Assembly: GCA_025526915.1 (NCBI GenBank)
Contig: JAHLKH010000144.1
Coordinates: 1-64,000 of the forward strand
Direction of reading: 5' to 3'
Origin: Entophlyctis helioformis
Taxonomy: Eukaryota; Chytridiomycota; Chytridiomycetes; Chytridiales; Chytriomycetaceae
DNA: 64,000 nucleotides
In this document: positions 1 to 64,000 of the stretch, piece after piece
Layout: the number at the start of each line of letters is the position of its first letter
How positions within the stretch are numbered: the first letter of the stretch is position 1
Position numbers and translations under genes: made by a program
Notes under the pieces: model-generated
Databases searched by the model: none
What the model was told of the DNA's origin: nothing
What the model saw: only the letters and a program-made list of their open reading frames with translations

Positions 1-3000
1 CAATATGAGCACGATCAACGCGTGGCTTGTCACGGCCATGCAGCTGATGATGCACCGGTCATGGACGCGAGGCATGGTGCACGCCATGCGATCAAGAAAG
101 GCATACCACAGCCCAAATGCCGCCAGCCGTCGCGCAGGAGCCGGCTCTACCAGACAGGCTTGACGGCAGCCTCTGCGCGGAAGCTGCGAATGATATCTTC
201 AGCAACCTCGCCAAGAGTGTGTGTGCCATGCTGGCGCAGCACTACATTGGAAGCCAGTCCGACCTGGTGTTTGCAGCGTGCCTCAAGCTTGTGCGCGGTT
301 CAACTCCCAAGCAAGCGACGGCGTGGACTACGTACCTGATCAAGAAAGCCAGGGACGCTGAGACCGCCAAGCGTGCTGCTGCCAACGCCGCCAAGCGCGC
401 TGCTGCCAAAGCTGCCAAGGACGCCGCAGACGCCAAGGATCCCAAGCGTGTAGCTGCCAACGCCGCCAGGGACGCCAAGCGCGCAGCTGCCAAAGCCGTC
501 AGGGACGCCAAGCGCGCAGCTGCCAAAGCTGCCAAGGACGCCGAGCGTGCAGCTGCCAAAGCCGCCAGGGACGCCGAGCGTGCAGCTGCCAAAGCCGCCA
601 GGACGCCGAGCGTGCAGCTGCCAAAGCCGTCAGGGATGCAGCTGCCAAAGCCACCAGGGACGCCAGGCTTGCTGCTGCCATAGCCACCAAGAAGCCACGC
701 GTTGGGAAGGCTGCCACTGAGGACGCCGTGCCAACCCACAAGCGGACCGCGTCCAGCACTTCAATCACCGACAAGGGCGGCGTAGCCAAGAAGGTACGCG
801 TCGGCAAGGACCCCGCGCCAACCCACAAGCGGACCGCGTCCAGCACTTCAATCACCGACAAGGGCGGCGTAGCCAAGAAGGTACGCGTCGGCAAGGACCC
901 CGCGCCAACCCACAAGCGGACCGCGTCCAGCACTTCAATCACCGACAAGGTACGCGTCGGCAAGGACACCACTGCCAAGGACGCCACGGCTGCCAACGGT
1001 GCTGCTGCCAAAGCCGCCAAGAAGCCACGCGTTGCTAAGGCCGCCGCTGCCAAGGACGCCAAGAAGCCATGTGTCGGGAAGGCTGCCACCACCGAGAGCG
1101 CGGCGCCGAGCCCATCGCCAGCCACGGAGGGCAAGGACGCACCAAAGAAGCCACGCAGCAAGAAGGCCGCAGCATCCAGCTCTTCCTCAGCCACAGAGGG
1201 CAAGGCCGTTGTCGTGCTACCTCCAGAGCTAGACGAGCTCGCTGCGATTGTGCTCAGTGAGTCGCTGTCGCATCCCGGCAAGTTCCATGCGCTGCGCAAT
1301 CTCGCTGGGAGACAGAGCATCAAGCTTTGCCCGCAGCCGGCAAGCTGCGACCCTTTCGTTCTCATCACAGAGAGGACACTCTTTTGGTCTGTGATGGGGA
1401 CAAAGAAGGAGCGCGACAGCAAGGGGCAGGATCCTGCTTTGCAAGCACTGCGAAAGGAGCTACTTGCTGCGATCAGTAAGTTGCACTGCCTGTTTGTGCC
1501 ATCTTTTTATGATTTGATACTAACAATCCACCTTTCTCAAAGAGCCTGGCTCGAAAAAGTTGACACTCAAGTCAACCGACAGCGAGATCAAGAAGGCATT
1601 CAGCTCGAGTCGCGAGAATTGCGTCATGGACGTCCTGCTTCCCGGCCTCCGCCCCAAGAAAGGCCGGTATCAAACGCCGGCAGAAGCCGAAGCGGAAATG
1701 GACGCAGCCAACACCAAGGCCAAGAAAGCGGCTAGAGCCAAGGCGACGCAAGAGGCCAAGAAGCAGCGTCTGCGTGGCAAGGAGCGCAAGGACTTCATCC
1801 AGGCTGCGGTTGATGCTCTACCCCCAGCGAGACCAACCAAACGGACACGGATGAGTAGCGTCATCTCGAACGGATACAGCGTCGGCCAGTTGGTTCGCGA
1901 TTATCGCACAGACCGTCCAGAGTCGCCTTGCAGTATGTGCCGTGCTTGGATGCTTTGGTGCACACATCAATTCTAACCGCCGCCTTGCTTCGCAGGTCCC
2001 GACACGGCGTCTTCATGCGAGCTTCCCAGTCTTGCCAATGAGGCTGATTGTGTGCCTGATTACCTCAACGGCGAATGTGAGTTGCTGTGCCAATCCAGAC
2101 GCGTACTTGCTGTCCACACCAACTGACATGCCATCCACAGCTGCCAAGCCAAAAGTGCCAAACCTTGTATGTCACTTGCATGCTAACCTCGCGCATTGGT
2201 GCACATGCATTGCACATCCCTCACTCATGCCATGGCATGACAGGCCAAGCGCAACTTCAATGCATCCCAGCGACTACCTGATGTTGCTGATGCCAACAAG
2301 CTGCTCGCCGACAAGGGCTATGAGACTGTTCGCGTTGTCAGTCTAGACTGGGGCAAGCGGTACCTGTTTGGCGCGTCCAGCATGCTGCTCAACGTCAATA
2401 CCGGCACATACACGCTCGAGGCCAACTATGTGCTCTCCTCTGGCATTTTCAAGCTGAGCGCGAACTTCTGCGATGGTATGTATGCAATGACTCTGTGCAC
2501 TCTTGACCAGATCAACTCACAGCGCCTGTCTCTTGTGCCAGGTTCAATGGCCGATATGCCAAGGCAGCCGACATCCATGAGGCGATTGCCTTCAAGATGG
2601 CAAAGCATGCCGATCCAGGCGTCTCAGCAGGCGAGAGAGCCTTTTGGGATCTTCGCTGCTTGGCGTACTGCTCGACATTCCTGAATGCAAAGGTATGTTT
2701 TCTCTGCTTCTGGATGCCCATTGACATGATCGCCATGCTGCTTGATCGCCTGCTGATTGCATGGAGTGGCATGGCATGGCATTCCACAGAAGGTCAAGGC
2801 CGAGCGTTTTTCCATGCGCAGCAACAGCACGTCTGATCGCGGACATGCTCTTGAAGGCATCATGAAGCTGGCAGGATCGACCACTGGCAAGCGCGCATCT
2901 CCTGCGTCTCAAGGCCTGCCCTTCGACCAAACAAAGCGGCAGAGGACAACATCCCGTTGTCTGGGCATTGGGCATCGACTTTACTGGCGAGGGTGGCCGG

Positions 3001-3533
3001 CATGCTGTGTTTGAGAGGTTTCTCATCAGGCATCTGCGGTCGTCTGGATATGCCTATGTGCGTCTGGATATGCCACGCTGTCCATCCATCCATCTGTGCA
3101 CCAACTGACCACACGATCATGCACACACACACACACACAGATCTACCGCTGCAACGAGAACCTGACCAGCCAGATGTGCCCGCAGTGCAAGCAGCGCATC
3201 CCAGACAAGAACCGCACCAACCTGCGACGCTACGAGTGCACAGCATGCAAGGCCGTCTACCACCGAGACGTGCTTGGAGCCACCAACATCGGAATGGTCG
3301 CACTGGGGCATTTGCTCGATGGAGAGCGGCCGCTCTACTTGACACACACAAAGGCCAGTCAGCCTGTCGTCCAGCAGCTTCCAGTACCTGAGCTGCCTGT
3401 CAACCAGCGGCCTCCAAGACCACCCGATCCGCCCATCGTCCTGCCGCCTCCACCACGGACACGGTCTGTCCGCGGGTCACGAGCCAGCAAGGCACATGCA
3501 ACTCCACGTGCTGTGACTTCCAGCACAATATGA
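1..3533 (+). CDS. Fanzor (eukaryotic TnpB-like RNA-guided nuclease), C-terminal part, copy 1
   Basis: Partial gene, 5' end outside the window. TnpB-type hallmarks are visible: RuvC-I in VVSLDWGKRYLFGAS (Asp codon at 2346), a RuvC-II-like segment VVWALGIDFTGEGG, and a last exon (3141-3533) with TSQMCPQC, YECTACK and the RuvC-III signature YHRDVLGATNIG, the OrfB zinc-ribbon pattern. Upstream lie Lys/Ala-rich 11-residue repeats and three 29-residue repeats. Introns read at 1475-1542 (with TACTAAC), 1933-1995, 2076-2140, 2167-2243, 2480-2541, 2693-2789 and 3058-3140. The family cuts DNA guided by an omega-RNA. Compared with copy 2, one base is missing near 88, near 116 and after 2955, and the exon 2790-3057 needs a further frame change, so the copy is either slightly decayed or contains assembly indels. 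Fanzor1-like rather than a prokaryotic TnpB, because of the introns. Confidence 0.75.
362..690 (+). repeat. Coding 33-bp repeats (11-residue Lys/Ala/Arg units)
   Basis: Imperfect 33-bp units encode an 11-residue pattern such as RDAERAAAKAA, ten or so times in a row. The unit resembles the 11-mers of LEA group 3 proteins and H1-like basic tails, and predicts a charged helix inside the Fanzor protein. Copy 2 has the same array at about 52728-53035 on the other strand. Confidence 0.8.
731..957 (+). repeat. Coding 87-bp minisatellite (three units)
   Basis: Units begin at 731, 818 and 905, exactly 87 bp apart, and each encodes 29 residues starting PTHKRTASSTSITDKGG. The third unit lacks the GGVAKK part. 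Copy 2 has only two units (about 52510-52685), so the array changes in length between element copies. Confidence 0.85.
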
Positions 3534-3773
3534 ATCGGGGCACCTCCCGATCGACCAATAGGGTCACTTTACGAAGGTAAGCCCTTGTTGGATGTGCCTC
3601 GCCCGCCTGTCGTCGCATGCTCGTTGCTGACTCGAACCTTCAATCGTGTGTTATGCTGCATCCATTCGACGCCTCTCGCGTCCAATTTAATTCAATGATT
3701 CTTGGTAATTGTTTGGATGTCGGGCATTTTGCCGGCAACTGCCGGCATTCCCTCGCCCTATTGCCCACCCCTC
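3534..3773 (+). ncRNA. Candidate omega-RNA and right end of Fanzor element, copy 1
   Basis: Noncoding tail directly after the Fanzor stop codon. It is almost identical in both copies although it encodes nothing. Visible hairpins: ATCGGG/CCCGAT (3534-3539 with 3546-3551), GACC/GGTC (3553-3556 with 3562-3565), and GCCGGCA/TGCCGGC (3731-3737 with 3740-3746) close to the element end. In TnpB and Fanzor systems the guide RNA is encoded at the 3' end of the nuclease gene and runs into the right end. Position and conservation fit, but transcription is not shown. Alternatively these are only transposase-recognised end hairpins. Confidence 0.45.
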
Positions 3774-3774
3774 T

Positions 3775-9513
<5,739 letters not shown>

Positions 9514-9576
9514 GAAAATGTCGGCGGGTTAGGCACGTTTCCACAAACGCCCAGTTGGTTTCCAAGGGCGAGGGCG
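9514..9576. promoter_or_regulatory. Divergent spacer between PRP16 and the DUF218 gene
   Basis: Only 63 bp separate the two proposed start codons, so core promoter elements must lie here or inside the 5' coding regions. No TATA box or recognisable factor site is seen. Confidence 0.4.
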
Positions 9577-9797
9577 ATGAAGCTCGTCGACATGCGGCTT
9601 CGTTCTCGGCTGTTGGTGCTCGCCGTCCTGGCACTCTTGTTTGTCGGCTCGTTGACGGTCCTGACAGGTGCCCGACGCCCAGGCAGCTTGGCACAAGACT
9701 TTGGCGCAGATTCAGCAGACGGACCCTTGGACGGCCCGTTTCAGCACAATGCTCCACAAGCGCCTGCGGCCCTCGAGCCGTCTGATGATGGAAAGGC

Positions 9798-9845
<48 letters not shown>

Positions 9846-10675
9846 CAACAGCAGCAGACTCTCCGGGCATCTCGTTCTCGTCCCAGGCCATGCCGTGTTT
9901 GTGGGGTCCGACTTTACACATTCCATGGACGAATCAGTTGAGTGCCAGCGGCTCCAGCTGCCGCAGTGTTGCGAGCGAGTGCAGCATGCTGATCCGCCAC
10001 ACGCAACAGGCTTGGTTCCTGGAGCCTTTCCAAAGGGGGCAGGCCGCCACGTTTGTCCAGCACATTGGTTGCGCCATCAACCAGACGCTGCTGGATCAAG
10101 ACGCCCAGCTCGTCTTTTCGGGCGGCCAGACACGCTCCAAAGCGGTGCAGTTGAGCGAGGCCCAGAGCTATTGGCTGGTGGCGCATGCAATGGGGTGGAT
10201 GCGCGGCATTGAAGACCGGGTCACGACGGAAGAGTTTGCCACCGACTCGTTTGACAATCTGCTGTTCTCCATCTGCCGCTTCAAGGAGGCCACGGGATCG
10301 TATCCAGCCAAGGTGACTGTTGTTGGGTTTGAGTTTAAGCGTGCACGGTTCGAGAGTCTCCATCGCCAGGCCATTGGGTATCCTGCGTCTCGGTTTGCGT
10401 ACATTGGCATCGATCCGCCAGCAGACCGAGAGGGGGATGCGCAGCGCAGGGCAGGAGAGATGGAGCACTCGTTCAAGCCCTTCACCAAGGACATGTACGC
10501 CTGCGATCCGCACGGGCCGCTGCGTGCCAAGAAGACGTCGCGCAATCCGTTCCACCGGCAGCACCCCTATGCTGTGTCATGCCCAGAGCTGCAGCCACTG
10601 CTGCAGTACTGCGCAGCCAACAGGCTTGGGCCTGGCTGGGATCGGATCTACAGCGGTGCGCTGCCGTGGAAGTGA
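9577..10675 (+). CDS. DUF218-domain membrane-anchored protein
   Basis: The protein begins MKLVDMRLRSR followed by a single hydrophobic segment of about 20 residues, which suggests a type II signal anchor. After a Ser/Asn-rich stretch encoded by (AGC)n comes HLVLVPGHAVFVG, then WFLEPFQRGQAATFVQHI, QLVFSGGQTR and LSEAQSYW, the pattern of the fungal DUF218 (YdcF-like) family. Biochemical role unknown. The frame changes between MDES and MLIRHTQQAW near 9937-9980; an intron of about 43 bp (GTTGAG...GAG) would join them, which is very short, so a one-base error is an alternative. It ends DRIYSGALPWK. It is head-to-head with PRP16. Confidence 0.75.
9800..9861 (+). repeat. (AGC)n trinucleotide tract
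   Basis: About 13 AGC units followed by AAC/AGC variants, encoding poly-Ser/Asn in the DUF218 protein. Confidence 0.9.
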
Positions 10676-11442
10676 GCGATGCAGCACCACTTGGCCATTT
10701 TTCAAACAAACGTTGTTGCGCTGTCTGTCCCTGTGCTTCTCTTGGTGCGTCAGCGTCACTATGCTCGTTTGCTGGGCTTGGCTTGGTGGGGGGCCTGGTG
10801 GTGCTCGACTCGACTAGTCTGGTCTGGTCTGGGCTGGTCTGGTCTGGGCTGGCTCTCCTGGCTGTTACCGCCGCGCTCTTTCACTTGCCCCCCTCGCTGG
10901 CTGGCTGGCTGGCTGGCTGGCCGTCACTCAGGGCAGTCTGATCAAGTAGGCAGGCAGACAGGCCTCTGCCCACACCGACAAGGAGGAGACGAAGAAAGGG
11001 CTGCCGGTGCGCGGCCAAGGGAAGCGGCAGAAAGAGAGCCTGCACGGCGCTGCTGCCTTTGCCCTGTGCGGGGCTGGCCTCTCTCACGCACTCCCTGCCA
11101 GTCTGCCTGCCACAGCCCAGTCTCGCCCTTGTGCTTCGACTGGTTGCCTTGGCCGCGTCGCATCTGGTGGCCAGCCAAGGCGGCGCTCAACGTCAGCTGG
11201 ACTTGGTCTGGGTCCCCCTGGCTTACATGGCTGGATGGCTGGATGGCTGGATGGCTGGATAGCTGGATGGCTGCAGACTGCCGTGGGAGTGCCTGCCTTG
11301 TGCTGGCCACTCTGTCTTGTACACAGCGACTAACAGCGCACGCCATCGGCCGCCCTGCACCTGTCCCCCTCGCCTTGTTGTCAACAACGGCCACAGACTC
11401 TTACTCGCAGCTCCCATCCAAGTCTTCATCACCACTACCACG
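10676..11442. other. Intergenic, low-complexity, no gene seen
   Basis: Contains GGTCTGGTCTGGGCT repeats (about 10818-10855), (GGCT)n (about 10896-10922) and an 8-bp GGATGGCT array (about 11228-11272). Reading frames here are short and compositionally biased. The downstream part presumably holds the DHH1 promoter. Confidence 0.6.
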
Positions 11443-13599
11443 ATGTCTGGCAACGGTCTTGGCCTCCAAGCACAAAACAACGCTTCCTTTGGGTACGTTA
11501 CATCTCTCCCGCATCTCGCCTTCTTGCAGAGTCAGGAGTTGCAGCGGCACGGGCAATACCATCCATCGCTGGTTGACAGCTCTCTCGGTATCGTCGCTGC
11601 AGCCCAACCAAGCCCAGCCATGCCCAGCCATGCCCAGCCCAGCCTGCAAACACTGCACTGTCGATCGTGGCTTTGGCTCGACTTGGACGTGGTGCTGCAG
11701 CAAGCTAGAAAGCAAGCATTGGCTGCATCTGGATGGCACCGATCTGTGACCAGCCTTGAGCGCATGCGCATTCTTGTGCATGCATGAACCCTTGGCATCA
11801 CCATGCTGACGCGTGCGTCGCCTGGACGGCTGCCCGCTCACAGAAACCAGTCCGAGGATTGGAAGTCGGGCCTTGCCGCCCCCAAGAGAGACATCCGGCC
11901 GCAAACCGAGGACGTCACCGCCACAAAGGGGAACGAGTTTGAAGACTACTACCTCAAAAGAGAGCTGCTCATGGGCATCTTCGAAGCCGGGTTTGAACGC
12001 CCGTCGCCCATTCAAGAAGAAGCCATTCCCATTGCTCTGGCTGGGCGCGATATCCTTGCTCGTGCAAAGAACGGCACCGGCAAGACCGCTGCCTTTGTGA
12101 TCCCTGTACTTGAAAAGGTTGTTGTTGCCAAGAACCAGATCCAAGGTAAGAAGACCCTCATCCGCCCACTCTATGCAGATCGATCTGGTTCTCACTCGCC
12201 GGGCCTCGGGTACGCGATTGCTTTTGCTTTTGGCTTGCTTCCTCGGGCCACGCTTCGCCATCAGCCCTGATTCTCGTCCCAACCCGCGAGCTGGCGTTGC
12301 AGACTTCTCAAGTTTGCAAAACCCTCGGAAAGCACATGGACGTCCAAGTCATGGTCACGACGGGTGGAACGACTCTCAAGGATGATATTCTGCGTCTTGG
12401 CCAAGTTGGTACGTTGCCTTGCTTCCCCCGTCTCGGCTTTGACGACCGTGTCTGCAGTGCTGGCGGTGCACTGCCCACAATCCAGCTGTTGCTTGTCAAC
12501 CGCAGCGGCACCAGTCACTATCGGCAGCTTGCATTGCTGCTGTACACACAGAGGGGCCACAAGCAAGCAGCAGTGGACTGACACTGCCCCCCTGTCTGCA
12601 CGCAATCGCCAGTACATATCCTGGTGGCTACACCTGGACGCGTTCTAGATCTCGCTGGCAGAGGCATCGCCGATCTGTCGTCCTGCCAAACTATTGTCAT
12701 GGACGAGGCAGACAAGCTCCTGTCGCCCGAATTCGAGCCCATCATTGAGCAGCTTATTGGCTTCTGTCCCGCCAACCGCCAAATCTTCCTCTTCTCCGCC
12801 ACCTTTCCCATGATGGTCAAGAACTTCAAGGACAAGTTCCTCCAAAAGCCGTACGAAATCAACCTCATGGACGAGCTGACGCTCCGCGGTGTGACCCAAT
12901 ACTACGCCTATGTCGAGGAGAGGCAAAAGGTCCACTGTCTCAACACGCTGTTCTCAAAGGTGCATTTCTCTTGGCCTTGTCACACGGTCTCGCTGGGCGA
13001 TGGTCTGCCCTGTCGTCGGGTCGACCCTGGGCTAACTCGTTTGGATCATTTGGATGATTGCCGCCAACAGCTCCAAATCAACCAGTCCATCATCTTTTGC
13101 AACTCGACAAGCCGTGTTGAGCTGCTCGCTAGAAAGATCACCGAGCTTGGATACTCGTGCTTCTACATTCACGCGCGGATGATGCAGAGCCACCGTAACC
13201 GCGTTTTCCACGACTTCCGAAGTGGAAAGACCCGCCACCTTGTCTGCTCAGGTATGCATGTATAATGCGCATGCGGACTCTGATGGGCACGCACCGACGG
13301 AGTGCATCCCTCAGCGCCATTACTAACCGCAATGCGTGGCATTCGCAGATCTCTTGACGCGCGGTATTGACATTCAAGCTGTCAACGTGGTCATCAACTT
13401 TGACTTTCCCAAGAACGCCGAAACCTACCTCCACCGCATTGGCCGATCTGGTCGCTTTGGCCACCTTGGTCTTGCTATCAACCTGATCACGTACGAGGAC
13501 CGCTTCAACCTGTACAAGATCGAGCAAGAGCTTGGCACGGAGATTCTGCCCATCCCGCCCGTCATTGACAAGTCCCTCTATGTCGCCCCTGATGCATAA
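11443..13599 (+). CDS. DHH1: DEAD-box RNA helicase Dhh1/DDX6
   Basis: Cytoplasmic P-body helicase that represses translation and promotes decapping. Six exons: 11443-11492, 11844-12145, 12265-12408, 12613-12959, 13071-13251 and 13349-13599. It begins MSGNGLGLQ and continues into [28 protein letters not shown], motif [24 protein letters not shown] in [22 protein letters not shown]-type [31 protein letters not shown] and motif [22 protein letters not shown], ending [13 protein letters not shown]. All match the DDX6 family over the whole core. It lacks the long Q/P-rich tail of budding-yeast Dhh1. A TACTAAC-like branch site lies at 13320. It converges with the TRAF7-like gene. Confidence 0.97.
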
Positions 13600-13822
13600 T
13601 CCCCCGGCCGTTACGATCGCTCCCATTGCTCTGATCACACGCGACACATCTCTGTCCTAACGTCCGGGCCGTCCCGTCAACACTGCCAGCCGCCAGCTCC
13701 ACTACGCCGCAACCGCTCCCGATCCCTTCTTTCCAATACCACCCCCCCCGACATTGCCGCCTCCTCACCACCACGACCACGTGCCAACCCCGCTCCCCCT
13801 CAATGCCCCATCCGTGCTTCTC

Positions 13823-16208
13823 TCAACCTGCGATGACGCTCCTTTGAACTGTGGCTGACAATGACAGGTTTGAATGAACACTGGCAGCATTGATCCATAG
13901 TGTTTGTTGCCGTTTATTGTGGGGCTTTGATCCCCACACTTTGATGGACTTATCGCCACAACCTGAAATGAGGCATGCATCGCCAGCCACAAGCGAGTGA
14001 ATGTATCCCTTGTGGCCAGTCAGATCGGCGGTGGGCTGAAAGCTGCGAATATCCCAGCGCTTGATGGTGTGGTCGTGCGATCCACTAAACAGTGCGCCAG
14101 ACGTGTACTCGAGCTGCCACACCTCCCATCGATGGCCAGAGAGCAGGCCGGCACGAGAGTAGTCGTTCAAGTTGTAGGCAGTTATGTTGGCGTCCAGCGT
14201 CGAGGCAAACAACAAGCCAGATCCGTGGACAATGTCGAGTGCCTCGCTGGGAAGATGCGAGATGGAGTGGATGTTGGTACCTGTCTGCAGATCCCAGATC
14301 TGACGCACAACACGGCCGCACCAACCACGTTAGATTCATGTACAAATGGGCCAGAGCGCCGGTTGTGGCCGCACACTAGCGTGGAGCCATGCCCGCAAAA
14401 AGACAATCTGCATAAACAGCCGTTGGATACCTTGATGGACTTGTCGCTCGATACGCTGGCAAGTCTGTCGCCAGGCAGGATGCGAATCGAGTTGACGCCG
14501 GCTGTATGGCCAGAGAGCGTGGCAGTGCACTCAAGAGTCTGCAAGTTCCACAGCTTGATCGTCTTGTCTGACGATGCAGACAATAGCAGGTTGCCGTGCA
14601 GAGCTAGCGAGTAGACTTTGCCGTTGTGTGAGCTCATGCCCCCTGCCTGGCTAAGCTGCTCGTTTTGAATGTCCCAGACCTGTGCTTGCATGTGCGCGTC
14701 ATGCCATCAGAAACGTTGGCTCGTCTAAAAGAGAAGCGCGTTCAAGAGCAGAAGGCTTCACGCCAGCATCGCATGGATAGAGGCGACATGCACACCCACA
14801 CACACCTTGATATAGCCGTCTGTGCCTGCACTGTACAGGCGGTTGCTCAGGGGCTCGGCAGCCAGCGACCACACGGACAGACTATGGGCGTCTGCGGCAT
14901 GGAGCAGATCGCCAGACGCCAGAGAAAACGCTCGGATCTTTCCGTCATAAGCGCCCGCATAGACGCGCTCGCCGACTGCTGCAACGGCCGTTACTCCTGA
15001 CCTTGTTGCTGAGATCGTGGAAACACACGCAATGTCGCCCATAGGCCACGGATCCTGTCAGGCCGCAGCAGCGGTCAATGAATGTTCGCTGCTCCAGCGG
15101 CTGTGGCGCGGCTGATCTGCCAGAAGCCAACTCACATCCAGCACACGTGGACGCAAACGGCTGCCAAAGTGAATCCCAGAGCTAGACTGTGCAGCGGGCT
15201 CTCCGCCACCAGCGGCATCCTGCCAATGGCACGCATGCAGTCAGAAAAAGCAGGACAGTTGTCTGCCAGCAAGTCGACGCCCAGGAGCTGATCGGGCAGG
15301 CGAACCCAACCTTGACTGCTGAGGGTTGGGCGGACGTCTCGATTCCAGCATTGGTGCCGAATCCAGCAATCGATTGAGACTTGAGGGACTCGATCTCTGC
15401 AGACTGCGTGGCCACGAGAGACTCGAGTGCAGCGATGCGCTTGTCGGTGGCGAGAATGTAGCGGCTGAGCATGTGGAAGGGGCAGACGGCCGTGTGATCG
15501 GCGACATCCTTGGCCGTGCCTGCGATTCGAGTCGGCAACCAGCCCTTGATCAGTCCCTGGCCATTGGCCACAAAGGCACAAGCGGCAAGGCGCAGATGGC
15601 TCGTGTGGCTTACCGCTGAACTCGCAGCCGTACGCCTGATACTGGCAAGCGCCTGGAGCAAACCTGCATTGGCGCACGTGCGATTGGTACGACTCTAGGC
15701 GGACCTGCTCAGTGCAGCCAGCTCCTCGATGAGGACAAACGACCAGAAGCTCGCCAATGAGGCCAGCAAGGGCCAGATTGGGATGCAGATCTGCCAATGG
15801 TGTCGGCCACAGTGTCAGCCAATGCAAGATGGACGCTGTGTGCCCGGCGATGTTTGGCGGCCGATTCCATCCTATCCCGTTGTGCCCGTCAAGGACAGCG
15901 CACGCCGCATCCACCAACCTTGCGGCTGCAGGCGACGGCGGCACAGCGGACAGTTGGACTCGAACGTCAGGCTCTGCGTAATGCACGAGGCGCAGAAGGA
16001 GTGATGGCATCCGCTCGTGATGACTGGATCCCTGTATATGTCTTGGCAGCTGCAGTGGACGGTGCGCCGTCAGTAGCACGCCATTGGCGGCCGCCAGCGG
16101 GAGGCGGCTGCAACGCAGTCGGCGGCTCGGCAGGCGTGCTCACATGGGACACTGCAGCGATGCAGACGGCGGATGCTCAAACTGCACCGGTGGAGATGCC
16201 GCTGCCAT
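13823..16208 (-). CDS. TRAF7-like RING / TRAF zinc finger / WD40 protein
   Basis: Probable E3 ubiquitin ligase with the domain order of TRAF7. Exon 1 starts at 16208 (MAAASPPVQF...) and splices into a C3HC4 RING: LQCPICQDIYRDPVITSGC, HHSFCASCI and NCPLC. Next come TRAF-type fingers (CPHRGAGC, QCRFAPGACQYQAYGC, CPFHML), a short coiled coil (about 15390-15460) and at least six WD40 repeats, for example GKVYSLALHGNLLLSASSDK, IKLWNLQTLECTATLSGH and GDKSIKVWG. TRAF7 acts in MAP-kinase and ubiquitin signalling in animals; a fungal role is not known. At least six introns. The C-terminus after the last WD40 repeat is short. The start is chosen because the splice (AT|C) restores the first RING cysteine pair. 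Confidence 0.85.
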
Positions 16209-18771
<2,563 letters not shown>

Positions 18772-18817
18772 GCTTGGCACAATGTGCGCGAAATGAGATG
18801 GGGGCCGTGCCAGCTGG

Positions 18818-18852
18818 ATCTCGCTTGGATCTCGCTTGGATCTCGCTTGGGT
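18818..18852 (+). repeat. 11-bp tandem repeat between RVB1 and STEEP1
   Basis: GGATCTCGCTT is repeated three times in the convergent spacer (18772-18951). Nothing else is recognised in that spacer. Confidence 0.85.
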
Positions 18853-18951
18853 TTTGCCTGGATCCATTGCTGTGCCGTGAGTGAGCCGTGGCCGGACAGC
18901 GTCGACGGTCGAGGCAATGAAGTGCGTCTGACGATCCGTGGCAGCGTTTAT

Positions 18952-19347
18952 TCATGACGACGATGCACCAGCCGCGTCTGCAGACTGCTGCTTGCTGTTG
19001 AGGCAGAGTGCGCCGTCGAGAATGTACAGATAGGGTGAGTCGGCGTTTGGCTCGTAGGCGACCACGAGGTTGCAGCCAGGGCACGTTTGCCGCTCCTGCC
19101 GCTCAAAGCCGCCCGCACGCTGCACGAGCAGCGTCTTGCCGGGGTTCGCATTGATGCGCAGTACCTCCCGCTTGTCCTTGTCGAGCACAAAGGCGCCGTC
19201 GGTCTTGCGCCGGGGCACCTTGTCCAGCAGGGTGTCCACCACAAGAACGTACTCGCCGCAAAACGAGCAGTAGTAGATGCTGAGTCCAGAGCGCTCGCTG
19301 TCGGGATCGTTTGTGGAGATGACGCCCCTGGAGACGATCTTGGGCAT
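18952..19347 (-). CDS. STEEP1: STEEP1 (CXorf56) family protein
   Basis: Intronless 131-residue protein beginning MPKIVSRGVIST, like the family start MPKVVSRSVV. A first cysteine pair is in YYCSFCGEYVLVVD (family YYCLCGQMVLVLD), then LLVQRAGGFERQERQTCPGC, matching LRRPEGIERQYRKKCAKC, and YLYILDGAL. It therefore carries the conserved zinc-ribbon core but is shorter than animal STEEP1, lacking the long charged tail. Animal STEEP1 helps STING leave the ER; nothing here points to that pathway, so a more basic function is likely. It is divergent from RRP6 with a 79-bp spacer. Confidence 0.85.
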   Translation of the reverse strand: MPKIVSRGVISTNDPDSERSGLSIYYCSFCGEYVLVVDTLLDKVPRRKTDGAFVLDKDKREVLRINANPGKTLLVQRAGGFERQERQTCPGCNLVVAYEPNADSPYLYILDGALCLNSKQQSADAAGASSS

Positions 19348-19426
19348 GTTGTTGCGGTGAGCGTCGTCGGTCGACTCTCGTTCGTCGGGGCAACTTTTTC
19401 TTTTTTACCGACTCCAAAACGTTACG
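19348..19426. promoter_or_regulatory. Divergent spacer STEEP1 / RRP6
   Basis: 79 bp between start codons, with a pyrimidine tract (CTTTTTCTTTTTT) on the + strand just before RRP6. A shared promoter is inferred from position only. Confidence 0.4.
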
Positions 19427-22400
19427 ATGGACAACGCCGAGCTGGAGCAGCAGCCGGCCCGCGAGCAGCTGCTTGCGTCGCTCGCCCGCCTCTCCAAGGC
19501 ATCGCAGTTTCTGAATCCCAGCGAGCTCGCCTTCATCAAGTCGTCCTCGCGAGACGTTGCCCAGGCCGTCGACGCCGTGCATGATGCGCTGTTTGCGTCG
19601 CTCTCGCTGCTCAAGCCATACGCCAGCTACAGCTCGGCTGCCGCTGCCGCTGCCTCATCGTCTTCCGCTTCGTCGTCTTCTTCGGCGGCTGCGGCGCTGT
19701 CTGCCAAGGGTCGCCAGGCTCTGCATGCGCTGCGTCCAGACGACGTCACCGACCACTTTGACGTCCTGACAGACATTGTGGACAATCTGCTTGAAAAGGC
19801 TGTAAGTCTCTCGGCCTTGAATCGCGTTGCGCTCCACGACCCGGCCCACCATCCGCCATCTGCGTTGCTCCGTATCTGCGTTGCTCCGCATCTGCTCTGC
19901 TGACATCTGCCATGGATCGCATGCTGCCGCTTCCAGGATATCCTCATGGACAGCTTCGCCAAGCCCAGCAAGGCGGGCATTCGCGGCAGCATTAATGCTC
20001 CTGCTGCGTCATCCAAGTCATCTGGTTCATCTGCTGCACAGCTGCCCAGCTCGCACATGTCACGTCCCCAGAGCCGCTTCGAAGCCAAGGTGGACAATGC
20101 AAACACGCCGTTTGTGCCCATCATCAAGTACAAGCCGAATGCCCGTGTTCCTCTTGACATTGATCAGAGTGCTGCCGTTTCTGGTCTCTCGTCCGAGCTC
20201 GAGACACACTTGAGCACGCTGGCAAACTCGCATCCTCTGGCAAGGTATGCCTCAACAATCTCTTGCTCCTGCTTGGCATGGCTTGGATCTGAGCCTCCTC
20301 GCCTCATTTGGCCTGCTCATGAATCTCAACTGCATCACATCCAAACAGGACGCCTCATCCGTACCGCTTTGAGATTGAGAACATTGAATACCCGGCCGTC
20401 CTCTTTGAGCAGCAGTCAGAGACGCTGTACGGTACCATGGACTCAACGCCGTTCACTTGGGTTGACACGGTCGAGCAGCTTGAAAGTTTATGCAGCCTGC
20501 TGGATGTGGCGCAGGAGATTGCCGTTGATCTCGAGGTAGGATGCACTTGTTGCCGTCCTTCCTGCTCGTTGTTGTGACTCATCTTTGTCTGCCATCTCGT
20601 GTATTCTACAGCACCATGACTATAGATCCTTCCAGGGCTTCACTTGCTTGATCCAAATCTCAACGAGATCTGAAGACTTTGTTGTTGACGCCATCGCGCT
20701 CCGCGGCTCTCTGCACCTGCTCAACTCGTCATTCACCAATCCAGCCATCATAAAGGTTGGTTGGATCGCTGGCCGTGATGCATTTGGCTGCAGCGTGGAC
20801 ACGCCTGTATCTGACGCACTGTGATTCTCAACGCAGGTTTTCCATGGTGCCGAGATGGACATCCAGTGGCTCCAGCGCGACTTTGGTGTCTATGTTGTCA
20901 ATCTCTTTGACACCTACCACGCGTCGCACGCTCTCGAACTCGAGGCGCACGGTCTTGCGTTTCTCCTCAAGCAGTACTGCGATGTTGACACAGACAAGCG
21001 GTACCAGCTCGCAGACTGGCGTGTCAGACCCATCCCGGCCGAGATGATGCACTATGCCCGCACCGACACGCACTATCTGCTCTATATCTTTGACCGCATG
21101 CGCAAGGAGCTGCTCGCCAAGTCCAATTCAGACACCGGCAACCTCATGCGCGTTACCCTCGAGCGCTCGGCCCAGACGTCGCTCAAGGTTTACCAAAAGG
21201 ACATTTACGACACTCACGGGCAAGGGCAGACGGGCTGGAGATCGCTCTTGGGTCGGACGCAATCCTCGCTCAACGAGGAGAACGTGGCAGTCTTCAAGGC
21301 CATCCATGGATGGCGCGACCATACAGCTCGCAAGGAGGACGAGTCCCTCCGATACGTGCTCCCAAACCACATGCTGCAGACCATCAGCCGCGTGATGCCC
21401 ACCGATGTCCCCGCCGTCCTCTCTTGCTGCTCGCCCACGCCGCCTCTCGTCAGACTGTACGCCAAGGAGATTGCCGCCTTGGTCGAGCATACGGTTGTCG
21501 AGACACGCCAGGCCGCTGCCCTGAAGAGCAACGAGCTTGCAAAGCTCAAGGCGGAAATTGAGGAGAGAGAGCTCAAGGTCAAGGCCCGCATGGCTGCTGG
21601 GCCTGTCCACACTCGCTTTGATTCGCCGGATGCAGATGCCAGCAACGACAATGCGGCCATCGATTCGTCCAACGCAGTCCCAACCGCCGCTGACGTTGCC
21701 GGCCCGAGCATCTCGTCTGCAGCACTCAAGACTAACGGCACGCCAGCGGCCGTTTCCGTTCAAACCAAAACGGCGCGTGTTCCCGCGACAACTGCGCTGC
21801 TCGTGGAGCGTGCCACCACGTCGAGTTTTCTTGGCTTTGCAAAGAGCCTTGCAGATGCAAACACCCCTGCTCTCATTGATGCACAGAGAAAAGTGGAAGC
21901 CATCCGGTCGCGTCTGGTCCTTCAAGCGCCAGCTTTCACTGAAATGCTGACGCGCGCTGTACCAAAGGCTGTCCCCAAGGCATCAAGCGCGCCATCCAAT
22001 GCGGTTGGCTCTGTCACGATGGCCGCCAGCAACGCGCCAGCAAACTCGCAGGGCCCTGCAGCAGCAACCGATGTTGACATGGACGCCAAGGACGATTCTC
22101 TCAAGCGCGGGAGCGACAAGGTCAGTGACGACGAGGATAGCGGCGCGTTTGATTCGGTTGTCGTGGCCAAGCCCGGATCAAAACTCAGCAGAAAGAAGCG
22201 GAGGAAGATTGCCAGCGCCAAGATCGAGGATGGCTTTGCGCCGTTCGACTACGGTGGAGGCCAGACCCCCGACGATAGCGGCAGCAAGAACGACGCTGAA
22301 GAGGATCTCGAGACGTTTGCCGATGCCGATGCGCCTGGCGTTAAACCACGCGGATCGGCAACCAAGTCGCCAGCCAGCAAGAAGCCAAAGGACATGCTCG

Positions 22401-22574
22401 ATGCTGTGAGTTGGCTGGACGTTGCTTGCTTGCTTGCCGATACTTGACCATGTTCTACCTGCTGACAATGCGCTGCTGATCTTGTTGCTGTGCGGCACGG
22501 TACAGAAACCCATTCGCAACAACCTGCGGCCCAAGTCTGGTGCGCGCACTGGCAACTTTGTGATGAAGAAATGA
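19427..22574 (+). CDS. RRP6: Exosome 3'-5' exoribonuclease Rrp6/EXOSC10
   Basis: Nuclear exosome RNase D-type nuclease. It starts MDNAELEQQ with a PMC2NT-like region, then an Ala/Ser run. The DEDD-Y core follows: [17 protein letters not shown] (DxE), [61 protein letters not shown] and [14 protein letters not shown] with the catalytic Tyr. An HRDC-type region ([19 protein letters not shown]) and a long disordered basic tail follow. Introns lie near 19802-19936, 20245-20350, 20536-20611 and 20756-20836. A last short intron (about 22406-22505) joins to [12 protein letters not shown] and the stop at 22572. The next gene begins about 35 bp later. Confidence 0.95.
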
Positions 22575-22609
22575 ATGTGCCAGCTGCTCTTACAGTTCCT
22601 CCAAAGCCC

Positions 22610-25600
22610 ATGTTGGCAGCAATGGCGACCGCGTCTGGTGATGCCGTGCCTACAACAAGCAGTGCAGAGACATCGCCACCTCTGCCGGGTCGTCAGCCAA
22701 TATTGCCGCCACTTGACGGGCTATCCAGTCCGCTCGCAGCCACTCGTCTGGACACCATCCGCAACCTCTTGCTGGCAATGTCGCCACTGACCGAAACACG
22801 CGGCAGCAGCACGCAGCAACACTCGAGCAGCCTCACCGCGAGTACCGTTCAACACATTCTCGAGGCACTGCCGTCCAGTATCCGTGCAGACGACCCAGCA
22901 GCTTACGAGGCAGCATTGGATCTGGTCTCCATGCTCGTCACGCTCGACTTTGGCGTGCCAAACAGCAGCACGTTGACCTCGGACGTTGCCCTAAACGCAG
23001 GCGCTGCGCAGGCAGCAGCTGAAATGGCCATCGACACGAGCCTGCTGGCTCTTGTTCCACACTTTCTGGCCGCATCTGCCGGCATGTCGCGAGCGTCGCA
23101 CGATACCCTTACACGCCTGCTGCTCATGTTCATGTCGGCCTCGAACCGTGCGAATGAGCTTATCAGTGTCATTGTCCAGCACGGGCTTGAAAGCGACGCC
23201 TCGTGGCAGGTGCGCGCAGAGAGTGCCAGGCTCATCACGGCTCTTGTACATCGCGATGCTGGCGGGATCGACATGCCTCGGCTTGCTGCAAGCCTGATTG
23301 CAAGACTGCGTGACGTGTCAGGTGCTGTGGTTGACGAGTCGCTCCGTGCGCTGGCCCGCATTCATAGGGTGGTTGGTCAGGACGCCCTCCTCGGCTTTGT
23401 CGCTGGGCTGCCACGAGGATCGCGGCAGGTGTTTCGGCAGCACCAAGACGCCATTATGTCTGGACATGCTGGCCAGCAGGATCCAGCACAGAGCCTGTCA
23501 CCACCAAGCAAGCAACAGCCGCTCCAGCCACCGGCCTCTTTGCTTTTTCAGCACCATGAATCCAGCATGCAGCAACAGTTGCACCTGCACCTGCACCATG
23601 GATCCCAGCACAGCTCGCCAACACGATCCATAATACACAGTCATGAATCGCCTCCTCACGCACAGTACGAGGTGCTGCCCAGCATTCCTGCAGATGCAGC
23701 TCCTACCGACACGGCCTCTCAGCAACAACAGCGCCACCACCGCCCGCCCCAACGCGACACACAAGCGGACCACACTCACGGCCATGCGAGATCAACTTCC
23801 GTCTATTCAAACGCCTCGTCGTCAACAGGAAGATCAAGCTCGCTTGCCTTGAGTCCGGGCCCAGCTGCTGGAAACGCTTCAGCCCTTGCATCGCGCCAGG
23901 CTATGGCTCATGGTGCTATGGATGCCCCACCGCCCAAGTCAGTGTTGCGCGCGTCGCGCCACATTCAACCTGCTGGCTTTATTACCTACGCTCCCGGTGC
24001 CTCGGCAGCTGGCCATGACAACCAGGTACTGGACAGCGAGACTCCTCCTGAGCCAAGCATGCTTCACCATCCACCAGCCGATAAGCCGCCATCGGTTGTC
24101 TTTGGGTTTGCACCCGCAATGGCCGTCGCACAAGTCCAGGCCAGCGAGCAGGACTGGAAATCCCGAGCGACTGCAATGGAAAGTATCTATGCAGCGAGCA
24201 AGTCGATCGACGCGCAAGCGTTTACACCGCATGTGCACAAATTCGCCGCGTTCATTGAGCATCTCATCCAGGACGACAACTTTAAAATCACGCTCATGGC
24301 CTTGCACATCACGGCAGAGGCTATCCACGCAGCAGGGCCCAAGATCCAGCCAGCCGCCTTGCGACTGACAGACGTGCTCGTGGGCAGGTTTGCCGACAAC
24401 AAGATTGTGATACGGCAGACGTGCAGCAAGCTTCTCATCCAGCTCATGCAGGCAACGTATCCGCGGCTTGTGTATCAGTGCATGCTCAAACACATGGCCA
24501 GCGATCATCCGCGAGTCCGCGAAGAGATTCTCAACACGCTCATCATGTCCATGCTGTGTTTCCCAAGCCAAGATGTCGACCTCGCGCTTCTTGCGCCTGC
24601 GCTTGTTGCTGCACTGAGAGATCCAAAAGCCAAAGTCAAGTATGTGGCTGTGGAGATGTGCGCCGTGCTGGCATCCCATATGCGCGCTGCTCCCAAAGTT
24701 GTGGCTGCGCTGCAGGCCCACGGACTCGGCAAAGAGACGGCGGATCTGCTGTTGCTGCGGTTCCAGGACCCAGCCCTGCCCGTGCTCACATCGGACCAAA
24801 CCCTGGAGCACACCATCTTCCGGTCGGGCCTGTCTCTGACGCCTGCAGGATCAACACCAGCTGCAGGCGGCCCATCAGTGTTGGCAGGATCAGCTCCAGC
24901 TCTTCGGCAGCCGTCGCCCTTTCCACTGGGTCCATCGCAGCCGTCCTTGTCGTCGATTCCGACGCAGAACACGCCACAGCCACATCCGCCGTCGCCGCAC
25001 ACGCCTTCGTCTCCATCCAAGGTCATGGCCAAGCCATCAACGCCGCAGCCGGCCCAACAGCCGCGCGCTCTGCTGCCAGCGAGGTCTGGATCGGGATCTC
25101 ATACGTCGACTGGATCTCTGATGGTCCTTCCGCCCATTGCATCCCGACAACTACCAGAGCAGGCACCCTTGCAGCGCATTGATTCTCTGACGGACGCGCA
25201 TCAAGACGAGTCCATCTCGTCTGCCATTGACGAGCTCATGAGCCGCGTTGCTGACCTGCAGATGGCCGAGAGTATGGTTGGACGAGCCAATCCGCGACGC
25301 CAGCTGGAGCCCGTGACGCCCACCAAGCCAGCCATTGTCGCTGCAGCTGATGTTCCCGCCGGTCGCGTGCATGGACAACGTGCCCGCCATGACGAGGACT
25401 GGAATGATGCGCCACTTTCTCCAGTCGCACCACCACCCTCTGACAAGATGGACGACGAGTCCTTTGGGCTTGGCAGACCTTCGCCAACCCGATCTTTGGC
25501 TGCCACGGACACCATCCCTAAGCGGCCAAGAAGTGGGAGGGTCTCTGGATTGAGTGACGCACCGATCGCACGCAAAGATACGCAAGCGATTGCCGCGCAA

Positions 25601-27740
25601 CTTGGCCTTGGCGGCAGTCTTGCCAGTGGGGATGGCGCAGCATCGCTTACGGCTTCTACGGCATCGCTGGCAGCTAGTCTGAAATGCGCGACACGGATCG
25701 GCCATGTTGGTGCAGGAGGTGGTGCAGGAGGTGGTGCAGGCAAGACTGCGTCTAGGAAGCAAGCGCCTCTGGACGGCAGCACAGCTGGAGCAGCGACCGC
25801 ACCTAAACAGCGCGACGTGCCTGGAGGCGTGGCTGCATCCCCCGCCGCCAAAGTCATCAAGTTTACCGAGCATGACGCCAAACACGTACTGGAGCAGCTG
25901 CGGCCGACCCAGGACTGGAGTATGTTGATGCAAGGGCTGACGGTGCTGCACGACATGCTGCCAGACTACTCTGCCGCATTCGCAGCATTCGGCCACGAGC
26001 TGGTCATGTGTCTGATTGCGCATGTCCAGAACCTGAGAACGACCGTGTCCAAGCTCGCGATCCAATGCATCCGCGACATGTGCACCTACGCCACCAAGGC
26101 CGTCGAAAACGATCTCGATCCAACGGTTGCGTGTCTGTTGCGCAAAGTCGGCGAGGGCAACGCGTTCATCATCGACCAGGTCGACCAGTCGCTCAACTCG
26201 ATCTGCGAGCAGTTTCCTCCGTCCAAGCTCATCCAGGCGTTTGTGCTCAACGCCGACCACAAGAACCCGCTCGTGCGGCTACGTGTTGCGGTGCTGGTCG
26301 ACCGCGTCGTGTCGCGGCTGACGCTGCAGCAGGCATCTCGTATCCTCACCAGCGTGCGCGACACTGAGAAAATGATGCCGGCGCTGGTGCATTTCACTCG
26401 CGAGGGGTTTGCGGATACGCGCAACGCGGCCAAGCATGCCTTGCACGCCTTGTCGCGGTTCCCCGAGTTTGGCAAAGCGGTGGCCAAGGTGCTCAACGTG
26501 TCGCAGTCGAACGAAGTGCGCGAGATGGTGCGGAACTATGTTCCCAAGGCTGAGCCGATGCTTGCTGTGCCACAGTCAGTGTCTTCATCTACCATTGCAC
26601 TGCCTGTCGCGCCATCGCCGTCTGCGCTCAAAGGTGTGTGCAGCGACCATGAGGATTTGCTTGGAAGCTCGAGTCACTTACTTGTACGCCACTTTCTGGT
26701 CATTGGCCATTCGGAGCGATAGGCGGAACAGTTGCTGCCGCACCTGCACATTCTACAAAGCAAAAGCCTGCCCCGCTTGGACTCGATAAGCATCACGACG
26801 ACGAAGACGACCTGCAGAGTGCACTGCACAGCATGTCATCTGACGGCAAGTGTCTGGGGGGCATGGAGTGCATTGGCTGCCTTGTGGATCAGCACGAGCG
26901 ACTAACTTGGTGTTTGATCCCTATACCAGACTGGAAAACAAGATATGCAGCGGTCGAGGTGATCGTCGGCACAATCAAGGCGCGTCCAAGGGTCGTCAAT
27001 GACCGGCCGCAGATGCAGCTCATCTTTGATGTGTTTGCCGAGCGGTGCCACGACGGGAACAGCAAGGTCGGCACGCAGGCACTCAACTCTCTCCATGAGC
27101 TCATTCCACTGTGCGGGGTAAGCGGGCCAAGCAGGGCCAAGCACTGCAATGGATGCATCATTGTGGAGGGGCGTTGCGTGCTGACCAAGAGATCGCCTGT
27201 GCTGCGCGTGTTGAAGGCAACAATCGATATGGCAGTCGCGTCGCTGGTGCCGATTGTTGCCAACCAAATGGTGCCTCCAATGTGCAGATCCGGTCTGCAG
27301 CGACAGGTGCCATGAATGCGCTGGTCGAGACAGGCGATCCCGCAACTGTTGTGCAGTCTCTGGCGACCATTGCCAGTTTCGGCAACAACATCAAAGTCAA
27401 GGCACTGATTGTTGACACTCTCTCTGGTAGGCAGCGTGAACTGATGGACTGATGGCTTGCGATACAGAAGCCAACCCTGGCTGTGGCGTGGCGACATGAC
27501 TGACAGCCTGATGCAGGCGTTGTTGACAAGGTGTACCCATACAAGACCCACGTGATGACCAAGCACGTTGTGCCATGCTGTCTGAGACTCCTGGCGGAAA
27601 ACAGGACCGAAGTCCGCGACTCTAGCCGCAAGCTTGTGCGCAAGCTGCACTCGCTCATGGGAGACGAGCTGATGGAGTCGTTGACGCAGCTGGGCATGAC
27701 GTCTGACGTGCGATCCAAGCTGGACACGGCTCTGCAATAG
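22610..27740 (+). CDS. TOG-domain protein of the TOGARAM/crescerin type
   Basis: Long protein whose first exon is open for about 1,400 codons. Four HEAT-type TOG regions can be seen: about 22700-23450, 24150-24830 (QDWKSRATAMESIYAASK, DNFKITLMALHI), 25900-26560 (NLRTTVSKLAIQCIRDMCTY, DLDPTVACLLRKVGEGNAFI) and 26930-27740 (DWKTRYAAVEVI). Disordered Pro/Ser/Gln linkers separate them. The third TOG closely follows the TOGARAM/FAM179 pattern (LDNTVRVLLHKAGESNTFI in animals). That family builds ciliary microtubules, which fits a zoospore-forming fungus; CLASP or XMAP215 are less likely alternatives. The 3' exons are split by introns near 26635-26728, 26846-26930 (GC-AG donor GCAAGT), 27118-27290 and 27425-27516. 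An upstream ATG at 22571 overlaps the RRP6 stop codon; 22610 is preferred. Confidence 0.8.
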
Positions 27741-27874
27741 CAAGCACGCGTCCAGAGCATGCCTGGCGCGGTCTGGCATCCTGCCCAATAGAGAGAGCGT
27801 GATCGAAAGAGGCTGGAAGGAACCTCTCATGGACTCTCTTGTATTCAACAAATGAATTCCCAAACATCCAACCA

Positions 27875-29248
27875 TCAGCCAACCAGCTTGGCAAGGTCGG
27901 ACGGCGGCCACCTGATCTGCGCAAAGGTCATGAGCCGCTTGATGCTCTGGATCCACTTGCGTTGTGTCTCGTCATTCAAGGCATGCGCAATCTGCGAGGC
28001 AAAAATCCGCTCTCGTCCACTACGCTCGTGGATACCTGTTCCGCCGTGTGCATGTCAGCCACCTGCAGGGTAGAGAGCGAGAGCAGCCAGCAGCAAAGCA
28101 TGCTCAAAGACGCACCAACCATGGTAACACCAATGGGCCAAGGAGCGTTTCCGATCGATAGCCGTAGGTACGAGTCATTGGCTCGTGTGTACTCGCGCAT
28201 CTGCATGTACTGGCAGATCTCCGTGACGCGTGCCAGCACATCGTCTGGCAGATCGCGCCGCTTGATGCTCTTGAAGAACGGCTTGAGGTACTCGCCCGCC
28301 TGTGCGATTGTGGCTGCCTGCAGCTTGCCCTGCGTCGTGCGCTTCTCCTCGTCCGGGCGCTCCTGGAACGCCTTGTCCCATTCGACCAGCACCCGCTTGA
28401 TGTAAATGGCAATGAGGTTGTAGGTCAAGTCGCGGTCCGACTCGAGCAGCTCGAGCGAGACGATGCTCGTGTCGATCGTGTCGAGCTCGGTTGCCTGGAT
28501 CTTCTTCTTCTTGCTGGCCGTGCTCTCAAACTGGCCATCGCCGTCATCGGTGGTGTCTTTTCCACGCAGCAGTTTCTCTGCCAGGCCCTTGTCGGTGGCC
28601 TGCAGCATGTCGCGGAAGTCGTTGCGCTGTCCCTCGGTGCGCTCTTCGGTCGACTCGACGATCCGCAGGCGTTTGAGCCGCTGCACGTTGGACTCGCCAA
28701 AGAGTCGGATCGGCTGGTCTCGGCTGCGCAGACGCTTGACCACGTCGTCGTCGGTGAGGTGGATGAGACCGGCAAGGATCGGGTCTAACTCGTCCGAGCT
28801 GCCGTCCGCAGCATCCTGATCCTTTGCCGCCCCAAGAGCGTCTGGGGTTGCAGAGCGAGACGCTCGTTTCGGCGGTGAGGCCGGCGAGCTGCCAGCGCCA
28901 GCGCCAGCTGCTGCTACAACTGCTGCACCTGATACACCCGATGCATCTGATGCAGACGGCCCTGCAGAAGCCTTGCGCTGCTTCTCTTGGCGCTCCAGCT
29001 CTCTCTTGAGCTGCTCGTTTCTGTACGATTCCTGGCGCTGCTTCTCAACGTCGCCGCGACGCACATACTTGGATGTCTTGCCCTGAGCGCCGTCTTCCAG
29101 CGCCTTGCGCTTGCGCTCCATCTCTTGCTGCACACCCCATTGCGCCATGCCATGCCATGCCATGCCATGCCATGCATGTGGTCAGCCGAGTGCCCAGCCG
29201 GTCCGTGCGCAGGGGGGGTTTGCAGCAACACACCTGCAGGATGTCCAT
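27875..29248 (-). CDS. PRP18: Pre-mRNA-splicing factor Prp18
   Basis: Second-step splicing factor that helps 3' splice-site docking. Exon 1 is only 15 bases (MDILQ, 29234-29248), exon 2 28116-29127 and exon 3 27875-28035. The order is as in PRPF18: [17 protein letters not shown]-type [15 protein letters not shown], then the helical Prp18 domain [51 protein letters not shown] and [19 protein letters not shown], ending KLVG. The linker between the two domains is longer than in humans and Ala/Ser-rich. It is convergent with the TOG gene and divergent from BUD31. Confidence 0.95.
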
Positions 29249-29475
29249 GTTGAAGCGTGCAATGGAACGATCCGCTGTGCCAAACGTTTGGATGATAACG
29301 TGGAGTCACGTGTCTACTCACGTGACCAGACTTGCATCCGTTGATTTCCAACAACGACAAAACCGATCAACCCGAACAGTCACAGTCTCGTAGGTGGCAC
29401 ATGTGGATGTGCGCCGTCCGCGGGTGGTGCATGCAGGCTGCTGACTCTTTGGGCATGTCATGACATGCAGGCCAA
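29249..29475. promoter_or_regulatory. Divergent promoter PRP18 / BUD31 with two CACGTG boxes
   Basis: CACGTG occurs at 29307-29312 and 29319-29324, 12 bp apart (about one helical turn), in contexts AGTCACGTGT and CTCACGTGAC. These are Cbf1/bHLH-type E-boxes. The two flanking genes both encode spliceosome proteins, so co-regulation is plausible. Binding is not shown. Confidence 0.5.
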
Positions 29476-30281
29476 ATGCCAAAGGTGCAACGTGGACGCA
29501 AGGCACCGCCGGAAGGCTGGGAGTTGATAGAGCCGACGCTGACAGAGCTGGGACGCAAGATGCGAGAAGGTAGCTGGCAGCGCATGTTCGTAGCAAGCTG
29601 CCTTTGCTGCTGCTGCCGCTGCTGCTGCCGCCGCTGGCCACTGCTTGTGCAGCCAAAGGCATGTCGGCTGACGGACTGACGACTCGCCTGCATGGCTGTG
29701 TCTGGACGACGACGATGTAGCCGAGAACGAGCCCACCGAGGCCAAGCGCAAGGTCGAAGCGACGTGGCCCATCATGCGGCTGCACCACCAGCGCACTCGC
29801 TATGTCTACGACATCTTCTTCCGGCGCAAGGCCATCTCCCGAGACTTGTACAACTACTGCATCAAGGAAGGCTACGCCGATGCCTTGCTGATTGCCAAGT
29901 GGAAGAAGGTGACATTGGCATGGCTTGGATCCATGGCTTGGATCCATGGCTGGATGCATCTGTGCAGCATACAGGGACTGGATCCTGACCATTCCTGTGC
30001 ACCAATACGAGACAGCCTGGATACGAGAAGCTGTGCTGTCTGAAATGCATTCAACCCAAGGATACCAACTTTAGCACAACGTGCATCTGCCGGTTCCAAA
30101 GGCGCAGCTCGAAGAAAGCAAGGTCATTGAATGCGCCGCTTGCGGGTGGGTCTATGCATCTTTGGGCTGTTGCGTTGTTGGCCATGCGTGCTGCTCGTGC
30201 GCTCAGCCCACGACCAGCCACTGACGTGCGTATGAAATGGCCATGTCTTACAGATGCCGCGGATGCGCATCAGGAAACTAG
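29476..30281 (+). CDS. BUD31: Spliceosome protein Bud31/G10 (frame slip near 30093)
   Basis: Begins [20 protein letters not shown] (family [20 protein letters not shown]). Exon 1 ends at REG|GTAGCT near 29569. Exon 2 carries [36 protein letters not shown]-like [20 protein letters not shown] and [16 protein letters not shown]. Exon 3 has [20 protein letters not shown] and CICR, then loses frame: TGCCGGTTCC should read TGCCGGGTTCC to give [23 protein letters not shown] last exon (after 30251) encodes CRGCASGN and the stop. One G is missing from a GGG run. In an essential single-copy gene this is more likely an assembly error than a mutation. Confidence 0.9.
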
Positions 30282-31430
30282 TGGCTGCTTTTACCCAATG
30301 GATCTGCTTCGGGTCTGCCGAGGGATCAATAGTACAGAGGGTCCAGATGCTGTGATTGAACGAGTTTATCATCATGCGACCAGGAACTGCATATCTACTC
30401 TCCTTGGATCGTGATGACAACGCGGCGTGCCGAGGCCTGGTTGCGATGCTCGTTGAGCCAGATGCCCTGCCAAGTTCTGGGGGATGGCTGGCTGGATTAG
30501 CATGGGCCGTCTCCATCCAAGCCACCAGCAAGTCGGCTCACCCGAGAGCGAGTCTGCCGTTGGTGATGGGAATGGTCAGAGAGCAGCCGAGGAGAGACGA
30601 CTTGACATGTCCAGGCTGGCATCGCATTGGCGGAGGGAAGGCTCCGTCTGTCAGTCGATCCACCGCAGCCACCAAAGCCAGACGGGTTCCAAGGAGAGCA
30701 TGGACGCGTTTTCCATGAATGCAGGCCACGCACCATGTCGTCTGGACCTTCATCCGTGTGCGTGTATGGCGCATTCTCTGGCACAAGCTCATTGAGCGAC
30801 ATTTCCATGTCCTTGCGCACAGACGGATCGCAGTTCTGTCGTCCAAGCACGCCGTCAGCCCACTCTCTAGTTGCAGCAAGGCACCGATCGACTTGCCTCG
30901 TTGATGGTCAGCGAAGCGGACGTGTGCTGGAGGAAGATGTTGGCCAGGCCAACCTTGACAGATGGAAGCTTGCTCATGGCACTGGGTTGGATCTGGCGAG
31001 TCAGCAGCGCCGATTCGATGACGATCCATCGATGCGCACCCACCGCTCAATCTCGTCGCTGCGCAGTTTGCCGCCCGTTCACCGGCCCATCGGTCCGTCC
31101 GTCCGTCCGCCCGTCCATCCGTCCACCAGCCGGTCCATCCAGTCAGCATGCTACTCTGTCAGTGCATGCCCAAGCAGGACGGCAACGGGCCGGCAGGAGC
31201 GCCATGAAGCCAAGGCACACACGTCACCAAGTGGCAGCCTCTGCGGCGCTTCCCCAGAGCAATCGTCTGTCGGTGCATGCCGATGGTCAGCGATGCAGGA
31301 ACACAAGGCTGCAGCTGCAGCTGCCGCACACACACGTACGCACATACTCACCGTCTGTCCCCATGTCATCGTCGTTGTCCGTCCAAGGCGATCGCTCGCT
31401 TTCCGACTCTGACGTCAACCAGAGATCGCG
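30282..31430. other. Intergenic, no gene seen
   Basis: About 1.15 kb with open frames in several phases but no family signature, splice-joined or otherwise. Contains a (GTCC)n-type array (about 31092-31142). Confidence 0.5.
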
Positions 31431-32519
31431 ATGTCAACAAAAGCAGAAGCCAAGCCAGCCAAGCCGGCCAAGCAGGCGTCGAGTGTGGGCATGACGCTGC
31501 TGCATGTCGTTGGCGCTCTGTTGGTGCTGGTGCTGTCGCTCGCATCGGCCTCGTACGTCATCACCGAGACATGGGACTTTGGCGGTCTCTCTGACCACGC
31601 CGTCACGGCCTATCGCAGGGCGTTTCCTGTGAGTTCCAGCCAGCAGCACACCGTCACAGAGTGGCACTCGAGTGCGTGTCTGGAGTGCCGCCGCCCCTCA
31701 GCGTCTCGCTCCCATTGACCACCATGCATGGCTCGTGCGCCACAGAGTGTGGACTCTAAACTTGCCGTCGCCCCTGCTTCTGACGATGCCGGACAGCCCG
31801 CCCTCCGCGTCTTCACACCCGAAGAGCTTGCTCAGTACGACGGATCCGACCCGAACAAGCCCGTGTACCTGGCCATCCTGTGCGTCTCACACGCTGGCAT
31901 TGTGCTGGGCGTGCCCTACAAGCTGACATGCTCCTGGCTGGCCACAATCGCTCCGTCTCGCCGTCTGCCCCTTTGCTAAACGCCTGCCGCTAGCGGCAAG
32001 GTGTACGATGTGACGGCTGGCCGCAGCTACTATGGCAAGGCAAGAAGCCACATACCCGCACTCGCCCGTTGCTTTCATTCGATCATGATCTGACGCTTGC
32101 GAGCGCTTGGAATGGTGGCGTGTGGATGCATGAATGGATGATGGATGGATGGCTTGGATACAGGGTGGAAGCTACAGCTTCTTTTCGGGCAAGGATGCCA
32201 CACGAGCATACATTACAGGATGCTTTGACAAGGACCTGACGCACGATCTGCGCGGACTGACAGACCTCGAGATCAAGGTTGGCTCGCAATGGATTGCAAT
32301 GGATTGCATGGCGATGGCATGCATGCGTGCGTGCATACATGCAGGCAGACGCCGTACTGATGGATGGATGGATGGATGCTGCGATCCGCATGCTGGCGAC
32401 AGACGCTGTCGACCTGGACCGATTTCTACGAAAAGCACAAAAAGTACTTTGTGGTCGGCAGGGTCAATAACCCGCCGATTGATCCCAACTCGCCCATCCC
32501 CGAGCCGTGCGGCGGATAA
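31431..32519 (+). CDS. CYB5D2: Neuferricin-like cytochrome b5/MAPR-domain protein
   Basis: Membrane-anchored haem-binding protein of the MAPR family. Exons: 31431-31628, 31746-31879, 31994-32039, 32164-32277 and 32403-32519. The N-terminus MSTKAEAKPAK is followed by one hydrophobic helix (MTLLHVVGALLVLVLSLAS). The cytochrome b5-like domain reads RVFTPEELAQYDGSDPNKPV, YLAILGKVYDVTAGRSYYGK and GGSYSFFSGKDATRAYITG, with the MAPR-type Tyr residues, then STWTDFYEKHKKYFVVGRV. This follows neuferricin (CYB5D2) more closely than PGRMC. The intron after 32039 has a GC donor (AAG|GCAAGA). It ends PEPCGG and converges with the LRR gene. Confidence 0.88.
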
Positions 32520-32601
32520 GAGTGGCAGCACGGAGAGCCTTGTGGACTCGACAAACAAATGAACGCGAGTTGCAGCAATGGACTTGAAAGAAGCATCAGA
32601 T

Positions 32602-34819
32602 TCATAAGTAGGTGGTGGTGGTGGCGGGTGGTGGTGGTTGATTGTTACAGAGGAGATGAGAGGAGAGGGGAGAGGATGGGACGGGATGGGACAATGCGGG
32701 AGAGAGGCAAAGATGGACACGATTGATCAGAACTGAGCTTGCATGCCGTTGGCGGCGACATTTCCCCGCGTGTGCATTGTTTCCCATGGCATTGGCACCG
32801 GCATTACCAGCGCTGCTTGAGCCTGGCATCGGAAGGAAGCTCAGAGACCGGCTGGCGCGAAGGCCAGATGCAATCAGAGTTTTGCGAATGAGCTGCGACG
32901 CGCTCTGCTTGCGCTCTCGCGACTCTGGAGGCACGGGCAGCGACGGTAGGCTTGGACTCTTGACGATGGAGCTGAGCGGCAGGGCGGCTGAGAAGGACGA
33001 CGAGGACAGCGACGACGCAGACGAGGTGCGTTTGCGACGACGGCCATGCTCTGGCGAGTCTGGTGGGGTCGGGAGAGGCGTCGAGAAGACGGACGGAATA
33101 GGCGAGGGGGCTGTGCGTGGACGCGGGCCAAAGAGACTGGCGATGCGTTCCTGATCGTTGGCCCAGTGCTTGACACACAGCCTGTACTGCAGAGGCAATG
33201 CCACGCCGCTGCGATCTACAATGCGGACGTGGGTTGTGTATGTCTCAAAGTACGGGCCGCCGCAGAAGGAGCATTGGTGTGCGGACGCAAGATAGTCCTT
33301 GATCTCTGGCTGCGTGATGGACAGGATGGGCAGCTGCAGACGGACAATGGTGCGCGCAGCCAGTTCCTTGAGCGACGGCAGCACGGGAGGGCCAGAGGAT
33401 GGGATGGCGACCATTGGGCAGTCTGTGCACCCGATGCGACGCAGCTCTTTGAGCCGGCCAATCTCAGCAGGCAGGTAGTCGAGGGGGTTGTGGCTGACGT
33501 CGATCGAGACCAGGCTTTTGAGGGCCACGATCTCGGGCGGCAGCGACGAGATCTGGTTTTGCTCAAGAGACAGCGTGGTGAGCTTGGTGAGCGCCGCGAT
33601 GGTGACGGGGATGGACGTGAGCAGATTGTCGTTTGCCTTGAGCTCGACCAGCTTGGTCAGGAGCCCAATGGTGTCAGGCAGCGACGTGAGCCTGTTGTTG
33701 CCGACGGAGAGGCTCGTCAGGTTCTTGAGGTAGCCAATCTCTGCGGGGATCTCTGTCAGCTGGTTGCAGCATCTGCCGCCGACGAGAGCGGGAGGGATGC
33801 AGGGTTGTGTTGTGGTGGGGTGGGGTGGGGTCAGTCGACAGCCAGGTTGAGATGAACAGACGGCAGGCGGGCAGACACACGCACAGTTGCAGGGTCGTTG
33901 TGTTGAACAGCAGGCCAATGTGGCGCGACACGCGGATCAGGCTCTGCGAGCACGCGCCAATGACGGTCAGCGACTGCAGCTGGCCAAAGGTGAGGGTCTC
34001 GACGGTTGGGTCGCGGGCCAGCCGCTCCTCGGCGTACTTTGCTTCAAACTCGAACGAGTCGGCCAGCTGCGGCAGGATCAGCGGCAGCGTGTCGAGCAGC
34101 TCCTGGTCGCGGTCGAGCTCAGACAGCACGCCGCCGCCCGCTGCTGCATGGCCGCCAGTGGCGCCTTGCCAAGCCATGGTGCCAAAGACGTCGTCATGGT
34201 CGGCGAGGGCGGCACCGAGCGCATCGAGTCTGTGCGCCGGATTGCTGTTGATGACGGCCAGCCGAGAGGCATCGAGCACGGGGTGCGGCAAGGCGCCGAG
34301 CGCCGCGGACAGGGCGGCAGAGGCAGCCGCCGGAGCAGCAGCAGGTGCCGACGCAGCAGCCGAGGAGGGTGTGGAGAAGCGGCCGGAGCGAGAACTGTTG
34401 TTGCTGTTGGACCGGTGCACGGCCGCAGGAGCGCTTGCACCGGCGGGGGTGGCCGACAGAGGAGCGGCGACGGACGCAGGAGCCAGGCCAAGGGCGGCCA
34501 TGCGGTCCTCGAGAGCCGCTGCCGTCAGAGGCGCCAAGCCCGGCACGCTGCGGCCCGATGCCCGCCCTGCAGCGCCGTCTTGTTGTTGATGTTGATGCTG
34601 CTGTTGCTGTTGCTGTTGGTGCGTTGCATTGGCGACGGCCGTGTGTGCATCGGGCAGTGTGCCTGCTGCTGCGGCTGCCGTCGCTGCTGCCTCGGACGCT
34701 CGCTCTGCATGCTCTGCGGAGCCAGCAGCGCCCGCAGGCTCGGGGGCGGCGTCGAGAGCGGGCTGGCGGGCATAGGCAAAGGGCAGCGACGCCTGTTCCC
34801 TGGCAAGGCTGGCTCCCAT
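32602..34819 (-). CDS. Leucine-rich-repeat protein with C-terminal CxxC region
   Basis: Starts MGASLAREQASLPFAYAR, then a long Ala-rich, Gln-rich (CAA/CAG) low-complexity region. After an intron (about 33771-33893) come roughly six LRRs of the SHOC2/RAS-suppressor pattern: LTEIPAEIGYLKNLTSLSVG, NRLTSLPDTIGLLTKLVELK and ISSLPPEIVALKSLVSIDVS. A cysteine-containing segment (QCSFCGGPYFETYTTHVRIV, then LCVKHW) follows, a pairing seen in several fungal LRR proteins, then a Ser/Pro-rich tail. Likely a cytoplasmic scaffold; specific function unknown. The 3' end is uncertain because the frame runs through low-complexity sequence. Confidence 0.75.
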
Positions 34820-34914
34820 TGGCGGCTGGGTGAAGCTGGCTGGCTGGCTGGGTGACTGGTCAGCGGCTGTGCTGTGGCGAGGGAAATTTGGCCGTTTTCA
34901 TTTCAAACGACGAC
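34820..34914. promoter_or_regulatory. Divergent spacer LRR gene / HAUS1-like gene
   Basis: 95 bp between start codons. No factor site recognised. Confidence 0.35.
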
Positions 34915-35916
34915 ATGTCCGCTACACAGACCGACGCACCGACCGACGCCGCCCTCACGGCCATGGCCTGCATCCTGCTTGCGCTGTCCAGCCCCGCTGC
35001 CTCGCCGGTGCCGCCCGTGCCGCCCTCGCCCTCCGAGCCGTCCATGTCCGTGTGAGTGGGCCGCCACCAAACGGCCGCCACCAAACGGCCGCCAAGCCAG
35101 CGGCCTGCAACTGACAGCGTCGCCTTCCAACCGTCCAGCCACGATCTGCTCGTCGCCGTGTCCGACCTGCACGACCGCCACTTTGCCCTCTCGCGCCTGG
35201 CCGCTGCCCAGCTGCGCCTCCTGGACAGGCTGGCGGCCGTGTCTGCCCTGGGCCGCTCTGTGGCTGAACGGTGCGTCTGTCCGTCTGTCCGTCTGTCTGT
35301 CCGTCTGTCCGTCTCCTGCCTGCTAACACTGCACCTCAACGGCACGTCATCGGACAGAACATCCACAGCGGCCGCTGCAGAGACGGACGCCATCGACAAG
35401 GTCACCACGACCTGGACCCACAACCTGGCCAACATGCACGACAAGCAGATCGAGTACAGATCGCGGCTCGCTGTCGCTCCCTCCAGGCCAGATGCTGCAT
35501 CAGGTGCCAGCACAGCGTCCGCCTCTGCATCATCTGCGCTACTGCCGTCTGGGCGGCACGCTGGCCCGTCTCTGTCTGAGCTGGATGCCCGTGTGCGCGC
35601 TGCTGCCAGCCACGCTGCCTCGCTGTCCATGCAGCTCGCCGCGTTTAAGCAGCTACCTCCCAGTCTGACTCTGGCGGGCGTCAAGCTCGAAGCCCTGCGC
35701 GAGTCCGTCCGCCATGCCAACGCAGAGCGCAACAGCCAGTGGACGAACGCAACAGGCGGAAAGATGAGCATGGACGCGAGCATGGACAGCATGGACGCGA
35801 GTCGGCTGGACGTCAGCGACGGCTTGCTCTCCACACCAGTGTCCCCGGCTTGGCCATCCATCCACCACAGCGGCAGTGATCCGTTCGACACCTCCCACGA
35901 CTCTCGCGAGCTGTGA
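34915..35916 (+). CDS. Coiled-coil protein, possible augmin subunit HAUS1
   Basis: Three exons: 34915-35052 (MSATQTDAPTD...), about 35139-35271 and 35360-35916. The splices TCC GT|C and GAA CG|A keep one frame. Segments LLVAVSDLHDRHFALSRLAA and MQLAAFKQLPPSLTLAGVKL followed by EALRESVRHAN resemble human HAUS1 (YLNALVDSAVALETKDTSLA; LESYLDLMPNPSLAQVKIEE). The length, about 275 residues, also fits HAUS1. Augmin branches spindle microtubules and is absent from yeasts. The similarity is weak and low in complexity, so this is a suggestion only. It ends DTSHDSREL. The 279-bp spacer to SCYL1 holds nothing recognised. Confidence 0.55.
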
Positions 35917-36195
35917 TGCGCTGCACGACTCTGAGCTTCTCTGTACTGCAAATGAACGTTGCGTTGCATCTCAGTCGAGGCGTCCAAGCGGCCCAGCTGG
36001 ACACGTGCCGCAACAAGAAGAGCATGCTGCCACTGCCGACACTCGTCCATGGTCCAGACGATCGCACTGTGGCATCTGTGCTTTGGACACCGGCCGCCCC
36101 AACAGACGCACCTGCAAGTTGTCTGCGCAGGCGGCGTGCTCTGAGATCGTGGCATTATTCAACGTTCACCTCTTGCAACAAACAAGCAGCCCACG

Positions 36196-39100
36196 ATGGC
36201 GTCGTTTGTGTCCAACTTCGCCTCGACGCTGTCCAAGGCGCTTGGTCCGCAGGGCCCACCGCTGCCCTTCTCCATCGGTCCCATGGTGCAGGACCAGCCC
36301 GGCCCAGAGTCGCCGTGGGCCTTGCATTCGGGCACCCGAAAGGTGCGCCATCGGCGCCAAGCCGCTCCACGTTGCCGCCAGCACTGCGCCAGACACTGAC
36401 GCTTGTGCTTGCGGTTGTGCGGCAACGATAACGGCAACGGCAACGGCAACGGCGACGGCAACGGCAACGGCCTCGCACGGCGTGCTGCATGCTGCATGCT
36501 GCACGCTATCGGCTGCGTGTGCCGCCCCTCCAGGACGACCAGTCGCAGGTCGCCGTCTTTGTGTTTGACATCCAGCGCAACAGAGACAAGCTGCCGCTCG
36601 CCCAGAACTCCCTGCGCAGAGCAAAGACCATCCGCCACCCCGACGTGCTGCGCTTCATTGACGGCTGCGAGGTGGGCGTGCTGCATGCCGCGGGACGCTG
36701 GCTGAATGCCTTGTCTAACCCACGGCCTCCTTCCACGCTCGCCTCTCCCGCCTGCAGACAGACACGCAGGTCATCATCGGAACCGAGCCCGTCGTGCCGC
36801 TGGCCGTCCAGCTGCGCACGGCTCGCGACGACAACCTCATCAGCTTTGGCCTGCACAAGATCGCCAGTGCCCTCAAGTTCCTCAACGTCGACTGCAGCTT
36901 GATCCACGGCAGCGTGCGGCTGAGCTCCGTCTTCACCACCCCTGCCGGCGAATGGAAGTGCGTCCCATCCACTGCCTGACTTGAATCGCGTCGCATGGCC
37001 GTCCTTCAAGACGCTCACATTCGCCGTGCATCGACAGGATTGGCGGCCTCGACTTCCTGTGCTCGCTGGCCGAAGACAACCCGCCGCTCATTCGCTATGC
37101 TGGATCAATCCTGGCATACTCCAAATACTCGCCTCCAGAGTTTTCCAAGGATCCCGCCGGTGCCCTTCGCAGGTTAGTCTGTGTGCACAGCGCACACGTC
37201 CCAGCCGACCCATCAGTCACAAACACACCATGCTTACTGCTCACAAACTTTTACGGATTGGCAGCAATCCGATGCATCTCTTGGACACTTGGGGATACGC
37301 GTGTCTCATCCACGAGGTCTTCAATGGCCCATTCTCGCGTCCAGACGACCTTGGCGCGAATGGCCGCATCCCTGCATCGCTTGCATCGCTCTACCAGAAG
37401 CTGCGCCACCAAAACCCAAAGATGCGTCCAAACTTTGAGCGTCTGCTTGTTGCTGGCTCGGCCCCTGGCGCGTACTTCCACAATGACTTTATCATGACGA
37501 GCCTGTTCCTCGAGCAGATTGCTCTCAAGGACGCCGCAGAAAAGGACTCGTATCTGACGTACGCCGGTGATCCATGCTTGCGGTGGCTTGATGAGCGATG
37601 CACTTGTGGCTCGGTTGTGACTGGCTGACGCTCGTGTTTTACAGCAAAATCAACTTGTCTGTCGAGACATTCCCCATTGACTTTTGCAAGTACAAGATCT
37701 TGCCCGAAATCATCAAGGCCCTCGAGTTTGGCGGTGCGGGTGCCAAGGCCCTCAATCCTATCCTCAAAATTGGCTCGCGTCTCAGCCACGCAGAGTTTGA
37801 CACACTCATCGTGCCCATCGTGGTCAAGCTGTTCTCGTCGCCCGATCGTGCCATCCGCGTCACGCTCTGCGAGAACCTGACCCATTACATTGGCCATCTC
37901 TCGCAAAAGATTGTGTCGGACAAGATCTTTCCCAACCTGGCTACTGGATTCGGTGACACGAGCGCCATTGTCCGCGAAAGCACACTCAAGTCGATCCCCG
38001 TCATCATCCCCAAGCTCTCGGAGCGCATCATCAACAACGATCTTCTGCGCTATCTTGCCCGCCTGCAAGCCGACGAAGAGCCTGGCATCCGCACCAACAC
38101 CACCATCTGCATTGGCAATATCAGCCGCAACATGAGCGACGCTGTCCGCAAAAAGGTGCTCGTTACGGCGTTTGTGCGCAGCTTGCATGACCCATTCCCG
38201 CCGGCACGTAACGCAGGCTTGCTCGCACTCGCAGCCACCGTCGATCAATACGATCCCGCCGAGCTCGCACAGCGCGTTCTCCCAAGCGTGTCGCCACTGC
38301 TCTTGGACTCTGAGAAGTGAGCCGAGACATGCTGCTTGATCCGTTGCATGATATCTGTGCCTCACACACGCGCATCTCCATCCTGGATAGGTCTATCCGC
38401 ACACAGGCACTCAAGAACATGGCGTTGTTCCTCAAGCGCATCGAAGCTGCAGCAGATGCAATGGTGAGTTGGTCATGGCCGCTCACTCACACACGTCTGG
38501 AACTGACAGTCTTGAACGAGGACAGCCCGAGACTGCACAGCTGCCTGCCAATGGCGCATCCCAAGCAGGTGCGGCCGATCCAGCCGCTGCTGGTGCGAAT
38601 GGCTCTGCAGATGGATGGGCTGGCTGGGCCATCTCCGCAGTCTCGTCGCGACTCGGTGGTTCAGGAACAACGCCCCGCGAGTCCACGTCTAGCGGCCCGA
38701 CATCCGCATCGCCGAGTCCAACTGGCGGCTCGGCAACCGCTCTAGCGCCAGTATCTCCTGCCAACGGAAGCGTCGGTGCCTCTGCGCCGCAATCCACTGC
38801 TGGCGCTGCTGCTGCTACTGCTGCCAAACCGTCTGGTTCCGTGTCCGCGTTCAAACCGTCGTCGCTTGGACTTGCTGCGTCTGCATCTGCCCCTGGTGCG
38901 GTATCCTCGTTCGGATCGGCGTCGTTTGGATCGTCATCGTCATCGTCGGCAACTGTTTCCTTGCCGCCAAAGCCCGCTGGCGCAAGCATCTTGTCTGCCC
39001 CGTCCCTCGGTTCTGCACGTACAGCAACAAATGGGTCGGCGGCCAAGGTGGATGCTGGATGGGATGTCGACGACTGGGGAATGGATGAGCCTCTGGATAC

Positions 39101-39433
39101 CAAACCGCCATCGTCCTTTATCCCAACACTACCGCCGCCGCCGCCATCCAAACCGGCTGCCAAACCTGCTGCTGCTGCCGGTGGATGGGATACTTGGGAC
39201 GACGACTGGTCCGGGAACTCTGCACCTGCAGCTGTGTCTGTACCTGCATCTGTGCCATCTGCTACAGTGCCATCCGACAGCCATGCTGGTATGACACCTG
39301 CACAAAGACGAGAGGTACGCGTGGCGCTGCTTTGGAAAACGAATGTCATGTCCTCACTAACTCGCTGCATCAGGCTCTGGCAGCGCAACGGGAGGCAAGA
39401 AAGGCTGCTCGGATGGCAACGAAGCAGACATGA
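36196..39433 (+). CDS. SCYL1: SCYL1/Cex1-type pseudokinase with HEAT repeats
   Basis: N-terminal kinase-like protein acting in Golgi-ER (COPI) traffic and tRNA export in the family. It begins MASFVSNFASTLSKALG. The kinase-like part reads SQVAVFVFDIQRN, LRRAKTIRHPDVLRFIDGCE, QVIIGTEPVVPLAVQL, ISFGLHKIASALKFLN, CSLIHGSVRLSSVFTTPAGE and WKIGGLDFLCSL, without HRD or DFG catalytic motifs. HEAT repeats follow (KYKILPEIIKALEFGGAGAK, LVTAFVRSLHDPFPPARNAG). The C-terminal part is Ser/Ala/Pro-rich and Trp/Asp motifs GWDVDDWGM and GWDTWDDDW lead to a final basic exon ALAAQREARKAARMATKQT. About nine introns; one holds a (GGCAAC)n repeat. Confidence 0.92.
36431..36471 (+). repeat. (GGCAAC)n hexanucleotide repeat in a SCYL1 intron
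   Basis: Six to seven units, one GGCGAC variant, in the first SCYL1 intron. Confidence 0.9.
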
Positions 39434-42388
39434 TCAACCGGAGTTCCACAATATACACATTGTTCATGATGGACCTGTTCATGATTCTGAAGTTTCGGCA
39501 GCTGTTCGGACTTGAGAATTGATGCTGGGATACTTGTTGAGCAGCGTCGTGTTCACTCTCTCATGCTCCAGGTCAATGTGGGGTCATTATTGCCCAGACA
39601 CGCTCACCACGATCAATGGTCAGTCCGAGTACCACAATAGCAAGCAGGGCACAGCCCGTTGCCGCACGTACCATGATGCCCTGCAGTCTACAAGCCGTGG
39701 GATGCCAACGAATGGCTGCCTCCCCACCTCCCACTTGCCATTCGCCGCCATCAGATCGTTCTTTGACCGCCGTGCGACTTGATCTTCCTGCTTCCTGACC
39801 ACTTGCATTCAATCGCCTACTGCTTGCTCTTCACCTCACACTTGTCGTCTTGCGTCGCCTCTATCTTGTCCGTGCTTGCCTGCTTGCTTGCACTGCTTGC
39901 TTGTCATTGCCTTTCGTCTTGGATCCGTTCATTGACTTGCTCTTGCAGTTCACCGTCTGGTTCACAAACCTCACTGATTCACTCACAATGCACTTGATCG
40001 TCCATCGGATGTTGAGGCGGTCACAAGTGTCAGCGTGAGCAAGCAGAACGAGACCACAGGCGATGCATGCGAGTGTGCAGCAATGCCTTCTCACTCAGCC
40101 ATCCATCCATCCGTCCATGCGATGCCTTTGCAAGCAGCCAGCCGCGTGTTCGTCGGTCGTGAGAGTCAGCGTCCAGCAGACTGACAACAGACAGACGGCT
40201 TGCCAAGCATGCAGCCACTCCCACAAACCGACTCCTAATCGAGTGCAGGCACTGGCACTCACGCCAGCCCTCACACTCGACGCTCGCCACCAAGCGCCAC
40301 CAGCCGATCTTGCCCCTTGACCGACGAAACGGCTTCACGCGACACTGTTCATCTGCTGGCGCTGCCTTGAGCTTGCCGGATACTGCGCCAGGTGTTCGCT
40401 TCCCCTTGGCTCTGCAGCTGCGGTGCATGTGGGCAGGCGGCCAGGCTGTCAGCCGCCATACAGACTCGCAGCAACAGGCCGTGCCAGCCGCTTGCCCCTT
40501 GCCCGTTCATGCTGCGCCGATGCTCCTCTTGCAGCCCAGTCGTCGACCTCTCACGACAGCCCGCCCCACACAGCAGCTGCCACACTCAGCAACCAAGACC
40601 CATGCAGTGCCATCTGCTGCACACTCCAGAAGCCCGCCAACCAACCAGCCAGTCAGCCGGTTAGCCAGTCAGTCAAGCAAGCAAGCAAGCCAAGGCACCG
40701 CCAGCCGCCGTCGCTGTGCAGCCGCTGTTCCTCTTGGCGACCCACGGCGTGCGGTGTCTGTCGAGGCGGTCGTGCCCTCGCTGTGCTGCTCGCAGACACC
40801 GCAGACACTGCAGTGTCATCAAGCGTGCCTGTGCCGACCGCCTGCAGAGCATCCATGGCTGCCGGCTTGGACCCACGAGTCTGCCTGCGGATCGGCGTGC
40901 GGCTTGCCGATGGATGCTGCGTGGGATGCGCCGTCGAGTCGAGCAGCCAAGAGGGCGGATTCGGTCGCATGGAACGAGGAAGAGGCGTCGGTCAGTCATG
41001 GCAGGGGAGGCTTGGCCAGCCACATCAGCGCCACAAGCAGAGTGTCCCCATCGTCACATCGTCGCATCGTGGCTGCCGGTGGATGCTGCGATGGCCACGC
41101 ACACGTCATCGCCGCTGCCGCGCCATCTCCACGTCGCGACCGCGTCACTGGAAGCGAGCGGATCCAACGCGACTCACGGCTGGCGACTGGGCGAGCCGTC
41201 TGCAGGCACGCACTCGCTGGAAACGCTGCTGCCGTGCTGCGATAGGCGGCATGCCAGCCACCGGCAAGTCGGCCATGCAGACGGACGGCGTGCGGCACGC
41301 AGGCAGGCAGGCAGTGACGGCGGGAGAGGGGCGGCAGACCGTCGCTACTCATGCTCTCTGTTGCTGGGAAACAACAGACAACAGAGCGGAGTGGCACGGT
41401 CGCCCATCACCGCAGACGAGGGGATGGCAGCAGACAAGGCAGGCAAGGCAGGCAAGGCAGACAAGGCATACAGAGACAGCAGCATGTGCAGAGTGTATGC
41501 AGTGAGAGCGAGAGGACAATGTGCCACGTACCTGCTGGTCTGTGGTCTGGTGTCTGGCTGCTGTATCTTGGAAGGAAAAGCATGCGGAATGTGTGGGCGG
41601 AGAACAGACAGGAGGGCGGAGAACAAACAGGAGGGCAGGCAGACATGCGAGTGTGCTGTGGGTTTGACAAGAGCGGCTGGCTGCCATGCAGGCTGTCGCA
41701 CGCTCCACGAGCAACAGCAGCAGCGACACACAGCCACACACGGCAAGAAGAGTCTTACTGTCGTTCTTGGCAAACACGTGTCGCAGATAGCTGGTCAGGC
41801 CGCGACCGCCTTGTTGTGTGTAAGGAAAGAGCAGGCAATTGGCACGACACACGGATGCTGCAAAGGCAGTCATGCAGATCCAGCTGTGACCAGCCAACTG
41901 ATGGCATGCTGGCAATGGAGACCGTCACATTGGCTGCAGGCAGTCGATGGCAAGGCAACGCATGGCATGCTCTTGGGGCAGCCAGCAGCAGGCGTGCTGG
42001 CTGTGCGTCTGATGGCCCAGCACCTCGCCCTGCCACTGGCAATGTGCTGCAGTGCCGGCAGACTCGCCAGCCAAACAATGCGCGTTGAGAGCGTGTCCAT
42101 GCGCGTCGTGTGTCGCGAATGCTGCTCGCAGGCCCGACGCGTGGCTGTGGAATGGCTGCGGATGGACTGTCGAGCGCTGTGATGCGACGCACACGCATCA
42201 TCCCCGCACCTTCACGCCTTGCTTGCTTAACGCGGCAGATAGCATTCAATTGCCAACGCCTCGTCCATCTGCCCGCTATGCAATATGGAAATGTATACGT
42301 CTCTGGATGGTGATGCATTGCCGTGGCCATCGAGTCGCTTTATTGGCAGTGGCAGTGGCAGTGGCAGTGGCAGTGGCAGACTGAGATT
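39434..42388. other. Gene-poor stretch, no gene supported
   Basis: Nearly 3 kb with no recognisable protein. Long open frames exist on + (about 40310-42182) in all three phases at once, with Cys/Arg/His/Ser-rich composition typical of GC-rich noncoding DNA. Short tetranucleotide-like runs (CAGC/CAGT/AAGC near 40640-40690, AAGGCAGGC near 41430-41465) and a (GGCAGT)n array (42349-42379) are present. No RNA gene recognised. Confidence 0.5.
42349..42379 (+). repeat. (GGCAGT)n repeat
   Basis: Five GGCAGT units immediately before the NSUN2-derived fragment. Confidence 0.9.
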
Positions 42389-42786
42389 CACTCGTCTTGG
42401 CACGGAAGAACGGCAGCACAATAGGCACAGACACGCTGTTGTTGGCATGGGCAGATGGATGGAAGTCAGCCGTGGCGAGTGAGAACACGCCGTGTTGGGC
42501 AAGGACACCAAAGGAGCAAGCAGTCCAAGGCCACTCACGATCCGGTGTAGTCGGACTCAAGCAAAGGCTCAAACCGCAGCAGACAGCTGTCCATGGCTGG
42601 TGGGCGACCATCCATCCATCCATCCATCCATCCATCCATCCATCCATCCAAGGCGGCATGTCAGCGAGTGGTCTTGTCTGGCATTGCTGGCAATGAGCAG
42701 AGTATCCACAAGAGCATACCGAGCTGAGAAAAGCGCTCGCGATCGACGCCAGAGAACTCGGAGAGCATCGGATGCTCATGCTTGAT
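42389..42786 (-). pseudogene. Duplicated NSUN2 3' fragment
   Basis: Aligns with high identity to NSUN2 positions 47363-47747, same orientation. It keeps an exon ([17 protein letters not shown]), the following GT donor and the next exon end (NSVSVPIVLPFFRAKTS), but no other NSUN2 exons flank it. Main length difference is the (CCAT)n tract in the intron, longer here. An isolated gene fragment, so presumed nonfunctional. Confidence 0.85.
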
Positions 42787-44261
42787 GGGTCTTGCATGGA
42801 CAGCCGTGTTGTCGATGTGGGCCGAGTATGCACGAGCTGTCGACCAACCCGACGACTGTCGCCTTTATGCTGCCTGCTCTGCTGTGGTGTGCATCAACGG
42901 TCTTGGTCTTGAGCGCATCGATCCTTGCCGGATGACGCTGCTTGAAGCATCCTGTTGGATGCTTTCAAGCGAGGTTGCATTCACACGGCATGTCGAGCAA
43001 GGCAGATACGCCGTGTGAATGCCAGCATCGTCGTGCTCTCACGGTCGCTGATGCAGTGTGATCTTGCTGTCCTTGAGCATCGCCAAGCCAGCCCATGGAT
43101 GCCAGACGAGCAGGATGTGCGCATCACACTGGCTGCCATGTGCCATCCTGCAGTGTGCGCTGCGTGCGACGTTGAGCCTGCACCGATGCACACACGGCTG
43201 TTGCATCGCAAGGGTCGTTGTCGCTGCTGGATTGATTTTGGTTGATTTTGGTTGATTTTGGTTGATTTTGGTTGATTTTGGTTGGTTTTGGCACAAAATC
43301 GAGCAATGTTTGGCTGCTGTGCACGGCTCTCGCCAACAGACAGCACCACGGACAGGCGGACAGGCGGACAGACAGGCGAGGGCATCTGCGCTGCTCGACT
43401 GATCACAGCGGCTGGCTGGGACACGCCCAGATGCTACCAGTCGCTGTGTTGAGTCAAACAGCGCAGCTGCCCGCCCGTCCCCTTTGCGGCTGCCTTCAGC
43501 CTCCTCGACAACAACGACGCACCAACCGCCACTCGGCCGTGTGCACAGCTCGCAGTCGACCCTTGCTCCGTTGTGGCGGCTGCTGGCACGGCATGCCGCT
43601 GCACGCTGGCTGGCTGGGCCGATGGGGGTCGACAGCGAGGACCTGATCGGCCTTGGCTGTGTCGAGGCTCGCCTTGAGCATCCAGCTCAGCAACACGGCG
43701 CTGATCCTGTGTGCCTTGGCTGGAAGGCGGCTTGATCGGCAGCTATCGTGGCAGCCAGCAGCCAGCAGTCGACGCATCGCCATGCTCAAGACGGGCCATG
43801 CTGGCACGCCGTCATTGACGAGACGCTTCTCGCATTGCATCCCAACATCGGCAATGGCCTGCGTACTCGACCACGCAAGGCAAGTCGCTTCGAGTCGCGA
43901 GTGCAGCCATGTATTGTCTGCTGATAGGAAGAGGAAGAGGACGAAGAAGAATGTACACAAGATCAAGAATGGTTTGTATTGGTATGCATCCAACTCCATC
44001 TCATCCAACACCAGAGTGTCATCGCGGCAGACGGCATTGTCGAGCAGCTCCATCACATTCAAGCAGATGTGCAGAGAGTGCAAGTGGGTGGTCAGTCACT
44101 TGTCTGCAGTGTGCCGCAAGGCAGAGAACGACCATGATCACCATCCACTTACTTTTTTTCACAGTCGCAGGCGGGCTGGTGGCTTGATTGACCCACCTCC
44201 TCCCCAATCAAGACCTCCATCAAAACCTTTGAACCAAGCATACCTGGGATCAAGCAGTGAG
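42787..44261. other. Gene-poor stretch between NSUN2 fragment and Lys/Ala-rich frame
   Basis: No convincing gene. On the minus strand, about 43900-44083, a frame contains LLDNAVCRDDTLVLDEMELD and a hydrophobic run CTFFFVLFLFL, but no family is recognised and no splice-joined partner is clear. A 10-bp tandem array lies at 43229-43288. Confidence 0.4.
43229..43288 (+). repeat. 10-bp tandem repeat (TTGATTTTGG)n
   Basis: Five to six nearly perfect units. AT-rich against a GC-rich background and strand-asymmetric (no C on the + strand). Confidence 0.9.
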
Positions 44262-45104
44262 TTAGTCGCGTGCGATGCGGCTGGATCGAGCAAAGACCGT
44301 CGCCTCTTCTGCAAGAAGCAGATCATCGCTCAGCGCAGGGTAACGGCTGCGGTCGGCATCCACCGGTCCTGCCAATGGAGCCGTGGCTCGAGCAGTTCGG
44401 CGAGGAGCAGCAACACGAGCCACGGGCACAATCACTCGTGCAGGAGCGGGCTTGGCGGCGGGGACGATCTTGGGCGGGATGGCTGCCTTGGCCACGGCCT
44501 TCTTGACAACCGAGACGACCTTGGGCGGCGTGACAATCTTGGCCTGGACGACCGCCTTGGGTGCCACGACCGCCTTTGCCGGTGCCTTGGCCGCCGCCTT
44601 CTTGGGGACCGAGACGACCTTGGGCAGCGCGACGACCACCTTGACCGGTGCCTTGGCCACCGCCTTGACCGGGGCGGCCTTGACAGGAGCGACCTTGACC
44701 GGGCAAGGGATGCGCGTCTTGGACGGGACGGCGACTGCTTTGGCAGGGACGACCTTGGTAGGGACAGCCGCCTTGACCGGTGCCCTTGTCGTGACGTTCT
44801 TGGCGACCGGGACGGCCTTGGACGCGACGACCGGCTTGCGCATGACGCCGTGGACAACCGGAGCAGCCGCAGAGACCCGCTTGGCGGTCTGCAGGGTCTT
44901 GGTTTGGCCCTTGGTCGCTCCGGTCTTGGTTGCTCCGGTCTTGGGTGCAGGGCGGGCGGTGCGCTGAGCATAATGGACAGGAAAGTCGGCAGCCGTCAAC
45001 GCAGGAGGCTCAGCGCCACACTCGGACAACGCGCTCCATCTGCCCGCTGCCGCCACCCGAGTCTGCGGCGTAGTCTGCGCGGCTGTGTGGCTCGCTGCAG
45101 CCAT
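44262..45104 (-). CDS. Lys/Ala/Pro/Val-rich basic protein, unknown
   Basis: A single open frame of about 280 codons starting MAAASHTAAQ. It contains degenerate repeats such as APVKAAPVKAVAKAPVKV and PPKVVSVVKKAVAKAAIPPK, and ends LLLAEEATVFARSSRIARD. Composition (Lys, Ala, Pro, Val) resembles H1-like or nucleolar tails, but no globular H1 domain is seen. The opposite strand is also open (about 43653-45224), which is expected for such repeats. Whether it is expressed is uncertain; an earlier Met would extend the frame to 45431. Confidence 0.4.
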   Translation of the reverse strand: MAAASHTAAQTTPQTRVAAAGRWSALSECGAEPPALTAADFPVHYAQRTARPAPKTGATKTGATKGQTKTLQTAKRVSAAAPVVHGVMRKPVVASKAVPVAKNVTTRAPVKAAVPTKVVPAKAVAVPSKTRIPCPVKVAPVKAAPVKAVAKAPVKVVVALPKVVSVPKKAAAKAPAKAVVAPKAVVQAKIVTPPKVVSVVKKAVAKAAIPPKIVPAAKPAPARVIVPVARVAAPRRTARATAPLAGPVDADRSRYPALSDDLLLAEEATVFARSSRIARD

Positions 45105-47094
45105 GCGAATGGCATCTGCCCCGAGGGGCGGGCGGCGAGCAGCAGCAGGAGCAGCAGAGCATGCGACAGAGCATGCAGCAGAGGTGGCAGCAGTCAGGCA
45201 AGGCGAGAGGCAGGAGGCAGGTGAGGCACACAGCATCAAGCGAGGCGAGAAGGCAATGCGACGCATGGGAGGGGCAGGCATGAAGCAGGCAAGTGAGGGG
45301 AAGAGGGCATGCAGAGAGATGGGGCGGAGGGCAGGCAGGCAGATGTGGGCGGTTGTGGTGGTGGCGAGGGTGATGCTCATGCGAGACGAGGCGAAGGCGA
45401 AAGCAACAGAGCACGAGTGTGTGGGGAACATCGTGTAGTGTTACTGGTTGTGGTTGTGGTTGTGGTTGTGGTTGTGGTTGTGGTTGTGGTTGTGGTTGTG
45501 GTTATCACTAAGAGGTCAGCTTGTTGAATACAAGAGAGCTGGAGCGAGCGAAGAGAGCGGCGGTCGCTGCTATTTGTATGCAGCGGGAATCGCTGCGCAG
45601 TCGGCCAGTCAGGCAGCCAGCCAGCCAGCCAGATAAGGGCGTGATGTCGGTGCGGGCACAGAGGGCTGGCCATTGGATATCGGGGTTGCTCAGCATTATC
45701 ATCCACAGCAGCAGCCACTCAACTCAGCTGGTGACGGCGGCACTTGCGCGCTCTGGCGGGGATTGCTGCGTGCCTGCTGCGTGCCTGCTGCGTTCCTGCT
45801 GCGTGCATGAGCCAGCACGGACAGGTGCCTGACACAGTCGACGATGACGCGCACCAGCCGCGTGCCGTCTGACGCGCTGGTGCTCGGCGTGACATGCGCG
45901 ATGTGATTGCCCAGGCCGGCATGCTGGACGGCTGGCTGGATGACGAGACGGCTGGATGACTGGATCGGCTGCATGATGGATGACAGGACTGTCATGGACG
46001 GGCTGGCTGCTGTACCGGGCAGCAGACCCGACAGATGGCTCGCCGATTCTGCTGCTGCTCTGCTGCTTCTGCCTCTGCGTGGCACGTCTATGCCGCCAAC
46101 AAGACGGAGGGAAACCCGTTGCTTCTGGTGCGACGTGACACGCTCTGTCATTGCAGGCATCAAGCAACGGCCAGCCAGCTGCTGTCTGTGGGAACCATCC
46201 TGCCGATCCAAACCAGCTCCATATCAGATCCAAATCAGACCCAATGAAGACCCAATGAAGATCCAATGTAGATCCAATGTAGATCCAGCGCACTGTCACT
46301 CTCTCACGTCATCACTCTGTCTAACGTGTCTTGTTGATGTGCCGAGCGTTTCCCTGCTCTCAAGACGGCGTCGCCTTCATCAGCCCAACACGCCTTGGCA
46401 GCACTGCGCAACAATGGCCGTGACGAGTCAGCTCCTCGCCTTGCACTCACGGCCCAATCCTTGCTGTTGGGATACTGTGGAAGCATCGTTGCAGCATGCG
46501 CATCAGTTGAAGGCGATTGCTTCATTCGTCTGTGGGATTCGTGTCAAATCCACCACCACATTGGCTTCCTCTGCAATCGCATCTGAAACATTGCTGGCAC
46601 TGCCATGGATGGACAAGGATGGCAACAGTCAAGCTTCACGCTGTTGTCACAGCACGCCTCGCTTTGCTCTCCATTCTGTCAAGGTTCTACGGTTGAGTAT
46701 CGCAAGGCTTTGGGCATTCAGAGAGTCATGTTCACACAGGAGAGAAGGGAGGCATCAGCGTAAGCCGTTTGGCGTGTCAAGAGAGAAGAAGCGTGTGAGA
46801 TAAGAGACCATTGAGCTGGGACGCTGTGGGAAGCGAAAAGGGTTGAGCGGGCTCTCTTATCATGTCTCTTGACGGTCTGCAGTGCACGTCGCGTGTCGTG
46901 AATGTTGCACTCAGGTGCAACGCGTGGCTTCAGCATGATTGTGAATGGATAGCTGAGCATGGATGGAGTTGCAGTGGGCATGCTGGTTGACCATGATGAT
47001 GCCTGCCAGCTCGCTCTGTTCATTCAACGCAATGAGATCGTGCGAGTCTGCCTGCATCTGCCTGAGCCACCATCTGCCTTGCACGCCGCGAGTC
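45105..47094. other. Gene-poor stretch upstream of the NSUN2 3' end
   Basis: No gene recognised. Holds a (GGTTGT)n array (45448-45501), CTGCGTGCCTG repeats (about 45766-45808) and short GATCCAATGTA repeats (about 46258-46288). Confidence 0.45.
45448..45501 (+). repeat. (GGTTGT)n hexanucleotide repeat
   Basis: Nine units. GT-only on one strand. Confidence 0.92.
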
Positions 47095-50000
47095 TCAGGC
47101 ATCCGCCTCCATGAGCCTGTCGACCAAGTCGCCGTCATCTTCAGCAAGCGCAACCTGCTCGCTGTCGCCATCCACAGGCGTGTCCGCGCCGCTCGTGGTT
47201 GCCGTTCCAGCCGCACTGGTTCCCTTTCTACCACGTCCCTTGCCCCCACGTCCCTTGGTGCTGTCCTTGGGGACTGAATGACCGACTGGAACTCGATGAT
47301 CGCCTCGCCCTTGAGACGGTGTAGCAGCGACGACCGCTCCTTCTTGCTGAGCAGCAGCGATCCACTCGTCTTGGCACGGAAGAACGGCAGCACAATGGGC
47401 ACAGACACGCTGTTGTTGGCATGGGCAGATGGATGGAGGTCAGCCGTGGCGAGTGAGAACGCGCCGTGTTGGGCAAAGACACCAAACGAGCAAGCAGTCC
47501 AAGGCCACTTACGATCCAGTGTAGTCAGGCTCAAGCAAAGGCTCAAACCGCAGCAGACAGCTGCCCATGGCTGGTGGGCGATCATACATCCATCCATCCA
47601 TCCATCCATCCAAGGCGGCATGTCAGCGAGCGGTCTTGTCTGGCATTGCTGGCAATGAGCAGAGTATCCACAAGAGCATACCGAGCTGAGAAAAGCGCTC
47701 GCGAGCGACAGCAGAGAACTCGGAGAAATGCGGGTACTCGTGCTTGATAAACACGCAGAGATCTTCAAGGCCAAGCGTGATCTGGCGAGCAGGCGACAGG
47801 AACGGGGCAATCGTCTGCACACCCTCGCTCGATACGCGGTATGGGCAGCCCGCAGTCGCGGCGGATCTGTCGAGTCCAATGGAGTCCCAGAAGGGTCAAT
47901 AGGCATGCAAGCAAGCAAGCAATGCAATGCTGTCCAGTGCCAAGGCAAGTCACAAAGTGGCCATACCCAGCATCACCGCCATTGCGCTTGAACACCTTGA
48001 CACCCGTGTTCACAACCTGGGATAACCACAAGTGACTGCCGTCAGTGGATTGAAACATCGACATCCACTGCATGCATGCGGCCGCACCTTGAGTCGGTTG
48101 GCATTGGATGCAAGCAAGATCTCCTTGATGGGCGGTGACACGAGATAAATGCTGCGGAAGTCGTCCTGGTCGTTCTCTGTGCGCACAACAAACTGGTCGC
48201 GCGGGAACTTGTCCGAGATTCCGTAAAAGGACGTGACTTCTGCAACCACGGGGTTGGTCGAGTCGACAAAGATGAACGGCGACTCGCGGCTGCCTGACCA
48301 GCCACGCTTGGCGGGGGCAGCCGTGCCGTCGTTTGTCTTGACGTGCTTTGTTTCTTTGCCGCTGCTGCAGTTTGGCCATCAGGTGCTTGTCAGTTCCAGT
48401 TGCTGATCAAGTCATGATGGCAAGAAATGGGGTGGCCTTACCTGATGTTGTCTTCGCTGGGACGCTTGGCGGGTGCCTTGTCAGTCGCGGCACCGTCTGC
48501 CTTTGCTTGGGCCTCTGCATCCGCTTCAGCCTCAGCCTTTGCCTTGGCAGCCAGCTTTTCGGCTTCAGTTGGCTGGTACTCGCCACCAAAGACAGAGAAG
48601 CGGTCAAGCGCGCCGTATGGACCTGTCTTTTCGAGCACGGCGACAAAGAAGCCACCGCCGTTCTGAGGAAGCGGGTAGATGCGCATGCTGCCACAGAGGG
48701 TATGGATGAGTGTCGGTATCCAGCGTCCGTACAGTTGATGATTGCGGGAATAGATGAATGCAATCTCACCAGTGCTCAAGGCCAAGAGTTGCCGCGTTGG
48801 AAGGCGGGAAGAACGACTCTTGGATGGCTGGGTTGCTGGGGTCGTACGCCTCGAGCGGCTTTCCAGACTTGTCGTGCGGCTTCCATGTCGAAAGACCCTT
48901 GTGGCGCACGAGGTCGGGCAGAATGTCCGAGGCGTCGACCAGACGGAATGCACCTGAAAGAATGCGCCGAGAGACGAGATTAGCATGGGCAGCACTGCCG
49001 GCAGACATGACAGTGGCAGGCATGTACCGTTGGTCTCGTTGATGATGCTTGCGAGGACCGCCTCGTTCTCGATCGGGTTGAATGTGCACGTGCTGTACAC
49101 GAGACGACCGCCGACCTTGAGCAGCTCGCAACCGCGCAAGAGCACAGACTTTTGGATTCTGTCGCATGTCACAGGTGGATTGGCGGTTAGAGCTGATCGG
49201 CGCGACAATAAAAGCGCAACAATGTGGCATGTACCTGTGCAAGCCGTTGCCGTTACCAATCGAGTAGGAGCGCCAGATGGTCTTGTTTTTGCGCAACGTG
49301 CCGTCGCCACTGCACGGCACATCACACAGAATACGGTCAAACTGAAGGACGGTCGAGCCCTTCTCGGACTCCTACAAGACGCCGACCAAATCAATGTGAG
49401 CCGGACTACGTGCATAGACGGCTGTTGCCCATACTAGCGTACGTACACGATCACTCAGGAAGATGCGAGGGAACTCCTGGCCCTCATGGTTTGTGACAAG
49501 CAGGCAAGGGCTTTGGAGACGCTTGGCTTGGTGAACAAGCATCATTGCGCGGTCGTAGTCAGAGTCGTTTGCCACGACGAGACCATCCGGCATGCTCTCG
49601 CCAGCCGTTTCGTTCTCGTTGGCGTGGACGGCCTCGAGCAGCTGGGCAGTCTTGCTTCCTGGTGCAGCACACCTGTCGCAATGCAGAGTGATTAGCAATC
49701 CAAGTCCTGTGGCGCAACGCAAAAGCAGGCAAAGGGACGTACATGTCGAGAACCTGTCACGCCGGATACAGTTGCAGATGCAGGCAAGTGTGTGAGACGC
49801 GAATCTCGGTTGCTCAATGCACCAAAGCAAACACCGACCTTGTGCCCAGGCTTGACATCAAGGAAGAACACGGGCACCATGCTCACGACTTCCTGGCGAC
49901 TGATATTGCCCTGCGCACGAGCATTATGCAGGTGCTGCTGTCAGAAAGTGCAGATCGCACGCAGGCCAGATGCGCAATTGACAGACAGACACGTACAACT

Positions 50001-50787
50001 TCAGTCTCGGAGACCAAGAAGCGATGAAAGTCGTTGACCTGGGGCGACTTGCGCAGAGCCGTGCGGCCACAGTCAAAGACCCATGCGAGATCGTTTGGGT
50101 ACCTGTCCGGCGCAGCGTTGCAATGCATGTGAGTCTTGCACATTGGACAGCAGCAAAGCAAGGAGGCGAGATGCAATGTGTGCACACCAAGGGACAGGCT
50201 CGGGTGGCTGGACTTCCTCGCCCTCGATGGCAAAGCCCTTGAGCTTGGGAAAGTACTCCTTCTTCATGTACTCGCGCAGATCCTGTGCATGGCTGCGTGG
50301 GAGTAGTGTAGGTGTGTAAGAGATGAGTGGTCGGCAACAGCACAGAGCGAAGGCTGCAGACTGACTTGCGGCTGCCAGTGAAGCGGAACGAGACGGGCAG
50401 CGGCTTGCGCAGCGATGCCATGAAATCATCCCACTGGTCGCTTGGCACAATGTTCTGGGCCTGGAGCAGCAGAGGCAGCAACGATGCCAGAGCATGCCTG
50501 GTGTCAGCATCCGGCCTGTCCACGTCGTCGCGCACAGACACTCTGGCGCTCAGACACTCTGGCGCTCAGGCGTGCAGCCAAAAAGAAAAACCTTGTAGTA
50601 GTCCTCGAACGACTTGTTCTCGAGCACGACCTGGTACGACTCGTACGGCACCTGGCCGTTGCTGCCTGCGTTGGGGGCATCGCGGGCATCCACTCCTGCC
50701 ACCGCCTGTCTGTTGCTGCCGGTAGCGCCTCTGCCGCCGCCATTGTTGCCACCTCGACGAGCACGACGTCCGCCACGTTTGCCCATG
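47095..50787 (-). CDS. NSUN2: tRNA (cytosine-5) methyltransferase NSUN2/Trm4
   Basis: Starts MGKRGGRRARRGG (50787), then FEDYYK, the IVPSDQWDDFMASLRKPLPV segment, HRFLVSETEV, NISRQEVVSMVPVFFLDVKP and the SAM-binding part VLDMCAAPGSKTAQLLEAVH. The motif IV cysteine is in CDVPCSGDGTLRKN and the catalytic motif VI cysteine in VYSTCTFNPIENEAV, followed by GGGFFVAVLEKTG. The C-terminal RNA-binding part includes VVNTGVKVFKRN and ends with an Arg/Gly/Lys stretch and VDRLMEADA. Around fifteen introns. In the last exon the frame slips at CAGTCCCCAAGG near 47270; one more C would give QSPKDSTKGRGGKGRGRKG, so a homopolymer indel is likely. The Fanzor copy 2 right end lies 54 bp upstream of the start codon. 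Confidence 0.93.
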
Positions 50788-50840
50788 GTGATTTGTGATG
50801 GTTGTGGGGGAAAGTCGGCGACTGCCGATCTTTCATTGCT

Positions 50841-51082
50841 GAGGGGTGGGCAATAGGGCGAGGGAATGCCGGCAGTTGCCGGCAAAATGCCCGACATCCA
50901 AACAATTACCAAGAATCATTGAATTAAATTCGACCCAAGAGGCGTCGAATGGATGCCGCATAACACACGATTGAAGGTTCGAGTCAGCAACGAGCATGCG
51001 ACGACAGGCGGGCGATGTACATGCATGAGGGGCTTACCTTCCTAAGAAGTGACCCTATTGGTCGATCGGGAGGTGCCCCGAT
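50841..51082 (-). ncRNA. Candidate omega-RNA and right end, copy 2
   Basis: Same noncoding tail as 3534-3773, with the two hairpins next to the stop codon and the GCCGGCA/TGCCGGC hairpin near the outer edge. Only scattered substitutions and a small indel (CACTTCTTAGG versus CACTTTACG) distinguish the copies. Confidence 0.45.
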
Positions 51083-52509
51083 TCATATTGTGCTGGAAGT
51101 CACAGCACGTGGAGTTGCATGTGCCTTGCTGGCTCGTGACCCGCGGACAGACCGTGTCCGTGGTGGAGGCGGCAGGACGATGGGCGGATCGGGTGGTCTT
51201 GGAGGCCGCTGGTTGACAGGCAGCTCAGGTACTGGAAGCTGCTGGACGACAGGCTGACTGGCCTTTGTGTGTGTCAAGTAGAGCGGCCGCTCTCCATCGA
51301 GCAAATGCCCCAGTGCGACCATTCCGATGTTGGTGGCTCCAAGCACGTCTCGGTGGTAGACGGCCTTGCATGCTGTGCACTCGTAGCGTCGCAGGTTGGT
51401 GCGGTTCTTGTCTGGGATCCGTTGCTTGCACTGCGGGCACATCTGGCTGGTCAGGTTCTCGTTGCAGCGGTAGATCTGTGTGTGTGTGTGTGTGTGTGCA
51501 TGATCGTGTGTCAGTTGGTGCACAGATGGATGGATGGATGGATGGACAGCGTGGCATCAGACGCACATAGGCATATCCAGACGACCGCAGATGCCTGATG
51601 AGAAACTTCTCAAACACAGCGTGCCGGCCACCTTGGCCTGTAAAGTCAATGCCCAATGCCCAGACAACTGGGATGTTGTCCTCTGCCGGCTTTGTTGGTC
51701 GAAGGGCAGGCCTTGAGACGCAGGAGATGCGCGCTTGCCAGTGGTCGATCTTGCCAGCTTCATGATGCCCTCAAGAGCGTTTCCGCGAATAGACGTGCTG
51801 TTGCTGCGCATGGAAAAACGCTCGGCCTTGACCTTCTGTGGAATGCCATGACGCAATTCTCGCGACTCGAGCTGAATGCCTTCTTGATCTCGCTGTCGGT
51901 TGACTTGAGTTTCAACTTTTTCGAGCCAGGCTCTTTGAGAAAGGTGGATTGTTAGTATCAAATCATAAAAAGATGGCAAAAACAGGCAGTGCAACTTACT
52001 GATCGCAGCAAGTAGCTCCTTTCGCAGTGCTTGCAAAGCAGGATCCTGCCCCTTGCTGTCACGCTCCTTCTTTGTCCCCATCACAGACCAAAAGAGTGTC
52101 CTCTCTGTGATGAGAACGAAAGGGTCGCAGCTTGCCGGCTGCGGGCAAAGCTTGATGCTCTGTCTCCCAGCGAGATTGCGCAGCGCATGGAACTTGCCGG
52201 GATGCGACAGCGACTCACTGAGCACAATCGCAGCGAGCTCGTCTAGCTCTGGAGGTAGCACGACAACGGCCTTGCCCTCTGTGGCTGAGGAAGAGCTGGA
52301 TGCTGCGGCCTTCTTGCTGCGTGGCTTCTTTGGTGCGTCCTTGCCCTCCGTGGCTGGCGATGGGCTCGGCGCCGCGCTCTCGGTGGTGGCAGCCTTCCCG
52401 ACACATGGCTTCTTGGCATCCTTGGCAGCGGCGGCCTTAGCAACGCGTGGCTTCTTGGCGGCTTTGGCAGCAGCACCGTTGGCAGCCGTGGCGTCCTTGG
52501 CAGTGGTGT

Positions 52510-52685
52510 CCTTGCCGACGCGTACCTTCTTGGCTACGCCGCCCTTGTCGGTGATTGAAGTGCTGGACGCGGTCCGCTTGTGGGTTGGCACGGCGTCCTT
52601 GCCGACGCGTACCTTCTTGGCTACGCCGCCCTTGTCGGTGATTGAAGTGCTGGACGCGGTCCGCTTGTGGGTTGGCACGGCGTCC
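52510..52685 (-). repeat. 87-bp minisatellite, two units (copy 2)
   Basis: Two 29-codon units (PTHKRTASSTSITDKGGVAK), against three in copy 1. Confidence 0.85.
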
Positions 52686-52727
52686 TCAGTGGCAGCCTTC
52701 CCAACGCGTGGCTTCTTGGTGGCTATG

Positions 52728-53035
52728 GCAGCAGCAAGCCTGGCGTCCCTGGTGGCTTTGGCAGCTGCATCCCTGACGGCTTTGGCAGCTGCACGCTCGG
52801 CGTCCCTGGCGGCTTTGGCAGCTGCACGCTCGGCGTCCCTGGCGGCTTTGGCAGCTGCACGCTCGGCGTCCTTGGCAGCTTTGGCAGCTGCGCGCTTGGC
52901 GTCCCTGACGGCTTTGGCAGCTGCGCGCTTGGCGTCCCTGGCGGCGTTGGCAGCTACACGCTTGGGATCCTTGGCGTCTGCGGCGTCCTTGGCAGCTTTG
53001 GCAGCAGCGCGCTTGGCGGCGTTCGGCAGCAGCAC
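52728..53035 (-). repeat. 33-bp coding repeats (copy 2)
   Basis: Array of 11-residue Lys/Ala/Arg units equivalent to 362-690, with one more unit variant and an extra G near 53026 that shifts the frame. Confidence 0.8.
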
Positions 53036-54481
53036 GCTTGGCGGTCTCAGCGTCCCTGGCTTTCTTGATCAGGTACGTAGTCCACGCCGTCGCTTGCTTG
53101 GGAGTTGAACCGCGCACAAGCTTGAGGCACGCTGCAAACACCAGGTCGGACTGGCTTCCAATGTAGTGCTGCGCCAGCATGGCACACACACTCTTGGCGA
53201 GGTTGCTGAAGATATCATTCGCAGCTTCCGCGCAGAGGCTGCCGTCAAGCCTGTCTGGTAGAGCCGGCTCCTGCGCGACGGCTGGCGGCATGTTGGGCTG
53301 TGGTATGCCTTTCTTGATCGCATTGGCGTGCACCATGCCTCGCGTCCATGACCGGTGCATCATCAGCTGCATGGCCGTGACGAGCCACGCGTTGATCGTG
53401 CTCATATTGAGACCCGGCTGGGCCATCTGCTTGCCACTGAAAATGTACGACAGGTGGCGCAGCATACAGGCCATGGACGTCTCGCCGCCAGAAGCGCTGC
53501 TGATGATTTCCGTGAGCAGTTGGTTCGCTGTTGGCACCGCCGGTGCTGCTCCTGGCTGCTCAGACTCGTCGGCGTCCCGGTGTCCTCAGACTCGTCGGTG
53601 TCCTCAGACTCGTCGGCGTCCTCGATGTCCTCAATGTCCTCATACTCGTCGGCGTCCTCGCTGTCCTTTGACTTCTTGACCCTCTCGTGCAGACATATCT
53701 CGAGTCTCGTGCCCGTGGCGAGTGGCACCGGATCGCCAAAGCGAGGATCGCTGCTCTCTGGGTTGTACAAACTTGAGCCATACATGATCCGCGCGTCGAT
53801 GCCCTTTCTGAGCGTAAATCGGCCGGACAGGAAATCCTCCCTTGACACCCACCGGGGCGGTTGGTGCCGTCTGAGTTGCTGGGATCGTCGAGGGCTCGGA
53901 TATCATCGTTGCTCAAGAAGCAGAACCCGGTCTGCTTTTCTTGGAACCACTGGTAAACGTGGTATTTTGGCGGGAGGGGCGCGTCTTGAACGATCTCGAG
54001 GAGCTCTTCAAGGACGGCACCAATGACGATAAGGCCGGCCTGCCGAGTACCGACGGTGAACGAGTACACACGGGTAAACTTGTCCTCGACGATCAGATCC
54101 CGCGTCCATGTCTCTGGCGTCTTCCTGCCATGAAGGCCATGGAATCTGACGCGCAATGGATCACTCGAGGTAAGGTCCTGCAACCACGCCAAGCTGCCAG
54201 TCAGTACATGCATCGCCATGCATGCAGGCAGAATGGCGATCCTAAATCGTACCTCGTATAGCACTCTCATGCCACAACGATCAGCCGCGTCCACAGCGGG
54301 TCGATCGGTCGCGTCCACAGCGGGTAGATTGGTTGCGCCTCCTTTTGATTGCCGCACCTTGTCGCCGATGGCCGCAAGGAGTGTTATGAATCGCGCGGTA
54401 ACGATCTGGCTCATCTTTCTGAGCTTCAGCTGTAGTGCCCGTCGTGAGCGAATGACGACTCTACCAAAACACGCATGTCAG

Positions 54482-57349
54482 CAAGTGCTCTCACGGCACA
54501 TCGCACAGCATACATCACTTACACTCGCGTTGTGCCAGAAGGAAACCTGCGGTGCTGCAGGCCTGACCTTTGCCTGTTGGTCTTCGCGGCCTTCTTTGCC
54601 TCAGTATCTACAGCTTCCGTTTCGCTCTTCTTTTTGAGCTTGGCGAGCATGGCTGGCGTGAGAGGGCGTGGTGCCTGCAGAGGTTGGATGGCAACATGAG
54701 CAATGCATTCCGAGTGCACAAAATACATATGCAAGCATCAATGGTACATCAGAACTAACCGTCGTCTGGGTGTCTGCAGCTCGATTGAGAGAAAAGACAA
54801 CCCGCTGTGCTTGTCCAGGCCAACAGTTGGTAGATGACCATTTACGCTTGGGCGGCGTTGGCGGTTGAAGCCCCTGTCAATTGGAAAAATGAGCGACTGC
54901 ACCAAGTCATCACATGCACACACGGCCAGTGTAGACAGAGACGCACCGATGCCTGCTCGATGATCGACTTTAGCAGAGCAATAGCCTCGGTTCGCTGCTC
55001 GACAAGTGTCACTGGTTGGCCCTTCGTTTGAGCTTTCAGGTCTTTCAGCTGTTTTATGGCCCTGTCGCGGATTTCGGCAAAGGTCTTTGAGGAAACGCGG
55101 CGGGTGTTGATCTTGCCTTGATACTTGGGTTTCTGCTTGTTTTTCTGCGTTTCTGGTACTAAAGTAGCACATTCGACAAAGGCAGCACTGTGAGTGGATG
55201 GTGTCAAGTCATTCTGATGCAAGCAGCACGTACTTGGAGTTGATGAATGCTCAAAGGGTACGCATGGAGGATACACAATCTTGTTCAGCTGGTTCTGCAT
55301 CACCAAAGCGACAGTCTGTTCGATGGACAGTGGATTGGGTTAGACACTTCAAGGCAAGAAATGCACATGAGTCCAAGTCATGCAGAAACTTACGGTTGCA
55401 TGCTGAATGGCCCAAGCTGGTTTGTTGAGCAACGTGCGCGCTTCCCGTACAGGAGGCTTCTTGCAGGCAAGCGCTACAAGTCGCGCGCTTGCCGCCCGGC
55501 TGATCCTCGCCAGAATGTCGCGGCCCGCGACTCCGCCATGATTGCCAGAGAGACGGCCCGCCGCGTGCTTGATAATGCAGTCAAATGCGATCGGGCAGCC
55601 GTTGACCTGCTCAAACGCGGTGTCCATTTGCTCGCTGCTGACAATGGTCTCGAGGTGCCGGTTGATGTCGCTCTGCGTCAGATGCACGACGTTGGAGTCT
55701 GGGTGTCGTTCTTGCCAGTTGGAGTGGGTCAGGAGGCAGCCGTCATGTCGCTGGCAACTGCATCACGATCCAAAAGTTGCATCAAGGACAGGAGAACAGA
55801 GTCAGCAATGCGAGAACCTGCAGAGATCGCATGCATGAGTACCTTGGTTGAGCTGCGGCGGTCTTGACGGCAGCCTTGCCGCTGTCATTCCATGTGGTGA
55901 TAGATGGTCAGTACAGTGCTCTGCATGCAAATGCATCAACAGTGCCGCGTGCTTGACCGATCGCGCAATGACTTGCCTCTGCCCTTGCGCATGCGAGATT
56001 GACCGCTGCTTCTGCTTGGGGCTTTGAACGCCGCAGCGGAAGCTCCTGACTCGTCGAGGTAAACAAAACGTCAAAGGCGTTGAGAAATGCCTTGGCGAGG
56101 TCCTCGCCTCCGATTGGCAACAAGTCCTTGACGTACGCGTCCCTGAGGCCCGTCAGGAAGTCGTCGGAAAACTTGCGGTTGCGGAGGCGATCACGGAAGC
56201 CGGCCAGATCCGTGTTTTCCTTGCTTATCACGCCATCAACGTACTCGTTAATGAACTTGGCACCAAAACCAATGCCTGCAAGATGATGTGAGTGGCAACG
56301 CATGTTAGTCGGCATCGCAGCATGGATGACAATACAGAGCATGAAGCCAGGAATCGCACGCACCACGCCCGTAGCAATCGAAAAAGTCATTCTTGGCGAA
56401 TGCAGCTAGAGTTCGGCAAGAGCCATCGAACTCGTACACTCCCATGGCTGACGCAGTGGACGGGATACCTGCATGGTTATAAGACCGGATCTCGCTGTCA
56501 CGTCCCTTGCGCATGCTCATCGTGATGACAGGGCAGCGGCCGTCGCAGTGCATCACCAAGTCCGAGTCGTTGGCGATAACCACCATTGGTGTGTCGCTGT
56601 TGCAAGATGAAGACTGTTAGCCGTCAATCAAAACATACAGTTGCGATGGCGGTCAATACCTTGGATTTCTTGCATACTCGGCTGCGCACCGGGCGATGCA
56701 AACGTCCGCCTCGTGGTCACACCAATGAGCCGTATGCTGTGGCTTGGTCTCGAGGATCTCCGCGATCGCCTCGTAAATACGCTGCTTGTCGTCGTGCGTG
56801 AGCGTGAACGAACGTCGCAGCGCCTGTCTGTCTTTCCTGGATCATTGATGGTTAGTTAGAATCGCCTCGATGTGGCATGAAGAAGTGGACGCACCTGGTC
56901 AAGTGTTTCGATCTCTTGCACTTGCCGCGTTTGCGAATGCACCGCAGAACAGTGGCCACCCCATTCAGGACCTTAACGGCACGGTGCCTGTGCTCGATCT
57001 TAAGCCCAGAGTCGCCGTGCTGACCGTCAACATGAAAGACGTATGTGTGCTTGTCGCCGAACTTGCCAATGAACGACTCGAGTACTGGCTTGAGGACTGA
57101 CTTTCGTTCGGCCATGGATGGTTGTAGATCAGGCCTTCCTTGCCCGATAAAGTACGCAAAGAAGACGCTCATCACATCGACGTGGACGATGCCGCAAGTG
57201 CTGGGTGTGGCCGTGTTGGTGTCGCTCGGATCTCGTGGCGGTTGTGCATTGTCCAACACAAATGTCAACGCCGAGGACCAAGGCACGTCCTTGTGTACGA
57301 CGACGGCCTTTGCCTTCCTGGAATGTGCAGACTGGCCGATGATGCCCAT
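54482..57349 (-). CDS. FEN1/XPG-like nuclease, apparently the N-terminal part of the Fanzor gene
   Basis: Starts MGIIGQSAHSRK like FEN1's MGI. The metal-ligand pattern of the family is present in order: VHVDVMSVFFAYF (Asp), YVFHVDGQ (Asp), DHEADVCIARCAAEYA (acidic pair), VVIANDSDLVMHCDG (Asp pair) and KNDFFDCYGRGIGFGAKFI (Asp and GIG helix-hairpin). Exon 1 56895-57349 and exon 2 from 56836; at least eight exons splice in phase, including TVALVMQNQLNKIVYPP and GLQPPTPPKRKWSSTN. A splice at CGA GT|A continues the same frame into the Fanzor region. FEN-type enzymes cut DNA flaps. Two separate genes remain possible. No recognisable PCNA-binding tail. Confidence 0.65.
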
Positions 57350-57351
57350 GT

Positions 57352-57420
57352 TGTGCGTGTGTGCGTGTGCGGTTGCTGATCGTGCGTGCGTGCGTGTATG
57401 CGCAGTTGCTGATCGTGCGT

Positions 57421-57463
<43 letters not shown>

Positions 57464-57470
57464 GTTGCTG
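57352..57470. repeat. GT/GTGC-rich microsatellite
   Basis: GTGCGTGC and (GT)n runs with two copies of GCGGTTGCTGATCGTGCGTG, just upstream of the FEN-like start codon. Confidence 0.85.
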
Positions 57471-58248
57471 ATCGTGCGTGCGCGGCTGCTGAAAGCTCAA
57501 TCAGACAGTTGCAGAGTGTCGCGGAAAGCTCGAAATCGCTTCTCCATTCCTTGAGGCGAGCAGCCCGATGGAACAATGGACAAAGGGCTCCACGCCTCGT
57601 CCTCCATGAGCATGGCCGTGGATGGCAAGCTGGGCTCGGCACAAGGCATTTGTTCCCTTTGGCCGAGCACAATGATTGGACGCCACTGGTCGCCAAATTT
57701 AATATCATTTTCATTGTTCTTGGCCAGTCACTCTGAGCAGCGAACAGATGGCATTGATGCGGATCGTCTCTGCTTTGAGGCTGGCTTACAGCCCATCTTG
57801 AAGGGTATGGCTTGATGGCCACTGGGCAGCATATCAAGGGCCATCCTGCTTGTGGCAGTCTCGACTGGTGACAGCCGGCATTCTTCTGCAGAGACAACCG
57901 CGTCACAGCAGACCTTGACGTCTTGGTTGATGCTGGAGTGCGATGGCGCGCAAATGGCGCACGCGTCGGTAGAAGCGCCACCCCTCTTGAAACAGGCAGT
58001 GATCTAAGGGTTGGTGGCACCCAGAGCGCCACGCCCATTGTCAAGTTGAAGTGGCTTCTGAGATCATCAACCCAGATCGCCTCGATTCCACGATGCTCAT
58101 AGGTTGAATCTGCAACCAAAGGCTTGCTTGATGCTCAACGGCGGTTGGATGCTGGCATGGCAGCCACAGCACTGGTTGCCCATCCAGCCTTGTTCATAGG
58201 GTCCATGCCGCAGTTGGAATCACCAAGTGCACATGGAATTGCTAGATC

Positions 58249-58608
58249 TCATCCGTGTGAATTCCTCCAACCTGATGCCCAGCCCTCCTTTGTGCTCTGA
58301 GCAGTACTGAGATGCGCCATATCGCTATCTGGCTCTTTGGAACAGAGATTGCCAACCAACGCCATGACAATCCTCCAATCTTTGACCGAGTAGTCATCCC
58401 AGATCTCACAAATGTGTCGCACTTTCTTGTGATGATGGTGCAAGGCGAGTTTCTCCTTGGGCTCAGTGTCTTCATTGCCGACTTTGGATGCTGTTGACTT
58501 CAGTCGCCAGCAGGTCTGGGACGACTTGTTCTTTGCAGCCTGCAGTCGATCAGCCCTTTGTTGTTGACCGAGACTGTGCATGCTGCTCGTCATTGCATTC
58601 GCGGGCAT
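58249..58608 (-). CDS. Hypothetical reading frame
   Basis: About 119 codons with balanced composition (KVRHICEIWDDYSVKDWRIV, MALVGNLCSKEPDSDM), a Lys/Glu-rich start and no low-complexity run. No family recognised. It is oriented with the Fanzor gene and might be an exon of that element or an orphan gene. Confidence 0.3.
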   Translation of the reverse strand: MPANAMTSSMHSLGQQQRADRLQAAKNKSSQTCWRLKSTASKVGNEDTEPKEKLALHHHHKKVRHICEIWDDYSVKDWRIVMALVGNLCSKEPDSDMAHLSTAQSTKEGWASGWRNSHG

Positions 58609-58777
58609 GCTGACAAGTCAGGTGGGTATGGCTGTTGGCTGTGGATGACGGGGTGCGACGGCATCGTGCCTTGAATGCAAGACTTGTTGATTATCTGCGC
58701 TGCTGGCTGTTGCAAAGACACTCGTCGCTGCGACCTTGCTGTCTACACAAAGGCAGCCAGGACAGAGGTTGACATGA

Positions 58778-59242
58778 GTGAGCAGAATTGCTGCAGGCAT
58801 TCTGTGTGTATCGCCTCGACAGTTCTCAAAGTCAGACCAATCCAAGCGCGAGGCCTTACAGCAGCTCACGATACGCGGCAGCTCACATACGCCGAGTGAT
58901 CCATCCATGTCCTCGTTGGTGAGCTCGTCTGCCTCTTGTGCGATGGCTGTCAACAGTTGCGACTCTGTTGACACTGTGTGCCTTGACAATCTCGACGACG
59001 ACAAGGACCTTGCGGACGAGCATGGACAGCCAGCCGTTGCTGTAGCTGCCACGCCAACAGCCAGCCGCCAAAGAGCACCAAGCAAGCGGAAGAGAGCAGC
59101 AGCAGATGCCAGTGCGTCTGTGTCGGCTGTGACGTCGCCGTTCGGACATTGCAGCAGGCAGCCCCAGCAGCACGCACAAGTGCGCCGCCTGGACGCAGAG
59201 GGCAACAGCTGCAACAGGCAGTCGCACGAGAGTTCTTCGTGA
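58778..59242 (+). CDS. Hypothetical acidic/NLS-like reading frame
   Basis: The frame contains MSSLVSSSASCAMAVNSCDS, an acidic stretch DNLDDDKDLADEHG and a basic RAPSKRKRAAADAS that resembles a nuclear localisation signal. No domain recognised; the region could equally be noncoding. Confidence 0.25.
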   Translation: MSRIAAGILCVSPRQFSKSDQSKREALQQLTIRGSSHTPSDPSMSSLVSSSASCAMAVNSCDSVDTVCLDNLDDDKDLADEHGQPAVAVAATPTASRQRAPSKRKRAAADASASVSAVTSPFGHCSRQPQQHAQVRRLDAEGNSCNRQSHESSS

Positions 59243-59500
59243 CGCTACCAACACGCAACCAACTGCTGCCCCTTGGACAGGCTCAGCAGCCCACAAGCCA
59301 GCGCCAAAGCGACCACGACTTGAGAAGGCATCGGCTGCAGACCGCTCAGAGTGACTGGGAATTCGGACAAGAATATGAAATTGGATTCAAAAAGATTGGA
59401 AATTGGATGCCAAATTGAACAAAATTCGAGGCAAACCAGCCGGCCAATCAGGTGCCGGCGCAAGGTTTTCTATGGGAACGAAATCAATTACCCCCTCTCT

Positions 59501-60945
59501 TCATTGCTCAACCACTGCCGTCGTGGCTCCGGCCGCAGATGCAGATGCTGGAGTTGCGTCAGAGAACCCACTGCTTGCAGAACTGCTGACCGACTTGGCG
59601 CTGCTGCTGCGCGCACGGTCTGACACGACTGTGACTACGATCGTCTGCCCACACAGATGGACACACCCAAGAGCGAAGCTGATCTGGCGCAGAGCAGACT
59701 GGTTTATCAGCTTGGCCTGTGGACTCGCAGTCGAAGGCAGAAGCGAGACGACGAATGCTGTGGTGGCGAGAATGTACACGACACAAAGTGCAAGCAGCAG
59801 AATGTCAATGTCGACCAGGATGTAGCGGCTGTCTGCACTGTTTTGGAGCATCGACGCGAGCATGTCGGGCAGCATGCTGGTGCGACGTGGGTCTGCATTC
59901 CGAACGATACTCTTGGCAGTGCTGATGGCATGCTGCTGGCTTTCCGGCATGACAGACACGCGGTTGGTGCTGTAGCGGCTGATGCCAAGGCCGTGCCGCT
60001 TGGGCATCACAGGCAATGGCCTAGGTGCCGCTCCAGGTGCTGCCGCTGGTGCTTCCAGTGCTGCTCCAGACGGTGGCATGGGCAGTGTCGATGGCGTGTT
60101 GGCGGGGGTGGCAGAATCCTGGCTCAGGATCTCTAATGAGTCGGACTTTTTGGTCCCCAAGACGGCTGCAGGCTGGGTATCTCTGTGAACGCTCTTTGCC
60201 TTTGCTGTTCTGAACGACGGTCTGCGCAGCCGCATGATCTTCCTCATGTGTTTGCGTACATGGTACAGAATGTAGAGGTTGCCAATGATGCACACTTGGC
60301 CAATGATGGCTGAGAAAACGCTAGGCCCATACGCGATAACCTGTACAGATTATGATGCGGACACACACCGAATCGCGGTCAATGGTAGGTTTGGATGTGA
60401 CTGCAGCCAGTGCAACGGTCACCGACCGTATCCAGCCCTGATGTTCCTTGACCGTTCTCGCGCGGCGAAAAGACGATGCCTTCCATGTAGCTCGCGCCAA
60501 ACGTGGCAAGGTTGAGGACGACTATGGCAACGAAGAAGCTTCTGCGCCGCCTTGGTACCAGAAACGAGTTGAGGGCCAGACCGACCGAGAACATGATCCC
60601 AATCTCAACCTCGACTAGCGCCAGTGCGAGGGCGGTCAGCCCAAACGTGTAGTTTCTGGCTATCAGGAACACGTATGTTGTGCTTGTGTCCGTGTACACA
60701 AAGGCGGCTTCTGAAACCTGCAGCAGAGCGGACACAAAGTTTGAAATGAAGAGACCAGCGAGCATGGCTGTCCATGTTGAGCGGCGAGCGCGAATGGCAA
60801 AGTAGGCTGAGCCTGCGATGGCCACGCCAAACGAGATGATGGTTGCGACGAGGCCCAGTATGGCGATCGGGCTGGAGCTGACGAGATGTGGCGGAATTCG
60901 AAGCATTGCGATGTCGGCCAAGATTAATTGGTATTGACACGGCAT
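59501..60945 (-). CDS. Seven-transmembrane protein, unknown receptor-like
   Basis: Two exons joined at GLDT|VIAYGPSV (intron about 60331-60421). Seven hydrophobic helices: IAILGLVATIISFGVAIAGS, AMLAGLFISNFVSALLQV, FGLTALALALVEVEIGIMFS, FVAIVVLNLATFGASYM, VFSAIIGQVCIIGNLYILYH, ILLLALCVVYILATTAFVVS and ISFALGCVHLCGQTIVVTVV. A long, Ser/Pro/Ala-rich third cytoplasmic loop of about 150 residues lies between helices 5 and 6. The topology fits a G-protein-coupled receptor, but no known class motif (DRY, NPxxY) is seen. The start at 60945 (MPCQYQLILA) is tentative; MLRIPPHLV about 40 bp further is an alternative. Tandem with the KIAA0930 gene. Confidence 0.65.
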
Positions 60946-61082
60946 TATCCATTGCCAATCGATGCATGGCTGACAGTCAATGGCAGCATTCCATTGTTCT
61001 GTTCGGCAAGCTGACGTTGATAAAGACGCTGGTAGACGTCGGGACAGACCGAAAGGTGTATTTGGAATATGTATTGTGCATT

Positions 61083-63366
61083 TCAAGATGCGGCCGCGTT
61101 GCTTCCTTGGGCAGAAGACGGTGGCGGCGGAAGATCAGGGCGGGTCATAGCCGCATACTCGAGCAGATCTCCCGTGATCGACTGCCAAGGCACATTGACG
61201 TATGTCATGGAGCATTGCAGGCTGTCTGGCTTGCGCAGGTAATTTGCCGCTAATCGGTCAGCACCTAGGCCGCTGCTGCCAATGCCACCGTTCCCAAGAC
61301 CGCCACCACTGCTGCCACCACTGCTGCTGCCTCCGCCGCCGCCTAAAATCTGTGTTCGTACCGCGCTGCTGAGCATACGCAGGCGATCAGAGAATGACAT
61401 GCTTGCCTCGCCCGAGGATGGTGATTGGGGTCCCGAGTCGGCACCGTCGTTGAGAGAGCGGTTACTGCCTGCTGTCGATCCAGGCTTTCCAGTGCCGGAC
61501 GCAGTCGAGGCGTTGACTGCCGCCTCGTGGTCGACGATAGCAACCTGACACTGGCCCTTGCCGTGCGGGCCGCGCATCATAATGTACTCGGTCCGAAGCG
61601 GCGTGCGCATTGGATCGCCAGGCTGGCCAGAGTCGCCGCCGGATGCCTGGAATTGCTGGCGCGCCATCTTGGACCACGGGCTCCTGTGCTGGTTTTGCGC
61701 GGCAATGCCTTTCTGCTGGTAGATGTCCAGAAGCGAGGAATAGGGCACTGCACCTTGGAAGAGCACGACTTTGGCATGGCCGGCTGGAAGCGGAAACGGG
61801 GTGTTGTCCTGGTCGAGGGAGATGGCGGCAACAGCATCGGTTGCAGATGCATACGAGGCAGAGGTCTGGTCGTCTGGAATGGTGACGGACAGCTCGACGC
61901 AAAGGTATTCGCGGTCGCGGATGGGCAGATGCAAGTCCTTTGATTCAAAGTCGTTGACGGTGTAGTAGACAAGGGGATATGAGCATTCGTTCATAAAGGC
62001 GTCCTTGACGTCCATGCGAGACTTGTAAGGAGCAGCATATACACGCTTGGTAACGCGGCGCTTTGCAATCATGCGTGTCTTTGAGGACGGCTTCTTTGTT
62101 GATGTTGACGATGGCCCAGCGGAGGGTTGGGCGGCGGGCAGGGTCGACTGCGCCGAGGCCGGCCCGGCAGTGGGTGCTTGTGCCGATGCAGACGATGCTG
62201 TTGCACCTAAAGGATCCTCGGAAGACAGACGCAGGAGAGAGGATTTCGCCTGGTGGCTGTCGCCGGTGGTTGGCTCTGGGGCTGTGATGGGCAGATGCTC
62301 CTGCAGCTGCTGACCGTGGGGGAGAGCGTCGCTGGCGAGATCGGCTTTGGAGGGCGAGTTGGAGGGTGGAGACGAGTGCGTTGCAGAGGCTGGCGCAAGG
62401 GAGGAGGATGCCATCTGGACCGTGTCTGGCGAGTCTGTCGGCGGCAGCTGCTGCACGACGGACTCACGCGGCGTGAGAGCTGGCGGGAACGAGGACGGTG
62501 CAAGCGAAGACGTGGGGGTGTCGGCAGGGCCGCGGGTGCAGATGGCGACGGTCAGCGTGCAGGGCAGCTGCGAGATCAGGTTGAGGAAGAAGGACTGCTT
62601 CCAGTCGACGACATCGGTCAGGACGGGCATGGTGTTTGGGACGCGCCGCTTGACAAAGACGGGCTCGAGGTCGTTGATGGAGCCCGTGGACGACTTGAAG
62701 GCCGAGACGTACTGGCGCACAAAGAAGAGCAGGTCGTCGTGGACGTCATGGTCCGACTTGATGAAGAACTCGACAAAGAGATCGAACCACCTGGGCGGAC
62801 GGGGATGTGCGGGGATGTGCAGGTTGTGGTGGCATGGTTGGGTGATATGATGTCAGCGACACGGTGCTTGAACAGGCAAGAGGGCACAGGGACGACATAG
62901 GCAGACAAGGCATAGGCAGGGGATGGCATGGCACAGTATGGCAAGGGATGGCGTGCCTTGGGTCCTTGGAGTCCAGGTCGGAGAACTCGCTGCCGAGCAG
63001 CACCCACGGGTCGGTGGTGCTGCTGCTGCCAAACGACGATGTGGACGACAAGGGGCCACCGGCAGCCTGGGCGGCGTGGGCAGCCGATCTGGCATTGGCC
63101 TGGGCCAGATGGGCGTGCGGGCTCAGGCTGCTGGCGCCGGGCCCGGCGGACGTGGGCCTGTGGTGCGTGCCCGTGCCCGTGCCAGACGACGAGGGAAAGG
63201 GCAGCGTGGGGCCGTGCAGGTTCTCGTCCAGCAGGCGCTGCAGCAACTTGACGAGCGGGATGGACATGCCGACGTCGCCCGGTCCGTCGGCAACTTGCTC
63301 GAAAAATGGCCACCAGACTCGCGGCCCTGGCGCGGTCCTTTGCCACTCACGCAACTTCTGCTGCAT
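61083..63366 (-). CDS. KIAA0930: KIAA0930 (DUF2045) family protein
   Basis: Matches human KIAA0930 block by block: DWKQSFFLNLISQLPCTLTV with AICTRG (human DWEESVCLNLILQKL, AVCTRA), RVYAAPYKSRMD (VFASPSKHPMD), CVELSVTIPDD, KVVLFQGAVPYSSLLDIYQQ (VIFQGSIRYEALKKVYDNR), YIMMRGPHGKGQCQVAIV (FVRMKGPQGKGHAEMAV) and CSMTYVNVPWQSITGDLLEY (AHLTYVTLPLHRILTDILE). It adds long Ser/Pro-rich insertions. Exon 1 starts MQQKLREWQ at 63366; the last exon begins at 62790 with WFDLFVEFFIKSDHDVHDDL; the donor between them is not resolved. Function unknown. Its start lies 11 bp from that of the divergent 6PGDH gene. Confidence 0.88.
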
Positions 63367-63377
63367 CGTCGCTCAAC

Positions 63378-64000
63378 ATGTCGTACGTGGCTGCGTCTGC
63401 TGCTGCGTCTGCTGCTGCGTCTGCTGCTGCCTGTGCTGCCTGTGCTGCGGCGGCATTCGTGGCCGCCCTGCACTCGCTGCGAGACTGACGCCCGTTCCCC
63501 TGCTCGTGCATCCACCGCCCGCTGCCCGCTGCCCGCTGCCCGTCGTGCCGCCCGCCGTGCCGCCCAGTGCTGATATCGGTCTCATTGGTCTGGCCGTCAT
63601 GGTGCGTGTCTCTTGCTGCTGTCTCTCGCTGCTGCCTTGCTGCTGTCTCACGGCACACTCTGCTGCTGCTGCTGCTGCTGGCTGCTGCTGCTGCTGCTGC
63701 TGCTGGCTGGCTAACATGCCGCATTCCCCTCTGCACACGCACCCACACACGCACCCACACACGCACACGCTCCCACCGCCACCAGGGCCAGAACCTGATC
63801 CTCAACATGAACGACCACGGGTACACGGTGCGTGTGCCTCCTGGCCTGTCTGCCTGTCTGCTTGTCTCGCCTGCCTCTGGCGCTTGCCACCTCTGCCGCT
63901 GTCTCGCCTGCCGCCCGCAAGCAGCAGCGCTCTGACCCGTCCGTCCCGCCCTCGCTTGCCGTGTCCTGCTACGCATGCCCTCTCGCTCCCCTCGCTTCCT
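63378..64000 (+). CDS. GND1: 6-phosphogluconate dehydrogenase, 5' part
   Basis: Oxidative pentose-phosphate enzyme making NADPH and ribulose 5-phosphate. Exon 1 63378-63382 (ATGTC), intron 63383-63567, exon 2 63568-63601, intron 63602-63785, exon 3 63786-63827, and a further intron opens at 63828 and is not closed before the window ends. The spliced product MSADIGLIGLAVMGQNLILN then MNDHGYT matches yeast Gnd1 (MSADFGLIGLAVMGQNLILN) with the Rossmann fold GLAVMG. An upstream in-frame ATG at 63306 would add MATRLAALARSFATHATSAA, an Arg/Ala/Ser leader of mitochondrial type, but that stretch overlaps KIAA0930 exon 1 on the other strand. Confidence 0.9.

Follow-up and report, generated by a model that had tools for sequence, protein, structure and literature searches.

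A decayed mobile element of Entophlyctis helioformis whose better-preserved relatives are predicted to join a FEN-superfamily nuclease and a TnpB/Fanzor-type nuclease in one protein

In the sections of the literature drawn on here, no Fanzor or TnpB is described as fused to a second nuclease, and the reason for which mobile elements retain them is a matter of debate. In the chytrid Spizellomyces punctatus, the Fanzor1 protein SpuFz1 of the Spu-1 elements is encoded by a single ORF in a locus of ~2.1 kb, and the cited description of that locus makes no mention of a FEN domain (PMC10432273). The term "Fanzor flap endonuclease homologs (Fendons)" has been applied to genes in two viral contigs in one speculative sentence, a passage that describes no fusion (PMC11071296). 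Among open-licence PMC papers, no description was found of a Fanzor-FEN/XPG fusion, which the initial annotation of this locus had proposed as a possible new architecture, nor of a FEN1-like nuclease together with transposable elements and a transposase.

The locus analyzed here lies in a window of 64,000 nucleotides, the whole stretch of DNA under study. As far as PMC10432273 describes SpuFz1 and Spu-1, they share with it the setting of a chytrid mobile element, a zinc ribbon and RuvC nuclease, no transposase found between the ends, and a conserved region from the stop codon to the element end, RNA-coding in Spu-1 and putatively so here. Unlike the SpuFz1 locus described there, the present element has exons spread over ~7.5 kb, a FEN-type domain as judged by predicted fold, and DWG in RuvC-I; the predicted protein is estimated at ~2,000 residues, with the FEN nuclease at ~1-390, a long middle, and a C-terminal RuvC nuclease with zinc ribbon. 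The reading preferred here, with a probability of roughly 0.6, is that the window holds a decayed mobile-element copy, whose better-preserved relatives are predicted to encode a FEN-superfamily nuclease and a TnpB/Fanzor-type RuvC nuclease in one protein. Because automatic gene models split the exons too finely, the exon boundaries in the following map are set by motifs at the junctions.

50841..59499, minus strand: whole mobile element, 8,659 bp; similarity between copies stops at the ends or a few bases from them, and the flanks differ
59500..59508: target-site duplication AGCAATGAA, upstream copy, 9 bp, identical to the downstream copy
50832..50840: target-site duplication AGCAATGAA, downstream copy, 9 bp
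57350..59499, minus strand: left end, without recognised gene (Pfam test of ORFs)
55977..57349, minus strand: exons E1-E4, FEN/XPG-like nuclease domain (exon map, fold match, lesions); E1 57349-56895, E2 56836-56660, E3 56596-56364, E4 56275-55977
54253..55881, minus strand: exons E5-E11, linking region without assigned fold, splice sites and phase kept; E5 55881-55843, E6 55757-55394, E7 55315-55234, E8 55158-54947, E9 54873-54760, E10 54674-54523, E11 54460-54253
52000..54177, minus strand: exon E12, with frame changes in the window copy
51846..51932, minus strand: exon E13, start only, cut by the deletion
51846..51850: deletion junction, 5-bp overlap; RuvC-I and exons E14-E17 gone, ~1.15 kb
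51567..51835, minus strand: exon E18, preceding the zinc ribbon and carrying a single frame change in the window copy
51083..51475, minus strand: exon E19, with zinc ribbon, candidate catalytic E (NENLTSQMC), RuvC-III (YHRD) and stop codon
50841..51082, minus strand: non-coding 3' tail containing two hairpins, a putative guide-RNA scaffold (conservation across copies)
1..3773, plus strand: second copy of the same element, truncated by the contig start, RuvC-I (DWG) kept

Much of what the initial annotation had read in the window copy is present in the sequence: the MGI start at 57349, the stop codon that ends at 51083, GIG and the acidic motifs, as well as the two named joins, CGA GT|A between E10 and E11 (54523 to 54460) and TAC GAG|GAC between E11 and E12 (54253 to 54177). 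Its statement that only two one-base slips interrupt the frame was mistaken. Compared with C15, the copy used as reference, the window copy has seven exon length changes, none a multiple of 3 and all thus frame-changing (six of 1-19 bp, one of 1,150 bp). The intron after E4, which is itself among the exons with frame changes, is of the GC-AG type. The loss of the RuvC-I aspartate with the 1,150-bp deletion, whose flanking matches overlap by 5 bp, had also been missed. The deleted segment is present (1,141-1,410 bp) in all 14 other listed places with both flanks, one of which sits in the same window at ~1630-2775 (plus strand), and element copies that hold it are ~1.15 kb longer. The window copy is defective, having lost part of the Fanzor-type active site; it therefore cannot alone show a fusion, for which the other copies provide the evidence.

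In the C-terminal part, the zinc ribbon in E19 matches Pfam PF07282 at E=2.5e-10 (40.8 bits against a cut-off of 26.3). The long motif given for TnpB and Fanzor in the cited part of Bao and Jurka (2013), D-X(125,275)-[TS][TS]-X-X-C4 zinc finger-X(5,50)-RD (PMC3627910), is found in copy C268, where 191 residues separate D35 from T227 and are followed by TSQMC, the C4 finger and RD at D261; the same residues occur in the rows of families 2 and 5, and the window copy, with its D deleted, lacks the motif. The alternative glutamate, a Fanzor criterion in the portion of PMC10711439 used here, lies six residues ahead of the zinc finger (E-NLTSQM-C) in 3/3 rows of alignment A2. RuvC-I reads DWG in 13 of 14 loci (families 1, 2, 3 and 5), the fourteenth, L021, having a frame slip there. 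In that same portion of PMC10711439 (Yoon et al.), DPG in RuvC-I is near exclusive to Fanzors and the D-phi-G form is ascribed to TnpB. The label "Fanzor" of the initial annotation agrees with the long motif, the zinc ribbon and the glutamate, and "TnpB/Fanzor-type" is used here instead because RuvC-I reads DWG, not DPG.

The claim of a FEN/XPG-Fanzor fusion in one frame, which the defective window copy cannot show by itself, finds its support in other copies. With 16 exons spliced, C15 reads without interruption for 1,754 codons, from the nuclease domain into RuvC-I. Set against C15, 17 copies (that of the window included) keep the donors (GT or GC) of the first 11 introns wherever aligned, and likewise the AG acceptors with one exception (16/17). 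Counting C15 and the window copy, each junction from E1 to E11 stays open and in phase in 12-18 copies out of 17-18. These in-phase joins and conserved splice sites are far beyond chance. Further downstream the record is thinner, the E11-E12 junction being in phase and open in only 4/14 copies and E12-E13 in only 2/13. E1-E11 is open throughout in three copies from three families, namely C15, C232 (family 2) and C49 (family 3), E2-E12 is open in C18 (family 2), and C15 alone among 18 copies is open in all 13 tested exons. E12 is a single open exon of 2,197 nt in C15, holding in order a conserved middle block, acidic and KRAAAKAA-type repeats, and a conserved block ahead of the RuvC part; the middle block and the Fanzor side are thereby linked without an intervening splice junction. 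The exon is open in C95 and C18 as well, and up to the contig end in C252. From these sequences, a predicted fusion protein with its FEN-type and TnpB/Fanzor-type parts in one frame is very probable.

The same exons bear on a different arrangement, in which one element makes two proteins, a FEN-plus-middle protein and a separate TnpB/Fanzor, from separate transcripts or by alternative splicing, the single frame being due to chance. It would account for the distance between the parts, since RuvC-I starts at residue 1709 of the C15 frame, ~1,300 residues past the FEN domain, and the interval contains low-complexity repeats, and it is in keeping with the public gene models for relatives, which are short pieces (P0001-P0005, 217-349 aa). 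Divergence also lends it something: between families, dS is 0.17-0.26 for the 3' exons versus 0.71-1.59 for the FEN exons, and the two parts therefore have partly separate histories. Such an arrangement is nonetheless unlikely in view of the absence of a stop in the 1,754 codons of C15, the phase of the linking exons kept in copies of three families, and the span of E12 from the middle block to the pre-RuvC block, open throughout in C15, C95 and C18. Selection estimates are to be read with care. All dN/dS values computed, for every block and pair, are below 1 (0.22-0.71; 0.39-0.71 for the linking exons E6-E8), which is not clean proof of constraint because, from family to family, divergence is higher in exons (31-32%) than in introns (17-23%).

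Of the 150 zinc-ribbon places, 72 have a FEN-like exon upstream of them on the same strand, 3-14 kb away, the distance being 4.8-6.5 kb in 58 of these 72; it lies downstream of the zinc ribbon at none of the 150, and on the other strand at four. Family members lacking the FEN domain, which had been named beforehand as evidence against a fusion, may be present among the 78 unpaired places, 20 of which have less than 6.5 kb of contig upstream, the rest not being so explained.

The identity of the N-terminal domain as FEN1/XPG, also proposed initially, is supported by fold and motif order, and sequence-only comparisons are weak or negative. Seven acidic positions, which we read as those of the FEN1 metal site, are kept in order in 8/8 sequences compared (4/4 rows of alignment A1 and P0002-P0005), and GIG follows the last acidic motif in family 1 only. 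In Foldseek searches with a low-confidence model (pLDDT 57.5, pTM 0.48), all 28 PDB matches at E<=0.001 are FEN1, EXO1, PLEXO1 or T5 FEN by description, with low TM-scores of 0.14-0.42 among the 50 PDB matches listed. In a viral library, 27 matches reach E<=0.001; the 19 that carry names are all nucleases, labelled as XPG, flap, XRN or 5'-3' exonuclease types except for one "putative nuclease". The fold of this low-confidence model and the order of the motifs suggest a member of the FEN superfamily. No sequence profile match is above a curated cut-off: the Pfam model most often matched, XPG_I_2 ("XPG domain containing"), is below it in all 7 of 8 sequences that match, with E 0.0047-0.038 in P0002-P0005 (best 16.9 bits against a cut-off of 24.2) and 0.13 at best in A1, one member of which matches Alpha_kinase at E 0.0099. 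Sequence-only PDB searches and searches of PHROGs and NCBIfam were negative for FEN identity, XPG_I and XPG_I_2 searched in the genome matched other loci and not these elements, and an hhalign comparison with 19 archaeal FEN1 gave a score of 16.0, hardly higher than the reversed controls (14.0 and 15.3). Viral contigs scanned with two peptide patterns gave no relative of the domain. Protein-level relatives were found only in Entophlyctis, the FEN alignment retrieving four proteins, all of Entophlyctis helioformis, among 8,000 scored candidates, and region 1-560 of the joined frame none at E<=0.01 among 7,998.

Some XPG-like scaffold proteins are non-cutting family members. The element may likewise make one protein in which the FEN-like domain only binds DNA or RNA, as could be suggested by XPG_I_2 being the model most often matched, in 7/8 sequences and below the cut-off. 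The seven acidic positions kept in all eight sequences speak against it, L039, one further copy with Y at the second position, having lost one; a non-cutting domain is accordingly held to be improbable. That the elements are all relics, the fusion never having been a working protein and the open frames being products of chance or assembly, fits a dead window copy and the 17/18 copies that are broken in at least one tested exon or incomplete, and is dismissed as very improbable, since families whose exons differ at 31-32% of their bases share the frame, the splice sites and the acidic residues, on many separate contigs.

With the fusion preferred over these alternatives, the non-coding parts may be considered. 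The 3' tail has a mean column identity of 86% (8 copies, two families). Its identity is 80% or more at every one of the 40 places scored, which include members of families whose FEN domains are distant. The folding z of the C15 tail is -2.54; covariation is absent from the tail because the paired bases hardly vary, and Rfam at the gathering threshold gave no match in 48000-61000. By analogy, this conserved tail may be a guide-RNA scaffold. At the other end, the outer 1.36 kb is ~95% identical to family 2, and no Pfam family is above cut-off in the 9 ORFs in or reaching into the left end, no transposase being found there. On the minus strand of the window AGCAATGAA occurs only twice, at both element edges; this 9-bp target duplication agrees in 9/9 bases in the window copy, in 7/9 by eye in C15, and none was seen in C98. 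Terminal repeats are only short and imperfect. The MULE transposase PF10551 had no match in the genome, and neither had Helitron families, for which the controls of the same search were also without match, so that this negative carries little weight. KDZ transposase has four matches over the cut-off in the genome (best E 1.1e-15), three of them with stops.

A tentative mechanism can be outlined. The gene would be read as one protein and, by analogy with known Fanzor elements, the 3' tail would supply the guide RNA. The RuvC part would cut a matching site without the element, and the FEN part would then trim the 5' strand at the break or flap, pushing repair towards copying from the element-bearing chromosome as a self-contained cut-and-copy aid. 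Equally speculative is the wider view that one polypeptide could combine an RNA-guided cutter with its own 5'-strand resection or flap nuclease, making the break and preparing it for copying of the element, and that this two-nuclease architecture may have spread to dozens, probably more than 100, places in one small fungal genome. If this holds, the natural fusion to a 5' nuclease would indicate what follows the cut, the cut-and-copy idea could be tested in one protein, and a natural model would be at hand for combining programmable cutting and the processing of ends by a partner enzyme.

Each of the remaining known systems shares a part of this design. FEN1, EXO1, PLEXO1 and T5 flap endonuclease have the same acidic motif order and predicted fold, and GIG as in family 1; unlike them, the domain here is part of a mobile-element protein, and its sequence has diverged beyond the reach of the profile searches used. 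TnpB of IS200/IS605 and IS607, as characterized in the portion of PMC10711439 used, likewise has a D-phi-G RuvC-I (DWG here) and a zinc ribbon, whereas the present element has the glutamate at the Fanzor place, introns, a eukaryotic setting and an N-terminal nuclease-like domain. In the relevant part of PMC3627910, the MuDR-like Fanzor1 elements of Mucoromycotina (ROr-4, PBl-3, MCi-4) resemble the window copy in 9-bp target duplications and the lack of an encoded transposase, and differ from the present element in its FEN-like domain, its short imperfect terminal repeats and a genome without a MULE transposase match. The Fanzor1 elements DFa-1, -2 and -3 of Dictyostelium fasciculatum, in the same part of that paper, are of Sola2 type with 4-bp duplications and without mention of a FEN domain, and share with the present families near-identical left ends beside a Fanzor coding part that differs between families.

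Nineteen exons of the element can be placed, and all 18 junction pairs are located in the reference copy on contig C15. There, exons E1-E16 form 1,754 stop-free codons that run from MGIIG through the RuvC-I motif VVSLDWG and slightly past it (VSLDWG at residue 1709), with the copy's own first slip just beyond RuvC-I. The 15 introns used are GT-AG, save one GC-AG; across the first 11 introns of 17 copies compared with C15, all aligned donors are GT or GC and all aligned acceptors but one are AG. Family numbers are our own: 1 (C15, C98 and others), 2 (C232, C95 and others), 3 (C49), 4 (C112) and 5 (C125). E1 to E11 are open in C232 and C49, and E2 to E12 in C18 (family 2), while all 13 tested exons are open in C15 only (18 copies, C15 counted). 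The E11-E12 junction is in phase and open in 4 of 14 copies, one of which (C252) ends with its contig inside E12, and E12-E13 in 2 of 13; E12 itself contains long repeats and slips.

The window is part of contig C144, and its region 51083-57500 is a repeat in the 29.57-Mb genome: its 51083-54477 part gave at least 43 matches (40 of 466 candidates scored) and its 54478-57500 part at least 58 (40 of 120 scored), the longer ones comprising one family that is 86-99% identical and others of about 69-74%. The zinc-ribbon profile PF07282 was found at 150 or more places (150 of 205 candidates scored), in our judgement an unusually large expansion for 29.6 Mb. The FEN exon query gave at least 205 matches (150 of 207 candidates scored), 41-99% identical among those listed. 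At 72 of the 150 listed zinc-ribbon places a FEN place lies upstream in the same orientation at a distance of 3-14 kb (4.8-6.5 kb for 58 of them), against none downstream and four on the opposite strand; this set includes FEN places added through public-protein exons, before which the counts were 69, 0 and 3. The length of contig upstream was assessed for plus-strand places: 20 of the 78 unpaired places are on that strand and have under 6.5 kb. Some zinc-ribbon places have a FEN place 9-13 kb upstream; this further cluster of distances around 12 kb suggests nested insertions or longer families. The closest named proteins come from the chytrid Entophlyctis helioformis, and exons of two of them show up to 99% identity to the genome, which points to that species or a near relative; the public BC831DRAFT models (P0001-P0005) hold short pieces only of these proteins and are named hypothetical.

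The N-terminal domain likely has a FEN fold, as judged from its motifs and a structural model, although this falls short of proof. Seven acidic residues, in the motifs HVD, FHVDG, HEAD, NDSD and KND (as lettered in family 1), do not vary across four families and retained in four public proteins; the L039 copy has Y in place of the second acid, and the GIG that follows the acidic motifs occurs in family 1 only. Among Pfam families XPG_I_2 ranks first in each of the four public proteins (E 0.0047-0.038), and it matches three of the four members of the FEN-domain alignment (best E 0.13), all below cut-off, while one member matches Alpha_kinase (E 0.0099). Profile searches of PDB, PHROGs and NCBIfam with this domain returned no nuclease of the FEN/XPG kind, and genome searches with XPG_I and XPG_I_2 matched other loci and none of these elements. 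In hhalign, the domain scored barely above controls against 19 archaeal FEN1 sequences (22 of 53 loci used, three removed for stops), the best stretch being read as in register. AlphaFold gave a poor model for P0002 (pLDDT 57.5, pTM 0.48). All 28 PDB entries that this model matches at E<=0.001 are described as PLEXO1, T5 FEN, EXO1 or FEN1, and of its 27 viral structure matches at that threshold the 19 named are all nucleases; TM-scores are low (0.14-0.42 among the 50 PDB matches listed).

In the C-terminal part PF07282 scores above its cut-off, and the long TnpB/Fanzor motif defined in passages of Bao and Jurka (PMC3627910) is present. A PDB profile search with this part gave four weak matches only, the best two being LaTranC over the zinc ribbon (E 0.16 and 0.25).

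Compared with C15, the copy under study carries seven exon length changes, none divisible by three. Six measure 1-19 bp; the seventh is a 1,150-bp deletion that removed RuvC-I. All 14 other places with both flanks, among the matches listed, retain 1,141-1,410 bp at the deletion site; one of them lies in the same window:

1-3773, + strand: second copy of the same element, cut by the contig start, keeping RuvC-I (DWG)

Copy-to-copy matching stops at, or a few bases from, window 59499 and 50841, where our reading finds short and imperfect inverted repeats only. The sequence AGCAATGAA flanks the window copy on both sides and occurs only these two times on the window's minus strand. For C15 the flanks match by eye at seven of nine bases, for C98 at none; the main evidence for a 9-bp duplication is thus the window copy. 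The C98 and C182 copies (L033, L036) have their left flank in common, and thus represent one duplicated locus or an insertion inside another repeat. About 50 bases downstream of the element end, at window ~50786 (-), stands an ATG-started open frame (MGKRGGRRARRGG), so that the element may sit in a host-gene promoter or leader; the 121-aa piece of this frame that was tested has no Pfam match.

Over eight copy pairs (blocks present vary by pair), dN/dS is 0.22-0.41 in the FEN exons, 0.39-0.71 in E6-E8, 0.29-0.45 in the first block of E12, 0.32-0.41 in E12b+E13 and 0.32-0.68 in E16-E19, values not to be read alone because of an unexpected contrast between introns and exons. Between families 1, 2 and 3 (L014, L024, L026, L032; E1-E12 introns), introns differ by 17-23% whereas exons differ by 31-32% and fourfold sites by 31-40%; within family 2 the two differ alike (3.0% and 3.6%). 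Accelerated exons or constrained introns may account for this. The dS of the 3' exons is only 0.17-0.26, against 0.71-1.59 in the FEN exons, and families 1 and 2 share about 95% identity over the left 1.36 kb (window 58102-59486 compared with L025, L026, L027 and L030), although their coding parts are about 72% identical. The element ends have therefore been homogenised or exchanged, and homogenisation between families extends to the 3' exons and tail.

This tail, the roughly 240 bases that follow the stop, has a mean identity of 86% over eight copies of families 1 and 2 and no less than 80% at any of the 40 places scored (from 212 candidates). These places include members of the P0002 family, in which the FEN domain shows just 44% identity. 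Compared with 200 shuffled sequences, the C15 tail folds better than 198; no covariation was found in it. Its position fits that of the guide RNA in Fanzor elements, as described in passages of PMC10432273, and makes it a candidate guide-RNA scaffold. Linkage, frame, motifs and tail are direct observations; in the mechanism proposed here, the RuvC part would cut DNA under RNA guidance and the FEN part would process the 5' strand, biasing repair towards copying. The element yielded no transposase and the genome no MULE; KDZ matches are present elsewhere in the genome.

Excerpts of the open-licence PMC literature yielded no description of a Fanzor that carries a FEN or XPG domain; the nearest wording, in PMC11071296, is a single speculative sentence that mentions “Fanzor flap endonuclease homologs” in two viral contigs. 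According to passages of Yoon et al. (PMC10711439), Fanzors combine DPG with an alternative E, and TnpBs D-phi-G with the canonical E. The element has its E at the Fanzor place, yet its RuvC-I is DWG, not DPG, in 13 of 14 loci, the fourteenth having a slip at that spot. The proposed mechanism would parallel the cut-and-copy role discussed for TnpB in part of PMC10432273.
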